Assembly (NCBI GenBank): GCA_028818695.1
Contig: JAPPNK010000018.1
Coordinates: forward strand, 124,001 to 188,000
Reading direction: 5' to 3'
Source of the DNA: Candidatus Poribacteria bacterium
GTDB lineage: Bacteria > Poribacteria > WGA-4E > GCA-2687025
DNA: 64,000 bases
Made by a program: the position numbers and the translations under genes. Under the pieces are notes generated by a model that had not been told where the DNA came from, searched no databases, and saw only the letters and a list, made by a program, of their open reading frames with translations. Shown piece after piece: positions 1 through 64,000 of the stretch; the stretch's first letter is position 1, and every line of letters starts with the position of its first letter.

Positions 1-270
1 GGCGAAAGCAAAGCGGAGAACGGCAGCGAAGGCGGAGAAGAAAACGCCGACGCGGAAAACAGCGGCGAGAACGCCGAAAATAATGAAGAGGGCGGGAGCG
101 AAGAGCCCGCAAACGGAGACGGCGGAGAAGAAAACGCTAACGTGGAAAACGGCGGCGAGAACGCCGAAAATAATGAAGAGGGCGGGAGCGAAGAGTCCGC
201 AAACGGAGACGGCGGCGAAGAAAACGCCAGCGCGGAAAACAGCGGCGAAAACGCCGAAAATAAAGAAGAA
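1..270 (+). repeat. 90-bp tandem repeat encoding an acidic 30-residue unit
   Basis: The string AACGCCGAAAATAA recurs at 70, 160 and 250, exactly 90 bp apart. The intervening sequence is nearly identical, encoding units that contain ENAENNEEGGSEE. The array continues off the left edge, so the copy number is unknown. Confidence 0.85.
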
Positions 271-1068
271 GCCGATGACAGCGAAGCGGACAATGCCAAG
301 CAAGCGTCTGAACCGCCGACGCATCTCATCCCCATCAAATTTGGAGCGCATCCTTATCCGCAGCTCGCCCAAATAAAGCCTGCGGCGCAGAAGCGGCTGA
401 TGGAGACGCTCCGCGACAACCAAGCCGCGTGGCTCAGCGACGACCAGCTGCGTTACATTCTGGATGTGAAAGAGGAGGAGCCGGCGTCCGAAAATCAAGA
501 CCAAGAAGAGGGAGGCGGCGAGAATGCCGAGACCGAAAACGAAGAAGAAAAGCCGAACGACGAACAAAACGGCGCGCAAGAAACAACAGACGCCAATGAG
601 AACGAATCTGAAGAGGCAGACAACGAAGAAAACGGCGAAGACGCCGACAAAAACGAAGAAAACGGCGAAGACACTGATCAAAATGAAAGCGAAAAGGAAA
701 GCGGCGAAGCGGAAGGCGAAGAGAGCGGTGACGATGAAAAAGACGGCGAAGACGCCCAAGAAGAGAGCGAGAGCGGGCCGGAGCCGTTTACGCACCCCGA
801 TCTCGAAAAGATACGAGCCTACCATGTCAAGCTGATCGACACGCTGTGGCGCATATCGGAGGCGGTGGATAAACCGACCCCCGCCAAACCGCTCATCTAT
901 ACGGCATCGACGGAATTTCGGGCGCGAATCGAAAACCTCATCCGATTCGTGTACCAGCTGGAAGGGGACGCGCCGTGGATGCGCATCTCCGAGCTCAGCC
1001 TGACGAAGCACAACGAGGACGGACCGACGCTTCTCGTCCGAGTGACCGTCAAAGCGACCATCTTTTGA
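1..1068 (+). CDS. PilO/GspM-like pilus or secretion assembly protein, 5' truncated
   Basis: The frame is open from the first base, so the N-terminus lies outside the window; 355 residues are visible. The first ~95 residues and roughly residues 160-260 are extremely acidic (Glu, Asp, Asn, Gly) and look disordered; the first stretch is built of 30-residue tandem repeats. Two ordered blocks remain: about residues 100-158 and the last ~95 residues. The C-terminal block (short helix, then strands ending in LLVRVTVKATIF) looks like the ferredoxin-like C-terminal fold of PilO/GspM, inner-membrane components that help align the pilus or secretion machine under the secretin. The call rests mainly on position, directly before a PilP/GspC-like gene and a secretin. 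The acidic inserts are not normal for PilO. Function is inferred, not shown by a motif. Confidence 0.55.
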   Translation, partial: GESKAENGSEGGEENADAENSGENAENNEEGGSEEPANGDGGEENANVENGGENAENNEEGGSEESANGDGGEENASAENSGENAENKEEADDSEADNAKQASEPPTHLIPIKFGAHPYPQLAQIKPAAQKRLMETLRDNQAAWLSDDQLRYILDVKEEEPASENQDQEEGGGENAETENEEEKPNDEQNGAQETTDANENESEEADNEENGEDADKNEENGEDTDQNESEKESGEAEGEESGDDEKDGEDAQEESESGPEPFTHPDLEKIRAYHVKLIDTLWRISEAVDKPTPAKPLIYTASTEFRARIENLIRFVYQLEGDAPWMRISELSLTKHNEDGPTLLVRVTVKATIF

Positions 1069-1091
1069 AGACGACAACGAAGGAGCGACTC

Positions 1092-1781
1092 ATGAAACGA
1101 AGAACAGCGGTTGCGTTGTTTGCGCTGGCGGCGATAGCGGCTCCGCAGCTTTATGCAGACGAGCGCCCGCCGATGGACTATTACAACATTCTCTCCGAGA
1201 AAAATCTGTTCCGAAAGCTGGGCTGGAGGCCGCCCGACAACCGCCCGCGCTACAATTTGGTCATGACAGCAATAGCAGAAGAAGAGGTTGAGCTCAGCGA
1301 TGAAGAGGTTGAGCTCAGCGAAGAAGAGCAGTTTCTGCTGACGCTCTACGGGGAAGAACCGGAAATGCCGCCCGCTGAGTTTGAAGCGGCGCCGCGCAAG
1401 AGCTACGCCATGATCCAGCGGCAAGGCGGCTCCCTTCATACGGTGGAAGAAGGCGGCGAGTTTGAAGGCATGACGCTGACCTTCATCGGCGAGGGGCAGG
1501 TCACCATCGTCAACGGCGGGGGTGAAGAGACCAACTTGCGGCTTCCGACCGCCTCCGGCGCCAGCGGCGGCAGTTCTGGCAGCAGCGGCAGCTCGCGCAG
1601 CCGAGCGCAAGTCTCCTCCGGTCCCAGCGAGAGAAGCGGCCGCGGCGGATACCCAGAGGGCATGCCTGCCGATATGCGCGAGCGGATGGAGCGGCTGCGC
1701 AACGCCAGCCCCGAAGAGCGCGCCGAAATCATTCGGGAATTCCGCGGCGGCCGCGGCGGTCGAAGAGGCGGCAGAGATTGA
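1092..1781 (+). CDS. PilP/GspC-like periplasmic protein with RG-rich tail
   Basis: A 229-residue protein with an N-terminal signal peptide (MKRRTAVALFALAAIAAPQLYA). The start is the ATG at 1092, with GAAGGAG just upstream; an in-frame start at 975 would add a non-signal extension inside the previous gene. The mature protein begins with YYNILSEKNLFRKLGW, the short conserved entry motif common in GspC and PilP proteins, which bridge the inner-membrane assembly to the secretin. Around residues 95-155 is a small beta domain (YAMIQRQGG through the GGGEETNLRL strand). The last ~75 residues are Ser/Gly-rich and then Arg/Gly-rich, ending RGGRGGRRGGRD, which is not typical. It lies 23 bp after the PilO-like gene and ~100 bp before the secretin, so the three genes probably form one assembly operon. 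Confidence 0.6.
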   Translation: MKRRTAVALFALAAIAAPQLYADERPPMDYYNILSEKNLFRKLGWRPPDNRPRYNLVMTAIAEEEVELSDEEVELSEEEQFLLTLYGEEPEMPPAEFEAAPRKSYAMIQRQGGSLHTVEEGGEFEGMTLTFIGEGQVTIVNGGGEETNLRLPTASGASGGSSGSSGSSRSRAQVSSGPSERSGRGGYPEGMPADMRERMERLRNASPEERAEIIREFRGGRGGRRGGRD

Positions 1782-1901
1782 AAAAACGCGGTTTGATTAA
1801 ACCTAAAAGCCTGTTTTGGCATCTAATACGCTGGAGCGTAAAACGCATGTTGCCAGCGGCGCCATCAGAAAGTTGAAAACGTGAAACCATTGAGGATGCG
1901 C

Positions 1902-4865
1902 ATGTTCACCCGTAGTTATCGCCGCCTGATCGTATTTGCCGTCGTGTGCTTTGCGGCGCTTCCCGCCGTCTTGAACGCCCAGCAATCGGGCATGCAGGTC
2001 ACCGAGCGCGGCGACGACGGAAAAGCGGACAAAATCACCCTAGACTTCGTCAACATCGAACTGAAGGATCTGATCCAGTTTATTCAGCGTGAAACCGACC
2101 TGACCATCATCTCAACCGAACGGGACATACAGGGCAAAAAGCTGTCGCTTGTCAACCTGAAAAATGTGACGATTGAAGAGGCGATGGAAAAGATCAAAAC
2201 TGGTTTGATGCAGTTTGATCTGACGACGATTCATACCGACTCCACGCTTCTCATCACGACCGTGCAAAAGGCGGTCAGGATGAAGGTTCCCGTCTCCTAC
2301 GGCGCCGACCCTGAATCGATACCCGACTCCGACCAGGTTATCACGCATGTGATCCCCCTGAAGCACCTGAGCGCGGACGAGATCTCCGGCAAAATCTCTC
2401 CGCTGAAGTCAGACGCCGGCGTTCTGTTTGGCGACCGCGAATCGAACACGATCGTCATCACGGGCATCGCCTCCAACATCCGGCGCATTGCGACCTTCCT
2501 GGCGCAGATTGATGTCGCCAGCATGGACATACAGCTGTTTGAGACCGAGGTGATTCAGATCAACAACACCGAGGTGGACGAGATTGAGGACGCGCTTGAA
2601 GACCTGTTCGGCAGGTCGGGCGACACCGCGCGATGGTTCTACTCGGACACAGGCGGCTCGGCGGCGTCGGCGGGGCTGGCGGTGTTCATCACCAGCAACG
2701 ACGAAACGAACCAGCTCATCGTTCGCGCGACAAAAGAAAACATGGATTATGTTAAGGAGCTGGTCGCCAAGATGGATGTCGCGCCGTCGCTCCAGACCGA
2801 AGTGCGCGTCTTCCCGTTGAAATACGCGAACGCCAGCGATGTGGTGGATATTTTGGAAGATGTGCTGGAAGGCTCCTCCTCAAGCAGCCGAAGCAGCAGC
2901 CGATACTACTACTCCTCATGGTATGACCGAAGCCGCAGCAGCGACTCACAAGGGATCGCGGGCGAGATTCAATACGCCGCAGACGAGAGGCGCAACGCGG
3001 TCGTCATTTCCTCCGACCCCAGCAACTGGTCGATCATTGAAACGCTCATCAACGAGCTGGACATACAGGACGATCCTGGGAAGGAGCTCGAAGTCTTCGT
3101 GTTGAAAAACGCCAACGCCGAGGCTCTGGTCGAAAACATTCAGGAGCTGATCGACGGACAGGACGACGACGACCGAGACCGCTACCGGTACTGGTGGTAT
3201 GACGACTACGATCAGGGAGACGACGATTCAGGCGCCGGCTTTGGACTTCAAGGCGGAGTGAATCTGACGGCGGTCACGCGCCTGAACGCGATCGTCGCGG
3301 CGACCTCGTCCAAGAACTTAGAGGTGCTGAGAAACCTGATTGACCGCATGGATGTGAGCATGCCTGAGCAGGAATGGGGAACGCGCATCTTTCCGCTGCA
3401 TTACGCGGACGCGACGAAGATCGCCGAGGTGCTGAACTCCGTTTATCAAGGCGGGGGGCAGCAGGGCGGACGAAGCAGCGGCGGCTTTTTCTCCTTTTTA
3501 GAATCGGTGCGAAGCCGCAACCAGGGCAACACCGCGCAAGGCTCGCTCGCCGGCAACGTCGTCGCGGCGGCGTATCCGACGACCAACTCGATCATCATCT
3601 CAACGGGAACGGCGCGCAACTTCCAGCTCATTGAAGAGTTTATCAAGGAGCTGGATGTGCCGACGCCCGAAGGGCAGCGCGAAATCACGCGCGTTTTCAA
3701 CCTTGAATACTCGGACGCGACGCAGCTGGAGCCGCTCCTGACACAAATATGGAGCAGCAGCTCGCAAAACCAGGGCGGCGGGGGCGGCTTTCCGTTCTTC
3801 GGCGGGTTTGGACGCTTCTCGCAACCCGCCCCTGAACAGAATACGGACATCAACAGCCTCATTGACAAGGTGAGCCTCTTCGCCGACGAGCAGACGAATT
3901 CGCTGGTCGTCACAACCCGCTTCCGCTACATTGAGGATATTGAGAAGATCGTCCGCGAGTTGGACATCGTTCGCGGGCAGGTCTGGATCGAGATTGAAAT
4001 CCTAGAACTGACGCTGGACGACACAATGAAGATGGGCATTGAGCTGGAGCTGATGGAGAGGCGGCTCTTTGGAACGGACGCCTTCGGCAAAAACCGAGAG
4101 CCAGGCTCCAACCCGCTCACCGGCGAGTTCAGTTCGTCGCTCAATCTGAATCAGGAGATCACCGGCTTTTCCGTCCAGGCGGCGACGAACGAGTATCTGG
4201 GCTTTCTCCATACGCTCATGCGCAGCAACAAGGTCAGGACGCTCTCCTCGCCTAGGTTCATGGTGCGCGACAACCAGACCGCCACCTTCGTGAGCGGGCG
4301 CGACATTCCGTATCTGCAGAGCGCGCGCACCTCCGACCTGCTGGAAGGCCAGATCTTCGACTTTGACTTCCTGCAGGACATCGGCATCAACATCAATATC
4401 ACGCCTCGCATCGCCCGCATCACCGCTGGCGAACGCGGCAAGCGCACCATCGGCTTGCAGATTGATCAGATCACCGCGAGCAACTTCATTGAGTTCACCA
4501 ACTTCAACGCGCCGCTGACCGAAGAAAGCACCGTCTCCACCTTCATTGACGCGGAGGACGGGCAGCAGATCGTCATCGGAGGCTTGAAGAAGCGGAAACA
4601 GCAAGAGGTTGAGGAAAAGGTGCCGGTTCTGGGCGACCTGCCGCTTATCGGGGCGCTCTTCCGCCGGACGGAGAATGTTGCGCAGGACTCGGAAGTCGTC
4701 ATCGTCATCACGCCGCATATCGTCGACATCAACAACGCCGAGGACAAGGCGCGCATTCAGGACATACAGTATGAGCAGTTCGACTCTCATGAGGGCGTCC
4801 TGAAGCCGCGCGGCGAAGACGCGGAACCGATGTCTGAAGAAACAGAAGCGCCGATGAGCGAATAA
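1902..4865 (+). CDS. Secretin (PilQ/GspD family)
   Basis: Outer-membrane secretin that forms the gated ring for a type IV pilus or type II secretion system. I take the ATG at 1902 (GAGG six bases upstream, then an Arg-rich signal peptide ending near AVLNA); an in-frame GTG at 1881 is possible. Residues ~45-120 are an N0/STN-like domain (FVNIELKDLIQFIQRE). They are followed by an unusually long series of N1-type domains to about residue 690, where two to four are usual. The C-terminal secretin core (~693-953) has the FMVRDNQTATFVSG block and the hallmark VPVLGDLPLIGALF. Low-complexity Ser/Tyr/Arg and Asp/Tyr/Trp loops interrupt the N-domains (DNA ~2875-2946 and ~3163-3231). At 987 residues it is longer than most GspD (~650) or PilQ (~700). 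Pilus or secretion cannot be decided here. Confidence 0.9.
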   Translation: MFTRSYRRLIVFAVVCFAALPAVLNAQQSGMQVTERGDDGKADKITLDFVNIELKDLIQFIQRETDLTIISTERDIQGKKLSLVNLKNVTIEEAMEKIKTGLMQFDLTTIHTDSTLLITTVQKAVRMKVPVSYGADPESIPDSDQVITHVIPLKHLSADEISGKISPLKSDAGVLFGDRESNTIVITGIASNIRRIATFLAQIDVASMDIQLFETEVIQINNTEVDEIEDALEDLFGRSGDTARWFYSDTGGSAASAGLAVFITSNDETNQLIVRATKENMDYVKELVAKMDVAPSLQTEVRVFPLKYANASDVVDILEDVLEGSSSSSRSSSRYYYSSWYDRSRSSDSQGIAGEIQYAADERRNAVVISSDPSNWSIIETLINELDIQDDPGKELEVFVLKNANAEALVENIQELIDGQDDDDRDRYRYWWYDDYDQGDDDSGAGFGLQGGVNLTAVTRLNAIVAATSSKNLEVLRNLIDRMDVSMPEQEWGTRIFPLHYADATKIAEVLNSVYQGGGQQGGRSSGGFFSFLESVRSRNQGNTAQGSLAGNVVAAAYPTTNSIIISTGTARNFQLIEEFIKELDVPTPEGQREITRVFNLEYSDATQLEPLLTQIWSSSSQNQGGGGGFPFFGGFGRFSQPAPEQNTDINSLIDKVSLFADEQTNSLVVTTRFRYIEDIEKIVRELDIVRGQVWIEIEILELTLDDTMKMGIELELMERRLFGTDAFGKNREPGSNPLTGEFSSSLNLNQEITGFSVQAATNEYLGFLHTLMRSNKVRTLSSPRFMVRDNQTATFVSGRDIPYLQSARTSDLLEGQIFDFDFLQDIGININITPRIARITAGERGKRTIGLQIDQITASNFIEFTNFNAPLTEESTVSTFIDAEDGQQIVIGGLKKRKQQEVEEKVPVLGDLPLIGALFRRTENVAQDSEVVIVITPHIVDINNAEDKARIQDIQYEQFDSHEGVLKPRGEDAEPMSEETEAPMSE

Positions 4866-4867
4866 GC

Positions 4868-6019
4868 ATGCGTTTAGCTTTGACAGGCAAGCGGAGCGAC
4901 CATCTGAAAATCGGAGTCGCCGCTGCCGGCAGAGGCGACCTAGAAACCGTCCGCGAGATCGCGCGCGTCAAGCCCGAATGGATACGGCGCATCGGTTCGC
5001 ACGGGCGAACGATGCTCTGGGAGGCGGCTTGGCGCGGCAAGCTGCCTGTCGTTCAGTTTCTCGCGCAGGCGGGCGCCGACATCAACGCGCATGGATGCCA
5101 TTACACTCCCCACCGCATCGAGATCAGCCCCGTCTGCGCGGCGCTGCATGCCCGGCGGACGGAGACGGCGGAGTGGATGTTGAAAAACGGCGCCGTTTAC
5201 GACCTTTACGCCGCCGCGTATCTGGGCGACCTGCCCGCTCTTTCGCGTATGCTGGACGAGAATCCGTCTCAAATTCGAGAGGGCTGTCCGCAAATTGAGG
5301 AGATTGCTCAACCGGACGGCTCATGGGCATCCTCTCCCGCGCCCGCCCCTTGGGCGACTCCTTTAATGTACGCTGTTTGCGGTCAGCAGCTGGAGGCGGT
5401 ACGGCTGCTGATTGGGCGCGGGGCGGACGCCGTTCAGCACAGCAAGGAGCTGATGGGCGATGTCCGAGAGCATACGGAAATCGCGCGCGCGTTGATTGAA
5501 GCGGGCGCGAATCCGCATGACGCGCCGACGCCGATTTCAGACAAAGACGGCGTCGGCAAGCTGCTGGCGGAATACGGCGTTCAGCCAGACCCGAACCTGC
5601 CTGCGCATTGGGGCTGGCCGCCGATTGTGTATTACAGCCGAGGCGACAAAGGCGAAAACCCGCAGCGCATCTTGGAGCTGATTGCGGCGGGCGCCGACGT
5701 GAACGCGCGCAACCGCAAAGGCAAGACGGCTCTCCATGCGGCGGCGAAGGCTGGCTTCTCCAAAACGATGGCGGCGCTCATTGCGCATGGGGCGGATCTG
5801 AACGCGCGGGACGAGAAGGGGGAAACGCCGCTGTTCGATGCGGCGCGCTCCACGATACGCAAGACGGAGAAAAAAATCGCCGCCGTTGAGACGCTTTTGG
5901 GGGCGGGGGCGGACGCCTCCGCTGTCAACAAGAAGGGCGAAACTCCGCTAACCATCGCCCAGCGCTCCCGCCTCGAAGGCTCCGACAAGATCGCCCGCCT
6001 TTTAAAAGACGCCCTTTAA
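4868..6019 (+). CDS. Ankyrin-repeat protein
   Basis: 383 residues, starting two bases after the secretin stop, so it is probably translated with it. Ankyrin repeats are visible as GRTMLWEAAWRGKLPVVQFL, the AGADINAH turn, LMYAVCGQQLEAVRLLIGRG and a clear C-terminal run (AGADVNARNRKGKTALHAAA, HGADLNARDEKGETPL, AGADASAVNKKGETPL). There are about eight or nine units; the middle ones are degenerate. I see no signal peptide or membrane segment, so the protein is probably cytoplasmic. Ankyrin stacks are protein-binding scaffolds; the partner cannot be predicted. It is followed by a strong bidirectional terminator. Confidence 0.85.
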   Translation: MRLALTGKRSDHLKIGVAAAGRGDLETVREIARVKPEWIRRIGSHGRTMLWEAAWRGKLPVVQFLAQAGADINAHGCHYTPHRIEISPVCAALHARRTETAEWMLKNGAVYDLYAAAYLGDLPALSRMLDENPSQIREGCPQIEEIAQPDGSWASSPAPAPWATPLMYAVCGQQLEAVRLLIGRGADAVQHSKELMGDVREHTEIARALIEAGANPHDAPTPISDKDGVGKLLAEYGVQPDPNLPAHWGWPPIVYYSRGDKGENPQRILELIAAGADVNARNRKGKTALHAAAKAGFSKTMAALIAHGADLNARDEKGETPLFDAARSTIRKTEKKIAAVETLLGAGADASAVNKKGETPLTIAQRSRLEGSDKIARLLKDAL

Positions 6020-6110
6020 GGCTCCCGCCATTGACAGATCGCAGTTCCCCAAAACCCGACCTCATGCATAAAGTTTGGACATTTGAACGAATGATCGCTC
6101 TATTTATGGG

Positions 6111-6156
6111 AAAAAGGCACCGCCAACCAGGCCGTCATTCCCGCGCGAGCGGGAAT
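6111..6156. repeat. Intergenic hairpin repeat, copy 1
   Basis: Perfect palindrome ATTCCCGC-GCGA-GCGGGAAT at 6137-6156, preceded by AAGGCACCGCCAACCAG. Nearly the same left flank and core recur at 31053-31098, and the same core at 26263-26282. The rest of the 302-bp gap between the ankyrin gene and groEL (6020-6321) holds the terminator and nothing else I can recognise. Confidence 0.6.
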
Positions 6157-6256
6157 CCAGAGGCGCCGCAGAAACCGTCTGCGTTCGCCCAGGCGAATGT
6201 CCCAACTAAAGCGGTAAGGTCAACAAACAGCTTGACAATCCCAACGATCATTAAAC

Positions 6257-6298
6257 AAAACCCCGCGCGGAGGGATGACGCCTGCGCGCGGGGTTTTT
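6257..6298. terminator. Bidirectional rho-independent terminator
   Basis: A 9-bp GC stem, CCCCGCGCG (6261-6269) with CGCGCGGGG (6285-6293), is flanked by AAAA on the left and TTTTT on the right. It can therefore stop the ankyrin/secretin transcript on the + strand and groEL on the - strand, which ends 24 bp away. Confidence 0.9.
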
Positions 6299-6321
6299 GT
6301 GTGGGAGTTTGAGACGCGGGT

Positions 6322-7950
6322 TTAGTACATGTCGCCGCCGGGCATCGGCGCGGGTGGATCCTTTTCAGGAATCTCCGCAACCAGCGCTTCGGTCGTCAAC
6401 ATCAAGCCCGCGATGCTCGCCGATTTTTCCAGCGCGATGCGCGTTGTCTTCGCCGGGTCGATGACGCCGAACTCAAACAGGTCGCCGTACTCTTCGCGCC
6501 GTCCGTCGTAGCCGTAGTTCGGGCTGTCCGATTTTCGGATAGCGTCCACAATGAGCGAATCTTCCAGACCGGCGTTCCGCACGATCTGCCGCAGAGGCTC
6601 TTCAAGAGCTCGGCGCACGATGTCGACGCCGACCGCTTCGTCCTCGTCGCTCGTTTCAATGCCGTCCAGCGCCGCCTGCGCGCGGATGTAGGCGACGCCG
6701 CCGCCGGGAACCATGCCCTCTTCAACCGCCGCGCGCGCCGCATGCATCGCGTCCTCAATGAGCGCCTTTTTGTTCTTCATCTCCACCTCGGTGGCAGCCC
6801 CGACATTGATGACGGCGACCCCGCCCGACAGCTTCGCAAGCCGCTCCTGCAGCTTTTCGCGGTCGTAGTCGGAGGTGGTGTCTTCGATCTGAGACCGAAT
6901 CTGGTTGATGCGGCCGGCGATCGCTTCCTGCGAACCGGCGCCTTCGATGATCGTCGTGTTGTCCTTATCGATGACGACCCGCTTGGCGCGTCCGATGAAC
7001 TCCGACGCGGCGCCGATCGTTTCCAACTTGACGCCCAGCTCCTCGGACACAACGCGCCCGTTCGTCAAAATGGAGATGTCTTCCAGCATCGCTTTACGGC
7101 GGTCGCCGTATCCGGGCGCCTTCACAGCGGCGGCTTTGATGAGACCGCGCAGCTTGTTCAGCACCAGCGTTGCCAGAGCTTCGCCTTCCACATCTTCGGC
7201 GATGATCAGAACGCTGCCGCCCGCCTGGGAGATGTCGTTCAGAATGAGCATCAGGTCTTTGACCGCCGAGATCTTCTTCTCGTGGATTAAAATGAACGGA
7301 TCTTCCAGCTCCACCTCCATGCGCTCCGAATCGGTCACGAAGTAGGGGGAGAGGTAGCCGCGGTCAAACTGCATCCCTTCGACCACTTCCACTTCCGTTT
7401 CCAGCCCTTTCGCCTCTTCGACGGTGATGACGCCGTCCTTGCCGACCTTTTCCATCGCTTCGGCAATGAACTCGCCGATTTCGGCGTCGTTGTTGGCGGA
7501 GATGGACGCGACCTGCGCGATCTGCTCATGGCTTTCGTGCGGCACGCTCGAGTTCGCAAGCTCCGCCACAATCGCGCCGACCGCTTTGTCGACGCCGCGC
7601 TTCAGGCTCATCGGGTTGCGCCCCGCGGTGACGTTTTTCAGCCCTTCGCGGTAGATCGCCTGCGCCAGAACCGTCGCGGTGGTTGTGCCGTCGCCCACTT
7701 CGTCGCTCGTTTTGGAGGCGACCTCTTTGATCATCTGCGCGCCCATGTCCTCATAGGCGTCTTCCAGCTCAATCTCTTTGGCGACCGTGACGCCGTCTTT
7801 GGTGACGGTCGGGGCGCCGAATTTTTTGTCAAGAACGACGTTGCGTCCTTTGGGTCCCATGGTGACGCGCACGGCGTTGGCGAGAGTGTCCACTCCCCGC
7901 TTGATCGCGGCGCGCGCTTCTTCGTTGAACGACAGCTGCTTTGCAGGCAT
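6322..7950 (-). CDS. groL: Chaperonin GroEL (60 kDa, Hsp60)
   Basis: 542 residues, full length for GroEL. The protein forms the ATP-driven double-ring folding chamber in the cytoplasm with GroES as lid. The N-terminus ([20 protein letters not shown]), the ATP-binding [14 protein letters not shown] and the C-terminal equatorial block ([15 protein letters not shown]) are all intact. The tail is short (PMPGGDMY) rather than the long GGM repeat of enterobacterial GroEL. A good ribosome site (AAGGAGAC) precedes the start. It lies 11 bp downstream of groES, and both are probably controlled by the CIRCE-like site ahead of groES. Confidence 0.98.
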
Positions 7951-7961
7951 CGTGAGTCTCC

Positions 7962-8252
7962 TTACTCGATGATTTTTGCGAGAATGTCGTCTTCGCGCAG
8001 GATCAGATAATCCTCGTCTTCAACGGTGATCTCCGTCCCTGCGTACTTGCCAAAAAGAACCGTGTCGCCCACCGCGACATCGGGCGCCTGACGCTCGCCG
8101 CTGTCAAGCGTCTTGCCCTCGCCGACCGCGACCACCGTTCCCTGTTGCGGCTTCTCTTTAGCCGTGTCGGGAATGATGATGCCGCCGATCTTCTGCTCTT
8201 CCTCTTCAATCCTCTGAACGAGGATACGGTCGTAAAGTGGCGTGATGGCCAT
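7962..8252 (-). CDS. groS: Co-chaperonin GroES (10 kDa)
   Basis: 96 residues from the ATG at 8252, which has AGGAAGG seven bases upstream; a longer in-frame start at 8273 would add seven residues and lacks that site. GroES forms the heptameric lid of GroEL. Diagnostic blocks are [34 protein letters not shown] in the mobile loop region, and [11 protein letters not shown] near the C-terminus. It is first in the groES-groEL operon. Confidence 0.97.
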
Positions 8253-8312
8253 ATCCGCCCTTCCTATCGCCAATTGGCCTAAGTTGCGTGTTCCTTGAAG
8301 GACGACTCTCTA

Positions 8313-8339
8313 TTAGCAAACAAGGCGCCAAGCTGCTAA
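8313..8339 (-). promoter_or_regulatory. Degenerate CIRCE (HrcA operator) upstream of groES
   Basis: TTAGCAAAC-N9-AGCTGCTAA has the exact 9-9-9 layout of CIRCE (TTAGCACTC-N9-GAGTGCTAA). The outer six bases of each half are intact and the inner three mostly changed. It lies ~60 bp before the groES start. A possible -35 TTGACG at 8393-8398 has only a poor -10 (TTCTTA). Confidence 0.6.
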
Positions 8340-8417
8340 AACGCATGAACCCGCATGAAGACAGGGTTTTAAGAATGTCCAAAAATAAAGCGCGTCAAAA
8401 TGGCGCGTATGGAGGGT

Positions 8418-8443
8418 CAATATGACGCATACGGGTCATATTG
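8418..8443. promoter_or_regulatory. 26-bp palindrome, operator-like, between groES and the epimerase
   Basis: Perfect 9-bp arms, CAATATGAC (8418-8426) and GTCATATTG (8435-8443), separated by 8 bases. The decamer TGGCGCGTAT flanks it as a direct repeat at 8401 and 8442. It lacks a T-tract, so it looks more like a protein-binding site than a terminator, although it also sits just past the epimerase stop. Confidence 0.4.
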
Positions 8444-8476
8444 GCGCGTATGCTTACTCTTTATATCGGCGCGCGC

Positions 8477-9460
8477 TCAAGGAGCAAGCAGACGGGGCGC
8501 AATCTGCGCGGCATGCTGACGGTACCAGCGCGCCGTCTCCGACAACGCCTCGTCCAAACAAGCCTCCGGCTCATAACCGAGAACCGACCGAGCGCGCGAG
8601 ATGTTCGGCGACCGAAGATGAACGTCTGAATGCTTAAACGGAACAAACTCGATGCGCGAACTGGAATTGCAAGCCTGAATCACTGCGCGGGCGAGCTGCA
8701 GCATCGTGACCGTGTTCGCTGGGTTGCCGATGTTGAACGCTTGCCCGACCGCTTCCTCCGTCGTCGCGGCGCGCAGCAGCCCGTCGATGAAGTCATCAAT
8801 ATAACACCAAGAGCGGATCGCTGAGCCGTCGTTATGCACCGTGATCGGGTCATGGTTCAGCGCTTGAAAAATGAAACGCATGACGGCATGGTCGCCGATG
8901 CGCTTCGGTCCGAACAGGTTGAACGGGCGCACAATGACGGCGGGCAGGCCGCGCTCCTGATAATGCCCCTGCGTCATATGCTCGCCGACAATCTTGCTGG
9001 CGGCGTAGCTCCACCGCGGATCGTCCGGCGGGCCGGAGACGGCGTTGTCCGACTCGCCTGCGTTGTAGGCGTCCGGCCCGTAGATCTCGCTGCTGGAGAT
9101 ATAGACAAACCGCTCCGTCGTGGACGGGTTCAAGATCTCTAGGATGTTCTGGACGCCCTGCACGTTCACCTCAAGCGTCCGCAGCGCGTTCATGATGACC
9201 GTCTGAACGCCGACGACCGAGGCGAGATGGACGACGATATGCGCGCCCCTGCATGCCTCTTTGAGCCGCCGCTTGTCTAGGATGTCGCCCTGAATGAAGC
9301 GGATGTTCGGTCTGTCTTTCAGGTTGGCGTAGGCGGCGGAGTTCTGATCGAAGCGGATGTCGTAGAGAAGAATCTCGTTGGATGGGTGGAGCGTTTCGGC
9401 TAAAGCAGCCCCAATAAAGCCTCCGCCTCCAGTGATAAGAACACGCCGTCCATGAATCAT
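8477..9460 (-). CDS. NAD-dependent epimerase/dehydratase (extended SDR)
   Basis: 327 residues. The N-terminal Rossmann motif is TGGGGFIGAALAETL, followed by an acidic residue at the end of strand 2 (YDIRFD) that selects NAD(H). The catalytic tyrosine and lysine are in YAASKIVGE, with the preceding serine in ISSSEIYG. The C-terminal substrate domain contains RPFNLFGP and FNIGNP, as in UDP-glucose 4-epimerase and UDP-glucuronate decarboxylase relatives. It probably acts on a nucleotide sugar for surface polysaccharide; the exact substrate is not visible. The start at ATG 9460 has GGAGCG upstream. No glycan genes adjoin it. Confidence 0.85.
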   Translation of the reverse strand: MIHGRRVLITGGGGFIGAALAETLHPSNEILLYDIRFDQNSAAYANLKDRPNIRFIQGDILDKRRLKEACRGAHIVVHLASVVGVQTVIMNALRTLEVNVQGVQNILEILNPSTTERFVYISSSEIYGPDAYNAGESDNAVSGPPDDPRWSYAASKIVGEHMTQGHYQERGLPAVIVRPFNLFGPKRIGDHAVMRFIFQALNHDPITVHNDGSAIRSWCYIDDFIDGLLRAATTEEAVGQAFNIGNPANTVTMLQLARAVIQACNSSSRIEFVPFKHSDVHLRSPNISRARSVLGYEPEACLDEALSETARWYRQHAAQIAPRLLAP

Positions 9461-9535
9461 TGATCAACGCTCCAAAATAATCATACGGGCAAAGTTTAGC
9501 GCAGGATGAGCCGCAGGTCAACGTTCCAACTTGAG

Positions 9536-9707
9536 GGGCAGTCTCTATAGGCGATGGTTTTGATTTTAAGAGCCGTTTTAGAATGCGGAGGCTGTCTGGG
9601 AGAACTCTAGATTCCCGCTCCCCGTTTTCACGGGACATGCTTCGAGGGAATGACGCGCTGCCCGATTTGAGCATGATTTTCGTATGTCATCGTTTGTAAA
9701 GAATGGC
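9536..9707. repeat. Dispersed intergenic repeat, long form, copy A
   Basis: About 170 bp that closely match 26189-26336: both contain GTCTCTA-AGACGAT-like starts, TTTTGATTTTA, CTGGGAGAACTCT, an ATTCCC...GGGAAT core, GCCCGATTTGA, and end in TATNTCATCGTTTGTAA. In this copy the core palindrome is interrupted by ~25 extra bases. It fills most of the 355-bp gap (9461-9815) between the divergent epimerase and the next + gene; I see nothing else there. Confidence 0.7.
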
Positions 9708-9815
9708 GCTTGAGGGCATGGTCAAACGCTCACGTTGACATGCGGCGGCGGACCGAGTATCCTTACTCAAAAAACAGAGCGGGATTCCTTTGATCACTCG
9801 ATAAAGGGGAGGGCG

Positions 9816-10565
9816 GTGCGCGACGGGCTAGATCTCTTCCGAAGCAAATCTCTCAAGCGGCTTCCTACCGGTCAGGAGCTTCTGTCGCTCAAACCAGGCG
9901 ACGCGACCGCGGCGTTTCAACGGCTCTCGCAGCTCGAACAGCTCGCGGTCATTGAGTCGACCTCCGATCCGCGCGTCCGCGAGGAGCTGTACTATCTCGT
10001 GCCGGACGGAACCGACCTGGTGCGTTCCAGCCGCGTTGAAAGCCTTGTCGAAATCGTCAGCCCGTACGTCGGAACGGGGCTGGCATGCGGCATCCTTTCC
10101 GCCGTCACCCCAGAGCAGTTCGCGCAGATGTTTGAGCGGACGGCGGTGCATGACGGCGCGGTCGATCCCGAAACGGCTGAAATGTGGGTCGCCGAGCTGA
10201 CAGAGCTGGAGCCTGAGCAGCTGTCCGGCATTTTGACAGGGTTGGACTTGGACCTGTTGGCGGAGCTGCTGCGGGGTCGGGTGACGCTTCCCGGCGGCGG
10301 GGGGCGTCTCATGCTGGATGTCGGCCTTCTAAGCCTCGAAAATATCGACTTTGGCGGCGATGAGCAGGCGTATATGATCGCCGATATGCTCTGGATGAGC
10401 GACCCGGAGATGTTTCTGGATGTGATGCGCATTCTCGGCGACGAGCAGGAGGACGCCGAAGAGAGCGCGTATGCAGAAGAGGACGCAACCCAACGGCGCG
10501 AAAAAGCGCGTCGAAACGCGGAACGCCTGAGCGACCTGCTGTATTCGTCTAAGCCGTCGAAATGA
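9816..10565 (+). CDS. Unknown protein, possibly N-half of a DUF6178-like family
   Basis: 249 residues from the GTG at 9816, which has AAAGGGGAGG directly upstream; a TTG at 9735 is in frame without such a site. The protein is helical and acidic, with a repeated Leu-rich pattern (LSQLEQLAVIES, LTELEPEQLSGILTGLDLDLLAELL, MIADMLWMSDPEMFLDVM). I see no signal peptide, membrane segment or catalytic motif. The arrangement (LKRLPTGQELL at the start, paired PEQ...L helices, a charged tail rich in E and R) reminds me of DUF6178 proteins, which are usually a single longer chain; this is a weak recollection. The next gene starts inside its stop codon (ATGA), so the two are translationally coupled. Confidence 0.6.
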   Translation: MRDGLDLFRSKSLKRLPTGQELLSLKPGDATAAFQRLSQLEQLAVIESTSDPRVREELYYLVPDGTDLVRSSRVESLVEIVSPYVGTGLACGILSAVTPEQFAQMFERTAVHDGAVDPETAEMWVAELTELEPEQLSGILTGLDLDLLAELLRGRVTLPGGGGRLMLDVGLLSLENIDFGGDEQAYMIADMLWMSDPEMFLDVMRILGDEQEDAEESAYAEEDATQRREKARRNAERLSDLLYSSKPSK

Positions 10566-11425
10566 CGCAACCCGGCGGAGCTCTCGCGCAGATCCAACGC
10601 GGCGGGCCGGAGCTGTTTCTGTTTAAGGCGGTCAGCCGAATGGAGCCGGCGGCGGCGGAAACATTTTGGCGCCAGCTGACGCAGACGGCGAGCAAACGCC
10701 TCTACCGAACAATCATGAAAGATCCCTCGCCGAGCGGACGGGCGCAGGTGCTGTTCGATGCGGCGCGCTCTGCGAGCCTCGGTCTGGAACGCGCCTCCGA
10801 AGAGGAGATAGAGCGGGCGGCGCGTCTGGCGGCTGAAATCGGAGCCGCGGAGCTTGCCCGCGCGGGAGCCGAAATTTTGACGCGCCTTGAACAGATGGCT
10901 GAAGAAACGGAAGCGTCGCTGCAAATGCCGCCGCCGAACGAGGACAGGAGCTATCTGAACCCTGTTGAGCATTGCCGTTTGACGCAGCTGCTGAAATGCC
11001 GCATCGGGTTCCGGTCGCTTCCGCCCGAGACGCGCCCTCTAGACGCGCCGCGCCCCGTCGCTTCGATGGCGGACGCGCGTTTTGCGTTTGAGGCGCTGCT
11101 CTGTTTTGAGGCGCGGGCGTTTCTATTCAGCGCGTTTCCGCAGAATCGGCTGCGAGAGGCTCTTTGCCGCTTCATGGAGGCGGACGAAGCGGTTGATCAG
11201 GCGCTCATGAACGGCGCGCTGAATCCCGCCGCCGGCATCAATTTTGAGCCGAGGGATGAAGCATCGTATGCGCAGCTTCAGGCGATGGGCTTGGAAGCGG
11301 CGCGCGCGCGGCTTTCAGACTGGATTGAACAGCTGCTCGAAGGCTTGAAGGCGGAGAAGAAGACGAAAGAGCGCATTCGAAGGTATTTAGAGTACCGCGC
11401 CGAAAGGCTATCGAAGAGAGCGTAA
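10562..11425 (+). CDS. Unknown protein coupled to the preceding gene
   Basis: 287 residues, starting in an ATGA overlap with the upstream gene. Mostly helical, rich in Ala, Glu and Arg, with no signal peptide, membrane segment or recognisable active site. Recognisable stretches include RGGPELFLFKAVSRM near the start, YLNPVEHCRLTQLLKCRIGF in the middle and a basic tail (EKKTKERIRRYLEYRAERLSKRA region). It may be the second half of a DUF6178-type protein whose first half is the preceding gene; that would need a profile search. The tight coupling argues that the two products work together. Confidence 0.55.
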   Translation: MTQPGGALAQIQRGGPELFLFKAVSRMEPAAAETFWRQLTQTASKRLYRTIMKDPSPSGRAQVLFDAARSASLGLERASEEEIERAARLAAEIGAAELARAGAEILTRLEQMAEETEASLQMPPPNEDRSYLNPVEHCRLTQLLKCRIGFRSLPPETRPLDAPRPVASMADARFAFEALLCFEARAFLFSAFPQNRLREALCRFMEADEAVDQALMNGALNPAAGINFEPRDEASYAQLQAMGLEAARARLSDWIEQLLEGLKAEKKTKERIRRYLEYRAERLSKRA

Positions 11426-11534
11426 AGAGATCGGCGCTTGAGTTGAGGCATGTCGGAGCGCGAGTCTAGACGCGCCGGCTGATTGGCGCTATCATCTGTT
11501 TTTTACTTAGCCTGACGCTGGGAGGAGGCGCGCG

Positions 11535-13082
11535 TTGAGCGGCTTGCTTCGAGACGGCATCGCCATCCTTGACTTCGGATCGCAGACGACGCAGCTGATT
11601 GCGCGGCGCGTGCGCGAGCTGAACATCTACTGCGAAATCGCGCCGCACCATGTGGACGCGGACCAGCTGCTGAGCCGGCGGCCGCGCGGCATCATCCTGT
11701 CAGGAGGACCTGCCAGCGTCTATGAAAACGGCGCGCCCACCGTTTCAACCCAACTGTTGACAGACGGCCCGCCTGTCCTCGGCATCTGCTACGGCATGCA
11801 GCTCATGACGCATCTTCTCGGCGGAGAGGTGGCGTCGTCGCAGGCGCGCGAGTTTGGACATGCCGACGTCCGCATCGAAACGCAAACGCCGCTCACACAA
11901 GGCGTCGGACCCGATCTGCAGGTGTGGATGAGCCATGGCGACCGCATCTTGACGCTGCCGAACGGGTTTCGCGGCGTCGCCCGCTCCGACAATTCGCCTG
12001 TCGCGGCGATGGCGGACAAAGAGGGGCTGCGCTACGGGCTTCAATTTCATCCAGAAGTCGTCCACACAAAACAGGGCAAGCAGCTGCTGTCCAACTTCGC
12101 GCTCAACATCTGCAAATGCCCGCCCCGGTGGACGATGGAGTCGTTTGTGCAGTCGCGCGTCGAAGAGATACGCGCCGAAACGGACGGCAAGCGCGTGCTT
12201 TGCGCTGTCAGCGGCGGGGTCGATTCGACGGTCTTGGCGGCGCTGCTGCGCCGGGCGGTTGGAGAGAAAGCGGTCTGCGTCTTTGTCGACAACGGCCTCA
12301 TGCGGCTGAACGAAACGCCGCGCGTCGCCTCCATGTTCCGAGACCAGCTCGGCATTGATCTGCGCGTCGTGGACGCCGGGGAGCGTTTTTTGTCCGCGTT
12401 GAAAGGCGTCGTCGATCCTGAAGAAAAGCGGCGCGCCATCGGACGCACATTTATAGAAGTATTTGAGTCGGAGCTGGAAAATCTGGGCGAGATCGATTAT
12501 CTGGCGCAGGGGACGCTTTATCCCGACGTGATCGAGAGCGTCTCGGCGGTCGGTCCGTCCTCCACCATCAAGACGCACCATAATGTCGGGGGGCTGCCGG
12601 AGAGTTTGCGTTTTCAGCTGATCGAGCCGTTTCGGGAGCTGTTTAAAGACGAAGCGCGCGCCGTCGGCAGGGAGCTCGGTCTCCCTGAAGAAGCGCTGGG
12701 GCGGCATCCGTTCCCCGGTCCCGGATTGGCGGTGCGCATCTTGGGCGAGGTGACGAAGGAGCGGCTCGCCGTCTTGCGGAAGGCGGACGCCATCTTCATT
12801 GAGGAGCTGCGCGCGGCGGGTTTATACGACGACATATGGCAGGCGTTGACGGTTCTGCTGCCGGTGCGGAGCGTGGGCGTCATGGGCGACGCGCGCACCT
12901 ATGAGCATGCGGTCGTTTTGCGCGCCGTCGTCAGCCTGGACGGAATGACCGCCGATTGGCATCCGCTGCCGTATGATCTGCTCGCCCGCGTTTCCAACCG
13001 CATCATCAACGAGGCGGTCGGCATCAACCGCGTCTGTTACGATGTCAGCTCCAAGCCGCCGGCGACGATCGAGTGGGAGTGA
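11535..13082 (+). CDS. guaA: GMP synthase (glutamine-hydrolysing)
   Basis: 515 residues, full length. It converts XMP, glutamine and ATP to GMP in the cytoplasm. The class I glutaminase domain holds the nucleophile in VLGICYGMQLM (Cys85) and the His/Glu pair in LQFHPEVVHT. The ATP-pyrophosphatase domain has the P-loop SGGVDSTVLAALL, and the dimerisation domain ends in the invariant KPPATIEWE. The start is TTG at 11535, accepted because GGGAGGAGG lies eight bases upstream and the next residues match the family. The 109-bp gap before it contains no recognisable purine riboswitch. Confidence 0.97.
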   Translation: MSGLLRDGIAILDFGSQTTQLIARRVRELNIYCEIAPHHVDADQLLSRRPRGIILSGGPASVYENGAPTVSTQLLTDGPPVLGICYGMQLMTHLLGGEVASSQAREFGHADVRIETQTPLTQGVGPDLQVWMSHGDRILTLPNGFRGVARSDNSPVAAMADKEGLRYGLQFHPEVVHTKQGKQLLSNFALNICKCPPRWTMESFVQSRVEEIRAETDGKRVLCAVSGGVDSTVLAALLRRAVGEKAVCVFVDNGLMRLNETPRVASMFRDQLGIDLRVVDAGERFLSALKGVVDPEEKRRAIGRTFIEVFESELENLGEIDYLAQGTLYPDVIESVSAVGPSSTIKTHHNVGGLPESLRFQLIEPFRELFKDEARAVGRELGLPEEALGRHPFPGPGLAVRILGEVTKERLAVLRKADAIFIEELRAAGLYDDIWQALTVLLPVRSVGVMGDARTYEHAVVLRAVVSLDGMTADWHPLPYDLLARVSNRIINEAVGINRVCYDVSSKPPATIEWE

Positions 13083-13085
13083 TCC

Positions 13086-13817
13086 TTACAGTCGGACGTT
13101 CAGAGCTGTTTTCAGCTGCATGTCCGTTTTTTTCACATTTGCCGGCGGGCGCGTGTCATGGCTCACCCGCAGGCTGATTGGCAGGCGCAGCCGATCGGAG
13201 ACGCGCGCCGTGAGAGCCGCTTCGTGGAGCGTCCGCGCGTCTTTCAGGTCTCCGAGTCTCGGTTGAATGAAAGTCGTTTGCGAGAACGTCAGATTCGGCA
13301 GCGCTTTCCATTCCAATGTGAAATAAGAGGACCAGCGCGCCGCTTGCGTTTGACCGCCGTCTTTGAGCCGTTCATTTTCCCCCATGAGAGCCGAGCCGAG
13401 CGCCGCCGAGGCGCGCTCCCCTGTCCAGTGGAGCCGTAAGCCGGCGCCGGCAAGGGCGCGCAGCTCCAGCCGGCGAAAGGAGTCTGAATCTGCCTGTAAA
13501 AAACCCTCTGCGTCCAGCCGCCCAGACCAGCGCTGACGGCGGCGCAAATGTCCAAACAGGTTGGAGGCGAACCGTTCGCCGCCCTTGCTGCCGAGTTCGC
13601 CGCTGCCGACAAGAAGCGTGACATTTTCTTCGGAACGCAAGACCGCCGCCGCCGACAAACTGAACAGCGACCGCTCCGTGTTGCCTGTACGCAGATCGGC
13701 GGACGCTTCCAGCTGCGCGCTGAAACCGAGCTCTGCGTTCTGGGCGCGCGGCAAGATGTTCACAATCTGCCCAGATGAAAAAGCCGCCAAAGCCAGAAGC
13801 AGCGCCGCAGCGTTCAT
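13086..13817 (-). CDS. DUF481-type outer-membrane beta-barrel protein
   Basis: 243 residues with a signal peptide (MNAAALLLALAAFSSGQ). The mature part is a series of amphipathic strands with the DUF481-like opening FSAQLEASADLRTGNTERS and alternating short turns, ending in an arginine-leucine C-terminus after a strand. DUF481 (YdiY-like) proteins are predicted outer-membrane barrels of unknown role. It overlaps the upstream lipoprotein gene by ATGA, so it is the last gene of the five-gene cluster on this strand. Its 3' end lies three bases from the convergent guaA stop. Confidence 0.7.
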   Translation of the reverse strand: MNAAALLLALAAFSSGQIVNILPRAQNAELGFSAQLEASADLRTGNTERSLFSLSAAAVLRSEENVTLLVGSGELGSKGGERFASNLFGHLRRRQRWSGRLDAEGFLQADSDSFRRLELRALAGAGLRLHWTGERASAALGSALMGENERLKDGGQTQAARWSSYFTLEWKALPNLTFSQTTFIQPRLGDLKDARTLHEAALTARVSDRLRLPISLRVSHDTRPPANVKKTDMQLKTALNVRL

Positions 13818-14683
13818 TGAGAACTGCCGGAAGAGGGCGGTACAACGGGCGCGGTTCCCGACGTTTCAAACGGGAATTGCGGGTTCGGCATGAGCGGCAG
13901 CGGCGTCTCAACGCTCAAGACGCCCCGCAACGTGTATTCCACTTCAGCCCGCTTGAAGAGCGCGTCTGACAATTCGGGGGATAGGTCGGCGTAATCGATA
14001 GTGAACGGCATCTCAATTGTTCCCGGCTGTCCGCTGAAGATTTCTAGGTCGGCGGTCGTTCTCGAACTTGTCCACTCCTCGCCATGCAACTTTGGAGAAA
14101 TCTGGAGCGCCTTCGCCTGTATCAGAAACTTGTTCGGGTTCTCGATTTTGATCTGGAACCGTCCTTTTTCAGATCCCCCATGGATCAAGATTTTACTTAA
14201 ATATATCTTTGGAGGCTGCGGGATCGGCATTCGCCCATGCCGCGACATGCGCATCTCAACGGGCGGGAACGGCTTCGTCTGCGCAGTCAAGACCGCCTCA
14301 AATGTCCATTCCGCCCTCTCTTCGCCGCTGAAAAGGGACAGCGGAGCGTTCAGCAGGATCGGCAGGCGTCCGCTGCCGTCGGCGGGTATCTCAAGCGGCT
14401 TGTCGATTTTGCCCTGTATCGGCTCTTCCTCTCCGATTTTCAGGACATATTCTGCCGATTGAATCTGCGCCGACCTCATGTTCGGGTTTCGTATCTTCAT
14501 TTGAAAATCGAAGGAGGCTTTTGTGAAGGAGAGGTGGACGGCGGACGCTTTCATGAACTGAACCTCCAGCGGCTTGACGGGGCCGGTTTGCGCGTCGGCG
14601 GGAGGGCGCGGCCGCCCCGTTCCGCTCAATCCTGCGCATGCCGACAACGCCAACAACAGCAGAAGCGGAGCCGCGTTCTTCAT
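13814..14683 (-). CDS. Lipoprotein with two LEA-2/WHy domains
   Basis: 289 residues from the ATG at 14683, which overlaps the stop of the upstream dehydratase gene (ATGA); a start at 14704 would add seven residues. A signal peptide ends in the lipobox LSACAG, so the mature N-terminus is a lipidated cysteine. Two similar beta domains follow (about 35-150 and 155-270), each with the LEA14-like pattern FQMKIRNPN and FQIKIENPNKF preceding a hydrophobic strand. Such domains occur in envelope lipoproteins of unclear function. Its neighbour encodes a predicted outer-membrane barrel, so an outer-membrane location is plausible. Confidence 0.75.
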   Translation of the reverse strand: MKNAAPLLLLLALSACAGLSGTGRPRPPADAQTGPVKPLEVQFMKASAVHLSFTKASFDFQMKIRNPNMRSAQIQSAEYVLKIGEEEPIQGKIDKPLEIPADGSGRLPILLNAPLSLFSGEERAEWTFEAVLTAQTKPFPPVEMRMSRHGRMPIPQPPKIYLSKILIHGGSEKGRFQIKIENPNKFLIQAKALQISPKLHGEEWTSSRTTADLEIFSGQPGTIEMPFTIDYADLSPELSDALFKRAEVEYTLRGVLSVETPLPLMPNPQFPFETSGTAPVVPPSSGSSQ

Positions 14684-15846
14684 GTAAAAAACGGAACGAG
14701 CCATTCTTCTTTGATCTCTAGCCCGAAGCCGGGCCGGTTGGACGGAAACACATGGCTATCGACCGGCGTTTCGTCTGGGTTGTACGGCTTCGCCTCGCGC
14801 AGCGGAACGCCCGGCGCGCTGCCGATAAAGTATTCGCACCAGGGCGTGTTCGGCATCGCGGCGGAAAAATGAAGCCCGTACGGATTCATCCCGCCGCCAT
14901 GCAGGATGACCTGAATCCCCGCCGCGTCTGCCATGAGCGCGATGCGCCGCGCCGCCGTCAGCCCGCCGACCCAATGGATGTCCGGCTGAAGGATGTCGAG
15001 AGCGCGAAGCTGAATCAGCCGCTTGAACGGCGTCGGCAGATACATATGCTCTCCGCTGGCGAGCGTCTGCCATGGAAGGCGCCGCTTCACTTCGCCATGC
15101 GCTTCTAGGTCTTCGGGCGGCAGAAACTCCTCAATCCATTTGAGCCGATAGGGGCGCATCCGCTCGGCGAGCTGAACGGTGTAGTCGACATCGAACGCCA
15201 TGTAGCAGTCCAGCATGACGTCGATATCGGGACCGCACAGATCGCGCGTTTGGCAGATGAACTGTTCGTTTTGGTTGAGTCCGTCCACGCCGTCGGCAGG
15301 TCCATGGGGGCAGGCGAGCTTGACCGCCTTAAACCCGCATTCCAGAAACCAGTCGATGTCGTTGCCGGTGGCGTAGGCGAAGAGGGAGCTGCGCGCCGGC
15401 CCGCCCAGCATCTCATACACAGGCAAGCCGCGCAGCTTGCCGGCAAGGTCCCACAGCGCCAGATCCACGCCGGAGATAGCGCATGCGGCGATTCCGGTTG
15501 AGCCGTAAGGTTTTGTCGCGCGCGACATCATATCCCAGCATTTGTCGATGGCGAAGCATGACTCGCCGACGAGAAGCGGCCCGAGATGGTCCTCAATCAC
15601 GGCGGCGACGGGGCGGCCGAAGGAGGTCAGCCCGGCGCCCCAGGTTCCGTCTTCGGCGGTCGCCTTGACCCAGACGGCGCCCCACTTCGGCAGCCAGCTG
15701 GGGCGGTAACGTTTATAGCGCGGAAACTTGGACATCGGGTTGGCGATCTCGGCGTCGGCGCTCCACGGGGGGCGCCTCGGCTCGGTTCTCGGCTCATCGG
15801 GCGTCGGCAGACGCAGCGCCGCGGCATGGATGGACGCGATATTCAT
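14680..15846 (-). CDS. Enolase-superfamily dehydratase, L-rhamnonate dehydratase-like
   Basis: 388 residues. A mandelate-racemase-type acid-sugar dehydratase. Similarity to RhmD is visible in NPMSKFPRYKRYRPSW, VDLALWDLAGKLRGLPVYEM, LDCYMAFDVDYTVQLAERM and LKWIEEFLPPEDLEAH. The three Mg2+ ligands are the Asp of LDCYM, the Glu of WIEEF and the Glu of SGEHMY; the catalytic His lies in VILHGGG. In RhmD the second-strand motif is K-M-P-x-H; here it is KLACPHGPADG, so substrate choice may differ. It overlaps the DUF3783-like gene upstream and the lipoprotein downstream (ATGA at both ends). No other rhamnose genes are nearby. Confidence 0.85.
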   Translation of the reverse strand: MNIASIHAAALRLPTPDEPRTEPRRPPWSADAEIANPMSKFPRYKRYRPSWLPKWGAVWVKATAEDGTWGAGLTSFGRPVAAVIEDHLGPLLVGESCFAIDKCWDMMSRATKPYGSTGIAACAISGVDLALWDLAGKLRGLPVYEMLGGPARSSLFAYATGNDIDWFLECGFKAVKLACPHGPADGVDGLNQNEQFICQTRDLCGPDIDVMLDCYMAFDVDYTVQLAERMRPYRLKWIEEFLPPEDLEAHGEVKRRLPWQTLASGEHMYLPTPFKRLIQLRALDILQPDIHWVGGLTAARRIALMADAAGIQVILHGGGMNPYGLHFSAAMPNTPWCEYFIGSAPGVPLREAKPYNPDETPVDSHVFPSNRPGFGLEIKEEWLVPFFT

Positions 15847-16103
15847 GGGAGCTTCCGCTTTCTCCGCTTGCGTTTACGGGCGTCGGCGGCGTCCTGCAGC
15901 ATGTCGTCCAGGACATCGCCGAGGGGGCGCTTGACAGACTGCTCCGTCGCGACAGCGAAGGCGGCGTTCTGCGGAAGAGAACGATCTGCCCGATACGCCG
16001 ACACAACCGCTTTGATTTGCGCAGGCGTGAACCCGTGCAGGATGATCGCCTTTGGGTGATCTTTTAAGGACTCGTCCCGCTCGTCCAGCCGTTCAAATTG
16101 CAT
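15843..16103 (-). CDS. Small DUF3783-like protein
   Basis: 86 residues, with a strong ribosome site (AGGAGAGG). The core AIILHGFTPAQIKAVVSAYR followed by AFAVATEQSVKRPLGDVLDD matches my recollection of DUF3783, a small alpha/beta domain of unknown function. The C-terminus is very basic (ARKRKRRKRKLP), which could bind nucleic acid or be a simple tail. Its stop overlaps the dehydratase start. Confidence 0.6.
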   Translation of the reverse strand: MQFERLDERDESLKDHPKAIILHGFTPAQIKAVVSAYRADRSLPQNAAFAVATEQSVKRPLGDVLDDMLQDAADARKRKRRKRKLP

Positions 16104-16120
16104 GGCGCCTCTCCTGCGTT

Positions 16121-16501
16121 TTAGGCGCGTTCCAGCAGTTCAATCTCATATCCGTCCGGGTCGTCAATGAACGCCATCTTGCGCCCCGTCGGGAAGGTTT
16201 TACGCCAGTCGTCCGGCCACACTTCGATGCCTTTTTTCTCTAGCTTGTCGCACAGGGCGATCAGATCCGGCACGCCGACAGCAAAGTGCATAAGGTCTTC
16301 AGGGACGTTCAGCTCATAGTCGGGCGAGTAGCAGAATTCGATCTCATGGTCGTTGCCGGGCAGCGTGAGAAAGGCGAGGCGGTTGCCGGCAGGCGAGTTG
16401 TCGTTCCGCCCCTTCAGCTCAAAGCCGAGATGCTCCGTGTAAAACTGAATGCTGCGGTCAAGGTCGCTGACGCGGATGCGCGTATGAAGAAAGACTGCCA
16501 T
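16121..16501 (-). CDS. Glyoxalase/lactoylglutathione lyase family protein
   Basis: 126 residues from the ATG at 16501 (AAAGGAA upstream); an earlier in-frame start lacks a site. Two beta-alpha-beta-beta-beta modules of the vicinal oxygen chelate fold are visible: HTRIRVSDLDRSIQFYTEHL at the start and LMHFAVGVPDLIALCDKLEK in the second half. Metal-ligand candidates are His7, the Glu of HEIEFCY, His in LMHFAV and the Glu of YEIELLE, as in glyoxalase I, which isomerises the hemithioacetal of methylglyoxal. The order resembles GloA but the genome's thiol is unknown. It heads the five-gene cluster, with 17 bp to the next gene. Confidence 0.85.
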   Translation of the reverse strand: MAVFLHTRIRVSDLDRSIQFYTEHLGFELKGRNDNSPAGNRLAFLTLPGNDHEIEFCYSPDYELNVPEDLMHFAVGVPDLIALCDKLEKKGIEVWPDDWRKTFPTGRKMAFIDDPDGYEIELLERA

Positions 16502-16660
16502 TGCGTTCCTTTCAAGAATAGGCGTTTCCTGGGCGATCCTATCCGATATTGGGCTGGACGTCAACCGCCGCTCCTCTGGGCGTTCTTTACAAGCGACGAT
16601 ATGCGAATATCCTGTTCAAAGCGGCAATTCTGCAGAACGACGATTTGAAAAGAGAGCCTG

Positions 16661-17629
16661 TCAAGGAGAGCCGAGAAGGCGGCGAAGATACGACCCTAGC
16701 AGCGATCGGCGAGGCACATCATACTGATACTCCGTGACGAACGTACACGACTCGCGCTTCACCCAAGCATGCGCCTGCGTCTGCAGGTTTATCTTGAGCC
16801 AGCTTCCGTCCCGCTCCGACGCTTCATAAGGGATGCCCGGGCGGGTAAAGCCCCTCGGCGAGTCGATTCGCGTCAAGCCTTTCTCCTTGCGGTACACCAC
16901 ATAATCGTTCACCTCGTACTGTTCCCAGTCCTTCTTGCTTAACTGATGGACTCTGTCTTGGCGCGTCGAAAGGTTTCTGACGTTGATGGCGTACCCCTCC
17001 CCGTCGGAGTTGTCGTTCTTGCTGAGTATCCGCCCTTCCCAGAGGATAAGATCTTCATGCGGGTACGGCTTGCTTCGGACAGGGATGCGCTGGCGGAAAA
17101 TCACCTCGTCCACCAGCCCTTTTGACACAGAAACGACCTTATCGACCGGCGCCCATCCAGGTTCGCTGCCGGGTTTCAATTCAATTTTGACCCAGTCGTC
17201 GATCTGGCGCAGGAAGGGGCGGTGGGTCTCCGGTTGAGCCGTTGCGATCGTGAGCGAGTCGCCGCGCGGAAAACGGCGCAGTTTTGTTCCCATCTCTATG
17301 GCGACCAGCAATTTAGCCGCCTCCGGACGGACCGCGAACGCCGGCTTCTCCTTCGTTATGGCAAACGGGAGCGGCTCCTCCAAAGTGAGCAAGCGCTGTT
17401 TCGCGTCAACGCTGAAGACGCGGCCGAGCGCCCCATCCGGGTTTGCGTCAATGAGAACGGCGTCTCCTGGGGCGAAGGCGCGGACGCTCTTCAGGCGCAG
17501 CTCCTTGGAACCGATCTCATGGACGCCGACCGTTTCAGTCAGGGGGCGCGGCTCAGCCGTCCATAGATACCATCCGACGGCAAGGAGCGTCAGTACGCTG
17601 ACGACGATACTAATGATCAGACGGCGCAT
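16661..17629 (-). CDS. Membrane-anchored protein of unknown function with SH3-like segments
   Basis: 322 residues. One N-terminal transmembrane segment (LIISIVVSVLTLLAVGWYLW) anchors a large outer domain. The rest is beta-rich, with segments resembling bacterial SH3 domains (WVKIELKPGSEPGWAPVDKV and GSWLKINLQTQAHAWVKRES), which often bind peptidoglycan or peptides. I do not recognise the family. It overlaps the end of the OmpA-like lipoprotein gene by 20 bp and is last of a three-gene envelope cluster. GGAG lies seven bases before the start. Confidence 0.6.
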   Translation of the reverse strand: MRRLIISIVVSVLTLLAVGWYLWTAEPRPLTETVGVHEIGSKELRLKSVRAFAPGDAVLIDANPDGALGRVFSVDAKQRLLTLEEPLPFAITKEKPAFAVRPEAAKLLVAIEMGTKLRRFPRGDSLTIATAQPETHRPFLRQIDDWVKIELKPGSEPGWAPVDKVVSVSKGLVDEVIFRQRIPVRSKPYPHEDLILWEGRILSKNDNSDGEGYAINVRNLSTRQDRVHQLSKKDWEQYEVNDYVVYRKEKGLTRIDSPRGFTRPGIPYEASERDGSWLKINLQTQAHAWVKRESCTFVTEYQYDVPRRSLLGSYLRRLLGSP

Positions 17630-19313
17630 CAGGCGACTCCTTCTCTAAACCGCGCGTCCGCACCACCGCTTCCACGCGTCGATTTCGGGCGTCCTGCGGC
17701 GGCAGACCCTCAATCTGTCGGCGCGATCCGCGCCCGCTTGCGTTCATTGAATTCAATTCTACTCCTAACGCCGCCGCCAAAATGCGGCCGACCGACTCGG
17801 CGCGTTCCTTTGACAAGCGATCCTCTGCGTCAACATTTCCCAACCGCTCCGAATATCCGTTCACCTCTATATGATAGCGCTTTAGAAACGGGCGCGCCGT
17901 TTCGGCGATCTTCTGAATGAGAGAAACATGCGCCGGCGCGATTTCGGAGGAGTCGCCGGCAAAGAGAGCGCCCGATATTCGGAACGCGACCCCATTCTGC
18001 GCTGAAAAGACGACCGCCCCCTCTATTTTGGAACCCGCCTCCAACAGCGCCGCTTCGTCGGCTTGAACCTGGCGCGCCCATGTTTCGGCTTTGTTGAGAA
18101 TATCGGAAGCCGCTTCAGCGTTGCGCGCGGCGAGGTTCAGGTCGCCGATCTCCATCAGGGAGGCGGCGAGCGCCGCCAAGGAACCGGCGGCTCCCAGCTC
18201 CGTTTCAAAACGCGCTTTTGCGAAGTTGGGCAAAGCCTCCGCGCGCGCGGTCATGAGACGGGAGATGTCCTTGACAAGCGCAGCCTGCTCTTCGGAGGTT
18301 CGCGCCCGCAAAACGCTCGACAGGGCGGCGCGCCCTTCTGAATACGCCAGCGCCGCAGCATACTCAGCCTTTTCAGCCGTTCCAAGCGCCAGTTCATAGG
18401 AGTTGTTGTTGTAAAGATCGGAGGCTTCTTGAACCATTCTTTTCGCGTCTTGGTAGAGTTTGGGCGCGCCTTGACGGTACTCTTCCGCCGCTTTCAACAT
18501 GCCTTCCGCCGCGCCGATTGCCCAGCCTGCCGCGCCTGCCGCGTCTGCCAGCGCGCGCGACTCCTGGGCGCGCCGCGCCGCCTGTTTGCCGATGGACGAC
18601 ACGCGCAGGTCGTCCGCCTCGCGGTACGCGTCGAGAGCCTGAAGGCGCGCCTGCCGCGCGTCGCCGGACGCAAGCAGCCGGCGCGCCTCCGCTTCCATCT
18701 TCTGCGCGTCTTCAAAACGGGACGGCTCCAAGGTGGCGGCGTTCGCCTGCGCAGCCAGCTGAACAGCGCGGGAGGCAAGCGCGAGCGCCGTTTCGGCGAG
18801 AAGGCGGGCGGCGTCTTCTTCCGCTTGCGTTTTGGCGGCTTCGGCGGCGCGCTGGGAGGCTTGCGCCTCTTGGCGGGCTTGCTCAGCGTCCGATTCGGCG
18901 CGTTCCCGCAGGGCGCGTTCCAGCTGCCAGCGCGCGGCGGCGGCTTCTCCTTTTAAACGCCCTTCCGCAATGAGCGCGTTCATATACGCGGCGAGCGCGC
19001 GGTTGCGTTTCGCTTCGGCGTCCGCTTCTTCAGCCTGCGCAGCGGCGAGGTCGGCGTAATGCCGCGCGCGCTCAAAGAGATCATGCGCCAAGCGGTTCTC
19101 GCCCTCCTGAAGCAGCGTCTGCGCCTCTTCAAACAGACGGCGCGCCTGCGAATACGCGGGGGATTCCTCAGCCCCCTCTGCGGCGCGGTAGGACGCCTCG
19201 GCATGTTGATACGCCTCTTCAACCTGCGTCTTTGATATGCCGGCGCCGCAGCCGGCGCCGCCCGCTGTCAGCAGCAGACAGACCGCCGCGCAGAGCCGTT
19301 CAATCCGACTCAT
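17610..19313 (-). CDS. OmpA-domain lipoprotein with long alanine-rich helical region
   Basis: 567 residues from the ATG at 19313; an upstream start at 19331 adds six residues. The signal peptide ends in a possible lipobox (TAGGAGCGAG). Residues ~20-430 are almost entirely Ala/Glu/Arg helix with repeated EAxxLxxxG-type units, likely a coiled or TPR-like rod; the first part resembles the DUF4398 pattern. The last ~110 residues are an OmpA/MotB peptidoglycan-binding domain: IEVNGYSERLGNVDAEDRLS and RAESVGRILAAALGV, then QDARNRRVEAVV. It probably tethers the outer membrane to the cell wall. It overlaps both neighbours. Confidence 0.8.
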   Translation of the reverse strand: MSRIERLCAAVCLLLTAGGAGCGAGISKTQVEEAYQHAEASYRAAEGAEESPAYSQARRLFEEAQTLLQEGENRLAHDLFERARHYADLAAAQAEEADAEAKRNRALAAYMNALIAEGRLKGEAAAARWQLERALRERAESDAEQARQEAQASQRAAEAAKTQAEEDAARLLAETALALASRAVQLAAQANAATLEPSRFEDAQKMEAEARRLLASGDARQARLQALDAYREADDLRVSSIGKQAARRAQESRALADAAGAAGWAIGAAEGMLKAAEEYRQGAPKLYQDAKRMVQEASDLYNNNSYELALGTAEKAEYAAALAYSEGRAALSSVLRARTSEEQAALVKDISRLMTARAEALPNFAKARFETELGAAGSLAALAASLMEIGDLNLAARNAEAASDILNKAETWARQVQADEAALLEAGSKIEGAVVFSAQNGVAFRISGALFAGDSSEIAPAHVSLIQKIAETARPFLKRYHIEVNGYSERLGNVDAEDRLSKERAESVGRILAAALGVELNSMNASGRGSRRQIEGLPPQDARNRRVEAVVRTRGLEKESPDAPSDH

Positions 19314-19719
19314 TCGATTCGTCCAGCGCATTTCGTTCGTCCAATGTTTCGTTTCGTTCGGCTCTCAGTTTGTCGGCGGAAGCGGCGGTTTGTTCAAGCG
19401 CGCGTTCGGCGGCTGCCGTTTCCGCCCGAAGACGCCCCTCTCGAAGAGCCGCGCGCGCCTCTTCAACCCGCAGCAGTGCCAAGCCTGCCAGCCTGTCCGA
19501 TTCTGCTCCGTCGCCTGAATCGTACGCCTCTTTGGAACGCTCAATGAGCGCTTCAGCCTGTTCAAGCGGAGTGGGAACCGCGTCAACGTTCTCCTCAAAT
19601 AGAAGCGCGGCATGAGCGGCCTCGGCGTCGTAGAGAAGCATGGACGCGCCGCTTCCGCAGCCGTTGAGAGCCAGCGCAAGCAAAAACGCGGCAGACGCAG
19701 ACAAAAATTGCTTTGACAT
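19300..19719 (-). CDS. Small lipoprotein, DUF4398-like
   Basis: 139 residues with a clear lipobox (LALNGCGSG). The mature protein is a helical hairpin rich in Ala, Glu and Arg (LEQAEALIERSKEAYDSGDG), similar to the N-terminal part of the OmpA-like protein encoded next to it, with which it overlaps by 14-32 bp. It is first in the three-gene cluster. Function unknown; likely part of the same envelope structure. Confidence 0.7.
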   Translation of the reverse strand: MSKQFLSASAAFLLALALNGCGSGASMLLYDAEAAHAALLFEENVDAVPTPLEQAEALIERSKEAYDSGDGAESDRLAGLALLRVEEARAALREGRLRAETAAAERALEQTAASADKLRAERNETLDERNALDESNESD

Positions 19720-19809
19720 GATTCAGCTTGTTTCTCTTCCGCCGTTCATGCGCGAGGAATCGATTGCGCAACTTGCAAAGCGCCTGATTTAGACGCTGCG
19801 CAAAATACA

Positions 19810-19837
19810 TCATATAATTAAATCGAAAACGACGCAA
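19810..19837 (-). promoter_or_regulatory. Possible promoter for the lipoprotein/OmpA cluster
   Basis: On the - strand TTGCGT (19832-19837), 16 bases, then TATGAT (19810-19815), ~90 bp before the lipoprotein start. The same AT-rich stretch also contains TATAAT on the + strand (19813-19818) ahead of the methyltransferase gene, without a good -35 there. Confidence 0.3.
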
Positions 19838-19870
19838 CCGCAGCGGCAATCCAGCAGCATTGGAGCGCAG

Positions 19871-20779
19871 ATGCTATTAAAACTGATGCGACGCATTCTT
19901 CGAAAGAACAAAGCCTCGACCGCCGATACGACCGCCGCTGTCCGCGCGCGACATCAGCGGCACAAGGCGCGCCTCATAGACGACCCGATTGCGAAGGAGC
20001 TGTGCGGGCAGCTGTGGCAGCGCGCGTTAAAATTTAAGCCGCTCGGATGGTTGCTGGACGACTTCATCATGAAGCCGATACAGCCCGTTTCCATGTGCGT
20101 TCTGATGCGGGCGCGGTATGCCGAGCAGGCGCTGGAAGAGGCTGTCAAAAACGGCGTTCGGCAGTATGTGATCATCGGCGCGGGGATGGATTCGTTCGCC
20201 TTCAGAAATAAAGAGATGATGGAACGAATCGATGTTTTTGAGATTGACCATCCGAAGACGCAGGAAGTGAAACTGCGGCGCATTCAACAGGCGGAACTGG
20301 ACGCGCCTGAGCGGCTGCATTTTTTGCCGGCGGACTTGTCGCAGAAGACGGCGATGGAAGCGCTGAACGGCTCGGCGTTCGATCCTTCGCAGCCCGCTTT
20401 TTTGACGCTTCTGGGCGTTTCCTACTACATCGCGGAGGAGGATCTGGCGAAAACGGCTCGGTCGATTGCGGAGCGCATGGGGGCGGGATCGTTTTTGCTG
20501 CTGGATTATATGCTTGACCCAAGCAGCTCGAAGGCGGAGCATCTTCCGATGCGCGAGAAGCTGATGACGTTGACCGCAGGGATGGGGGAGCCGATGGTGA
20601 GCGAATACTCCTTTGAGAAAATGGACGCGCTGATGGCGCGGCAGGGGTTTGAAACGCTTGAAAATGTGAATATGACGGAGCTGGCGGAGCGTTATCTTGA
20701 AGAGGTCGGCTGGCTTCCGTTTGCGGCGCCGGGCATTTTCGGGATGGGGGCGTTCCGGACGGTTGAGGCGTCCGAATGA
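19871..20779 (+). CDS. SAM-dependent methyltransferase, leucine carboxyl methyltransferase-like family
   Basis: 302 residues. The family (TIGR00027-type, related to Ppm1/LCM) is recognised by the N-terminal RHQRHKARLIDDPIA and MRARYAEQALEEAVKNG, then the SAM site VIIGAGMDSFAFRN and the acidic end of the next strand in VFEIDHPKTQEVK. FLTLLGVSYYIAEEDL is the usual post-motif block. Members methylate small carboxylates or polyketides; the substrate is unknown. Its stop overlaps the start of rlmB by ATGA, so the two are co-translated, although no functional link is obvious. Confidence 0.85.
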   Translation: MLLKLMRRILRKNKASTADTTAAVRARHQRHKARLIDDPIAKELCGQLWQRALKFKPLGWLLDDFIMKPIQPVSMCVLMRARYAEQALEEAVKNGVRQYVIIGAGMDSFAFRNKEMMERIDVFEIDHPKTQEVKLRRIQQAELDAPERLHFLPADLSQKTAMEALNGSAFDPSQPAFLTLLGVSYYIAEEDLAKTARSIAERMGAGSFLLLDYMLDPSSSKAEHLPMREKLMTLTAGMGEPMVSEYSFEKMDALMARQGFETLENVNMTELAERYLEEVGWLPFAAPGIFGMGAFRTVEASE

Positions 20780-21543
20780 GCGGGGATCGTCAAGCAGCGG
20801 TGGTGGGGCGCCGCCCCGTCATGGAAGCGCTGAAAGCGAACCGGCGGCGCATCCATGCCGTTCTGCTGCGGAGAGGTATGGAGCCGTCCGCCGCGCGGCC
20901 GATACTGGAACTTGCGAAGCGTCGGCGCGTTCCAACGCGGTTTGTCGAGACGGAAGAGCTGGACCGCCTCGCCGGGGGCGCGAATCATCAGGGGGCGGCG
21001 GCGCTTGCCGAGAAGCTGCGTTTAGACGATTTTTCAGCGCTGCTTGAGACGGTGGAGCGTTCCGACTCGGCGCTTGTCGCCGTGTTAGACCATCTCCAAG
21101 ACCCGCGCAACTTGGGAGCCGTGCTGCGGTCGGCGGACGGCGCGGGAGTCTGCGGAGCGGTCTTGCCGACGCGCCGAGCCGCTGGGGTGACGCCGACCGT
21201 CGTCAAAGCCTCGGCGGGCGCAACGGAGAGCGTCCCTGTCGCCTTCGCGGTCAACATCGCCGACGCGATACGGCGGCTTCAAAAAGCGGGCGCATGGGTC
21301 GTCGGAGCCGCTGGACCGAACGACAGCCGCGCCGAGCCGTACGACGAATTTGAATACCCGCCCAAAACGGCGTTCGTCATCGGACATGAGGGGGACGGGC
21401 TGGCGCGCCTGACCGCCGAACGGTGCGACACGCTCGTGTACATACCGATGCTGGGGCAGGTGGAGTCGCTGAACGCTTCGGTCGCCGCCGGCGTCCTTTT
21501 TTATGAATATGTTCGGCAGCGCAAACGAAGCGGTCAATCGTAA
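20776..21543 (+). CDS. rlmB: SpoU-family rRNA 2'-O-methyltransferase, RlmB-like
   Basis: 255 residues. Predicted to methylate the ribose of G2251 in 23S rRNA using SAM. An N-terminal substrate-binding domain (VVGRRPVMEALKANRRRIHA) precedes the SPOUT knot domain, which carries the three family motifs: DHLQDPRNLGAVLRSAD, FVIGHEGDGLARLT and IPMLGQVESLNASVAAGVL. Length and order fit RlmB/TrmH group 3; another 2'-O-methyl target is possible. Its last ten bases overlap the convergent oxidoreductase gene. Confidence 0.9.
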   Translation: MSGDRQAAVVGRRPVMEALKANRRRIHAVLLRRGMEPSAARPILELAKRRRVPTRFVETEELDRLAGGANHQGAAALAEKLRLDDFSALLETVERSDSALVAVLDHLQDPRNLGAVLRSADGAGVCGAVLPTRRAAGVTPTVVKASAGATESVPVAFAVNIADAIRRLQKAGAWVVGAAGPNDSRAEPYDEFEYPPKTAFVIGHEGDGLARLTAERCDTLVYIPMLGQVESLNASVAAGVLFYEYVRQRKRSGQS

Positions 21544-22622
21544 TACGGAGCGGGCGGCTCAAAGGTTGTCGTTGTATTGAGCGCATGTCCGAGCCGCGCC
21601 GATTCGATAGACGAGAGGCAGATGTCTAGAACATGCAGCGCCTGCCGCCCGGTCGCGCGCTGCGGCGCTCCTTGATGGAGCGAATCGGACAGGTCGAACA
21701 TGGCGCGTCCCCATTCAACTCCGCCAAACGGCTCTGCGACGTATTCAAGCGGCTCCCAGCGTCCGCCCCGCTGTATTTCGACGGGGCAGTTGAAGTCGTG
21801 GTTGGAGCCGATCCAAAGGGCGCCGTTGTCGCCGTGTACTTCGGTTCCGGAGCCGTCTTTGGCATTTCCAACCAGAAACGAAGCGGTGGCGCGTCCCAGA
21901 ACGCCGCTTTCAAACTCTAGCCCCGCGGCGATCAGGTCGGGCGTTTCGACATAGAATTCGCTCCCTGCGTTGGGTCCGGCGCGTTGGACGCGCTTCGGTT
22001 GGCAGACGCCGCCGAATCCGTGTACGCGCTTGACCTGCCCAAACGCGGTTGTCAACACCGTCAGCGCATAGACCCCGACGTCCAGCATGGGACCGACGCC
22101 GCGCGAGTAGAAAGGGGCGGCGTTCGGGTGCCAGCTCTCGATTCGCCCCCAGTTCATGGCAGAATAGACGACGCGGGGCTGTCCGATGCGCCGTTCGCGC
22201 AGAGCCTTGAAGAAAGTTTGCTGCGCTTCGCCGAGGAAGGTGAAGGGGGAGGCGCTGAGCCGCAGGCCGCGCGCTTCGGCGAGCGCGACCGTTTCGGCGC
22301 CGTCTTCTAAGTTTGTGGCGAGCGGTTTTTCGCAGTGGACATGCTTGCCGGCGCGCAGGGCGGCTTGGTTCACCTCCGCGTGCGCATGGTGAATCGTCAG
22401 GTTGACGACCGCTTCAACGGCAGGTTCCGCAAGCAGCGCGTCCAGCGAGCGGTACGCTTTTCCGCCGTATTTGTCCGCCCAGGCGTCGGCGCGCTGCGGG
22501 TCGATGTCGCAGCAGCCGACGATTTCGATCTTGTCCGGCCGCGTTGCGAGGCTGGCGCCGTAAGGGTTTGAAATGCTGCCGCAGCCGACGACAGCAACCT
22601 TCAACGGATTTTGTATGCCCAT
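21534..22622 (-). CDS. Gfo/Idh/MocA family oxidoreductase
   Basis: 362 residues. NAD(P)-binding Rossmann motif VAVVGCGSISNPYGASL at the start and the family hallmark GKHVHCEKPLATNLEDG, which contains the lysine of the EKP motif. The C-terminal alpha/beta domain has GPMLDVGVYALTVLTTAFG, with the conserved aspartate for substrate handling. Members oxidise or reduce sugars and inositols; specificity cannot be read. The start has AAGGAACG upstream. It stands alone, converging on rlmB and divergent from aconitase. Confidence 0.9.
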   Translation of the reverse strand: MGIQNPLKVAVVGCGSISNPYGASLATRPDKIEIVGCCDIDPQRADAWADKYGGKAYRSLDALLAEPAVEAVVNLTIHHAHAEVNQAALRAGKHVHCEKPLATNLEDGAETVALAEARGLRLSASPFTFLGEAQQTFFKALRERRIGQPRVVYSAMNWGRIESWHPNAAPFYSRGVGPMLDVGVYALTVLTTAFGQVKRVHGFGGVCQPKRVQRAGPNAGSEFYVETPDLIAAGLEFESGVLGRATASFLVGNAKDGSGTEVHGDNGALWIGSNHDFNCPVEIQRGGRWEPLEYVAEPFGGVEWGRAMFDLSDSLHQGAPQRATGRQALHVLDICLSSIESARLGHALNTTTTFEPPAPYYD

Positions 22623-22774
22623 GTTCGTTCCTTGCGCTAGGCGTTTGTAAAAGCGGCGGAGACGTTATGGTACGCCGACGCATTTGAAACTGCAAGCCTG
22701 CGAAGAGGACGGCAGCGCCTGAAGACGACGATCCTCCGCTGGAACAGAATTTAGACGGCAATGAGCGCTTTAAG

Positions 22775-22801
22775 ATTCCCGCTCTCCGTCTGCCCGGGAA
22801 T
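22775..22801. repeat. Intergenic hairpin related to the ATTCCCGC repeat
   Basis: ATTCCCG (22775-22781) and CGGGAAT (22795-22801) form a 7-bp stem with a 13-base loop. It is a diverged core copy of the family seen at 6137 and 26263. The rest of the 347-bp gap 22623-22969 holds the aconitase promoter and nothing else recognised. Confidence 0.45.
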
Positions 22802-22881
22802 GGCGCGCGGCGGTTTTTCGCCGGTCGTCTAGGTTCTTTCGAGACGACGCCCAACTTTAAGCATGAGGTCGGCGCTGTCGG

Positions 22882-22910
22882 TTGCATTCTTATTGGGAGG
22901 CGTCTATAAT
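22882..22910 (+). promoter_or_regulatory. Sigma-70-type promoter for aconitase
   Basis: TTGCAT (22882-22887), 17 bases, TATAAT (22905-22910). A consensus -10 at ideal spacing, 60 bp before the aconitase start. Confidence 0.65.
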
Positions 22911-22969
22911 TGGAGTGGATTATGTGAATGAAGAGGGCGGCTAGGCACTTACAGCGCAGGGGAAACACA

Positions 22970-24934
22970 ATGAACCTCACACAGAAGATATTGAAGGCGC
23001 ATCTTGTCAGCGGCGAACTCGCCCCAGGAAACAAGATCGGCATCCGCATTGATCAGACGCTCATGCAGGACGCCACCGGCACCATGGCGTTTCTCCAATT
23101 TGAAGCGATGGGCATGTCCCGCGTTCAGACCGAATGCTCCGTCGCATATGTCGACCATAATATGAGCCAGTTCGGACCTGAAAACCATAACGATCATCTC
23201 TACCTGCAGTCGATTTCCGCTAAAACGGGAGTCCACTTTTCACGCGCGGGCAACGGCATCTGCCATCAGGTACATCTGGAGCGGTTCGGCAACCCCGGCG
23301 GAACGCTTCTCGGCTCCGATTCGCACACGACGACCGACGGGGGTCTTGGCATGCTCTCCATCGGCGTCGGCGGGCTGGACGTCGCGCTGGCGATGGGCGG
23401 CGAGCCGTTTGTGATGGACTGCCCCAAAGTGATTGGCGTTCGGCTCACAGGGGAGCTGAAGCCATGGGTCGCCGCTAAAGACGTCATCTTTAAAGTGTTG
23501 GAAACGCTGACCACGAAGGGCAACGTCGGCTGCATCTTGGAATACTTCGGTCCCGGCGTCGAGAGCCTGAGCGTCCCTGAACGGTCGACGATTACGAATA
23601 TGGGCGCCGAGGTTGGAGTCACGACCTCCATCTTCCCGTCAGACGAGCGTACGCTCGCCTATATGACAGCGCAGGGGCGCGAGGAAGCATGGACGCCGCT
23701 TGCCGCCGACCCGGACGCCGAATACGACCGCCTGCTAGAGATTGACCTGGGCGCTCTTGAGCCTCTGACCGCCGCGCCGTCCAGTCCCGACAACATCCAG
23801 ACCGTGCGCGAATCGGAAGGCATTGAGGTCCATCAGGTTCTGGTCGGATCATGCACAAACAGCTCCTTCCGCGATCTGATGATTGTCGCGGACGTCCTGA
23901 AAGGCAGGACGATTCATCCGCAGGTTCAGATGGGCATTACGCCTGGTTCGCGCCAGGTGTTTGAAATGATCGCGTCCGCGGGCGCCTTGCAGACCTTCAT
24001 CGCCTCCGGGTGCCGCATTCTAGAATCGGCATGCGGTCCGTGCATCGGGCAGGGAATGTCGCCCGGCGACGAGCGGGTGAGCGTGCGCACCTTCAACCGC
24101 AACTTTGACGGACGAAGCGGAACGCGCAACGACCTTGTGTATCTCGCCAGCCCCGAAACGGCGGTCGCATGCGCCCTGACAGGGAAGCTGACCGATCCGC
24201 GCCGTCTGCCGGAGCTGTTCGGCATTGAGTACCCTGACTTCACATGGCCGGCGAAGTTCCATGTCGACGACTCGATGATCATTCCGCCTGCGGAGAGCGC
24301 CGACGATGTGGAGGTGATTCGCGGGGCGACCATCGGCGAGCCGCCGATCAATACCCCCATGCCTGAGCAGATCAACGGCAAGGTTCTCATCAAGGTGGGC
24401 GACAAGATCACGACCGACCATGTCATGCCTGCCGGGCCGTTTTTGAAGCACCGCTCCAACATTCCCAAATACTCCGAGTTTGTCTTTACGATCTTCAACG
24501 CGGGACCAGGTCCAACCTTCGCCGAGCGCGCCTCCGACTGGCGCGACGAGGGAGGGCATGGCGTCATCGTCGGCGGGGAGAGCTACGGGCAAGGCTCCTC
24601 GCGCGAACACGCCGCCCTCTGCCCGATGTATCTCGGCGTCAAGGCGAAGATTGTCAAGTCGATTGAGCGCATTCATCTGGCGAACCTTGTGAACGCGGGC
24701 ATCGCGCCGCTGCTTTTCATGGACGACGCCGACTACGACGCCATCGACGAAGGCGACCGGCTCCGCATTGACGATCTGCCGGGGCAGATGCGCGCCGGGG
24801 AGACGGTTGTTGTGCGGAACGAAACGAAGGATCGGGAATTTACCGTTCGGCATGGTTTGACAGAGGAGGAGACGCGCATTGTGCTGATGGGCGGGCGTCT
24901 GAACGCCGTCAAAGAGGCGCGCGGCAACGCATAA
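22970..24934 (+). CDS. Aconitate hydratase
   Basis: 654 residues from the ATG at 22970 (AGGGG upstream); the in-frame start at 22928 adds a basic non-homologous extension. It interconverts citrate and isocitrate in the TCA cycle through a [4Fe-4S] cluster held by the cysteines of VGSCTNSSFRD and SACGPCIGQG. LLGSDSHTTTDGGLGMLSIG is the N-terminal signature. The C-terminal swivel domain has SYGQGSSREHAALCPMYLG. The ~650-residue size and order place it with the short monomeric aconitases (mitochondrial/Aquifex-like) rather than AcnA (~890) or AcnB. A sugar isomerase-like gene follows after 13 bp. Confidence 0.95.
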   Translation: MNLTQKILKAHLVSGELAPGNKIGIRIDQTLMQDATGTMAFLQFEAMGMSRVQTECSVAYVDHNMSQFGPENHNDHLYLQSISAKTGVHFSRAGNGICHQVHLERFGNPGGTLLGSDSHTTTDGGLGMLSIGVGGLDVALAMGGEPFVMDCPKVIGVRLTGELKPWVAAKDVIFKVLETLTTKGNVGCILEYFGPGVESLSVPERSTITNMGAEVGVTTSIFPSDERTLAYMTAQGREEAWTPLAADPDAEYDRLLEIDLGALEPLTAAPSSPDNIQTVRESEGIEVHQVLVGSCTNSSFRDLMIVADVLKGRTIHPQVQMGITPGSRQVFEMIASAGALQTFIASGCRILESACGPCIGQGMSPGDERVSVRTFNRNFDGRSGTRNDLVYLASPETAVACALTGKLTDPRRLPELFGIEYPDFTWPAKFHVDDSMIIPPAESADDVEVIRGATIGEPPINTPMPEQINGKVLIKVGDKITTDHVMPAGPFLKHRSNIPKYSEFVFTIFNAGPGPTFAERASDWRDEGGHGVIVGGESYGQGSSREHAALCPMYLGVKAKIVKSIERIHLANLVNAGIAPLLFMDDADYDAIDEGDRLRIDDLPGQMRAGETVVVRNETKDREFTVRHGLTEEETRIVLMGGRLNAVKEARGNA

Positions 24935-24947
24935 CGAAAGGAACCCC

Positions 24948-25706
24948 ATGCGACTCGGAATCGTGACCTATCAGATCGGAAACAAATGGGATGTCGACAC
25001 GATCATCTCCAAGCTTTCCGCGGCGCAGTTTGAAGGCGTTGAGCTGCGGACGACGCATGCGCATGGCGTCGAAACAAGCTTGAGCGATCTTGAACGCGCC
25101 GAGATTGCCGCCAAGTTTGACAACAGCCCCGTTGAGATCGCCGGGCTAGGGAGCGCGTTTGATTACCATTCGCCCGACCCGGACGAGCTCCGCCGCAACA
25201 TTGAAGGCACAAAGGAGTATGTGATACTGGCGCATGACGTTGACGCGCCGGGCGTCAAGGTGCGTCCGAACGGGCTGCCTAAAGAGGTTCCAGTTGAGAA
25301 GACGCTGGAGCAGATCGGCCTCGCCGTCCGCGAATGCGCCGAATTTGCGCTCAATTACGGCGTCGAGATTCGGGTTGAGGTACACGGCGGGGGAACGTCG
25401 CTTCCGCACAATATGGCGTCCATCATGGAGCATGCAGATCATCCAAACGCCTATGTGTGCTGGAACTCAAACGCTTCCGATCTGATCGATGGGTCCATTG
25501 ACGAGGCGTGGAAGTTGCTTGGGGAGCGTATCGGGCTTGTCCACATCACCGAGCTTTACAACGAAAACTATCCTTACAAGGATCTGTTCCGTTATCTGAA
25601 AGGGTCGGGCTATACAGGTTTCTGCCTCGCGGAGATACCTGAAAGCGCCGAGCCGGATCGTTTGCTGCGCTACTACCGCGCCTTGTTTCAAGCATTGCAG
25701 CCTTAA
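24948..25706 (+). CDS. Sugar phosphate isomerase/epimerase-like TIM-barrel protein
   Basis: 252 residues, AAAGGA before the ATG. Xylose-isomerase-like TIM barrel (AP endonuclease family 2 fold): strand 1 MRLGIVTYQIG, then QFEGVELRTTHAHGVE. Metal-binding candidates are the Glu of RVEVHGGG, the Asp/Asn pair in CWNSNASD, the His of GLVHITEL and the Glu of CLAEIPE. Such proteins isomerise or epimerise free or phosphorylated sugars; the substrate is not visible. It is probably cotranscribed with aconitase and followed 16 bp later by the lectin-like gene. Confidence 0.85.
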   Translation: MRLGIVTYQIGNKWDVDTIISKLSAAQFEGVELRTTHAHGVETSLSDLERAEIAAKFDNSPVEIAGLGSAFDYHSPDPDELRRNIEGTKEYVILAHDVDAPGVKVRPNGLPKEVPVEKTLEQIGLAVRECAEFALNYGVEIRVEVHGGGTSLPHNMASIMEHADHPNAYVCWNSNASDLIDGSIDEAWKLLGERIGLVHITELYNENYPYKDLFRYLKGSGYTGFCLAEIPESAEPDRLLRYYRALFQALQP

Positions 25707-25722
25707 TAGAAAGGGCGTTTAT

Positions 25723-26100
25723 ATGTCTCTTACCGTGGTTCGATTGGTTCGTCCGACGCCGGAGTGGCAGGAAAGTTATGTTCGGGTGAAGGCGGGCCAG
25801 CGGCTCGTTGTGGACGCCGAGGGCGCTTGGTCGCCCGACCTGCGCAACCGCCAGGGCTGGTGCGGGGGGGACGGCATTCCGAACCTGATCGCCGGGGACG
25901 GCTTTCGGCTTCCGGGAGCGAATGTTGGATGCCTTGTCGGGCGAATTGGCAACGGAAAACCGCGAGCCTTCGGACACCGGTACGACAACTACCTGGACGA
26001 GGACGGGGTCGTCTTCCTAGCGATGAACGAAAACCCGAACCATAACAACCAAGCGGGGCAGCTGCTCGTCCAGTTGATTCTGTTTGACGCGGACGAATAA
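25723..26100 (+). CDS. PA-IL (LecA)-like carbohydrate-binding protein
   Basis: 125 residues, AAAGGGCG before the start. The order ESYVRVKAGQRLVVDAEGAW, then GCLVGRIGNGKPRAFGHRYD, then GVVFLAMNENPNHNNQAGQL follows the PA-IL/LecA-like galactose-binding fold, whose Ca2+ and sugar are bound by a loop like the N-x-N-x-x-x-N segment here. No signal peptide is present, as in LecA itself. A single-domain lectin next to a sugar isomerase is an unusual pairing and may indicate sugar recognition in the cytoplasm or non-classical release. Family assignment is by pattern only. Confidence 0.65.
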   Translation: MSLTVVRLVRPTPEWQESYVRVKAGQRLVVDAEGAWSPDLRNRQGWCGGDGIPNLIAGDGFRLPGANVGCLVGRIGNGKPRAFGHRYDNYLDEDGVVFLAMNENPNHNNQAGQLLVQLILFDADE

Positions 26101-26188
26101 GCCGCAATCTGTTTGTGCGCAGGGCGTTCTGCGGTCCATGCCGCATTCCCGCGCGGGGCAGGCTGTATAGGCGGGCGCTTATCCGACG

Positions 26189-26336
26189 GCGGTCTCTACA
26201 GACGATGTTTTTGATTTTAGAGAGCTGTTTTCGAATGTGAAAGCTATCTGGGAGAACTCTGGATTCCCGCTTTCGCGGGAATGACGACCTGCCCGATTTG
26301 AACAGGATTTTCGTATATCATCGTTTGTAACGAATG
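26189..26336. repeat. Dispersed intergenic repeat, long form, copy B
   Basis: About 148 bp matching 9536-9707. It contains a perfect core hairpin ATTCCCGC-TTTC-GCGGGAAT (26263-26282), identical in its arms to 6137-6156. It lies between two convergent genes and could serve as their terminator, though there is no T-tract. Confidence 0.7.
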
Positions 26337-26337
26337 C

Positions 26338-28170
26338 CTATCCGACAGCGGCGGCGTCAAACTCTGGGCTTAATGAGACGCCCAGACTCTCCAGCAGCGG
26401 GCGGAAAAGCGCGTCTAGCTGGTCAAGCGAGCTGTCCGGCCCCTCCCACGGGCGCGGCGCAAAACGCATCCCCCCTATGAGGACCGAGTCGTGCCCGCGC
26501 GTCTCCACATAGTCGGCGTCGTTTGGGATGAACGCGGCGCGGTTCGTATGAATCTCGGCGCGGCACGGCGGACCGACCGCCTCCTCGCTCCCAACATACA
26601 GCAGCCAGAGCGAACGGGCGAACGGCTCCCCCGTTTCTGCGTCGCGTATCGCTGTCAAGTATTTCCGCAGGTCGTCCATTTCGCGGGACACATCGCGCAT
26701 ATACTTCGCGTCCAGAATGACGCCCATCTTCAGCTCCCCTTCCTCGCGCACCTCGATCATGAAGTCGGGGCTATAGGGCAATCCGCCGCCGGCTTTGTAG
26801 AAGGAGAGGCTGCGCCGCGCCGCCTCCTCCCGCTGAAAGATGAGCGGCGTGTATAAAAGGCGGAGCGTCCGCGTTTCATCCAGCCGAAACAGCGCCGACG
26901 AGCGCTCAATATGCAGCGTGTAGGCTCCGATCTGCGCCGAGCGCTCATACAGCGAGCCGTATTCCTCCACCTTCAACCGCCCCCGCTCGGTCAAATACCG
27001 CAGCATATTGAGGTATGTCCAATATTCGTACAGTTTGTCGGTGCCTTTGACGCGCGCCTGCATCTCAAAATTGGCGCGGTCGAAGATGTTCCCGTGCTGC
27101 CGCATGAACGAGAGCATGACGCGGTAGATCGTCGAATAGACAGGATGGCGCAGGAACAGGGCTGTCGGGCGCAGATCCATCGGCTGCGCGTCCGCCTGTA
27201 GAAACGGATATTCGCGCATGTCGCGCCAGATGGAGCGCCGATGTTCATTGCATGCTTCGATGATCTGCTCAAGTCGGCGTCTGCGCGGTTCATCCCCCGT
27301 TTCCCAGATGGAGCGCCCGTCCGGACGCGGCAGGTCTTTCCACCATCGATCCTCATCGATCAGCTCAATCTGCGCCTCCATCATCTGCGCGATGAACCCA
27401 AGCCTTTGCCGCAGCCACATCAAGAAGCGGCCGATCTGCTGGTTCTCATGCGTCTGCGCCGTCAAGGAACGGACCGGAGCGCTGCATAAAAATGGACGGC
27501 TGGACGGGTCGCGCGGATCGACGCCCGTGGAGATTAGGTCGTTCAGCGAGCGGTGGTCCAGTCCGTTGTAGCTCCATTTTTGGACGCGCTCCCTGTCCAC
27601 CTTTAATTGCAGCGCCGCTCCGCTCTGCAGTCCGCCCAGCTCGGCGCGTATTCTGTTTAAGGCGTTTCCGATCTCGGCATGCTCCTCGGTATGGCGAAAC
27701 CGGGTCGCCATGTTCTGTTGGCTCCAGCCGAAGCCCGCCCGCGCGCCCATCACATCCAGAATGAGACCCTTCGAAGCCGCCTCAATCTCCATCACCATCG
27801 CCTCGTACTGGTCTTCGGTGATCTTCGACGGGCGGCACAAGATCTCCACGACCATGGAGCTTTCGCCGCCCGGGCCGGTACGCGCGATCTGAATCGGAAC
27901 CCAGCCGCGAAAGTTGGCTAGAAACTTTTGCCCGCCCCAGCGCAGCCCCCCCGACAACAGCGACGACGGCGGATGCTCCATAGCGCCCACCCGCAGCGCG
28001 TAACGCGATCCAGGGTCAGGATTCGTCGCAACCGCCTCGATGTCGTCCAGTTCATAAACGGGGTGGCGCACCTGGCGCGTCGCGCCGTCTTCAAACGGGA
28101 AGCGCAGCGGCATCTCGCCAGGATACGGCGTCTCGTCCGACTCGACGTAGAGCAGCAGTTCCTCCGCCAT
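26338..28170 (-). CDS. McrC-like nuclease with DUF2357 domain
   Basis: 610 residues. The nuclease partner of the McrB-type GTPase encoded just upstream. The N-terminal two thirds match the DUF2357 type of McrC protein. The C-terminal third is a PD-(D/E)xK nuclease: Glu382 in DKLYEYWTYLNML, Asp469 in YSPDFMIEV and Asp487-x-Lys489 in GVILDAKYM. All catalytic residues are present, so it should be active, cutting modified DNA or possibly RNA when fed by the GTPase. It starts two bases after the GTPase stop, so it is co-translated. Its 3' end faces the dispersed repeat. Confidence 0.85.
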   Translation of the reverse strand: MAEELLLYVESDETPYPGEMPLRFPFEDGATRQVRHPVYELDDIEAVATNPDPGSRYALRVGAMEHPPSSLLSGGLRWGGQKFLANFRGWVPIQIARTGPGGESSMVVEILCRPSKITEDQYEAMVMEIEAASKGLILDVMGARAGFGWSQQNMATRFRHTEEHAEIGNALNRIRAELGGLQSGAALQLKVDRERVQKWSYNGLDHRSLNDLISTGVDPRDPSSRPFLCSAPVRSLTAQTHENQQIGRFLMWLRQRLGFIAQMMEAQIELIDEDRWWKDLPRPDGRSIWETGDEPRRRRLEQIIEACNEHRRSIWRDMREYPFLQADAQPMDLRPTALFLRHPVYSTIYRVMLSFMRQHGNIFDRANFEMQARVKGTDKLYEYWTYLNMLRYLTERGRLKVEEYGSLYERSAQIGAYTLHIERSSALFRLDETRTLRLLYTPLIFQREEAARRSLSFYKAGGGLPYSPDFMIEVREEGELKMGVILDAKYMRDVSREMDDLRKYLTAIRDAETGEPFARSLWLLYVGSEEAVGPPCRAEIHTNRAAFIPNDADYVETRGHDSVLIGGMRFAPRPWEGPDSSLDQLDALFRPLLESLGVSLSPEFDAAAVG

Positions 28171-28172
28171 GT

Positions 28173-30635
28173 TTACGCTTCCTGTATGCAGTGGAAGAAG
28201 TCCATCGCGTATTCCGACTCCATCATGCGCGACAGCCGCTTGTGGGAGCGCGGGTAAAACTCTTCCGGAAGCTCGCCCAGAAGCTCCTGCAGCAGCTGTC
28301 GGAACCTGTCTGTATGCCCGCGCAGTTTCGGGAGGACGCGCTGGAGTATCTGCCGGTCAAACGCCTCCCGTTCCGAGATCAGATCGGCGCTGTTCGCCGC
28401 GTACCGCGCGATGCCGCCCAACGCGCGCATGCTGAGCGGGTATCCGTACTGGTAGAGTATCTTCTGAATCGGGTCTATTGAACGGCGCACAAAGCTGATT
28501 GTCTCTTCAGACGGGCGCGATGCCGTCCAGCTGCGGTACACAGAGGCGGAAATGGGCGCCGCGTTTTTTCGTTCAAGATAGGAGGAGCCGAGAGGCGCCG
28601 TCTCCTGCCCCTCGAAGATCGGCTGCGGCGGCGGCTGTATCTCGATCACATTGACGCGGTCTAACATGCGCGGGCTGAACGGCTTCGTCGTTTCGTCCAC
28701 ATTCGCCGTCCCGGTAAAGCGCACGCTGCGCGCGATGGAAAGGTAGCCGTACGGGCGCAGCGGATCGCCTTCTGCGCACAGGTCGGGGTTGAAGCAGCGC
28801 ACCCCCTGCGCTCCCTCCGGGTTTTGAAGCGCGCTCAAAAAGTCGGCAAAGTAATGCTCAACATAGGACAGATTGATCTCGTCCAAATTGATCACATAGA
28901 CGCCTGAATGCCCCATTCGCTCCTCTTCGCAGGCGAACACGAGCGTTTCAAACAGGCGCGCCGGGGCAGGTTCAAAGACGCCTTCAAGGCTGTTGAAATA
29001 TCCGAGAAGGTCGCGCATGTCCATCCATCCAGGGCGCACCGGCACCATCAGATACCGATCGGGCGACTGCGACCCGGCATACCCATGCAGCGCGAGGCTG
29101 TATAGGCGCGGCAGGGTCGACTTGCCGACGCCGCTCGGACCCGCCAGTATGTTGAACCGCTCCGATTTCATGGCGATATGGTAGTTGAGCAGGTCCGATT
29201 CGACGTAGGAGTAGCCTGTGTCGCGCACATTTTTGAGCCACATTTCGATAAAATGCGCTTCGTCCATCGGGTTGTCGGGGGCGCCTTCCAGCACATAGGG
29301 GGGAAATTCGAAGGCGGAACGTTTGGGGGCGCGCTCCTGCTGAACAGCGGCAGCAGACGGAGCGCCGGCAATCGACGGAGCGCGCATTTCCTGAATCAAC
29401 GGCAGAATACTCAACATGTTTTGAAGAATCTCTTCGCGCTTCTCCTTGAAGTTGTCAGCCGCCTTCTCCAGCGCGGCGATCGTTTCGCGGCTTCGCGCCG
29501 TTTCCTTTTCATGTTTGCGCGCCATCTCCATCTCATGCTTGCGCCGCTCCTTCTCTAGCTCCGCCTCCTGCCGTCGCCGCTCTTCCTCATAAGCGTTCCG
29601 AGACGCCTCAATCTTCTGCGCCGTCTCGTCCCGCTCCGCGAGCAGCGCATCGATCTCTTGACGCGCCTTCGCCTCCAGCTCGCCCGTCCGCTGCCGCACA
29701 TACTCTTCGGCGAGTTCGCTTTGCCGCTTCTCCAGCGCCGTTTTCATATGCTCCTGCTTCAAAATGGAGTCGTACAGCGGGCGCAGCTCCTGCTCAAAAC
29801 CGCGGACGCGCGCGAGATAGGTCTCTATGCGGGGGCGGTAAGGCGCTAGATCGCCCTCCTCAATATCCTTCAGCGCGTTCTCAAAGAACCGCTCCAGCTC
29901 TCTCCTTTCGGCATGCGTCACCGAGGCGCGCGCGACCCTAGAGACGATGTCGCGGTCGCTCAACGCTTCTAGGTTGACCGCCTTCTCAAATGCGGTTTTC
30001 AGATGGTCGTAAAAAACAAGCGTATAGGACTCAAGCTCGTAGTCGCCCCATCGGCGGTCAGTTTCAAACCTCGCCTCGCGGGTGATGACGTTCACGAGCG
30101 AGACGAATTCGTCCCAGTTCCAGTTCCAGACGCGCTCCTGCTGCAGCGCCTGGACGTCAAACACATACGGGTCGCTCGATTCGTCGCGCAAGGAGACGCG
30201 CCACGGGCCGCTCACCTCTTCGCCTGTCAAAAAATAGACCGCTCCGTGGACAAGGCGGCGAAGACTCACCATACCCGCCCGTATCAGTTCAGCCGTCTGA
30301 CGGTATTGGTCAACGCGGATGATTTCGTTGACGCCTTTCAAGCGCGAGATAGAGCGCGCCTGATAAAAGTCTTTGTTTTGATCAACCGCGCTGTACGCCG
30401 GCGCCTCCTCTAGCTCCACTAACACAAGATTTTTTGGCACCGCATGGTCTCGGTCCGACTCCATAATGCGCCACCAAACAAGCCCTTTATTCGGAAATTC
30501 CTCCGCGGAAAGCGGTTTGCCTTCCATCGTGCATATCGGTATCAGACGGCAAAAATCGTTTCCGCCGCTCACAAAAGGCTCCTGCGCGACTGCGGCGACA
30601 ATGCGGTCGCCCACGCCGATATTGGCTCCTACCAT
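28173..30635 (-). CDS. McrB-like AAA+ GTPase with long coiled coil
   Basis: 820 residues, with TAGGAGAG before the ATG. Residues 1-~280 are a mixed alpha/beta region I do not recognise and are probably the target-sensing part. Residues ~280-410 are a continuous charged coiled coil. The AAA+ domain has Walker A AGPSGVGKST (Lys505) and Walker B VYVINLDEIN (Asp585-Glu586). The McrB-family GTPase block reads TGTANVDETTKPFSP: Asn and Asp are present, but as N-x-D rather than the NxxD of E. coli McrB. Residues ~700-820 are the helical lid. The McrB-coiled coil plus DUF2357-McrC pairing is the layout described for CoCoNuT type IV restriction systems. The tRNA cluster lies immediately upstream. Confidence 0.85.
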   Translation of the reverse strand: MVGANIGVGDRIVAAVAQEPFVSGGNDFCRLIPICTMEGKPLSAEEFPNKGLVWWRIMESDRDHAVPKNLVLVELEEAPAYSAVDQNKDFYQARSISRLKGVNEIIRVDQYRQTAELIRAGMVSLRRLVHGAVYFLTGEEVSGPWRVSLRDESSDPYVFDVQALQQERVWNWNWDEFVSLVNVITREARFETDRRWGDYELESYTLVFYDHLKTAFEKAVNLEALSDRDIVSRVARASVTHAERRELERFFENALKDIEEGDLAPYRPRIETYLARVRGFEQELRPLYDSILKQEHMKTALEKRQSELAEEYVRQRTGELEAKARQEIDALLAERDETAQKIEASRNAYEEERRRQEAELEKERRKHEMEMARKHEKETARSRETIAALEKAADNFKEKREEILQNMLSILPLIQEMRAPSIAGAPSAAAVQQERAPKRSAFEFPPYVLEGAPDNPMDEAHFIEMWLKNVRDTGYSYVESDLLNYHIAMKSERFNILAGPSGVGKSTLPRLYSLALHGYAGSQSPDRYLMVPVRPGWMDMRDLLGYFNSLEGVFEPAPARLFETLVFACEEERMGHSGVYVINLDEINLSYVEHYFADFLSALQNPEGAQGVRCFNPDLCAEGDPLRPYGYLSIARSVRFTGTANVDETTKPFSPRMLDRVNVIEIQPPPQPIFEGQETAPLGSSYLERKNAAPISASVYRSWTASRPSEETISFVRRSIDPIQKILYQYGYPLSMRALGGIARYAANSADLISEREAFDRQILQRVLPKLRGHTDRFRQLLQELLGELPEEFYPRSHKRLSRMMESEYAMDFFHCIQEA

Positions 30636-30694
30636 TGAACTCTCCTAGCGTGTATGTTGCGTACGGCTCTCTTTCGACATAAGACAGCAAGTAT

Positions 30695-30723
30695 AGGATA
30701 CTGGACTGGGACAGCGAGCGCAA
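30695..30723 (-). promoter_or_regulatory. Weak candidate promoter for the McrBC-like operon
   Basis: TTGCGC (30718-30723), 17 bases, TATCCT (30695-30700) on the - strand; an overlapping TATACT (30690-30695) has no good -35. Read-through from the tRNA promoter is the alternative, since no terminator is visible after tRNA-Gly. Confidence 0.3.
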
Positions 30724-30734
30724 GACGGAGCGCA

Positions 30735-30809
30735 TGGGGCGGACAAGGGGAATCGAACCCCTGCGACCAGCTTGGAAGGCTGGGGCTCTACCAACTGAGC
30801 TATGTCCGC
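30735..30809 (-). tRNA. tRNA-Gly (anticodon UCC)
   Basis: The acceptor stem GCGGACA/TGTCCGC, D-arm GCTC...GAGC, anticodon stem CCAGC/GCTGG around CTTCCAA, and T-arm AGGGG/CCCCT all pair. The 3' CCA is encoded. The discriminator base reads C where bacterial tRNA-Gly normally has U. Confidence 0.95.
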
Positions 30810-30814
30810 AGAGA

Positions 30815-30899
30815 TGGTGGGAGGAGGAGGATTCGAACCCCCGAAGGCTTCGCCAGCAGATTTACAGTCTGCCCTCGTTGACCACTTGAGTATCCTCCC
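30815..30899 (-). tRNA. tRNA-Tyr (anticodon GUA)
   Basis: Class II tRNA with acceptor GGGAGGA/TCCTCCC, anticodon loop CTGTAAA, a long variable arm and encoded ACCA end. Six bases... separate it from tRNA-Gly, so the cluster is processed from one transcript. Confidence 0.96.
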
Positions 30900-30906
30900 A
30901 TATGTT

Positions 30907-30981
30907 TGGGGCTGGCGAGAGGAATTGAACCTCCGACCGGCTGATTACAAATCAGCTGCTCTACCTCTGAGCTACGCCAGC
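30907..30981 (-). tRNA. tRNA-Thr (anticodon UGU)
   Basis: The acceptor GCTGGCG/CGCCAGC, anticodon stem CTGAT/ATCAG around TTGTA in the loop, T-arm with TTCAATT, and encoded CCA. The discriminator base is C, again unusual. First of the three-tRNA transcript; its 5' end lies ten bases after the -10 box. Confidence 0.95.
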
Positions 30982-30990
30982 GCACAACAT

Positions 30991-31019
30991 ACTATAACCA
31001 ATAGAAGCCGAAGCGTCAA
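30991..31019 (-). promoter_or_regulatory. Strong promoter of the tRNA cluster
   Basis: TTGACG (31014-31019), 17 bases, TATAGT (30991-30996) on the - strand, each one mismatch from consensus, with the tRNA-Thr 5' end ten bases downstream. Confidence 0.85.
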
Positions 31020-31052
31020 GAAAATCTCTGACCTTGCGCCTTATTTATTGGG

Positions 31053-31098
31053 ACAAAGGCTCCGCCAACCAGAGCGTCGTTCCCGCTTGCGCAGGAAC
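31053..31098. repeat. Intergenic hairpin repeat, copy related to 6111-6156
   Basis: AAGGCTCCGCCAACCAG followed by GTTCCCGC-TTGC-GCAGGAAC (31079-31098). It shares the left flank and most of the core with 6111-6156. It lies between the WD40 stop and the tRNA promoter, where it may end the WD40-side or shield the tRNA transcript. Confidence 0.55.
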
Positions 31099-31123
31099 AG
31101 GCTCAGGATGGGATCGGCGCGCC

Positions 31124-33283
31124 TTAATGTTTAGGCGGGGCGCCAATTTCCCAGATGCGCAGGGTCAAGTCTCCGCTGCCGCTGGCAAGCGTCTTCCCGT
31201 CCGGCGACAACGCAATCTGCGATACGGCCGCGTTATGCCCTTCAAACGTTCGTACCGTTTTGCCGGCGTCCATGTCCCATAGACGAATGACCCCGTCCGA
31301 ATCGCCGCTGACAAGCATGGAGCCGTCCGGCAAAAATGCCAGCGACTGAACCGCATGGGTGTGTCCTGTGAGCGTTTGGATCGGCTCGCCGGTCGCGGGG
31401 TCCCATATCCGAATCGCGTCGTCCTCGCCGCCGCTGGCAAGCATAGAGCCGTCCGGCGAATAGACGACCGAAGCGACGCCCCCAAAATGCCTTGTGAACG
31501 TTCGTACCGCTTCCCCAGTGTTTGAGTTCCAGATAATGATGGAGCCGTCGTTGCCGCCGCTGGCGAGAAAGGCGCCGTCCGGCGAAAAATCTATCGTCTC
31601 CACAAGATACTTATGTCCAATGAGCGTATGCAGAAGCTCGCCGGTCGCGGGGTTCCATATCCGAATCGCATTGTCGGCGCCGCCGGCGAGCATAGAGCTG
31701 TCCGGCGAAAAAGCGGCGCATCGACCCATTCTACCATGCCATTCAAGCGTTCGTATGAGCTCGCCTGTTGAAGGATCCCAAATATAAAGTGCATTATCTT
31801 GGCATGCGCTGGCGAGCATGGAGCCGTCCGGCGAAAAGACGACAGCAAATGTGTTGGGTATTCCTCCCCTCAGCGTTCGCAGCCGTTTGCCCGTTGAAGG
31901 GTCCCAAAGACCGACGGCGGAGCCGAAGCCGCCGCTGGCGAGCATGGAGCCGTCCGGCGAATAGGCGACGCAGCGAGCTTTTATATGGATCGTCAGCGTC
32001 GCTTTCAACGCGGGGCAGAAAGCATACGCGTTGGAGGCAAGATCGTTGCCGGCGGCGTTCCTTGGTACGCGGACGCGCGCCGTGTCGAGACCTGAGGGCT
32101 GTATCGTCGCTGTATAGAACGCGCCAGAGCCGCTGAAGCTTGCGACCGACCCGTTTTCCACCTGAACATCGGACTGCTCAAAGCCTTTCACGCTTTCGCT
32201 GAATTGTATCGTCGCATCGAACGCGCCGGTCGGATGCTGGACGCCGTCATAGACTCTCACAAAAATGCCGACAGGCGCGCCGCCGATGTCCCAAATGCGA
32301 ACCCCGCTGCCGCTGTCGCAGGCGATCTCCTTTCCGTCCGGCGAAAACTCCAAGACGCTAGGCAAACCATGATGGCCTTTGAACGTCTGCATCAGAGCGC
32401 CAGAGTAGGCGTTCCATATCCGAATTTCGCCGGGGCCGCTGGCGCTGGCGATCCGCAAGCCGTCCGGCGAGAAGACGACCCGGCCAACGGGACCTTTATG
32501 TTTATGTTCTTCAAGCGTCCGCAGCTGCGCGCCGGTTGCAGCGTTCCAAACGCGAACCGTTCGATCTTTGCTTCCGCTGGCAAGCAGGGAGCTGTCCGGC
32601 GAAAACGAGACGGAGCTAACGCCGCTCGTATGTCCTATAAGCGTCTGCAGCAGCTCGCCTGTTTTTGGGTTCCAGATGCGAATCGTTCGGTCAGCCTGGC
32701 CGCTGGCGATCAGCGAGCTGTCGGATGAAAAGGCGACGGACGAATAGTCGGATGAGACCACCGTGCCCCCCGTATATACTTTGAGCGTCTGCAGTGGGTC
32801 CCCTGTTTTTGGGTTCCAGACGCGAATCATGTGGTCATCGTCGCCGCTGGCGAGCATGGAGCCGTCTGGCGAAAAGGCGACTTTGATAAAAAGGCCCGTA
32901 TGTCCTTCAAGCGTCCGCAGCAGCTCGCCTGTTTTTGGGTTCCAGATGCGAATCGTTCGGTCAGTCTGGCCGCTGGCGAGCATGGAGCCGTCCGGCGAAA
33001 AGGCGATCTTGGTAGAGTGGCCCCCAACTCCTTCAAGCGTCCGCAGCTTCTTGCCAGTCTTGGCGTCAAAGATGTACATCTTTTTGTAGCCGCCGGCAAG
33101 CAGCGAGCCGTCGGGCGAATAAACGGGGTCTAAAACCCCTTCCAGCGTCTTTTTGAGAACAGGGATCGACTTCGTCGACTTAAAAGAGGAATAGGCGGTA
33201 GCCGTTAATGCAACTCCGGTCGCAACCATCAAGCATACCCAAAAGAGCGGAGCCGAAGCGGCTTTTTTCAAATGAGCCTTCAT
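31124..33283 (-). CDS. WD40 double beta-propeller protein with central Ig-like domain (paralog 1)
   Basis: 719 residues from the ATG at 33283 (GGAG six bases upstream). An N-terminal membrane anchor or uncleaved signal (PLFWVCLMVATGVALTATAY) puts the protein outside the inner membrane. I count seven WD repeats by their SPDGSMLASG-type turns, then a bacterial Ig-like domain at ~340-425 (IQFSESVKGFEQSDVQVENG), then seven more, each ending in a RIWNP or LWD motif. This predicts two complete seven-blade propellers joined by an Ig-like spacer, a scaffold for protein binding. The adjacent gene upstream is a tandem paralog with the same layout. The C-terminus ends APPKH. Confidence 0.9.
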   Translation of the reverse strand: MKAHLKKAASAPLFWVCLMVATGVALTATAYSSFKSTKSIPVLKKTLEGVLDPVYSPDGSLLAGGYKKMYIFDAKTGKKLRTLEGVGGHSTKIAFSPDGSMLASGQTDRTIRIWNPKTGELLRTLEGHTGLFIKVAFSPDGSMLASGDDDHMIRVWNPKTGDPLQTLKVYTGGTVVSSDYSSVAFSSDSSLIASGQADRTIRIWNPKTGELLQTLIGHTSGVSSVSFSPDSSLLASGSKDRTVRVWNAATGAQLRTLEEHKHKGPVGRVVFSPDGLRIASASGPGEIRIWNAYSGALMQTFKGHHGLPSVLEFSPDGKEIACDSGSGVRIWDIGGAPVGIFVRVYDGVQHPTGAFDATIQFSESVKGFEQSDVQVENGSVASFSGSGAFYTATIQPSGLDTARVRVPRNAAGNDLASNAYAFCPALKATLTIHIKARCVAYSPDGSMLASGGFGSAVGLWDPSTGKRLRTLRGGIPNTFAVVFSPDGSMLASACQDNALYIWDPSTGELIRTLEWHGRMGRCAAFSPDSSMLAGGADNAIRIWNPATGELLHTLIGHKYLVETIDFSPDGAFLASGGNDGSIIIWNSNTGEAVRTFTRHFGGVASVVYSPDGSMLASGGEDDAIRIWDPATGEPIQTLTGHTHAVQSLAFLPDGSMLVSGDSDGVIRLWDMDAGKTVRTFEGHNAAVSQIALSPDGKTLASGSGDLTLRIWEIGAPPKH

Positions 33284-33317
33284 GTGAAACTCCACGCGCG
33301 CATGTCAGACTCGCTTT

Positions 33318-33345
33318 ATTATACCGCTGCCTTGATGCGATGCAA
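33318..33345 (-). promoter_or_regulatory. Promoter of WD40 paralog 1
   Basis: TTGCAT (33340-33345), 16 bases, TATAAT (33318-33323) on the - strand, in the context AGCGGTATAATAAA, which resembles the leaders of two other WD40 genes in the window. Confidence 0.5.
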
Positions 33346-33390
33346 ACGGCGCATTTGGGAGCTTGCCATAAATAGAAAGCGGCGCTCTGG

Positions 33391-33425
33391 ATTCCCGCCC
33401 GTGCAGAAGCGGCTAAGGGCGGGAT
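33391..33425. repeat. Intergenic hairpin between the tandem WD40 genes
   Basis: ATTCCCGCCC (33391-33400) and GGGCGGGAT (33417-33425) pair with one bulged base. It follows the stop of WD40 paralog 2 and may end its transcript. It looks like another member of the ATTCCCGC family. Confidence 0.4.
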
Positions 33426-33441
33426 CGGCGCGCCTTAATGT

Positions 33442-35580
33442 TTAGGGCGGGGCGTCCATCTTCCAGATGCGCACGGTGCGGTCTCGGCTGCCGCTGGCAA
33501 GCGTCTTCCCGTCCGGCGACAACGCAATCGGCCACACGGACGCGATATGCCCTTCAAGCGTTCGCACCGCTTTGCCTGCGTTAATGTCCCAGATACGGAT
33601 GACGCCGTCCGAACCGCCGCTGACAAGCATGGAGCCGCCCGGCAAAAATGCCAGCGACTGAACCGCATGGGTGTGTCCTGTGAGCGTTTGGATCGGCTCG
33701 CCGGTCGCGGGGTTCCATATTCGAATTGCGTCGTCCTCGCCGCCGCTGGCGAGCATAGAGCCGTCCGGCGAATAGACGACCGAAACGACGCGCTTAAAAT
33801 GCCTTGTAAAGGTTCGTACCGACTCCCCTGTGTACGGGTTCCAAATGATGACGGAGCCGTCGCTGGCGCCGCTGGCGAGAAAGGCGCCGTCCGACGAAAA
33901 TTTTAAAGTCTCCGCCGCGCTTTTATGTCCCGTGAGCGTTCGCAGACGCTCGCCTGTTGTTGGGTCCCATATTCGAATCGAATTGTCGTTGCTGCCGCTG
34001 GCGAGCATAGAGCCGTCCGGCGAAAAAGCGGCGCTTCGGATGATGTAAGTATGCCCCGTGAGCGTTCGAATAATCTTGCCCGTTGACGGATTCCATATAA
34101 GGACGTTGGAGTCGACGCCGCCGCTGGCAAGCATGGAGCTGTCCGGCGAAAAGGCGACCGCAAACACTGTGCCTAATTGCTCCTTAAGCGTTCGCAGCAG
34201 ATCGCCTGTCGACGGGTTCCAAATCCGAATCGATCCATTTCCTCCGCTGGCGAGCATGGAACCGTCCGGCGAAAAGGAAAGGCTCCTCACCGCTTCCGTG
34301 TGTCCCGTCAACGTCGCTCTCAATGCGGGGCAGAAAGCATACGCGTTGGAGGCGAATGGATTGCCGGCGGCGTTCTCTGGAACGAGGACGCGCACCGTGT
34401 CAAGACCCGACGGCTGAACGGTCGCTGTGTAGGTCGCGCCTGATCCGCTGAAGCTTTTGATCGACCCGTTTTCCACCAGAATATCGGACTGCTCAAAGCC
34501 TTCCACGCTTTCGCTGAATTGTATCTTCGCATCGAACGAGCCGGTCGGATACTGGGCGCCGCCATCGACTCTCGCAAAGGGACCGACAGGCGGGTCGCCG
34601 ATGTCCCAAATGCGGACCGCGTTGTCGATGCCGCCGGCAAGCTCCGTTCCGTCCGGCGAAAAGTCCAAGGCGGCAGCGTAACCTTGACGCCCTTTGAGCG
34701 TCCGCATCAGAGCGCCTGAGTAGGCGTTCCATATCCGAATCTCGCCGTCGCCGCTAGCGCTGGCGATCCGCGAGCCGTCCAGCGAATATGCGACGAAATA
34801 GACTGTGTCAATATGCCCTTCAAGCGTCCGCAGCGGCGCGCCGGTTGCGGCGTCCCAGACGCGAATTGTTCGGTCGTCGCTGCCGCTGGCAAGCAGGGAG
34901 CCGTCCGGCGAAAAGGCGACGGACATCGCAGAGCTCGTATGCCCTTCGAGCGTCCGCAGCGGCGCGCCGGTTGCGGCGTTCCAGACGCGGATCGTATTTA
35001 CATTTACACTGCCGCCGCTGGCAAGCAGCGAGCCGTCTGATGAAAAGGCGACGGATGAGACAACGCTCGTATGTCCTTCGAGTGTCCGCAGGAGGGCGCC
35101 TGTCTTTGGGTTCCAGATGCGAATCGTTCGGTCAGCGCTGCCGCTGGCGAGCATGGAGCCGTCGGGAGAAAACGCGACCGAGTGGATCTCGTTCGTATGC
35201 CCTTTAAGCGTCCGCAGCGGCGCGCCTGTTTTCATATCCCAGATGCGAATCGTATTGTCATAGCTGCCGCTGGCGAGCAGGGAGCCGTCGGAAGAAAAGG
35301 CGACCGATTGAACATCGTCGGTATGTCCTTCAAGCGTCCGCAGCTCTCTGCCTGTCTTGGCGTTCCAGATGTGAATTTTGTCGCCGGCGGCGCCGGCAAG
35401 CAGCGAACCATCGGGCGAATACGCGACGGAATGAACGAAACCTGAAGGCGCTTCCAGCGTCCTTTCGACGGCGGGGGTTGACTTGAAAAAAGAAAAATAG
35501 GCGGCAAACGCCAATGCGGCCGCCGCTAAACAGACCCAAAAGAGCGGGGACAAAGCGGCTTTTTTCAAATGAGCCTTCAT
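33442..35580 (-). CDS. WD40 double beta-propeller protein with central Ig-like domain (paralog 2)
   Basis: 712 residues from the ATG at 35580 (GGAG six bases upstream). It shares the N-terminus (MKAHLKKAA, then PLFWVCL), the seven-Ig-seven layout and long identical stretches with paralog 1. The Ig-like domain is at ~333-420 (IQFSESVEGFEQSDILVENG). Compared with paralog 1 it has one extra C near the 3' end, giving a stop directly after DAPP. It is separated from paralog 1 by ~160 bp with its own hairpin and the other gene's promoter, so each is probably its own transcription unit. Confidence 0.9.
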   Translation of the reverse strand: MKAHLKKAALSPLFWVCLAAAALAFAAYFSFFKSTPAVERTLEAPSGFVHSVAYSPDGSLLAGAAGDKIHIWNAKTGRELRTLEGHTDDVQSVAFSSDGSLLASGSYDNTIRIWDMKTGAPLRTLKGHTNEIHSVAFSPDGSMLASGSADRTIRIWNPKTGALLRTLEGHTSVVSSVAFSSDGSLLASGGSVNVNTIRVWNAATGAPLRTLEGHTSSAMSVAFSPDGSLLASGSDDRTIRVWDAATGAPLRTLEGHIDTVYFVAYSLDGSRIASASGDGEIRIWNAYSGALMRTLKGRQGYAAALDFSPDGTELAGGIDNAVRIWDIGDPPVGPFARVDGGAQYPTGSFDAKIQFSESVEGFEQSDILVENGSIKSFSGSGATYTATVQPSGLDTVRVLVPENAAGNPFASNAYAFCPALRATLTGHTEAVRSLSFSPDGSMLASGGNGSIRIWNPSTGDLLRTLKEQLGTVFAVAFSPDSSMLASGGVDSNVLIWNPSTGKIIRTLTGHTYIIRSAAFSPDGSMLASGSNDNSIRIWDPTTGERLRTLTGHKSAAETLKFSSDGAFLASGASDGSVIIWNPYTGESVRTFTRHFKRVVSVVYSPDGSMLASGGEDDAIRIWNPATGEPIQTLTGHTHAVQSLAFLPGGSMLVSGGSDGVIRIWDINAGKAVRTLEGHIASVWPIALSPDGKTLASGSRDRTVRIWKMDAPP

Positions 35581-35614
35581 GTGAAACTCCATGCGCGCAT
35601 GTCAGACTGGGTTT

Positions 35615-35643
35615 ATTTTACCGCCGCCTCAATGGATTGCCAA
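35615..35643 (-). promoter_or_regulatory. Candidate promoter of WD40 paralog 2
   Basis: TTGGCA (35638-35643), 17 bases, TAAAAT (35615-35620) on the - strand, in the context GGCGGTAAAATAAA. The rest of the 255-bp gap to the divergent WD40 gene (35581-35835) holds no gene I can support. Confidence 0.45.
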
Positions 35644-35835
35644 TAGCGCGATCAGGTCAGCGGCGATTTGTCTGAAACCAGGATTATCAGTAAATACAAA
35701 GACGGCAGGATCGTCAAGCTGAGCGGGCGGGAAACGCCTACTTTCGCCTGTAGGGGCTGACGGTCTACCGGCGGGCTTGACGCCCAGCTCAACATACCTT
35801 ATCTTCAGAGGCGTGTTTAATCGTCGGAGGGCGGC

Positions 35836-37803
35836 ATGAATAAATGGAAGCATGAGATTTATTGGGCTGTCGCATGCGCTCTGGCTCTGAGCGTCTTTGC
35901 GGCGTATGCTCAAACGCAAGGCTCGCAGATGAACCTGCCCGACGGAGCCAAAATGCGCCTCGGCAAGGGCTATATACAGCAGATCGCCTACTCGCCCGAC
36001 AGCCGAAGCCTAGCGGCCGGCGGCAGCCTCGGCATATGGATTTACGACGCGGGGACAGGCGCTGAAACCGCTCTGCTTCAAGCCCACACCGCCCCTGTTA
36101 TGTCAATCGCCTACTCGTCCGACGGCAAAACGCTCGCCAGCGGCAGCATCGACACAACCGTATGCGTCTGGGACGCGCAAACAGGCGCGCTTCTCAAGAC
36201 GCTTAAAGTTAAAACGCCCCCAGACTACAGCCCCGCGCGCGTTTTCTCGGTCGCTTATTCGCCGGACAGCAAAACGCTTGCCAGCGGCAGCGACAATGGA
36301 AAGGTACGCGTTTGGAATGTCGAAACGGGCGAACAGACGCAGACGCTTGAAGGGGGAATGAGCCGAATAGTTGCCATCGCCTACTCGCCGGACGGCAAAA
36401 CGCTCGCATGCGCAGACTTTTCTTTCAACGGCGAGAACGCCGTGTATCTCTACGACGTTGAAACGGGTGAACAGATACGGACTCTTAGAGATCATATGGA
36501 TATGATCTATTCCATCGCCTATTCGCCGGACGGCAAAACGCTCGCGAGCGGAAGCTCAGGCGCGGATAAAACGGTACGCATCTGGGACGCCGAGACGGGA
36601 ACGGTTCTCAAAAGGCTCGCCAAGAACGAAGACTGGATTAAATCGGTAGCGTATTCGCCGGACGGCAAATACCTTGCAAGCGGAGGATTAAACGAATTGC
36701 GTTTATGGAACCCTATTTCGGGAGTCCCTCTTCCGCCGTTTGAAGAGCGTCGCAGTTCGACAGAAAAGATCGCGTTTTCGCCGGACGGGCATTTTATTGC
36801 AGGCGGAGGAGACGCGGATCCGATACGCATTTGGAACGTTAAATTCGGCGCTATCGTGCGAAGAATAGACGGGTTTACGGCAATGCCCAATTCCGCTGTT
36901 TTTTCGCCGGACGGAAAAACGATCGTCAGCGCGCATGGCAACAGCGGCGGCGACTACGTCGTTCGAATATGGGACGCCGAAACCGGCAAGGCAATTCAAA
37001 CGCTCACAGGGCATTCCCCCAACGTCCTGTCTGCCGCGATTTCTCCCGACGGATCGCGCATCCTCAGCGGGGACGCCGATGGCGGGATACGCGTCTGGGA
37101 CGCCGCCAATGGAAGAGCGCTGCAATCGTTTGAAGAGAAAACGGCGCGGATATCTTCGGTTGCCTATTCTCCAAGCGGCGAGACCTTCGTCAGCCCGGGA
37201 CCCGATGAGACGGTTCGAGTCTGGGACGCGGCGTCCTTCGGCGGGGGCGCCGGGCTGTTAAAGACGCTCAAAGGAGACATAACGGACGTTGATTATCCGT
37301 TCAAGTATACGTTCGCCGCCTATTCTCCGGACGGAACGACGATTGCGGGCGCTGGAGGCATTCCCGTCATCAAGGGCGCCGTCCATATTTGGGACGCCGT
37401 CACCGGCGCGCTTATCCAATCCATTCATAAGGATGTAGGCTATATTTCTTGCGCCGCTTTTTCTCCGGACGGGAAGACGCTTGCCAGCGGCGGATTCGAT
37501 GATGAGGTTCATATTTGGGATGTCGAAACGGGCGCGCGGCTCAAAACGCTCAAAGGGCATATTTCCAGCGTCCGCTCCGTCGCCTACTCGCCGGATGGGA
37601 AGACGCTTGCCAGCGGCGGCGGCTGGGGGGACAGGACCATTCGCATTTGGGACGCCGCGTCTGGGGAGCCGCTCAAAACGCTTGAAGGGCATCGAAGCGG
37701 CGTCAGTTCGGTCGCCTTTTCGCCGGACGGGAAGACGCTCCTCAGCGGCAGCGCAGACGGAACGGCGCTTCTTTGGGATATTGCGGATATTGAGAGCCGC
37801 TAG
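35836..37803 (+). CDS. Exported WD40 protein, fourteen repeats without Ig-like domain
   Basis: 655 residues with a cleavable signal peptide (IYWAVACALALSVFAAYA) and GGAGGG before the ATG. Fourteen WD repeats can be counted by their YSPDGKTLASG-type turns, the last ending LLWDIADIESR; this fits two seven-blade propellers fused directly. It differs from the two divergent neighbours in lacking the Ig-like spacer and in preferring SPDGKTLASG over SPDGSMLASG, so it is a separate lineage of the same family and not a recent copy. Role unknown; presumably periplasmic or surface scaffold. It converges on nfo. Confidence 0.9.
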   Translation: MNKWKHEIYWAVACALALSVFAAYAQTQGSQMNLPDGAKMRLGKGYIQQIAYSPDSRSLAAGGSLGIWIYDAGTGAETALLQAHTAPVMSIAYSSDGKTLASGSIDTTVCVWDAQTGALLKTLKVKTPPDYSPARVFSVAYSPDSKTLASGSDNGKVRVWNVETGEQTQTLEGGMSRIVAIAYSPDGKTLACADFSFNGENAVYLYDVETGEQIRTLRDHMDMIYSIAYSPDGKTLASGSSGADKTVRIWDAETGTVLKRLAKNEDWIKSVAYSPDGKYLASGGLNELRLWNPISGVPLPPFEERRSSTEKIAFSPDGHFIAGGGDADPIRIWNVKFGAIVRRIDGFTAMPNSAVFSPDGKTIVSAHGNSGGDYVVRIWDAETGKAIQTLTGHSPNVLSAAISPDGSRILSGDADGGIRVWDAANGRALQSFEEKTARISSVAYSPSGETFVSPGPDETVRVWDAASFGGGAGLLKTLKGDITDVDYPFKYTFAAYSPDGTTIAGAGGIPVIKGAVHIWDAVTGALIQSIHKDVGYISCAAFSPDGKTLASGGFDDEVHIWDVETGARLKTLKGHISSVRSVAYSPDGKTLASGGGWGDRTIRIWDAASGEPLKTLEGHRSGVSSVAFSPDGKTLLSGSADGTALLWDIADIESR

Positions 37804-37821
37804 CCGCCGACGATGGAGCGT

Positions 37822-38685
37822 TCAGGACGCCGCCAAGCTGCGCAGGCGCGATAGATTCAAAGGGTGGCTCTTCAGGTCGTCCGGCGTCTCAATATAACAC
37901 GGAACGGAACGCAAACGGCTGTCCGCAAACAACCGCCTGAACGGCTCCTCGCCGATATGCCCCTCCCCGATATGCTCATGCCGGTCGATGCATGATCCGA
38001 GCTCCCCTTTTGAGTCGTTCAGATGGAGCGCAAAGAGCCGATCAAAGCCCACATGCTCCTCAAACTCCGCCCAGACCGCTTCAAACCCGTCCCCGCGCAG
38101 ATCGTAACCCGCCGCAAACAGATGGCATGTGTCGATGCAGACGCCGAACCGCTCCGCCGGTTTCAGGAGGCTCAGCGCCGCGCCAATCTCCCCAAATGTG
38201 CGCCCGATGCTGCTGCCCTGCCCCGCCGCGTTTTCCAACAAAATGCGCGTTGTTGAGTCGACTTCTGCCGCGAGACGATTCAGCTCCTCCGCCAGACGTT
38301 CCCCCGCCTCTTCAGGCTGGCTCGTTAGACGGGAACCCATATGCAAAACGACATGCGGAATCGCCATCGCTTCGCATCTGACGAGCTCGTTGGCGAATGC
38401 GTCCGCCGCCCGCTTGCGCACATCGTCCTTCGGCGACGCCAAATTCGCCAGATAGGACGCATGCGAGATGACAAGCGGCTTGCCAGCCCGCTCCCATGCC
38501 GCCATATACGGATCAATGCGGTCGGCGGTCAACGGCTTCGCGCGGTAGCTGCGCGGACTCGCCGTGAAAATCTGTATGACGTCGGCGTCCCATTCCTCGG
38601 CGTATTGGAACACGCCATGGAAGCCCTTGTCCGCCCGTATATGCGCCCCGATGCGCGGCTCTACTGCGTTGCGTTCTGCGCCCAC
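37822..38685 (-). CDS. nfo: Endonuclease IV (AP endonuclease, Nfo)
   Basis: 287 residues from a GTG at 38685 lying inside the end of the DUF309 gene. It cuts abasic sites in DNA during base excision repair with a three-zinc centre in a TIM barrel. Family marks are RIGAHIRADKGFHG at the start, HASYLANLASP, the zinc ligands in VVLHMGS, LENAAGQGSSIG, CIDTCHLFAAGYD, LHLNDSKGELGSCIDRHEHI and IGEGHIG, and a C-terminal IETP with the last glutamate ligand. All ligands appear intact. It is the last gene of the thiC-nuoI-rhodanese-DUF309 chain. Confidence 0.96.
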   Translation of the reverse strand: MGAERNAVEPRIGAHIRADKGFHGVFQYAEEWDADVIQIFTASPRSYRAKPLTADRIDPYMAAWERAGKPLVISHASYLANLASPKDDVRKRAADAFANELVRCEAMAIPHVVLHMGSRLTSQPEEAGERLAEELNRLAAEVDSTTRILLENAAGQGSSIGRTFGEIGAALSLLKPAERFGVCIDTCHLFAAGYDLRGDGFEAVWAEFEEHVGFDRLFALHLNDSKGELGSCIDRHEHIGEGHIGEEPFRRLFADSRLRSVPCYIETPDDLKSHPLNLSRLRSLAAS

Positions 38686-39089
38686 TCGTTCTCCAATGCG
38701 TCCAGATTGCCTAAGCGTATCGTCGGTATGAGCGACTGGTCAAAGCGTTTCAATCCGCCTTTGCCAAGGCGCTCTATTTCGTCCAAGCAGCGCCGCGCCG
38801 CCGCCGCCAGCTCCGCCGCGTTCACGCCGTAACGTTCAGGGTAAAACTTCTCGACCCGTTGAATGCCGCGATTCAACAGATTGCGCGCGCCGACATAATT
38901 CAACCCTGAAAGATGGTAAAACCCGACCGCGATCTGCAGTATCCCCTGAAAAAACTCCCGCTCGACAGGCCGCGGATCGTCCATCCAGATCTCCTCCAGC
39001 GTCTCATGACACTCAAAGAAGAGGCGGCGGTTGAACTCGTCAATCGCCTGTTCAAAGCGGCGCTTGACGCTTCCGCCGTTTGCGGTCAT
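38661..39089 (-). CDS. DUF309 family protein
   Basis: 142 residues from the ATG at 39089, which overlaps the rhodanese stop (ATGA). The DUF309 signature is clear: FNRRLFFECHETLEEIWMDD followed by FFQGILQIAVGFYHL and NYVGARNLLNRGI. DUF309 is a small all-helical domain of unknown biochemical function with conserved His, Glu and Trp that could form a metal or ligand site. It overlaps the start of nfo by 25 bp. Confidence 0.9.
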   Translation of the reverse strand: MTANGGSVKRRFEQAIDEFNRRLFFECHETLEEIWMDDPRPVEREFFQGILQIAVGFYHLSGLNYVGARNLLNRGIQRVEKFYPERYGVNAAELAAAARRCLDEIERLGKGGLKRFDQSLIPTIRLGNLDALENEWAQNATQ

Positions 39090-39910
39090 TCGTCCGCCGG
39101 GGGAACCGCAATTGGGGTGGAGGGATCGTTGCCCCATTCCGCCCATGAGCGGAGATAGTTGCGCACCTTCTGATACCCAGCCATCCGCAGCGCCGTGTAC
39201 ACCTGCGCCGAGCGAATTCCGATCTGGCAGTAGCAGGCGATCTCCTTGTCTGGCGTGACGCCTCTGTCGCGCATCATGGCGCGAATCTCGTCCAGGTCTC
39301 GAAAGCGCGTGATCTTGTTCTCATCGGTGTAAACCATCTCCGACCACTCGATATGCTCGGCGCCGGGGATATGCCCGCTCCGCTTCGCCTCTTTTTGAAG
39401 ACCTGCATATTCGCGCTCGGAACGGGTGTCGATGAGAACGGCGTTCTCGTTGTCCAGGTTCGCCAGCACCCACTCTTTTGTGGCGAGGTTGTCGTATGCG
39501 GCTTCTGCGCGTTCTGCGCTGCGGCTCGCGCCGTCCATATTTTGTGTCAGCTTGCCTTTTTCGATGGGCAGCCCTTTAGCCGCCCAGGCGTTGAATCCGC
39601 CGTTGAGAATGCTGACATTCCATTCGCGTCCGCCCCTGTCTAACGCCCACAGCGCCGGTCCTGCGCCCAGCCCGCTTCCCTCGTCGTAGAGCAGGAGATG
39701 ATCAGCCCCGTAAAGGCCGCGCGACCCAAGCATTTCAGCAATCTCAAGCAGATCCGACGACTGAATCTTCATGCCGTATAGATTCACTGCATTCGGCAGA
39801 CGCGCCGCGCCGTACAACTCAGGCTTTCGAGTGTCCACGAATGTCCATTTGCCGTCCTGGCTAAGAGCTAGGTCGGGTTCCGCCAACGCGGCAGGCTTAA
39901 AGTTCGCCAT
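39086..39910 (-). CDS. Sulfurtransferase with two rhodanese domains
   Basis: 274 residues. Tandem rhodanese layout: an inactive N-terminal domain (about 10-125, with KWTFVDTRKPELYGAARLPN) and an active C-terminal domain (about 135-265) whose loop IACYCQIGIRSAQ carries the persulfide cysteine (the second Cys, CQIGIRS). The RSEREYAG and GHIPGAEHIEWSE blocks are typical of thiosulfate and 3-mercaptopyruvate sulfurtransferases. Its start abuts the nuoI stop. Next to thiC it could supply sulfur for thiamine, but that is only suggested by position. Confidence 0.9.
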   Translation of the reverse strand: MANFKPAALAEPDLALSQDGKWTFVDTRKPELYGAARLPNAVNLYGMKIQSSDLLEIAEMLGSRGLYGADHLLLYDEGSGLGAGPALWALDRGGREWNVSILNGGFNAWAAKGLPIEKGKLTQNMDGASRSAERAEAAYDNLATKEWVLANLDNENAVLIDTRSEREYAGLQKEAKRSGHIPGAEHIEWSEMVYTDENKITRFRDLDEIRAMMRDRGVTPDKEIACYCQIGIRSAQVYTALRMAGYQKVRNYLRSWAEWGNDPSTPIAVPPADE

Positions 39911-40387
39911 CTATTTCTTGCCCTTTGTCAACGGCACAGGATCCCCGAACGGCTTCGCAAACTGATGAATCAGCTCCACGCGGTCGTAGGTGGAGTATTC
40001 AAAGTCTTTCGTCATCGTCAGGCACTCGGTGGGGCATGCCTCGACGCACAAGCCGCAGAAACAGCAGAGCGACATGTCGATGTCGAATCGGCTCGCGTTG
40101 CGGCGTATGGGGACGTCCCCGGAGGTCTTGGCGTAGATCATCCCCTTCGGCGCCTCTTCATAGTCGATGTAGATGCAGTCGACGGGGCAGTCGTTGGCGC
40201 AGGCGAGGCAGACGACGCAATCCTCCATCACGTTGTGGAGTCGGTTGCGCGCCCCGTCGGGTATATACGGGTGCCGTTCGGGGTATTCGTTTGTCACCGC
40301 GGGCTGGAAGAACTCCTTGATCGTGATGCGCATTCCTAGAGCCGCTGTCCAGACCGCTCCGTAAATGTTGCGTAGATACTGCCGCAT
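39911..40387 (-). CDS. nuoI: NADH-quinone oxidoreductase subunit I-like ferredoxin
   Basis: 158 residues. Two [4Fe-4S] motifs, CVVCLACANDCPVDC and CCFCGLCVEACPTEC, in the NuoI context (ITIKEFFQPAVTNEYPERHP before, YDRVELIHQFAKPFG after). NuoI carries clusters N6a/N6b in the peripheral arm of complex I. Here it stands alone, without other nuo genes, between thiC and a rhodanese gene, with a 17-bp gap to thiC. It is either a displaced complex I subunit or a second copy serving as a ferredoxin for another enzyme such as ThiC. The N-terminal AAAGGC site supports the start. Confidence 0.85.
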   Translation of the reverse strand: MRQYLRNIYGAVWTAALGMRITIKEFFQPAVTNEYPERHPYIPDGARNRLHNVMEDCVVCLACANDCPVDCIYIDYEEAPKGMIYAKTSGDVPIRRNASRFDIDMSLCCFCGLCVEACPTECLTMTKDFEYSTYDRVELIHQFAKPFGDPVPLTKGKK

Positions 40388-40404
40388 CGGTGATGCCTTT
40401 CCGG

Positions 40405-42272
<1,868 letters not shown>

Positions 42273-42398
42273 AGGGCAAAGTAACAGGATTTGGCGCGTG
42301 TGGACAGGTCATGCCATTGAATGAAACGGCGCAGCGCCGCTCCAACGTTTGCTTATGTATGGAATCTACCCCATACGGCAAGACAGGGCGGCGGTAAT

Positions 42399-43682
42399 AT
42401 GCAACTCAAAATGCGATACGGACGCGCAGGACGCGCGGTGCGTTTTCCCCAAAATCAAACCTCCGTACTGCGTATGAAACCCAGCGAGCCGCTGAAAGAC
42501 CCGCTCGCGGCAGTGGAGCATGCGCTGGCGAACCCCATTGAAGCCGCTCCGCTCGCCGAGACCGCGCGCGGACGCAAAGACGCCTGCGTCGTCATCTCCG
42601 ACATCACCCGCCCCGTTCCAAACCGACTCATCCTGCCCCCTATTCTCCGAACCCTCGAAGAAGCGGGCATACCGCGAGACCGAGTACTCATACTCATCGC
42701 GACGGGCATCCACCGCCCCAACGAGGGCGAGGAGCTGATCGAGCTGGTCGGCGAGGAGATCGCCGCCGCCTACCGCGTTGAGAACCATGACGGGCTGAAT
42801 TTGGAAAGCCACCGCCGTCTCGGCGAGACGCTGGACAGCGCGCCGGTTCTCATTGATGAGCGGTTTTGCGCCGCCGACCTTAAAATCACAACCGCGCTCA
42901 TTGAGCCGCACCTGATGGCCGGCTATTCGGGCGGGCGCAAGGCGGTCTGCCCAGGCCTCGCCTCCATTGAGACGATGAAGACGATGCACGGACCGGAGCT
43001 GCTGTCGCATCCGAAGGCTGCGCCTGGGATACTGGACGGCAACCCGTTTCATGAGGAGGCGCTGCGCATCGCGCGGCTGGCGGGAGTCGATTTTAGCCTG
43101 AACACTGCGCTGGACGAAAAGCGCCGGCTCGTGGGCGTCTTTGCGGGAGAGATTGACGCCGCGCATCGTCAAGGGTGCGCCTTTGCCGCGGAGCGCGCCG
43201 CCGTTGAAACGGAGCCGGCTGACATTGTTGTGACAACCTCCGCCGGCTACCCGCTAGACCAGACCTTTTACCAAGCCGTGAAAGGGCCTGCGGGCGCTCT
43301 GGAGGCGGTCAAGCCGGGAGGAAGCATCCTGCTAATGGCAGAATGCGCCGAAGGCGTCGGCAGCGAACCGTTTAAGCGTCTTATCAGCGGCTCCGAAAGC
43401 TTAGAAGCGTTTGAAAAGCGGCTGCATCATGGGGGGCATTTCGCCATCGACCAGTGGCAGCTGCAGGAGCTCGCAAAAATATCCCAGAAAGCGGACATCT
43501 ACCTCTTCAGCGAGGGCATCCCGTTTGACGAACAGGGGCGGCTGTTCGTGAAGCCTGTGCGAACGCCCGAAGACGGCATCGAAGATCTGCTGGAGCGGTA
43601 CGGACGCGACGCGCGGCTCAACGCCATTCCCGAAGGTCCGTATGTCCTTCCCGTCGCAGCTGAAAAGGAGGCGGAGATATGA
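42399..43682 (+). CDS. LarA-like nickel-dependent racemase/epimerase (DUF2088)
   Basis: 427 residues from the ATG at 42399 with GGCGG upstream; an earlier ATG at 42321 has no site. LarA of Lactobacillus racemises lactate through a nickel-pincer nucleotide tethered to lysine. The family residues are here: His in ATGIHRPNEG, and His with Lys in PHLMAGYSGGRKAVCPG. Homologues act on various 2-hydroxy acids. No larB/C/E cofactor genes lie in this window, so the cofactor must be made elsewhere. Its stop overlaps minC by ATGA, an unexpected partner. Confidence 0.88.
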   Translation: MQLKMRYGRAGRAVRFPQNQTSVLRMKPSEPLKDPLAAVEHALANPIEAAPLAETARGRKDACVVISDITRPVPNRLILPPILRTLEEAGIPRDRVLILIATGIHRPNEGEELIELVGEEIAAAYRVENHDGLNLESHRRLGETLDSAPVLIDERFCAADLKITTALIEPHLMAGYSGGRKAVCPGLASIETMKTMHGPELLSHPKAAPGILDGNPFHEEALRIARLAGVDFSLNTALDEKRRLVGVFAGEIDAAHRQGCAFAAERAAVETEPADIVVTTSAGYPLDQTFYQAVKGPAGALEAVKPGGSILLMAECAEGVGSEPFKRLISGSESLEAFEKRLHHGGHFAIDQWQLQELAKISQKADIYLFSEGIPFDEQGRLFVKPVRTPEDGIEDLLERYGRDARLNAIPEGPYVLPVAAEKEAEI

Positions 43683-44395
43683 ACAGCCGCAAATCGATTT
43701 TGGTGCGCGGATGCACGGGCGGTTTGTTTATCACGGTCGACGACTCCATCGGCTCCGAGGAGCTGAACGACCGCGTCATGGAGCGCATACGGCGCGTCGG
43801 TCCTGAAATCAGAGGCGAATCGATCATTCTTGAGGTGGACAAGCGCGCCATGGACAGCGACGCGCTGCAATCGTTTCAGATGCGGCTCAATCAAGAATTC
43901 GGGATGTCGGTTCAGCAGCTCATCGCCAAATCGGACGAGACGCGCGAAGCGGCTAAGGAGCTGCGCATCCGTTCCGCCCCTGTCTTCACCACGGGGCGCG
44001 ACCCGCAGGCGGACACGGTGAGCGTGCCGTATACGCTGCGTTCGGGCGAATTCAAACGCAACCCGCGCGGCAACATACTGATTCTGGGCGATGTGAACCC
44101 TGGCGCCGAGGTGTCCGCCTCCGGCGATGTGATTGTCATGGGAACTCTCTGGGGCGTCGCAACCGCAGGGGCGCTCGGCGACGAAACGGCGGTCGTCATC
44201 TCCTTAAATATGCAAGCGACGCAGCTGCGAATCGCGGGGCATTACGCCTATGCGCGTTCGCCCAAAAATTCTGAGCGCGGGCTGCATCCTGAGGTCGCCC
44301 TTCTTGAAAACGGAGAAATCGTTGTGCGGAACTTTATCGAATTCAACTTGTTAGAGCGAGAGGTGAAAAAATCATGGGGCGGGTTATCGTCGTAA
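43679..44395 (+). CDS. minC: Septum site-determining protein MinC
   Basis: 238 residues, AAAAGGAGG just before the ATG. MinC blocks FtsZ ring assembly away from midcell. The N-terminal FtsZ-binding domain (about 1-105) is divergent; the C-terminal beta-helix is typical: YTLRSGEFKRNPRGNILILG, PGAEVSASGDVIVMGTLWG and the Ala/Gly-rich turn with VVISLNMQATQLRIAG. It overlaps larA by four bases and minD by 22 bases. Confidence 0.92.
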   Translation: MNSRKSILVRGCTGGLFITVDDSIGSEELNDRVMERIRRVGPEIRGESIILEVDKRAMDSDALQSFQMRLNQEFGMSVQQLIAKSDETREAAKELRIRSAPVFTTGRDPQADTVSVPYTLRSGEFKRNPRGNILILGDVNPGAEVSASGDVIVMGTLWGVATAGALGDETAVVISLNMQATQLRIAGHYAYARSPKNSERGLHPEVALLENGEIVVRNFIEFNLLEREVKKSWGGLSS

Positions 44396-45168
44396 CATCC
44401 GGAAAGGGCGGCGTCGGAAAAACAACTGTCTCCGCAAATCTAGGAACCGCGCTTGCCATGTTGGCGCATAGAACGGTCATCGTTGATGCCGACATCGGCC
44501 TGCGCAACCTAGACCTTGTCATGGGGCTGGAAAACCGCGTTGTCTTCAATTCGCTGCACGTAATGGAAGGCGAATGCAAGCTGGAGAGCGCTCTCGTCAA
44601 AGACAAACGAGTCGAAAACCTGTATCTGCTGGCCGCTCCGCAAAGCCGCAACAAGGACGACGTTGATCCTGAAAACATGGAGAAAATGGTCAAGCAGCTC
44701 TCCGAAAAGTTCGACTTTGTCATCATCGATTGTCCGGCGGGCATAGAGCAGGGGTTTCAAAACGCTGTCATCGGCGCGAAGGAGGCTCTGGTGATCGTTA
44801 CCCCGGAGGTCTCCTCGGTGCGGGACGCCGACAGGGTCATCGGACTGCTCCAGGCGACCGGCATCGAAAGCTTGAGCTATGTTCTCAACAGGCTGTCGCA
44901 GCAGCTTGTCGACCGGGGAGACATGCTGAGCCAGCCGGATGTGCAGGAGATCTTGCGCGTTCCGATCCTCGGCGTTATTCCTGAGGATCATCACATCACC
45001 GCCTCAACAAACGTGGGAAAGCCGCTCGCCATTGAGGGCGGAACCCCCGCCGGGGACGCTTTTGGGCGGATCGCGCGGCGCGTTCTCGGCGAAAAAGTGC
45101 CGGTGCCGGAATTTCGATACGAGGGAAAGATGGCGCGGTTCTGGAAGTGGATATCCGGAAACAACTAG
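44374..45168 (+). CDS. minD: Septum site-determining protein MinD
   Basis: 264 residues. Membrane-cycling ATPase that recruits MinC and oscillates with MinE. The deviant Walker A is SGKGGVGKTTVSANL, switch I DADIGLRNLDLVMGL, switch II/Walker B FDFVIIDCPAGIEQGF. The C-terminal amphipathic membrane helix (KMARFWKWISGN) is present. Full length for the family. Confidence 0.97.
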   Translation: MGRVIVVTSGKGGVGKTTVSANLGTALAMLAHRTVIVDADIGLRNLDLVMGLENRVVFNSLHVMEGECKLESALVKDKRVENLYLLAAPQSRNKDDVDPENMEKMVKQLSEKFDFVIIDCPAGIEQGFQNAVIGAKEALVIVTPEVSSVRDADRVIGLLQATGIESLSYVLNRLSQQLVDRGDMLSQPDVQEILRVPILGVIPEDHHITASTNVGKPLAIEGGTPAGDAFGRIARRVLGEKVPVPEFRYEGKMARFWKWISGNN

Positions 45169-45191
45169 ACGCAACACAAAGAGAGAGCAAC

Positions 45192-45476
45192 ATGGGAGCG
45201 TGGATACAAGAACTTTGGGCGATGTTTGGTCGAAAACGGAAAAAAGACTCTAAAGATGTGGCGCGTGAACGGCTGCTCAGCGTGCTGCAAATGGACAGAA
45301 CAGCTGTCAAGCTGCTCTCAATCGACGTCAACTTCGACGCCATGTGTTCCGACTTGGCGGATGTCGTTGCGCGGCATTTACAGATGACACCGAGCGACGT
45401 TGTCATTGACTACACAAAGGGCGAAGACCGCGTCTTTTTTGAAGCTGGGCTGCGGGAGCGTCCGCGCGTCCAATGA
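45192..45476 (+). CDS. minE: Cell division topological specificity factor MinE
   Basis: 94 residues from the ATG at 45192 (GAGAGAGC upstream). An earlier start at 45147 overlaps minD and is less likely. N-terminal amphipathic helix MGAWIQELWAMFG, then the MinD-contact helix KDVARERLLSVLQMDRT, then the topological specificity domain (LADVVARHLQM... VVIDY). Slightly longer than E. coli MinE (88). It completes the minCDE order. Confidence 0.88.
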   Translation: MGAWIQELWAMFGRKRKKDSKDVARERLLSVLQMDRTAVKLLSIDVNFDAMCSDLADVVARHLQMTPSDVVIDYTKGEDRVFFEAGLRERPRVQ

Positions 45477-45497
45477 ACCTGCACACTGGAGCCGATC

Positions 45498-46649
45498 ATG
45501 CCCGCCAAAATACTGGTCGTTGATGACGAACCTGACATCCTTGACCTTGTGGAGCTGTCCATCGCTTCCGAGGGCTTTGACGTCATCAAGGCGACCACCG
45601 GAGAAGAAGCCCTTCAACAAGCGGAGCGCGACTGCCCGCATCTGATCCTGTTGGACATCAGCATGCCGGGAATGGACGGGTTTGAAACGCTTGAGGCTCT
45701 GCGGGAGAATCCGCAGACCAAAGAGATACCGGTTATTCTTCTCACGGCGCGCGCGCAGATCAGCGACAAGCTGCGCGGCATCAGCTCCGGCGCCGAAGAT
45801 TACATCACGAAGCCGTTCAATCCGAGCGAGCTGATTGAGCGCGTCAAAAGTTCGCTGCAAGACTCTGAGCCGTCTGGAGCGCGCGTGGATACGCTGAAAA
45901 ACTGGTCGGGCGAGATCTCCCAGCTTGCGCAGCATCTTGAAGCGGCGAGCGAAATACAGCAGGCGCTGCTTCCGAAGGAGGCTCCGTCGGCGCCCGGTCT
46001 GGACATCGCCGGCGACCATCAGAGCTCGCTCAACGTCTCCGGCGACTTTTACGACTTTCTCGCCCTTGAAAACGGACAATGGGGAATCGCCATCGCGGAC
46101 ATCAAGGGGAAGGGAATACCCGCGGCGCTGCTCATGGTCATGGCGAGAACGGCGCTGCGCATCGCCGCGCGCGAGCTGAAACCGCCGCATGAGACGCTTA
46201 AAACGGTGAACGACTTTCTGGCGGACGAGACGGAGGCGGACCTGTTCGCCACCATGGTGTATGCGGTTGTGAATCCCAGAACGCGCTCCTTCGCCTACTC
46301 GAACGGGGGTCATAACTATCCCGTTTTAGCGCGCGCCAACGGAAAACTGCGCTATCTCAAACAGGGAGGACCGCTGGTCGGCTCCTTCCCTGAGGCGCAG
46401 TTTGAAACCGAAACGATTCAGCTGGAAACGGGCGACCGCATCCTGCTGTACACCGACGGCGCCGCCGATATGTTGAACGAGCAGGGAGAGCCGTTTGGAG
46501 AGGAGCGGCTCGCCGACATCGTTCAGACCGCTTCAAGCATGGACGCCCAGGAGTTGTGCAGCGCAGTGCGGGAGCGGTTGAAGCAGTACAATCCCGACCC
46601 GAACCTCGAGGACGATATGACGATCGTCGCCGTCCACGCCTCTCCGTAA
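45498..46649 (+). CDS. Response regulator fused to PP2C-type (SpoIIE/RsbU) phosphatase
   Basis: 383 residues. N-terminal receiver domain: acidic pair in LVVDDEPDIL, phosphoacceptor Asp53 in LILLDISMPGMDGF, Thr83 and Lys105 (YITKPFNP). After a helical linker the PP2C domain (~150-383) has GDFYDFLAL, IADIKGKGIPAALLMVM and LLYTDGAADMLNEQGEPFGE, giving the metal-binding aspartates. Such proteins dephosphorylate a STAS anti-anti-sigma protein when activated by a histidine kinase. The kinase-like and STAS partners are the next two genes; the sensor kinase is not in the window. Confidence 0.93.
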   Translation: MPAKILVVDDEPDILDLVELSIASEGFDVIKATTGEEALQQAERDCPHLILLDISMPGMDGFETLEALRENPQTKEIPVILLTARAQISDKLRGISSGAEDYITKPFNPSELIERVKSSLQDSEPSGARVDTLKNWSGEISQLAQHLEAASEIQQALLPKEAPSAPGLDIAGDHQSSLNVSGDFYDFLALENGQWGIAIADIKGKGIPAALLMVMARTALRIAARELKPPHETLKTVNDFLADETEADLFATMVYAVVNPRTRSFAYSNGGHNYPVLARANGKLRYLKQGGPLVGSFPEAQFETETIQLETGDRILLYTDGAADMLNEQGEPFGEERLADIVQTASSMDAQELCSAVRERLKQYNPDPNLEDDMTIVAVHASP

Positions 46650-46663
46650 AGAAACAAGGCGCG

Positions 46664-47116
46664 GTGAGATTTGAGCATTTTATTCATCCCCTTCCCAAGA
46701 GCGGGGAGCGCGTTCAGACGATTGCGGCGGCGTTTCCAAGCGCGCTGCAGTATGTTCCCGCCCTTGAAGCGCTGGTGCATTCGCTTGCGAGGGCGCTTTC
46801 GTTTGACGAACGCGGCGCCAACGAAATTGCCGCCGCAGCCGTTGAAGGGGCGATGAACGCTCTTCAGCACGGCAACCAGAAGGACATCTCTAAAAATATC
46901 TTCCTTGCCGCCATTGTGGAGCCGAACCGACTCACCATCAAGATCAAGGACGAAGGCGCCGGTTTTGATGTGGAGAAGGTCGAAGACCCGCGCGAGGGAG
47001 ATCGAATTTGGAAAGACAGCGGGCGGGGCATACTCATCATGCGCTATTATATGGACAGCGTCTCGTACGACCCGAGCGGCGTAGAGTTGACGCTGGTGAA
47101 AAAACGGCCTCGTTGA
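46664..47116 (+). CDS. RsbW/SpoIIAB-like serine kinase (anti-sigma factor)
   Basis: 150 residues from a GTG at 46664, 15 bp after the phosphatase stop; longer in-frame starts run back into that gene. GHKL ATPase motifs: N-box in AAVEGAMNALQHGNQK, G1 box IKDEGAGFDVEK, and GRGILIMRYYMDSV. Predicted to phosphorylate the STAS protein encoded next and, when free, to hold a sigma factor or another target. No sigma factor gene is nearby, so the target is open. Confidence 0.88.
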   Translation: MRFEHFIHPLPKSGERVQTIAAAFPSALQYVPALEALVHSLARALSFDERGANEIAAAAVEGAMNALQHGNQKDISKNIFLAAIVEPNRLTIKIKDEGAGFDVEKVEDPREGDRIWKDSGRGILIMRYYMDSVSYDPSGVELTLVKKRPR

Positions 47117-47138
47117 ACGATTGGAGGCGCGGATCGAA

Positions 47139-47522
47139 ATGAAACTGCGCATACGTCAAGAGCAGAACGGCTGGGTAGCCGAAGTGGAAGGCAAGGTGAT
47201 CGCCCAAGAAAGCGTCAAACTGGGGCGAAAGCTGGAAGAAACGATTCTCAATGCCCAGGAGGGCAGCCCGCATATCGTCGTGAATGTGGCGCAGACGGCG
47301 TATCTGGACAGCCAGGGACTTGGCGCTCTCGTCAGGGCGCGGCAGAGCGTTCAGGCGCGCGGCGGGCTGATGGCTCTCTCGGAGGCTCCGCAGCATATCT
47401 TGCGCCTGCTGGAGATCACAAAGTTGAGCCAGATCATACCGGCGTATCCGAACGACGCGGCGGCGCTGAAAGCGATGCGCGCCCAAGCCGACGGCGATCC
47501 TTCGGCGCAGACCAACGCATGA
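47139..47522 (+). CDS. STAS-domain anti-sigma factor antagonist (RsbV/SpoIIAA-like)
   Basis: 127 residues from the ATG at 47139; GGAGG lies 11 bases upstream and a TTG at 47121 is in frame. The phosphorylatable serine is Ser58 in AYLDSQGLGALV. LRLLEITKLSQIIPAYPN is the usual C-terminal helix. Together with the phosphatase and kinase upstream it completes a partner-switching module. Its stop overlaps the AccD-like gene by ATGA. Confidence 0.9.
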   Translation: MKLRIRQEQNGWVAEVEGKVIAQESVKLGRKLEETILNAQEGSPHIVVNVAQTAYLDSQGLGALVRARQSVQARGGLMALSEAPQHILRLLEITKLSQIIPAYPNDAAALKAMRAQADGDPSAQTNA

Positions 47523-48184
47523 ACGAGCGCGAACGAAGCCCCATACCGGACGGCGTCTGGATTCAGTGCGGCGATTGCGGCGAGGCGATCTTCGCGCGCG
47601 AATTTGAACGGACGGGAAAAGTATGCCCCCACTGCGGACGGCATGATGCGCTGAGCGCCGCGGAGCGCGCCGCGTATGTCCTGGACGAGTTCGACGCGGA
47701 TGAGCATCTATCGGGACCGCTCCATGCTGTGGGCGAGATCGACAGCTTTCCAGCCGCGCTTGCCGTCATTGACGCCGAATCGGCGGAGGTTTCTTCTGGG
47801 AAGCTGTTTCATTCCGTCGCCGAGCTGGCGGGGCTGTTGAAGCCGCTCATTGTGTTTGCCGCCAACGGAACCGGGGCAGGCGAAGAGAGCGCCGAGCCGC
47901 GCCTTCGACTCGCGCGCGCCCTGAAACAGCTCGGAAACGAACGGCTGCCGTACATACTTGTCGTCACGGACGGGTCTGAGGAGGACGGATACCGCGCCTT
48001 TCTGCCGCCCGGCGACATTGTTTTGGCGGAAACGAGCCGACCCAAGCCGCCCGACAACCCGCTAGAATCGGCGCATCCGCACATCGACAACTTTTTGACG
48101 CGCCATGAGCTGAGCGAGACGCTGCCCAAACTGCTCGCCTTTTTCCGACAACGCCGGAGCGGAGATGGCACACGTCCGAATTGA
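47519..48184 (+). CDS. AccD-like zinc-ribbon protein lacking carboxyltransferase active site
   Basis: 221 residues. The N-terminus is a zinc ribbon of the AccD type (Cys17, Cys20, Cys36, Cys39 in CGDC...CPHC, preceded by DGVWIQ and followed by LSAAERAAYVLD). The remainder can be aligned by eye with the AccD crotonase-like fold (LAVIDAES, PLIVFAANGTG, LPYILVVTDGS, PGDIVLAE, ETLPKLLAFF). However, the oxyanion-hole Gly-Gly stretches are replaced (AANGTGAGEES, TDGSEEDGYRAF), and it is ~65 residues short. It should not be an active acetyl-CoA carboxylase subunit. It is coupled to the STAS gene and overlaps the ABC ATPase gene, suggesting a regulatory or binding role. Confidence 0.6.
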   Translation: MNERERSPIPDGVWIQCGDCGEAIFAREFERTGKVCPHCGRHDALSAAERAAYVLDEFDADEHLSGPLHAVGEIDSFPAALAVIDAESAEVSSGKLFHSVAELAGLLKPLIVFAANGTGAGEESAEPRLRLARALKQLGNERLPYILVVTDGSEEDGYRAFLPPGDIVLAETSRPKPPDNPLESAHPHIDNFLTRHELSETLPKLLAFFRQRRSGDGTRPN

Positions 48185-49271
48185 GAACGTACATAAAATC
48201 TATCCGCCCGACACGGTCGCCGTTCAAAACGCGAATATAGAGGCGCTGGACAAGGAATTCTTGGCGCTGGTGGGACCCTCCGGGTGCGGGAAATCGACGC
48301 TGCTGCGCATGATCGCCGGGCTGGAAAGCGTCACGGAGGGCGACATCTATATCGATGAGCGGCGCGTCACGCATGTTCTCCCGAAAGACCGCAACATCGC
48401 CATGGTGTTTCAAAACTACGCCCTTTATCCGCATATGACCGTCTATAAAAACATGGCGTTTGGGCTAAAGATGCGCAAGACGCCGAAACGGGAGATTGAG
48501 CGGAGAGTGAAAAATGCGGCGGAGATTCTAGGGATAGAGGAGCTGCTGAACAGACGCCCGCAACATCTCTCCGGCGGCGAACGGCAGCGCGCCGCTCTCG
48601 GACGCGCCATTGTCCGCGACCCGAAGGTGTTTCTCTTCGATGAGCCGCTCAGCAACCTGGACGCGCAGCTGCGCGCTCAAATGCGGGCGGAGCTCAAAAA
48701 GCTCCACGCGCGGCTTGAAGCGACGATGATCTACGTAACCCACGATCAGACCGAGGCGATGACGATGGGCGACCGCATCATTGTGCTGAAAGAGGGAGCC
48801 ATCCAGCAGATTGCGACGCCGCTGCATCTCTACGTGCAGCCAAAAAACAGGTTTGTGGCGCAGTTCATCGGAAACCCGCCGATGAACCTGATCGAAGGAC
48901 GGATGGCGACGCGGGAGCAGCGGCGCGTCTTTGAAGCGCCGGGCATGGAGCTGGACCTGCCGCGTCCGCTCTGGCCGGCTCTTCAGGCGGCGCCGGACGG
49001 GGAGATCGTCCTCGGCGTCCGCCCTGAGCATGTGCGCATCGATCCGGAGTTCACGCAGACGCGGCCGACAGCGCGCATCTCTGCCGTCGTGGAGGTGGTG
49101 GAGCCGCTTGGAAGCGAAACGCTGGCGTATCTGAACGCGGAAGGAAGCGTCTTTATTGCGAAGATGCCGCCGACAAGCCTGCCGCGCGTCAACGAACGCC
49201 TCGAGGCGGCGTTTGAGCCAGAGCAGATTCATTTCTTTAACGCCGCCTCTGGAGAAAGCTTCACCGCCTAG
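48165..49271 (+). CDS. ABC transporter ATPase, MalK/UgpC type
   Basis: 368 residues. Walker A GPSGCGKSTLL, signature HLSGGERQRAALGRAI, Walker B VFLFDEPLSNLD and the His loop VTHDQTEAMTMGDR are intact. A C-terminal TOBE/regulatory domain (from ~245; GVRPEHVRI) marks the MalK/UgpC/MsmK class, which energises import of sugars or glycerol-3-phosphate. No permease or binding protein is encoded nearby, so it may serve several importers, as MsmK does. It overlaps the AccD-like gene by 20 bp. Confidence 0.93.
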   Translation: MAHVRIENVHKIYPPDTVAVQNANIEALDKEFLALVGPSGCGKSTLLRMIAGLESVTEGDIYIDERRVTHVLPKDRNIAMVFQNYALYPHMTVYKNMAFGLKMRKTPKREIERRVKNAAEILGIEELLNRRPQHLSGGERQRAALGRAIVRDPKVFLFDEPLSNLDAQLRAQMRAELKKLHARLEATMIYVTHDQTEAMTMGDRIIVLKEGAIQQIATPLHLYVQPKNRFVAQFIGNPPMNLIEGRMATREQRRVFEAPGMELDLPRPLWPALQAAPDGEIVLGVRPEHVRIDPEFTQTRPTARISAVVEVVEPLGSETLAYLNAEGSVFIAKMPPTSLPRVNERLEAAFEPEQIHFFNAASGESFTA

Positions 49272-49287
49272 AGCAGGGAGCCGGACG

Positions 49288-49594
49288 ATGACACAATGCG
49301 AAGGATCGTTCCGCTCCGTCCGCGCTTCTGAACCGCTTTCAAGTCCGCCGCAGTGGGCGATTCTGCAGCGCGCGCTCATGGACGCGATGGATAAGGCTGC
49401 GGAAGTCGTTGATACAGGCGGGCGCCTTTCGAGAACGCCGCATCGTTTCGGCGCGCTGCGGAGAGCAAGAAATTGAGGTCGGCGAGGCGTATCTGCATGC
49501 GCATCTGCCGCCTGCAGCCCAGGCGCGCATTGAGATGAAGATCAACCGGTATGCGAACAAACCGTCCTACGGAACGCCATGGGAGAACGATTGA
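49288..49594 (+). pseudogene. Probable remnant of an internally deleted gene
   Basis: Frame 1 from the ATG at 49288 reads 62 residues, including PPQWAILQRALMDAMDKAAE. From ~49405 a different frame reads on to 49594, with EIEVGEAYLHAHLPPAAQAR and NKPSYGTPW, which looks like the end of another conserved domain. The two pieces look like the beginning and end of one longer protein with the middle lost and the frames shifted. Identity of the parent is unknown. The end overlaps the start of the membrane protein gene. Confidence 0.35.
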
Positions 49595-51756
49595 CGCGAC
49601 GGGCTTTAGAAACGCTGCGCGCTCCTTCGGTTCAGGCGCATGCAAGCTATGCGGTTCTGTGCGCCGTCTCGTTGGCGCTGGGCTTAGGTCTGCAGCTGGA
49701 CGCGCGCCTGCATTTTGAGTACCGCAGCGCGCATGGCGTCATCGGATGGGTGAGCGTCAACGAGTATGCGAAGTCGCAGGAGACGCTGTATTATCTGCTC
49801 GCCGTCTTTGGAATTCCGCTTTTTGTCGCGTTGTGCCTGTTCGCGTGCGCGTTGTTCAGCCGATGGATGTCTCGGCAGACGGGGCAGCCTGAGGAGTGGA
49901 CGTTTCAGCGGTGCGCGTTTGCGTTGACGCCGCTGCTGCTCGCCTGTTTCTTTTTTAAGACGGCGGTTGGGCTTGCGCTGTTGTTGGCGCTGGGGGTTTA
50001 TGTTGCGGGGCGAGCGCTTCCGTCTAAGCCTCCGCCCGAAGCGCCGCCTGCCGATTTCGCTCCTCAGCCAAAAAAGAGCGCGCCCAAGACGCCCGCATGG
50101 AAAACTGCGCGACTCCTTCTTATATACGTCCTCATCCCTGCGCTTCTGTATCTGCTTTATTATTCGGGGGGAATCGACGGCGGCATCGACCTGTTCCATG
50201 AGGGCGAACGGCTCGCGCCGCTGAACGAGATGCTGCGCGGCGGCGTTCCGTATCGGGACATCTACATTCAGCATGGGTTGTTTGAAAACGCCTTTTTGGC
50301 GCGCGTCGGGGCGGCGCTGTTTGGAGAGACGCTTGCCGGCGTTCGGCTGATGCAGCGGCTGCTCGGACCGATCGGCTACATCGCGCTCTACATTCTCGGC
50401 GTTCAGTTGTACCGCGGATCATGGGCGTCCGCGCTGATTCTTTTGATGATTGCGTCGGGGCATCATACGGGCGTCAGCGCGCGGCATACGTTTGGGCTGC
50501 TGTGCGCCGCCATGTCGGTCTCCGCGCTTCAACAGGATGAAGCGGGACGCCTTTGGAAGATCGGAGCGTCGGGTCTGTGCGCCGGATTCGCGTTCTGGCA
50601 CAGCGCCGAGATCGGGATGTATTCGATCTGCGCTGTCGGTCTGTTTTGGGGGATCCGCCTTCTCACAAAAGCGGAGCCGAAAGGAGAACGACTCCGCCCG
50701 GTTCTATTTTTCAGCGCGGGGGTTGTTGTTGGGCTTGCTCCTGCCGCGCTCTGGCTGCTGCGGCATGGCGCGCTGGACGACGCCGTCCGCAACGCATATA
50801 TTCAGCTCGCTTACCAGTTGGACACGTGGGGTTTGCCGTTCTCGCCGCTTGAGCGGGTGTTTCAGCCGTTCGAACAGCATGGGCTGCTGGGCGGATGGAA
50901 GGAGTTTATCGGGAGCGAGCGGTTGCGTTGGTATCTGCCGCCTGCCGCGTTGGTCGCCGCCGGCGCCGTTCTCGTTCGGCGCGCCGTTCAAGGCGATTTT
51001 TGGAAAAATGAGGCGTGCGCTAAAGGTTTGCTGACAGCGCTCTGTTTAGCCGCTTTTTTCCGCACAGCTTTGGGCAGGTCGGACGGCGGGCATCTCATCT
51101 TCGGTTCGACCTTCTTTTGGCCGCTGCTTCTGCTTCCGCTTGACAGAGCTGCCGCGGGCGTCTGGGACGCGCTTCGGGCGAAACGCAAGCTGACCGCCAT
51201 GCAATGGGCATGGGCGGCGCTGCCGATACTGATCGCCGCGCTGTACGCCGCGCGCGTTCATCGTCCCGTTGCGGCGTTTCAAAGCCGCTGGAATTGGACG
51301 CTCCATAACCAGTTCAATCTGCCAAGAGCGGAGGAGGAGCTGGAGCGCGCCGGTCCGATCAACATACCGGACGATCAGGTTCAACAGATTCAAGCGGTTG
51401 TGAAGTTCATACAGGAGAACACGGCTCCCGATGAGCGCATTTTCGATTTCTCCAGTCAAGGAGCGTACTATTTCTTCGCCGACCGCCCCGCCGCAACGCG
51501 GTACCATCAGATCTGCTACGCCTCGGCGCCCGAGCTGGAGCGGGAAGTGATCGACGCGCTCGAAAAAGACCAGACGCGGCTCGTTCTGTATAAAACGGGC
51601 GGTTGGTTCGACACGGTGGACGGCATCGACAGCGAGCTGCGCCACCCTCAAATCGCCCGCTATTTATACGACAACTATGAAGAGTACATTAATATCAATG
51701 GCGCGCGGGTATGGATGCGCATTAAAGGGATGAATTCCGCCCATCCGCCCTATTGA
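49579..51756 (+). CDS. Polytopic membrane protein, possible glycosyltransferase
   Basis: 725 residues with about ten to twelve hydrophobic segments (for example SYAVLCAVSLALGLGL, ALTPLLLACFFF, LLLIYVLIPALLYLLYY, VLFFSAGVVVGLAPAAL) and a soluble C-terminal domain of ~150 residues. After the third or fourth segment a loop reads GIDLFHEGERLAPLNEML followed by PYRDIYIQHG, resembling the Asp/Glu-bearing first outer loop of GT-C (PMT/ArnT-type) glycosyltransferases. That suggests transfer of a sugar from a lipid carrier on the outer face; no direct proof. A Pro/Lys-rich loop lies at ~150-175. It starts inside the gene remnant. Confidence 0.65.
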   Translation: MGERLTRRALETLRAPSVQAHASYAVLCAVSLALGLGLQLDARLHFEYRSAHGVIGWVSVNEYAKSQETLYYLLAVFGIPLFVALCLFACALFSRWMSRQTGQPEEWTFQRCAFALTPLLLACFFFKTAVGLALLLALGVYVAGRALPSKPPPEAPPADFAPQPKKSAPKTPAWKTARLLLIYVLIPALLYLLYYSGGIDGGIDLFHEGERLAPLNEMLRGGVPYRDIYIQHGLFENAFLARVGAALFGETLAGVRLMQRLLGPIGYIALYILGVQLYRGSWASALILLMIASGHHTGVSARHTFGLLCAAMSVSALQQDEAGRLWKIGASGLCAGFAFWHSAEIGMYSICAVGLFWGIRLLTKAEPKGERLRPVLFFSAGVVVGLAPAALWLLRHGALDDAVRNAYIQLAYQLDTWGLPFSPLERVFQPFEQHGLLGGWKEFIGSERLRWYLPPAALVAAGAVLVRRAVQGDFWKNEACAKGLLTALCLAAFFRTALGRSDGGHLIFGSTFFWPLLLLPLDRAAAGVWDALRAKRKLTAMQWAWAALPILIAALYAARVHRPVAAFQSRWNWTLHNQFNLPRAEEELERAGPINIPDDQVQQIQAVVKFIQENTAPDERIFDFSSQGAYYFFADRPAATRYHQICYASAPELEREVIDALEKDQTRLVLYKTGGWFDTVDGIDSELRHPQIARYLYDNYEEYININGARVWMRIKGMNSAHPPY

Positions 51757-51861
51757 CATGCCCGCTGTAAAACGTTACAATCGCCTTAGCCTAACATATG
51801 AAGACGGCAGCGGCGGCATTGACGCCGCTTGAGATGTTGTTTATCAGTACGGAGAATCGAG

Positions 51862-53262
51862 ATGCCTGCAATCAACCCCCGCCTAATCCTTGAAGCGTAT
51901 GAGCAGCCGAACTACGGCGGCGTCGCAGGCTTTTTTGTCGACCCTGAGCCGTCGCTCTGGCGCGTCGGATTTCGCAACGGCTTTCGATCCGCCCGCGTTT
52001 ACCGCGGCCCTGGATATAAACGCGGACCGAACTACCGAATCGTTCTGTATGACCGCTCCAACTATGAAGGGCGCAAGCTGGTTCTCGCGCCCGGCTACTA
52101 TCCCGACCTGCTGGACGTCTCGGTTCAGCACACGGGGCGGTTCCGCTCCTTCAATATCGCGCCTGATTACAGCATCTCCGGCCCTGAATGGGGTTCTATA
52201 CCGGTCATCGTTCAGCTGTTCAACGATCCCGATTACAGGGGGCGCAACGCGACCGTTCTGCGCGACGTGCCGAACACGCACAGCGAACTCGGCATGGCGG
52301 ATACGATCAGCTCCGTCCGCGTCATCAAAGGCTCCGACTTTCCGCCGCAGGGCGCGAAGGTGCGCCTCTACGAGCATTTGGACTATGGAGGGCCGTTTCT
52401 TGAGATCGCCATGACAACTTACGACATGAAAAAGGAGATACCCGACCTGTCGATGCTTCCGATGGTCGGCGGGCAGTACGCCTCTACTTTTGGTAACTCG
52501 ATCTCTTCGGTGCAGATTGAAGGGTGGGCGTCGTCCGGAGAGTTTATGGAGATGGCGTACAACGACGAATTTGACCAAGCAGGGATGAACGAGGTTTGGC
52601 AATGGGTCGACCCGGCGGGCGGCGGGGAATGGCGCGAGCGGCAGGGGTATCTTGAGATGCGCGCCGACCCTGGACAGGACCTGTGGCACGGCAACCCGCC
52701 CGGCAGTGGCGGCGACATGGACGCGCCGAGGGTCCTCATGCAGTACAGCGGCGACTTCGCCATCGAAACGCGGTTGCCGGTCACGCCGCAGCTGCGCGAA
52801 CATGGCGGGCTGCTTGTCTGGAAAAGCCCAGGGCGTTTTTTGAGACTTGAGAAAACATCCGGGGCGCATGCTTTCCGCGGCGCGGTGCGTTTTGAACGGC
52901 ATGTGAACCGCGTTTTCCGCCTCGTCGGACGGGGACCGAACAACCTCATCCGAACGCGGCATCTGTATCTGCGGCTTGAGCGGCGGCGGCATCAGTTCAC
53001 CGGCTTTGCCAGCCGAGACGGGCAGACCTGGGTCAACTGCGGCGTCACCAACGTCGGCATGGGCGATCCTGTTCAGATCGGGCTTCACGGACTCTGCCCC
53101 GGAAACATACCGCCGACCATCACCCGCTTCGACTACTTCCGCGTCTTCTCCAGAAAAGGCGAGGCGGTCGAGCTTCGGCTCAGGCCGCAGGAGGTCACGC
53201 TGGACGAGCAGCAGGCCGACGCGCAGCGCATCGCCGCCTTGAGACGATTCATGGACGCATAA
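51862..53262 (+). CDS. Beta/gamma-crystallin protein with C-terminal DUF1349-like domain
   Basis: 466 residues from the ATG at 51862 (GGAG upstream); an in-frame start at 51829 is weaker. Four or so crystallin Greek-key motifs fill residues 1-225: LYDRSNYEGRKLVL, FNDPDYRGRNATVL and YEHLDYGGPFLEI, with Ca2+-site motifs of the N/D-N/D-x-x-S-S kind in MADTISSVRV and FGNSISSVQI. Residues ~235-430 are a concanavalin-like domain matching DUF1349 (FDQAGMNEVWQWVDP, GDFAIETRL, GGLLVWKSPGRFLRLEK), which usually binds sugars. No signal peptide. It heads the crystallin-flotillin operon. Confidence 0.85.
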   Translation: MPAINPRLILEAYEQPNYGGVAGFFVDPEPSLWRVGFRNGFRSARVYRGPGYKRGPNYRIVLYDRSNYEGRKLVLAPGYYPDLLDVSVQHTGRFRSFNIAPDYSISGPEWGSIPVIVQLFNDPDYRGRNATVLRDVPNTHSELGMADTISSVRVIKGSDFPPQGAKVRLYEHLDYGGPFLEIAMTTYDMKKEIPDLSMLPMVGGQYASTFGNSISSVQIEGWASSGEFMEMAYNDEFDQAGMNEVWQWVDPAGGGEWRERQGYLEMRADPGQDLWHGNPPGSGGDMDAPRVLMQYSGDFAIETRLPVTPQLREHGGLLVWKSPGRFLRLEKTSGAHAFRGAVRFERHVNRVFRLVGRGPNNLIRTRHLYLRLERRRHQFTGFASRDGQTWVNCGVTNVGMGDPVQIGLHGLCPGNIPPTITRFDYFRVFSRKGEAVELRLRPQEVTLDEQQADAQRIAALRRFMDA

Positions 53263-53278
53263 GAAAGGCGCATGAACC

Positions 53279-54805
53279 ATGGCCGTCAACCCGCGCATCA
53301 TTGTTGAGCTGTTTCGGGACAAGCATTTTCAGGGGACGAAGGCGACCGTCGTTGAGCCTATAGAGGACCTGAGCGAGATCGGAATGGACGAGACGATTTC
53401 CTCCATCAAGGTTTACCACGGTCCGGGAGCCGCGGCGGCGCCGAATCAGCGCGTTGTTTTCTTTGAGCATACGCGGTATCAGGGGCGCAAGATCACGCTT
53501 CCGCCCGGTTTTTATCCGGATATTCATGCGATACCGTACAACTTTGGCGAAGTGGTCTCGTCCCTCAACTTCTCCCCCTCCGCCCGGCTGACCGCGCCAA
53601 AATACGGCTGGATGCCGCTCATCGTTGAGGTGTTTCAAGACCTGAACTACAAGGGGCGGCGCGCCACCATCCTGCGCGACACGAGTTACATCGGCGAGAT
53701 CGGGCTGAACGACCGCATCTCTTCCATGCGCGTCACGCGCGGACCGAACTTTCCGTTCACGGGCTGCCGCGCCGTTTTCTTTCAGCATCCCGACTACGAG
53801 GGGCGCGAGCTGTCTATCGCCCTCGGCCCGCGCGACTTCTCCGTCCAGATCTCCAATCTGGATGATTACAACCTGCGGACGCGGGCGGGAGAAGCGATAC
53901 ATCATATTGACCCAGACCGCGGCGTTGAGAACCTGGCAAAGACAGGCTTCGACAACACGATCAGCTCCGTCAAGATACTGCCGACCGGCAATTTTAACGT
54001 CCTAGTGGTTGAAGGCGATTCGCACACGCGCGAACCCGGCATTTTGGAGGATTTCCGCGAACATCAGGGCAATACCTTCCGCTTCGACCATGTCCGCATC
54101 AACCAAGACCTAGAGAACCACGGATCGGCGGACGCGGTGGAGTTTGAATCGATTCTCCACCTGCTCGACAATTACGACATCATCTGGTTCACATGGAACG
54201 CGCCTGGGCATAGAGGGTCCTATTTTTTGGAGCCGTCTGGGGAGCGCGCCATACAGGAGTGGGTAAAGGCGGGGGGAACGCTCTGGGCGTCGGCGATGGA
54301 CGACAACATTGAAAAGGATGAAAAAGAAGGCAAGAAATGGAGAGGCGACTGGCTGCCCGTTTACCGGCACCCGGCGCGCGTTGTGAATTCGGAGGATGTG
54401 AAGATCTGGATGACGCGGGAGGGGCGCAAGACGGGGCTTTTCACCTGGCCGGAGAAGGTGGACCCGGAGCGCATTCAAACGGACGATCACTGGGTCACAA
54501 CCGACCCCGCTTACACGATTTTAGCCCGGCGCGACGACAACCAGGAGCCGATCGCCGCGCAGTTGCCTTGGGGCGACGGGCATTATATTCTGTTTGCCAT
54601 TGACACCGGCTCGAATGAAGTTGCCGAAGCGGCGCGTCCGCTCATCGGCAACGCGCTATGTTTTCTCGCCAGCTTGGCGTGGTCGACTTCGCCGCGCCAG
54701 CCTCTGCGCGGGCGCAGCCGTTCCGCGGGAGGCATGTCCAGCGCAGGCGTTGTTGACAGGACGCGAAATCGACGGCCGCAACCGTATCGAAGGAGCTTAT
54801 CATGA
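53279..54805 (+). CDS. Beta/gamma-crystallin protein with C-terminal glutamine-amidotransferase-like fold
   Basis: 508 residues, 16 bp after the first crystallin gene. Residues 1-~235 carry crystallin motifs (FEHTRYQGRKITL, FQDLNYKGRRATIL, FQHPDYEGRELSIAL) with N/D-N/D-x-x-S-S sites in MDETISSIKV, LNDRISSMRV and FDNTISSVKI. Residues ~240-470 look like a class I amidotransferase/ThuA-type Rossmann domain (FNVLVVEGDSH, NYDIIWFTWNAPG, WVKAGGTLWASAMDDN, GDGHYILFAIDTGS) without an obvious nucleophilic cysteine, so probably a binding rather than catalytic module. The tail is Arg/Ser-rich. No signal peptide. Its stop overlaps the flotillin-like start (ATGA). Confidence 0.8.
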   Translation: MAVNPRIIVELFRDKHFQGTKATVVEPIEDLSEIGMDETISSIKVYHGPGAAAAPNQRVVFFEHTRYQGRKITLPPGFYPDIHAIPYNFGEVVSSLNFSPSARLTAPKYGWMPLIVEVFQDLNYKGRRATILRDTSYIGEIGLNDRISSMRVTRGPNFPFTGCRAVFFQHPDYEGRELSIALGPRDFSVQISNLDDYNLRTRAGEAIHHIDPDRGVENLAKTGFDNTISSVKILPTGNFNVLVVEGDSHTREPGILEDFREHQGNTFRFDHVRINQDLENHGSADAVEFESILHLLDNYDIIWFTWNAPGHRGSYFLEPSGERAIQEWVKAGGTLWASAMDDNIEKDEKEGKKWRGDWLPVYRHPARVVNSEDVKIWMTREGRKTGLFTWPEKVDPERIQTDDHWVTTDPAYTILARRDDNQEPIAAQLPWGDGHYILFAIDTGSNEVAEAARPLIGNALCFLASLAWSTSPRQPLRGRSRSAGGMSSAGVVDRTRNRRPQPYRRSLS

Positions 54806-57800
54806 GAATTGGCGTCACAATCGCCGCTATAGCGGCTTCTATTGCGCTCGCCGTCTATACCTTTATGGAGATTGGCGAATCTCTACCGGATCCTGTCGCC
54901 ACGTCTCTCTTGATCGGAGTGCCGGTTATCGTTGCGCTGGCGGCGATGTACCGTTATGAAAAGCCGCGCGCCGACCAAGCGCTGGTGCGAACAGGGGGGC
55001 GCAAGGAAAAGATCAACATCACCGGCGGTCTCTGGGTCAATAAAATTATCCATGAAATCCGTCAGATTTTTCTCGACACGATACGGCTAGACATTGTCCG
55101 CGTCGGACCGGACGCGCTCATCACCAGCGATTTTCTAAGGGCGGATATTGAGGCGGCGTTTTTTATAAGAGTGGAACCGGAACCGGATCAGATATTGCGG
55201 GCTGCGCAGAGCCTCGGCGAACGCACCATGACCGCCGAGGAGCTGACGGAGCTGCTTGAACAGAAACTGGAAGGCGCCCTGCGCATCGTCGCCGCCGAAA
55301 AAGAGCTGCAAGACCTGCTTCAGAAACGAAAAGATTTTGCAGAAGCTGTCCAAGAATCGGTGCGAAGCGATCTTGAACATAACGGCTTGACGCTGGAAAC
55401 GGTCTCGCTCATCCGCGTCGACCAGGCGCCGCTGGAATCGATGGACGAGAACAATCAGTTTGACGCGCAGGGGATTCTCAAAATCACCGAGGTGACTCAA
55501 CAGAACAGATATGAAGCGGAGAAAATACGCCTGGAGGTTGACGTTCAGATCACGGAAGTGGAGACCTCAACCCAGGAAGAGAAGCTGGAGCTGAATAAGC
55601 GCCTGGCGTGGAAGGAGGCTGATCAGGCGAAGGAGATCGCCACCTACGCCGCCGAGAAAGAGGCGGACACGCTCGCCTATCAGTATGAGCAGGATCAGCG
55701 CATCCAAGAGACGGAGCAGATGACGAAGCTCGCCATTGAGCGCGCCACGATTACGACGGAGCAGGGCGTGCTGGAGCGCGAGATTGAGAAGCTGCTGAAT
55801 GTAGAGACAGCGCGCATTCAACAGGAACAGTATGTCCAAGAGGCGGAGATTGAAAAGAACCTCAATGTGGAGCTGGCGCAGGTTGACCAGTCGCAGAAGG
55901 TTCAGATCGCCGAAGTGGAGCGGATGCTGGCGGTTGAGACGGCAAGAATCGCGCAAGAGCAGACGGTGGAAGAGCGCGATATTGAGCGGAATCTGGGCGT
56001 TGAAACGGCTGAAATTGCGCAGCAAGAGGCTGTCCAGGTGAGGGATGTTGAACGGGTGATGGCGACCGAAACGGCGCGCATCGACCAGGAGCGCGTCGTC
56101 CAGACGCGGGACATTGAAAAGAACCTGATCATCGAGACGGCGCAGATTGATCAGACGCGGCAGGTTCAAGAGGCTGAGATTGAACGAACCTTGCGCGTGG
56201 AAACGGCAAGGATCGCTCAGGAGCAGACGGTCAAAGAGCGGGACATTGAACGCGAGCTCGGCATTCAGATTGCCCAGATCGCGCAGCAGGAAGGAACGCA
56301 GGTCAGGGACGTTGAGCGGGTCCTGGCGACGGAGACGGCGCGCATCGACCAGGAGCGTGTCGTCCAGACGCGGGACATTGAAAAGAACCTGATCATCGAG
56401 ACGGCGCAGATTGATCAGACGCGGCAGGTTCAAGAGGCTGAGATTGAACGAACCTTGCGCGTGGAAACGGCAAGGATCGCCCAGGAGCAGACGGTCAAAG
56501 AACGTGACATTGAGCGCGAGCTTGGCATTCAGATCGCCCAGATTGCGCAGCAGGAAGGAACGCAGGTCAGGGACGTTGAGCGGGTTTTGGCGACGGAGAC
56601 GGCGCGGATTGACCAGGAGCGTGTCGTCCAAACGCGAGACATTGAAAAGAACCTGATCATTGAAACGGCGCAGATTGACCAGACGCGGCAGGTTCAAGAG
56701 GCTGAGATTGAACGAACCTTGCGCGTGGAAACGGCAAGGATCGCTCAGGAGCAGACGGTCAAAGAGCGGGATATTGAACGCGATCTCGGCATTCAGATTG
56801 CTCAGATCGCTCAACAGGAAGGAACGCAGGTTAGGGACGTTGAGCGGGTCTTGGCGACCGAGACGGCGCGGATTGACCAGGAGCGTGTCGTCCAAACGCG
56901 GGATATTGAAAAGAACCTGATCATCGAGACGGCGCAGATTGATCAGACCCGTCAAGTTCAAGAGGCTGAGATTGAACGAACCTTGCGCGTGGAAACGGCG
57001 CGGATCGCCCAGGAGCAGACGGTCAAAGAACGTGACATTGAGCGTGAGCTCGGCATTCAGATTGCTCAGATCGCTCAACAGGAAGGAACGCAGGTTAGGG
57101 ACGTTGAGCGGGTCTTGGCGACCGAGACGGCGCGGATTGACCAGGAGCGCGTCGTCCAAACGCGGGACATTGAAAAGAACCTGATCATTGAAACGGCGCA
57201 GATTGACCAGACGCGGCAGGTTCAAGAGGCTGAGATTGAACGAACCTTGCGCGTGGAAACGGCAAGGATCGCTCAGGAGCAGACGGTCAAAGAGCGGGAC
57301 ATTGAACGCGAGCTCGGCATTCAGATTGCCCAGATCGCGCAGCAGGAAGGAACGCAGGTCAGGGACGTTGAGCGGGTCCTGGCGACGGAGACGGCGCGCA
57401 TCGACCAGGAGCGTGTCGTCCAGACGCGGGACATTGAAAAGAACCTGATCATCGAGACGGCGCAGATTGATCAGACGCGGCAGGTTCAAGAGGCTGAGAT
57501 TGAACGAACCTTGCGCGTGGAAACGGCAAGGATCGCCCAGGAGCAGACGGTCAAAGAACGTGACATTGAGCGCGAGCTTGGCATTCAGATCGCCCAGATT
57601 GCGCAGCAGGAAGGAACGCAGGTCAGGGACGTTGAGCGGGTTTTGGCGACGGAGACGGCGCGGATTGACCAGGAGCGTGTCGTCCAAACGCGAGACATTG
57701 AAAAGAACCTGATCATTGAAACGGCGCAGATTGACCAGACGCGGCAGGTTCAAGAGGCTGAGATTGAACGAACCTTGCGCGTGGAAACGGCAAGGATCGC

Positions 57801-58671
57801 TCAGGAGCAGACGGTCAAAGAGCGGGACATTGAACGCGATCTCGGCATTCAGATCGCTCAGATTGCGCAGCAGGAAGGAACGCAGGTCAGGGATGTTGAA
57901 CGGGTCTTGGCGACGGAGACGGCTCGGATTGACCAAGAAAGAGTCGTTCAGACGCGGGACATTGAAAAGAACCTGATCATCGAGACGGCGCAGATTGACC
58001 AGACGCGGCAGGTTCAAGAGGCGGAGATCCAGCGCACCTTAGTTGTGGATACGGCGCGGATCAATCAGGAGATGATGGTCGCCTTGGTCGGCGAAGACAA
58101 GAATATCTCTATCTTCAACCGCCAGCGCGACACCGAGCTTTCGGAACGGGACAAGCTGGAAGCCGAGGCGGAAAAGGCTGAAGCGATGGTGAATGTGTCG
58201 GCGGTGGAACGCACGCGCGAAGCGGAATGGCAGCGCGAAGTGGCGATCATCAACGCCGAAGGTCAGGCGCAGCCGATTGAGCGGCTTGCCGAAGCGATAC
58301 TCGCCGAGGCGCAGGCAAAAGCGGAAGGCGAAATGGCGCACCTCCAAGCGCGCAACACCGCCGAACAGCGCGTCCTCGTACAAGAGGCGGTCATGGAGCT
58401 GATCGACCGCTCCCCCGACATTGTTGAGCAGATGGTGAAGCCTGCCGAGCAGATCGACAGCATCAAAATACTTGACATGGGGCAGGGCGACGGACCGGTC
58501 AACCGAAACAACATGGGCAAACTTGCCAACACGATACTTGACACAGGCGTTCTGTCGCCGATTTTGAAGGAGCTGTTCAATTTCGCCGATGTGGACGCTG
58601 AGCAGATTGCGGACAAGCTGACCGAGTATCTGGGCGCGCTCATTCATCCGCAGGCTCGCGACAACGACTAG
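54802..58671 (+). CDS. Giant flotillin-like SPFH protein with 88-residue coiled-coil repeats
   Basis: 1289 residues. Two hydrophobic segments (~5-23 and ~33-50), then an SPFH/flotillin domain (~53-230: ADQALVRTGGRKEKINITGG, ADIEAAFFIRVEPEPDQIL, FAEAVQESVRSDLEHNGLTL). From ~230 to ~1130 it is an unbroken charged coiled coil; residues ~420-1072 consist of an 88-residue unit repeated seven times plus part units. Each unit is four 22-residue segments such as ETARIDQERVVQTRDIEKNL, giving an 11-residue periodicity. The C-terminal ~160 residues (AEWQREVAIINAEGQAQPIE) resemble the flotillin end. Flotillins (YqiK/FloT) scaffold membrane domains and oligomerise. The usual size is 500-600 residues, so the stalk is greatly lengthened. 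It is coupled to the second crystallin gene. Confidence 0.88.
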   Translation: MRIGVTIAAIAASIALAVYTFMEIGESLPDPVATSLLIGVPVIVALAAMYRYEKPRADQALVRTGGRKEKINITGGLWVNKIIHEIRQIFLDTIRLDIVRVGPDALITSDFLRADIEAAFFIRVEPEPDQILRAAQSLGERTMTAEELTELLEQKLEGALRIVAAEKELQDLLQKRKDFAEAVQESVRSDLEHNGLTLETVSLIRVDQAPLESMDENNQFDAQGILKITEVTQQNRYEAEKIRLEVDVQITEVETSTQEEKLELNKRLAWKEADQAKEIATYAAEKEADTLAYQYEQDQRIQETEQMTKLAIERATITTEQGVLEREIEKLLNVETARIQQEQYVQEAEIEKNLNVELAQVDQSQKVQIAEVERMLAVETARIAQEQTVEERDIERNLGVETAEIAQQEAVQVRDVERVMATETARIDQERVVQTRDIEKNLIIETAQIDQTRQVQEAEIERTLRVETARIAQEQTVKERDIERELGIQIAQIAQQEGTQVRDVERVLATETARIDQERVVQTRDIEKNLIIETAQIDQTRQVQEAEIERTLRVETARIAQEQTVKERDIERELGIQIAQIAQQEGTQVRDVERVLATETARIDQERVVQTRDIEKNLIIETAQIDQTRQVQEAEIERTLRVETARIAQEQTVKERDIERDLGIQIAQIAQQEGTQVRDVERVLATETARIDQERVVQTRDIEKNLIIETAQIDQTRQVQEAEIERTLRVETARIAQEQTVKERDIERELGIQIAQIAQQEGTQVRDVERVLATETARIDQERVVQTRDIEKNLIIETAQIDQTRQVQEAEIERTLRVETARIAQEQTVKERDIERELGIQIAQIAQQEGTQVRDVERVLATETARIDQERVVQTRDIEKNLIIETAQIDQTRQVQEAEIERTLRVETARIAQEQTVKERDIERELGIQIAQIAQQEGTQVRDVERVLATETARIDQERVVQTRDIEKNLIIETAQIDQTRQVQEAEIERTLRVETARIAQEQTVKERDIERDLGIQIAQIAQQEGTQVRDVERVLATETARIDQERVVQTRDIEKNLIIETAQIDQTRQVQEAEIQRTLVVDTARINQEMMVALVGEDKNISIFNRQRDTELSERDKLEAEAEKAEAMVNVSAVERTREAEWQREVAIINAEGQAQPIERLAEAILAEAQAKAEGEMAHLQARNTAEQRVLVQEAVMELIDRSPDIVEQMVKPAEQIDSIKILDMGQGDGPVNRNNMGKLANTILDTGVLSPILKELFNFADVDAEQIADKLTEYLGALIHPQARDND
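56074..57921 (+). repeat. 264-bp in-frame tandem repeat, seven units
   Basis: The codons for TARIDQERVVQ recur eight times between 56074 and 57922 at exact 264-bp intervals, so seven full units lie between them, with flanking part units. By eye, 56152-56771 and 57208-57827 are identical at an offset of 1056 bp (four units), so a four-unit block was duplicated recently. Confidence 0.95.
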
Positions 58672-58677
58672 CGGCGC

Positions 58678-59640
58678 ATGGGGGCGCTCGCGGACATCGT
58701 CGGTCATGAAACGCAGGTGGAGCTGCTTCGAAGCGCTGTTGCGTCGCGCAGCCCGGCGGAGGCGTATCTGTTTGCGGGGCTGCCGGGCGTCGGCAAAAAG
58801 ACGCTGGCGCTCGCGTTCGCCTCGGCTCTCAACTGCGAAGGCGCGCCGGACGACGCATGCGGCGAGTGCGTCTCATGCAGGAAAGCCGCCTCGTTCAACC
58901 ATCCCGACGTTCGCCTCTTTCAGCCCGACGGAGCCGTTTTTAAGGTGGACCAGGTGCGCGAAATACGCCGCCTTCTCAGCTTTCAGCCGATGGAGGGGCG
59001 GCGCAAGGCGTATGTGTTGACCGACGTGGAAACGATGCGCGCCGAAGCGGCGAACGCTTTTTTGAAGTCGCTGGAGGAGCCGCCCGGGGCGACGACCATC
59101 ATCCTGACAACCTCCAACATCAACGCGCTGCTTCCGACGATTCTCTCGCGTTGTCAGATTTTGAAGCTGCTGCCCGCGCCGGTGGAGACGCTGGCTGCGG
59201 CGCTTGTGGAGCGCGGCATGGACGAAACGGAGGCGTTGGCTCTCGCGCGGCAGTCCGGCGGGCGGGCGGGGCGCGCCTTTCAAGCGATGTCCGCCAAACG
59301 GAGCGCCGGCGCGGACGAGCAGATCGAAGCGCTGCGGCAGGCGGACGAGCTGGACGCTTTCCGCCTGGCGGAGGGATGGCAGAATCGACCCGATCAGCTG
59401 GACGATCTGATGGCGTCGCTGCGGCGGGCGCTTCAGTGGCGCGTCGGGTTGAAGCGGGAGGAATGCTCGCTGGCGCTGGCGGCGTTCGCGCGGCGCGAGA
59501 CAGAGCGGTCGCTTCAACGCAAAATGCGCGCTGTCATGGAGGCGCAATACCGGCTGAAGCGGAATCTGAACGGCGCGCTTGTGATGGAATGCCTCGCTTT
59601 TGAGCTGCTGGCGCCGCCCGGCGGGCAGCGGAAGCGTTAG
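58678..59640 (+). CDS. holB: DNA polymerase III delta-prime subunit
   Basis: 320 residues. Clamp-loader AAA+ subunit that helps place the sliding clamp on DNA. Walker A-like FAGLPGVGKKTLALAF, zinc-module cysteines in CGECVSCRKA, VDQVREIRRLLSFQP, EAANAFLKSLEEPPGATTIIL and the sensor region LPTILSRCQI are all family marks. The length fits delta-prime and not the longer gamma/tau protein. It starts six bases after the flotillin-like stop, probably read from the same transcript. The 3' end runs into a WD40 vestige on the other strand. Confidence 0.92.
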   Translation: MGALADIVGHETQVELLRSAVASRSPAEAYLFAGLPGVGKKTLALAFASALNCEGAPDDACGECVSCRKAASFNHPDVRLFQPDGAVFKVDQVREIRRLLSFQPMEGRRKAYVLTDVETMRAEAANAFLKSLEEPPGATTIILTTSNINALLPTILSRCQILKLLPAPVETLAAALVERGMDETEALALARQSGGRAGRAFQAMSAKRSAGADEQIEALRQADELDAFRLAEGWQNRPDQLDDLMASLRRALQWRVGLKREECSLALAAFARRETERSLQRKMRAVMEAQYRLKRNLNGALVMECLAFELLAPPGGQRKR

Positions 59641-59700
59641 GGGTTCCGCCGACGTTCCAGATGCGAATCGCGCTGCCGCCTCCGCTGGCGAGCCTGGCTT
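59641..59700 (-). pseudogene. Vestige of a WD40 repeat
   Basis: Read on the - strand just past the stop of the neighbouring WD40 gene, this stretch encodes RLASGGGSAIRIWNVGG, the end of a WD repeat, without a start or continuation. It looks like the leftover end of a WD40 gene after recombination or a shift of the stop codon. Confidence 0.5.
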
Positions 59701-59707
59701 GACCGCT

Positions 59708-61861
59708 TCATTCCTTCTCCGCGCTTGCGCCGGCGGGGGCGGGGACCTCCCAGATGCAGACCGTGTCGTTGCCGCCGACGCTGGCGAGCGAGCGGCCGTC
59801 CTGCGAAAAGGCGACGAAATAGACATCATCCGTATGCCCTTCAAGCGTTCGGATCTGTTTAACGGTCGTGAGGTCCCATATCCGAATCGTACGGTCTCCG
59901 CTGCCGCTGGCAAGCATGGAGCCGTCCGGCGAAAAGGCTAACGGATAGACCCAATCGGTATGCCCCGTGAGCGTATGGAGCGTTTCCCCAGTCGCAGCAT
60001 TCCAAATCCGAATCACGCCGTCCTCGCTGCCGACAGCGACCGAGGCTCTGTCCGGCGAAAAGGCTAACGAAAACAAACCGCCGAATTGCAGTCGGAGCGT
60101 TCGCAGCGATTCTCCTGTTGCAAGGTTCCAACTGCAAATCGCGCCGTCCCGGCTGCCGCTGGTAAGCATGGAGCTGTCCGACGAAAAGGCGGCCGACAGG
60201 ACGCCTTCCGTATGTCCTTTGAGCGTTTGCAGATGTTCTCCCGTGTTGGCGTCCCATACGCGTACGGTTTTGTCCTCGCTGGCGCTGGCAAGCATGGAGC
60301 CGTCCGGCGAATACGACACAGAGTTGATAGATCTTGCATGCCCTTTGAGCGTTTGGAGCGTCTTGCCGGTTTCGGCGCTCCATATTTGAATCTCGCTGCT
60401 TCCGTCGTTGCTTACGAGTTTCGTACCGTCCGGCGAATAAGCGAGGAGTTCGACCCATCCAACGTCTCTGATTGTTCGAAGCGGTTTTCTTGCCGCAGGA
60501 TTCCAGATGTGAATCTCTTCATAATCGCTGATGGCAAGCGTCTTCCCGTCCGGCGAATAGGCGATAGCTGTGATCGAATGCTCATGCTTCTTCAGCGCCG
60601 CTTTCAATGCGGAGTTGAAACGAAAGATGTTGGAGACGGCATTGCCGCTGGCGGCTTTCGCCGGAACCAGGACGCGCGTCGTGTCCAAGCTCGACGGCTG
60701 AACGGTCGCTTTGTAGGAATCTGCAGAGCCGCTGAAGCGCGTCACGGCGCCGTTTTCCACGTGAATATCGGACGGCTCAAAGCCTTTCACGCTCTCGCTG
60801 AAGGAGATTGTCACATCGAATGCGCCTTTGCCGTATTCACGCTCGCCTGTGATCCATACAGAGGCGCCGGTCAGGACAGGGGCTTCCCATATCTGAATCG
60901 TGCCGTCATAGTTGGCGCTGGCGAGCATTTTCCCATCCGGCGAAAAGGCGGCTGAATAAACAAAAGGAGGATATCCTTTCATCGTTCGGAGAATCACGCC
61001 CGAGTAGGGATCCTGGATATGAAATCTCCCGTCCCAGCCGCTGACGACAATCGTGGACCCGTCAGGCGAATAGGCGGCGAAATGAACATAATCCCCATCT
61101 CCATTGAATATGCGGAGCGTCTCGCCCGTCTCGAGGTTCCATATTCGAATCGTTTCATCGACGCTTCCGCTGACGAGCCTGGTTCCGTCCGGCGAAAAGG
61201 AAACGGAATAGCAGTTGTCCGTATGCCCTTCCAGCGTTTGGAGAGTCTCGCCCGTTTCGACATCCCAAATGTGAATCGAACCGTCGAACCCGCTGCCTTC
61301 GGCAAGCATGGAGCTGTCCGGCGAAAAAGCGACGCAGCTGCCCCAGCGCTGGCTGATATCCCCTTTGAACGTTCGAAGCTTCTCGCCTGTTTCGGGGTTC
61401 CAGACGATCACAATGTTGTCGCCGCAACCGCTGGCGAGCTTGGAGCCGTCCGGCGCAAAAGCAAGCGAATAAATATTAGCCGTATGCCCATTGAGCGTCC
61501 GCAGACGCTTGCCCGTGTTGGGGTCCCAGATATAAACTGCGTGGTCGGCGCCGCCGCTGGCGAGCATGGAGCCGTCCGGCGAATAGGCGACGATATAGAC
61601 GTCGTCCGTATGTCCTTTGAGCGTTCGGAGCGTCTCGCCTGTTTTGACATCCCATATGCGAACCGTCTTATCGCGGCCGGCGCTGGCGAGTTTCGTACTG
61701 TCCGGCGAATAGACGACTCGCAAAACTGATCCCGCATGCCCTTTGAGCGATTTTCTCACGGGCGGTTTGTTGAAAGAAAAGCATGCGCTCAGCGTCAACA
61801 CGGCCGCCGCGGCGAGGATCAAGCTGGTCAAAACGAGGGCGGACGGGGCGCGTCTTCTCAT
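59708..61861 (-). CDS. WD40 double beta-propeller lipoprotein with central Ig-like domain
   Basis: 717 residues with AAAGGAGC before the ATG. Signal peptide ending in the lipobox LSACFS, so a lipid-anchored protein in the periplasm or on the surface. Seven WD repeats (first RVVYSPDSTKLASAGRDK), an Ig-like domain at ~334-420 (ISFSESVKGFEPSDIHVENG), then seven more repeats ending CIWEV. Same seven-Ig-seven plan as the pair at 31-35.6 kb but clearly diverged in sequence and anchored by lipid rather than a membrane helix. A vestigial WD repeat follows its stop. Confidence 0.9.
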   Translation of the reverse strand: MRRRAPSALVLTSLILAAAAVLTLSACFSFNKPPVRKSLKGHAGSVLRVVYSPDSTKLASAGRDKTVRIWDVKTGETLRTLKGHTDDVYIVAYSPDGSMLASGGADHAVYIWDPNTGKRLRTLNGHTANIYSLAFAPDGSKLASGCGDNIVIVWNPETGEKLRTFKGDISQRWGSCVAFSPDSSMLAEGSGFDGSIHIWDVETGETLQTLEGHTDNCYSVSFSPDGTRLVSGSVDETIRIWNLETGETLRIFNGDGDYVHFAAYSPDGSTIVVSGWDGRFHIQDPYSGVILRTMKGYPPFVYSAAFSPDGKMLASANYDGTIQIWEAPVLTGASVWITGEREYGKGAFDVTISFSESVKGFEPSDIHVENGAVTRFSGSADSYKATVQPSSLDTTRVLVPAKAASGNAVSNIFRFNSALKAALKKHEHSITAIAYSPDGKTLAISDYEEIHIWNPAARKPLRTIRDVGWVELLAYSPDGTKLVSNDGSSEIQIWSAETGKTLQTLKGHARSINSVSYSPDGSMLASASEDKTVRVWDANTGEHLQTLKGHTEGVLSAAFSSDSSMLTSGSRDGAICSWNLATGESLRTLRLQFGGLFSLAFSPDRASVAVGSEDGVIRIWNAATGETLHTLTGHTDWVYPLAFSPDGSMLASGSGDRTIRIWDLTTVKQIRTLEGHTDDVYFVAFSQDGRSLASVGGNDTVCIWEVPAPAGASAEKE

Positions 61862-61903
61862 CAGATGCTCCTTTAGGCGGCGTTGGCGCGCTTGCGCCGA
61901 TTC

Positions 61904-61932
61904 ATTTTACCGCCTGCTGAATGAGATGTGAA
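61904..61932 (-). promoter_or_regulatory. Candidate promoter of the WD40 lipoprotein gene
   Basis: TTCACA (61927-61932), 17 bases, TAAAAT (61904-61909) on the - strand, in the context GGCGGTAAAATGAA, matching the leader of the WD40 gene at 35580. Confidence 0.5.
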
Positions 61933-61996
61933 CCCGCATGATAAAGGGACGGGTTATTCCTTGCCGGCGTCCGCCGACTGCGCAAACAGAATTTTC

Positions 61997-64000
61997 CTAC
62001 TTCAACACAACCATGCGCCGAAGAGCCGTGAACGAACCCGCCTCAATGCGGACATAGTACACGCCGCTGGCGACAGGTTCGCCCAAAGCGTTCCGCCCAT
62101 CCCAATGAGCTGCCTTCGACCGGCCGCGGTAGGCGCCCGCCGGCAGCTGCCCAAGCTCCAAAACGCGAACCGTCTGACCCGACGAGCTGTAGATCGTCAT
62201 CTTCACGCGGCTTGAATCTGCCAACTCAAAGGGGATCCACGTCTCTGGGTTGAACGGGTTTGGATAATTCGGCAGAAGCGCCGTTTTTGAAGGAATCATC
62301 TGCGCCGCCAACAGCGACATTAGGTCTTCCAAAACAGCGACGCCCCGCTTCGCCGAGTCGCTGCGGACCATCAGCCCATTCGCGTCGTTCAGCCAGACGG
62401 AAACCTGCGGAACGGAAGGAGCCTCCCCCGAAGACGCCAACGCCGGAGCCGCCGCAACCGCCTGCGCATTCGCCAGCGCGTCCGCGACAAGCAGGACGTC
62501 GGTGATGTCGACGACGCCGTCGCCGTTCACATCCGCGTTGGGATCGGCGCCGCCGTAGCTGTCGGCGATGATCTGCAGGTCTGCCGCGTCCACAACTCCG
62601 TCGCCGTTCACATCAAGATTGGGCGTCGGCATTGACCAGAAGCGGAGCGTCTTGTCGCGGCTTCCGCTGATAAGCGTTTGGCTGTCGGGCGAATAGGCGA
62701 CCGCGTAAACGGTTCCCGTATGCCCCTCTAGCGTCTCTTTAAGCCTGCCGTTTCCGGACGCCCAGAGCTGGACGGTTCCGTCCTGGTTTCCGGCGGCGAG
62801 CGTTGAACCGTCCGGCGAGAAGGCGACCGAAAACACTAAACCCGCCGACCCGCCCACCGTACGGGTATGGGTAAGCGACTGCGGCGAGACATCCCAAAAA
62901 CGAATCGTTTCATCCGCGCTGCCGCTCGCCAGAACCTTTCCGTCCGGCGAGAAGGCGACCGAATAGATCGTCCGCGCATGCTTTTTCACTGCGGCGAGAG
63001 GCTTGCCGGTCTGGGCGTCCCACAGCCGGACCGTTTTATCAGCTCCGCCGCTGGCGATGAGCGTTCCGTCGGGAGAGAAGACGGCGGCCTGAACTGGACC
63101 GGCATGCTGCCTCATCGTTTTCAGTAAATCTCCCGTTTGAACGTCCCAGAGACGGACAGTTTGGTCGCCGCCTCCGCTGACTAGCGTTGATCCGTCCGGC
63201 GAAAACGCGACCGAATAGACGTCGCCCGTATGACCCGTCAGCGTCCTGACATTTTCGCCCGTCTCGGCGTTCCAGATTTGAATCGTCTTGTCCCGACCGC
63301 CGCTGGCGATCAAAGAGCTACCCGGCGAAAACGCGACCGACCTGACGGGTTCTGTATGCTCTGTTAGCGTATGGAGAAGCTGCCTGCTGTTGGCGTTCCA
63401 GATTCGAATCGTCCTGTCCCAGCTTCCAGTGGCAACCAAAGAGCTGTCCGATGAATACATCACAGATAAGACGGAGCCAGTATGGTTTGTCAAAATCTGT
63501 GGGATCGGGATGTACATTACGGAGTATGTGTTGGAGGCTAGATTGCCGCTTGCCGCGTTGGCGGGGATGCTTACCGTAACATCCCCAGGTTCTGACGGTT
63601 CAATCGTCGCTGTGTAGGTTTTGCCGCCGCCGGAGAAGTTCGTCACGGAGCCGTTTGTCGCGAGGATGTCGGACGCTTCAAACCCTTTGACGAAGGCGCT
63701 GAATGTGATCGTCACGTCGAACGCGTCTCTTTGATCGGCGCTTGGACCGTCAATCATCACGGTGGGGTTGGTTACTACAGGAGGGGCGAGGTCGCTGACA
63801 TTCCATATCCGGACGGTGTCATCCCAGCTGCCGCTTACGATCTTAGATCCGTCCGGGGAATACGCCACCGAAGTGACTATACTCGTATGGCCGTCAAGAG
63901 TTCGGATCTGCGCGCCGGTTTCGGCGTCCCATATCCGGACGGTGTCATCCCAGCTGCCGCTTGCGATCTTAGATCCGTCCGGGGAATACACCACTGAAGT
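61997..64000 (-). CDS. WD40 protein with Ig-like, dockerin and C-terminal sorting domains, 5' truncated
   Basis: The frame is open through the right edge; ~667 residues are visible. In order: two WD repeats, an Ig-like domain (ITFSAFVKGFEASDILATNG, DNA ~63770-63520), seven WD repeats, a type I dockerin with two Ca2+ loops (DVNGDGVVDAADL and DVNGDGVVDITDV, DNA ~62490-62620), a linker, and a C-terminal domain with LLPNYPNPFNPETWIPFEL and GVYYVRIEAG, of the FlgD-like/T9SS sorting type. By analogy with the other WD40 genes here, five more repeats and a signal should lie beyond the edge. The dockerin may dock it to a cohesin-bearing partner. The sorting domain is my main reason for suggesting Poribacteria. 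Confidence 0.9.
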   Translation of the reverse strand, partial: TSVVYSPDGSKIASGSWDDTVRIWDAETGAQIRTLDGHTSIVTSVAYSPDGSKIVSGSWDDTVRIWNVSDLAPPVVTNPTVMIDGPSADQRDAFDVTITFSAFVKGFEASDILATNGSVTNFSGGGKTYTATIEPSEPGDVTVSIPANAASGNLASNTYSVMYIPIPQILTNHTGSVLSVMYSSDSSLVATGSWDRTIRIWNANSRQLLHTLTEHTEPVRSVAFSPGSSLIASGGRDKTIQIWNAETGENVRTLTGHTGDVYSVAFSPDGSTLVSGGGDQTVRLWDVQTGDLLKTMRQHAGPVQAAVFSPDGTLIASGGADKTVRLWDAQTGKPLAAVKKHARTIYSVAFSPDGKVLASGSADETIRFWDVSPQSLTHTRTVGGSAGLVFSVAFSPDGSTLAAGNQDGTVQLWASGNGRLKETLEGHTGTVYAVAYSPDSQTLISGSRDKTLRFWSMPTPNLDVNGDGVVDAADLQIIADSYGGADPNADVNGDGVVDITDVLLVADALANAQAVAAAPALASSGEAPSVPQVSVWLNDANGLMVRSDSAKRGVAVLEDLMSLLAAQMIPSKTALLPNYPNPFNPETWIPFELADSSRVKMTIYSSSGQTVRVLELGQLPAGAYRGRSKAAHWDGRNALGEPVASGVYYVRIEAGSFTALRRMVVLK

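Follow-up and report, generated by a model that had tools for sequence, protein, structure and literature searches.

The window analysed here, 64,000 nucleotides of DNA from a Candidatus Poribacteria bacterium, carries two adjoining genes that are best explained, with good probability, as a two-gene Type I CoCoNuT (McrBC-related) nuclease system of the I-C architecture. This is a known kind of system, from a recently described family, and what is new is this Poribacteria member. The preliminary description had proposed a CoCoNuT-like McrBC pair, a reading that is supported by the GTPase motif, the gene order, the GTPase tree and the partner's fold, and that can now be narrowed to the I-C plan. 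The features shared with Type I-C are a locus of two genes only, an NxD GTPase (CnuB) with a fused N-terminal OB fold and coil, and a nuclease (CnuC) that joins a RhoGDI-like Ig domain, DUF2357 and a PD-(D/E)xK domain. The likeness is one of published architecture, and searches with the second N-terminal domain of CnuB gave no YTH-like match.

Organisation of the gene pair

Open reading frame analysis found both genes intact, each with an ATG start and with products of 820 (CnuB) and 610 (CnuC) amino acids. They are co-directional, with cnuC downstream and 2 nt between the cnuB stop and the cnuC ATG (Table 1), in agreement with the earlier account of an 820-residue McrB-like AAA+ protein co-translated with a nuclease. 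An AGGAG-type ribosome-binding site precedes cnuB, the first gene of the pair. Among the neighbouring genes in the window, no separate coil gene and no CnuH, CnuE or Hsp70 gene was found beside the pair, nor did a HEPN or other RNase partner adjoin it. A 125-aa open reading frame without a Pfam match (window positions 25723-26100, + strand) converges with the end of cnuC.

Table 1. Features of the gene pair and of the adjoining tRNA cluster, in window positions.
Feature	Position	Strand	Basis or remark
cnuB-like gene: OB fold, second N-terminal domain, charged coil, NxD McrB-type GTPase	28173..30635	-	ORF, relatives, alignment
CnuB 1-107, modelled as an OB fold	30315..30635	-	AF2 model, fold comparison
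CnuB 108-225, second N-terminal domain, invariant G143-P144	29961..30314	-	AF2 model, alignment
CnuB 264-420, charged helical / coiled-coil stretch	29376..29846	-	AF2 model, heptad analysis
CnuB 455-820, McrB-type AAA+ GTPase and C-terminal helical part	28176..29273	-	alignment, profile searches
Walker A GPSGVGKS, CnuB 499-506	29118..29141	-	alignment
NxD signature N-V-D-E, CnuB 645-648	28692..28703	-	alignment; compare E. coli N-T-A-D
cnuC-like gene: Ig sandwich, DUF2357, PD-(D/E)xK nuclease	26338..28170	-	ORF, Pfam, alignment, model
CnuC 1-115, Ig-like beta sandwich, RhoGDI-like	27826..28170	-	AF2, fold comparison
CnuC 116-372, DUF2357 / McrC N-terminal helical bundle and stalk	27055..27825	-	Pfam, fold comparison
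CnuC 373-595, PD-(D/E)xK nuclease, D469...D487-A-K489 intact	26386..27054	-	PDDEXK_7, alignment, fold comparison
tRNA-Thr(TGT), tRNA-Tyr(GTA), tRNA-Gly(TCC)	30735..30981	-	cluster directly upstream of cnuB
Promoter-like TTGACG-17-TATAGT	30991..31019	-	before the tRNA cluster; consensus match only

The GTPase of CnuB

Pfam returned generic P-loop models only for CnuB. A profile built from NxD GTPases has E. coli McrB as its best PDB match. The Walker A motif, the Walker B motif (LDE, 584-586) and GTANVDE (642-648) align with those of all relatives, and at the place of the last of these E. coli McrB has LMNTAD. The NxD signature is present in the window protein and in every relative examined. 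The observation that N-x-D-E departs from the NxxD of McrB was thus correct, but it marks no novelty: NxD, as a rule with E or D after it, has been defined as the hallmark of the CoCoNuT-containing branch of McrB proteins (PMC11090510), and the motif is therefore a mark of membership rather than an oddity. Walker B and NxD lie about 58 residues apart in the alignment, the spacing of Type I-B, and no helical insert separates them, which argues against Type I-A. The PADLOC candidate PDC-M26A also matches CnuB (E 2e-36); it was rejected as a subtype marker because several NxD groups trigger the same model.

The N-terminal domains and the coil

The AF2 model of CnuB 1-300, built from 18 sequences, has a mean pLDDT of 86.5. 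OB folds dominate the fold matches for residues 1-130 (exosome subunits, RPA, SSB, RecO and LEF-3, Z up to 6.2), and a comparison with a viral structure library agrees. With Z scores that are middling, the claim draws on the consistency of these lists and is made at the level of the fold only: the modelled structure of residues 1-107 is an OB fold, which is what is expected of a Type I CnuB, the OB fold of I-C being CSD-like (PMC11090510). The single-stranded DNA binders RPA, SSB and LEF-3 are among the best OB matches, and the OB folds of exosome and translation proteins match equally well.

Residues 108-225 form a confidently modelled domain in which G143-P144 is invariant across the alignment. 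It found no match in Pfam or PDB profiles, nor in profile comparison with the N-termini of Type I-B proteins. A YTH-like domain between the OB fold and the coil is reported often, not always, in Type I-C (PMC11090510). Pfam models of EVE and YTH matched none of the 18 N-termini and equally failed on the I-B N-termini used as a control, which are said to be YTH-like, so that a missing Pfam match in this region means little. A YTH or EVE row is likewise absent from the fold lists for CnuB 1-300, lists that cover residues beyond 130 poorly. The idea that the N-terminal ~280 residues may be a new sensing domain is therefore divided: its first part models as the expected OB fold, whereas 108-225 matches nothing found. 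Residues 108-225 are likely where the choice of target is made.

From the N-terminal region to the GTPase, CnuB is charged and nearly free of glycine and proline. Heptads are clear only at the two ends of this coil, roughly at residues 263-304 and 382-416; in between, residues 333-388 read as a charged helix. The coiled coil of the preliminary description thus stands as a charged, G/P-poor stretch with heptads at both ends, but not, in the copy of the window, across its middle. Several relatives show heptads over more of the stretch than the window protein does. The heptad signal appeared with shorter windows, while a long-window Fourier analysis gave none.

The nuclease partner CnuC

The partner had been described as a DUF2357/PD-(D/E)xK protein with all catalytic residues, and this is borne out. 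PDDEXK_7 matches CnuC above the Pfam cut-off (E 6e-10) and DUF2357 falls below threshold (E 0.024); across 15 aligned family members the two models are found in 14/15 and 10/15, respectively, and D469, D487 and K489 are invariant in all 15. The DAKY nuclease motif is identical to that of E. coli McrC. The AF2 model has a mean pLDDT of 78.5. Fold matches to residues 1-115 include an RSC subunit (Z 9.1), Pycsar AGS-C (8.4) and many RhoGDI entries (7.0-7.6). RhoGDI is what the Ig domain of I-B and I-C CnuC proteins most resembles (PMC11090510), and since this had been reported for those two types, the RhoGDI likeness is a feature in which the assignment could have failed. The rest of the protein is matched by McrC structures: 6hz4 in the nuclease (Z 9.6, rmsd 3.0) and 7vsr with a Z of 9.4 but an rmsd of 8.3.

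Relatives, distribution and GTPase tree

The closest relatives of CnuB are in Candidatus Poribacteria metagenome-assembled genomes (43-55% identity over the protein). When GTDB contigs were scanned with an alignment, 546 GTPase relatives came up and the 80 best were retained; a scan with a single sequence found nothing. Among these best 80 of 546, 19 match most of CnuB, nearly all of them including the N-terminus, and they come from Poribacteria, Vicinamibacteria, Granulicella, Planctomycetota, Lentisphaerota, Chromatium and others. An McrC-like gene adjoins cnuB in most such relatives with enough flanking DNA, and the pair is thus kept together across several phyla, phyla that the main text of the CoCoNuT paper does not name (PMC11090510). 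Within the Poribacteria family the system occurs in 4/6 genomes, at locations that differ between members, and it was not found in the other genomes of the class and phylum. The CnuB-type N-terminus was found in only 1/369 gammaproteobacterial genomes. Viral contigs held no CnuB relative by the patterns used, plasmids held GTPase-only relatives and none matching the N-terminus of the Chromatium protein, and phages gave a single short GTPase-like match.

Two Poribacteria relatives, L054 (G003) and L056 (G001), have a cnuB in which a frame change or a stop interrupts the gene, which reflects either decay or assembly errors. In Chromatium weissei (L063:11472-13282), an EcoRV-family endonuclease and a D12-class adenine methyltransferase adjoin the pair.

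In a GTPase tree of 92 rows, the multi-phylum clade of the window is supported at 100/98, and relations between clades lack resolution. When long branches were left out, the window clade (15 rows) was sister to a clade of 30 rows holding the three-gene I-B loci (87/86), a moderate value that makes the sister relation to Type I-B suggestive rather than firm. In the same tree, the methyltransferase- or reader-linked NxD groups formed a separate set (98/91) and the II/III-type rows lay apart. The I-B GTPase clade also contains a Veillonellales/Dialister group (L116, L122, L128, L129) whose CnuB is about 700 aa long and upstream of which no separate coil gene was detected.

Genomic surroundings

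The pair begins 100 nt behind the tRNA-Thr-Tyr-Gly cluster, on the same strand. In a consensus scan the stretch from the tRNAs to cnuB showed nothing resembling a terminator, so that the pair may share the promoter-like TTGACG-17-TATAGT site of the cluster. In four relatives the tRNA cluster continues with tRNA-Thr(GGT), and in one of these EF-Tu then follows, with ribosomal protein L1 further on (both named from motifs). In the genome of the window (G000), tRNA-Thr(GGT) is on another contig, C12, upstream of genes that by sequence reading resemble secE, nusG, rplK and rplA, and the one full EF-Tu gene found lies near an EF-G-like match on C32. The ancestral tRNA order therefore seems to be broken between Gly and Thr, with the pair at the break. 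The genome is 91% complete, which leaves the loss of a second EF-Tu copy unproven. In another genome (G005), separate contigs carry the pair and the tRNA cluster, so that the link between them is local. A simple island insertion at the 3' end of tRNA-Gly was considered and rejected: the window holds no second copy of that tRNA 3' end, and a rearrangement fits at least as well, given that tRNA-Thr(GGT) is with secE-nusG on another contig.

The other neighbours of the pair are housekeeping or WD40 genes, and there is no defence island here. Three large WD40-repeat genes occupy window positions 31124-37803; the two of them on the - strand share the same beginning (MEFHMKAHLKKAA) and seem to be recent tandem duplicates. 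AT skew is unusually strong at positions 1-2000 (0.38) and 54001-58000 (0.15-0.29) relative to the greater part of the window.

Classification and alternative explanations

A two-gene plan without a separate coil gene has been described for Types I-A and I-C (Bell et al. 2024, PMC11090510), and Type I-A was rejected for want of the insert between Walker B and NxD. Type I-B (CnuA + CnuB + CnuC, in Bacillota) is the nearest supported GTPase clade and has NxD and the kind of CnuC in common with the window pair; it was rejected because its loci have their own coil gene of about 310-480 aa, which the window pair lacks, and because its N-terminus has no detectable similarity to that of the window CnuB. 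Types II and III also share the NxD GTPase with coil, but they add CnuH helicase, CnuE or CnuD genes and have a larger CnuC; no CnuH, CnuE, CnuD or Hsp70 neighbours stand at the window locus and the fetched examples differ, so these types were rejected as well. Classical McrBC of E. coli K-12 resembles the pair in its GTPase and in the fold and motif of its nuclease. However, it has NxxD (NTAD) in place of NxD, on which ground it was rejected, and differs in having another N-terminal region, no coil and no Ig domain.

The pair could nevertheless act as a modification-dependent DNA restriction system like McrBC, with N-terminal domains that recognise modified or single-stranded DNA, a CnuC that cleaves DNA and no part for RNA. 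This is a possibility to be taken seriously, if one that we hold to be doubtful: the nuclease motif is that of a DNA-cutting enzyme, no RNase partner adjoins the pair and single-stranded DNA binders are among the best OB matches, but exosome and translation OB folds match as well as these do, and the CoCoNuT paper argues for RNA in the family generally (PMC11090510). It is on balance unlikely that the pair represents a new Type I subtype near I-B and I-C, with CnuB 108-225 replacing the YTH-like reader as a new sensor of nucleic acid or modification and hence a different target. Every other feature tested is that of I-C, the YTH-like domain is not constant in I-C according to the paper, and Pfam misses the reportedly YTH-like N-termini of I-B too. 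What speaks for a new subtype is that the window forms a well-supported clade of its own in the tree, that its N-terminus shows no detectable likeness to I-B or to any Pfam or PDB profile, and that it is found in phyla new to the main text of PMC11090510 and hardly at all in gammaproteobacterial genomes.

The position among housekeeping genes, behind a tRNA cluster with which a promoter may be shared, also brings to mind an McrBC derivative taken over for a housekeeping function instead of defence, and an McrB-family protein co-opted for cell division is reported in S. aureus (PMC10602043). A patchy presence within the family and absence elsewhere in the class and phylum, a location that changes from member to member and the broken frames in two relatives' copies nonetheless make such a role very unlikely. 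The two-gene Type I CoCoNuT system of I-C architecture is thus retained as the best explanation.

Proposed mechanism and role

By analogy with McrBC, CnuB would assemble as a GTP-dependent ring, from which its N-terminal domains, the OB fold and the second domain, held on the coil, would bind a nucleic-acid target, either RNA or modified or unusual DNA. CnuC would insert its stalk into the ring, and target binding together with the stalk would drive GTP hydrolysis, which in turn would activate or position the PD-(D/E)xK nuclease to cut the target. RNA has been argued to be the target of CoCoNuTs in general (PMC11090510) and is favoured by the logic of the family, whereas DNA is favoured by the intact McrC nuclease and the lack of an RNase partner. 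The role of the pair is probably anti-phage defence.

Type I CoCoNuTs have been predicted to be GTPase-nuclease systems with RNA or modified DNA as their target, and the literature searched held no experimental test of any Type I member. A compact pair of two genes in which every catalytic residue is preserved lends itself well to testing such systems, and the clade to which it belongs extends the CoCoNuT family into Poribacteria, Planctomycetota, Lentisphaerota and Acidobacteriota.
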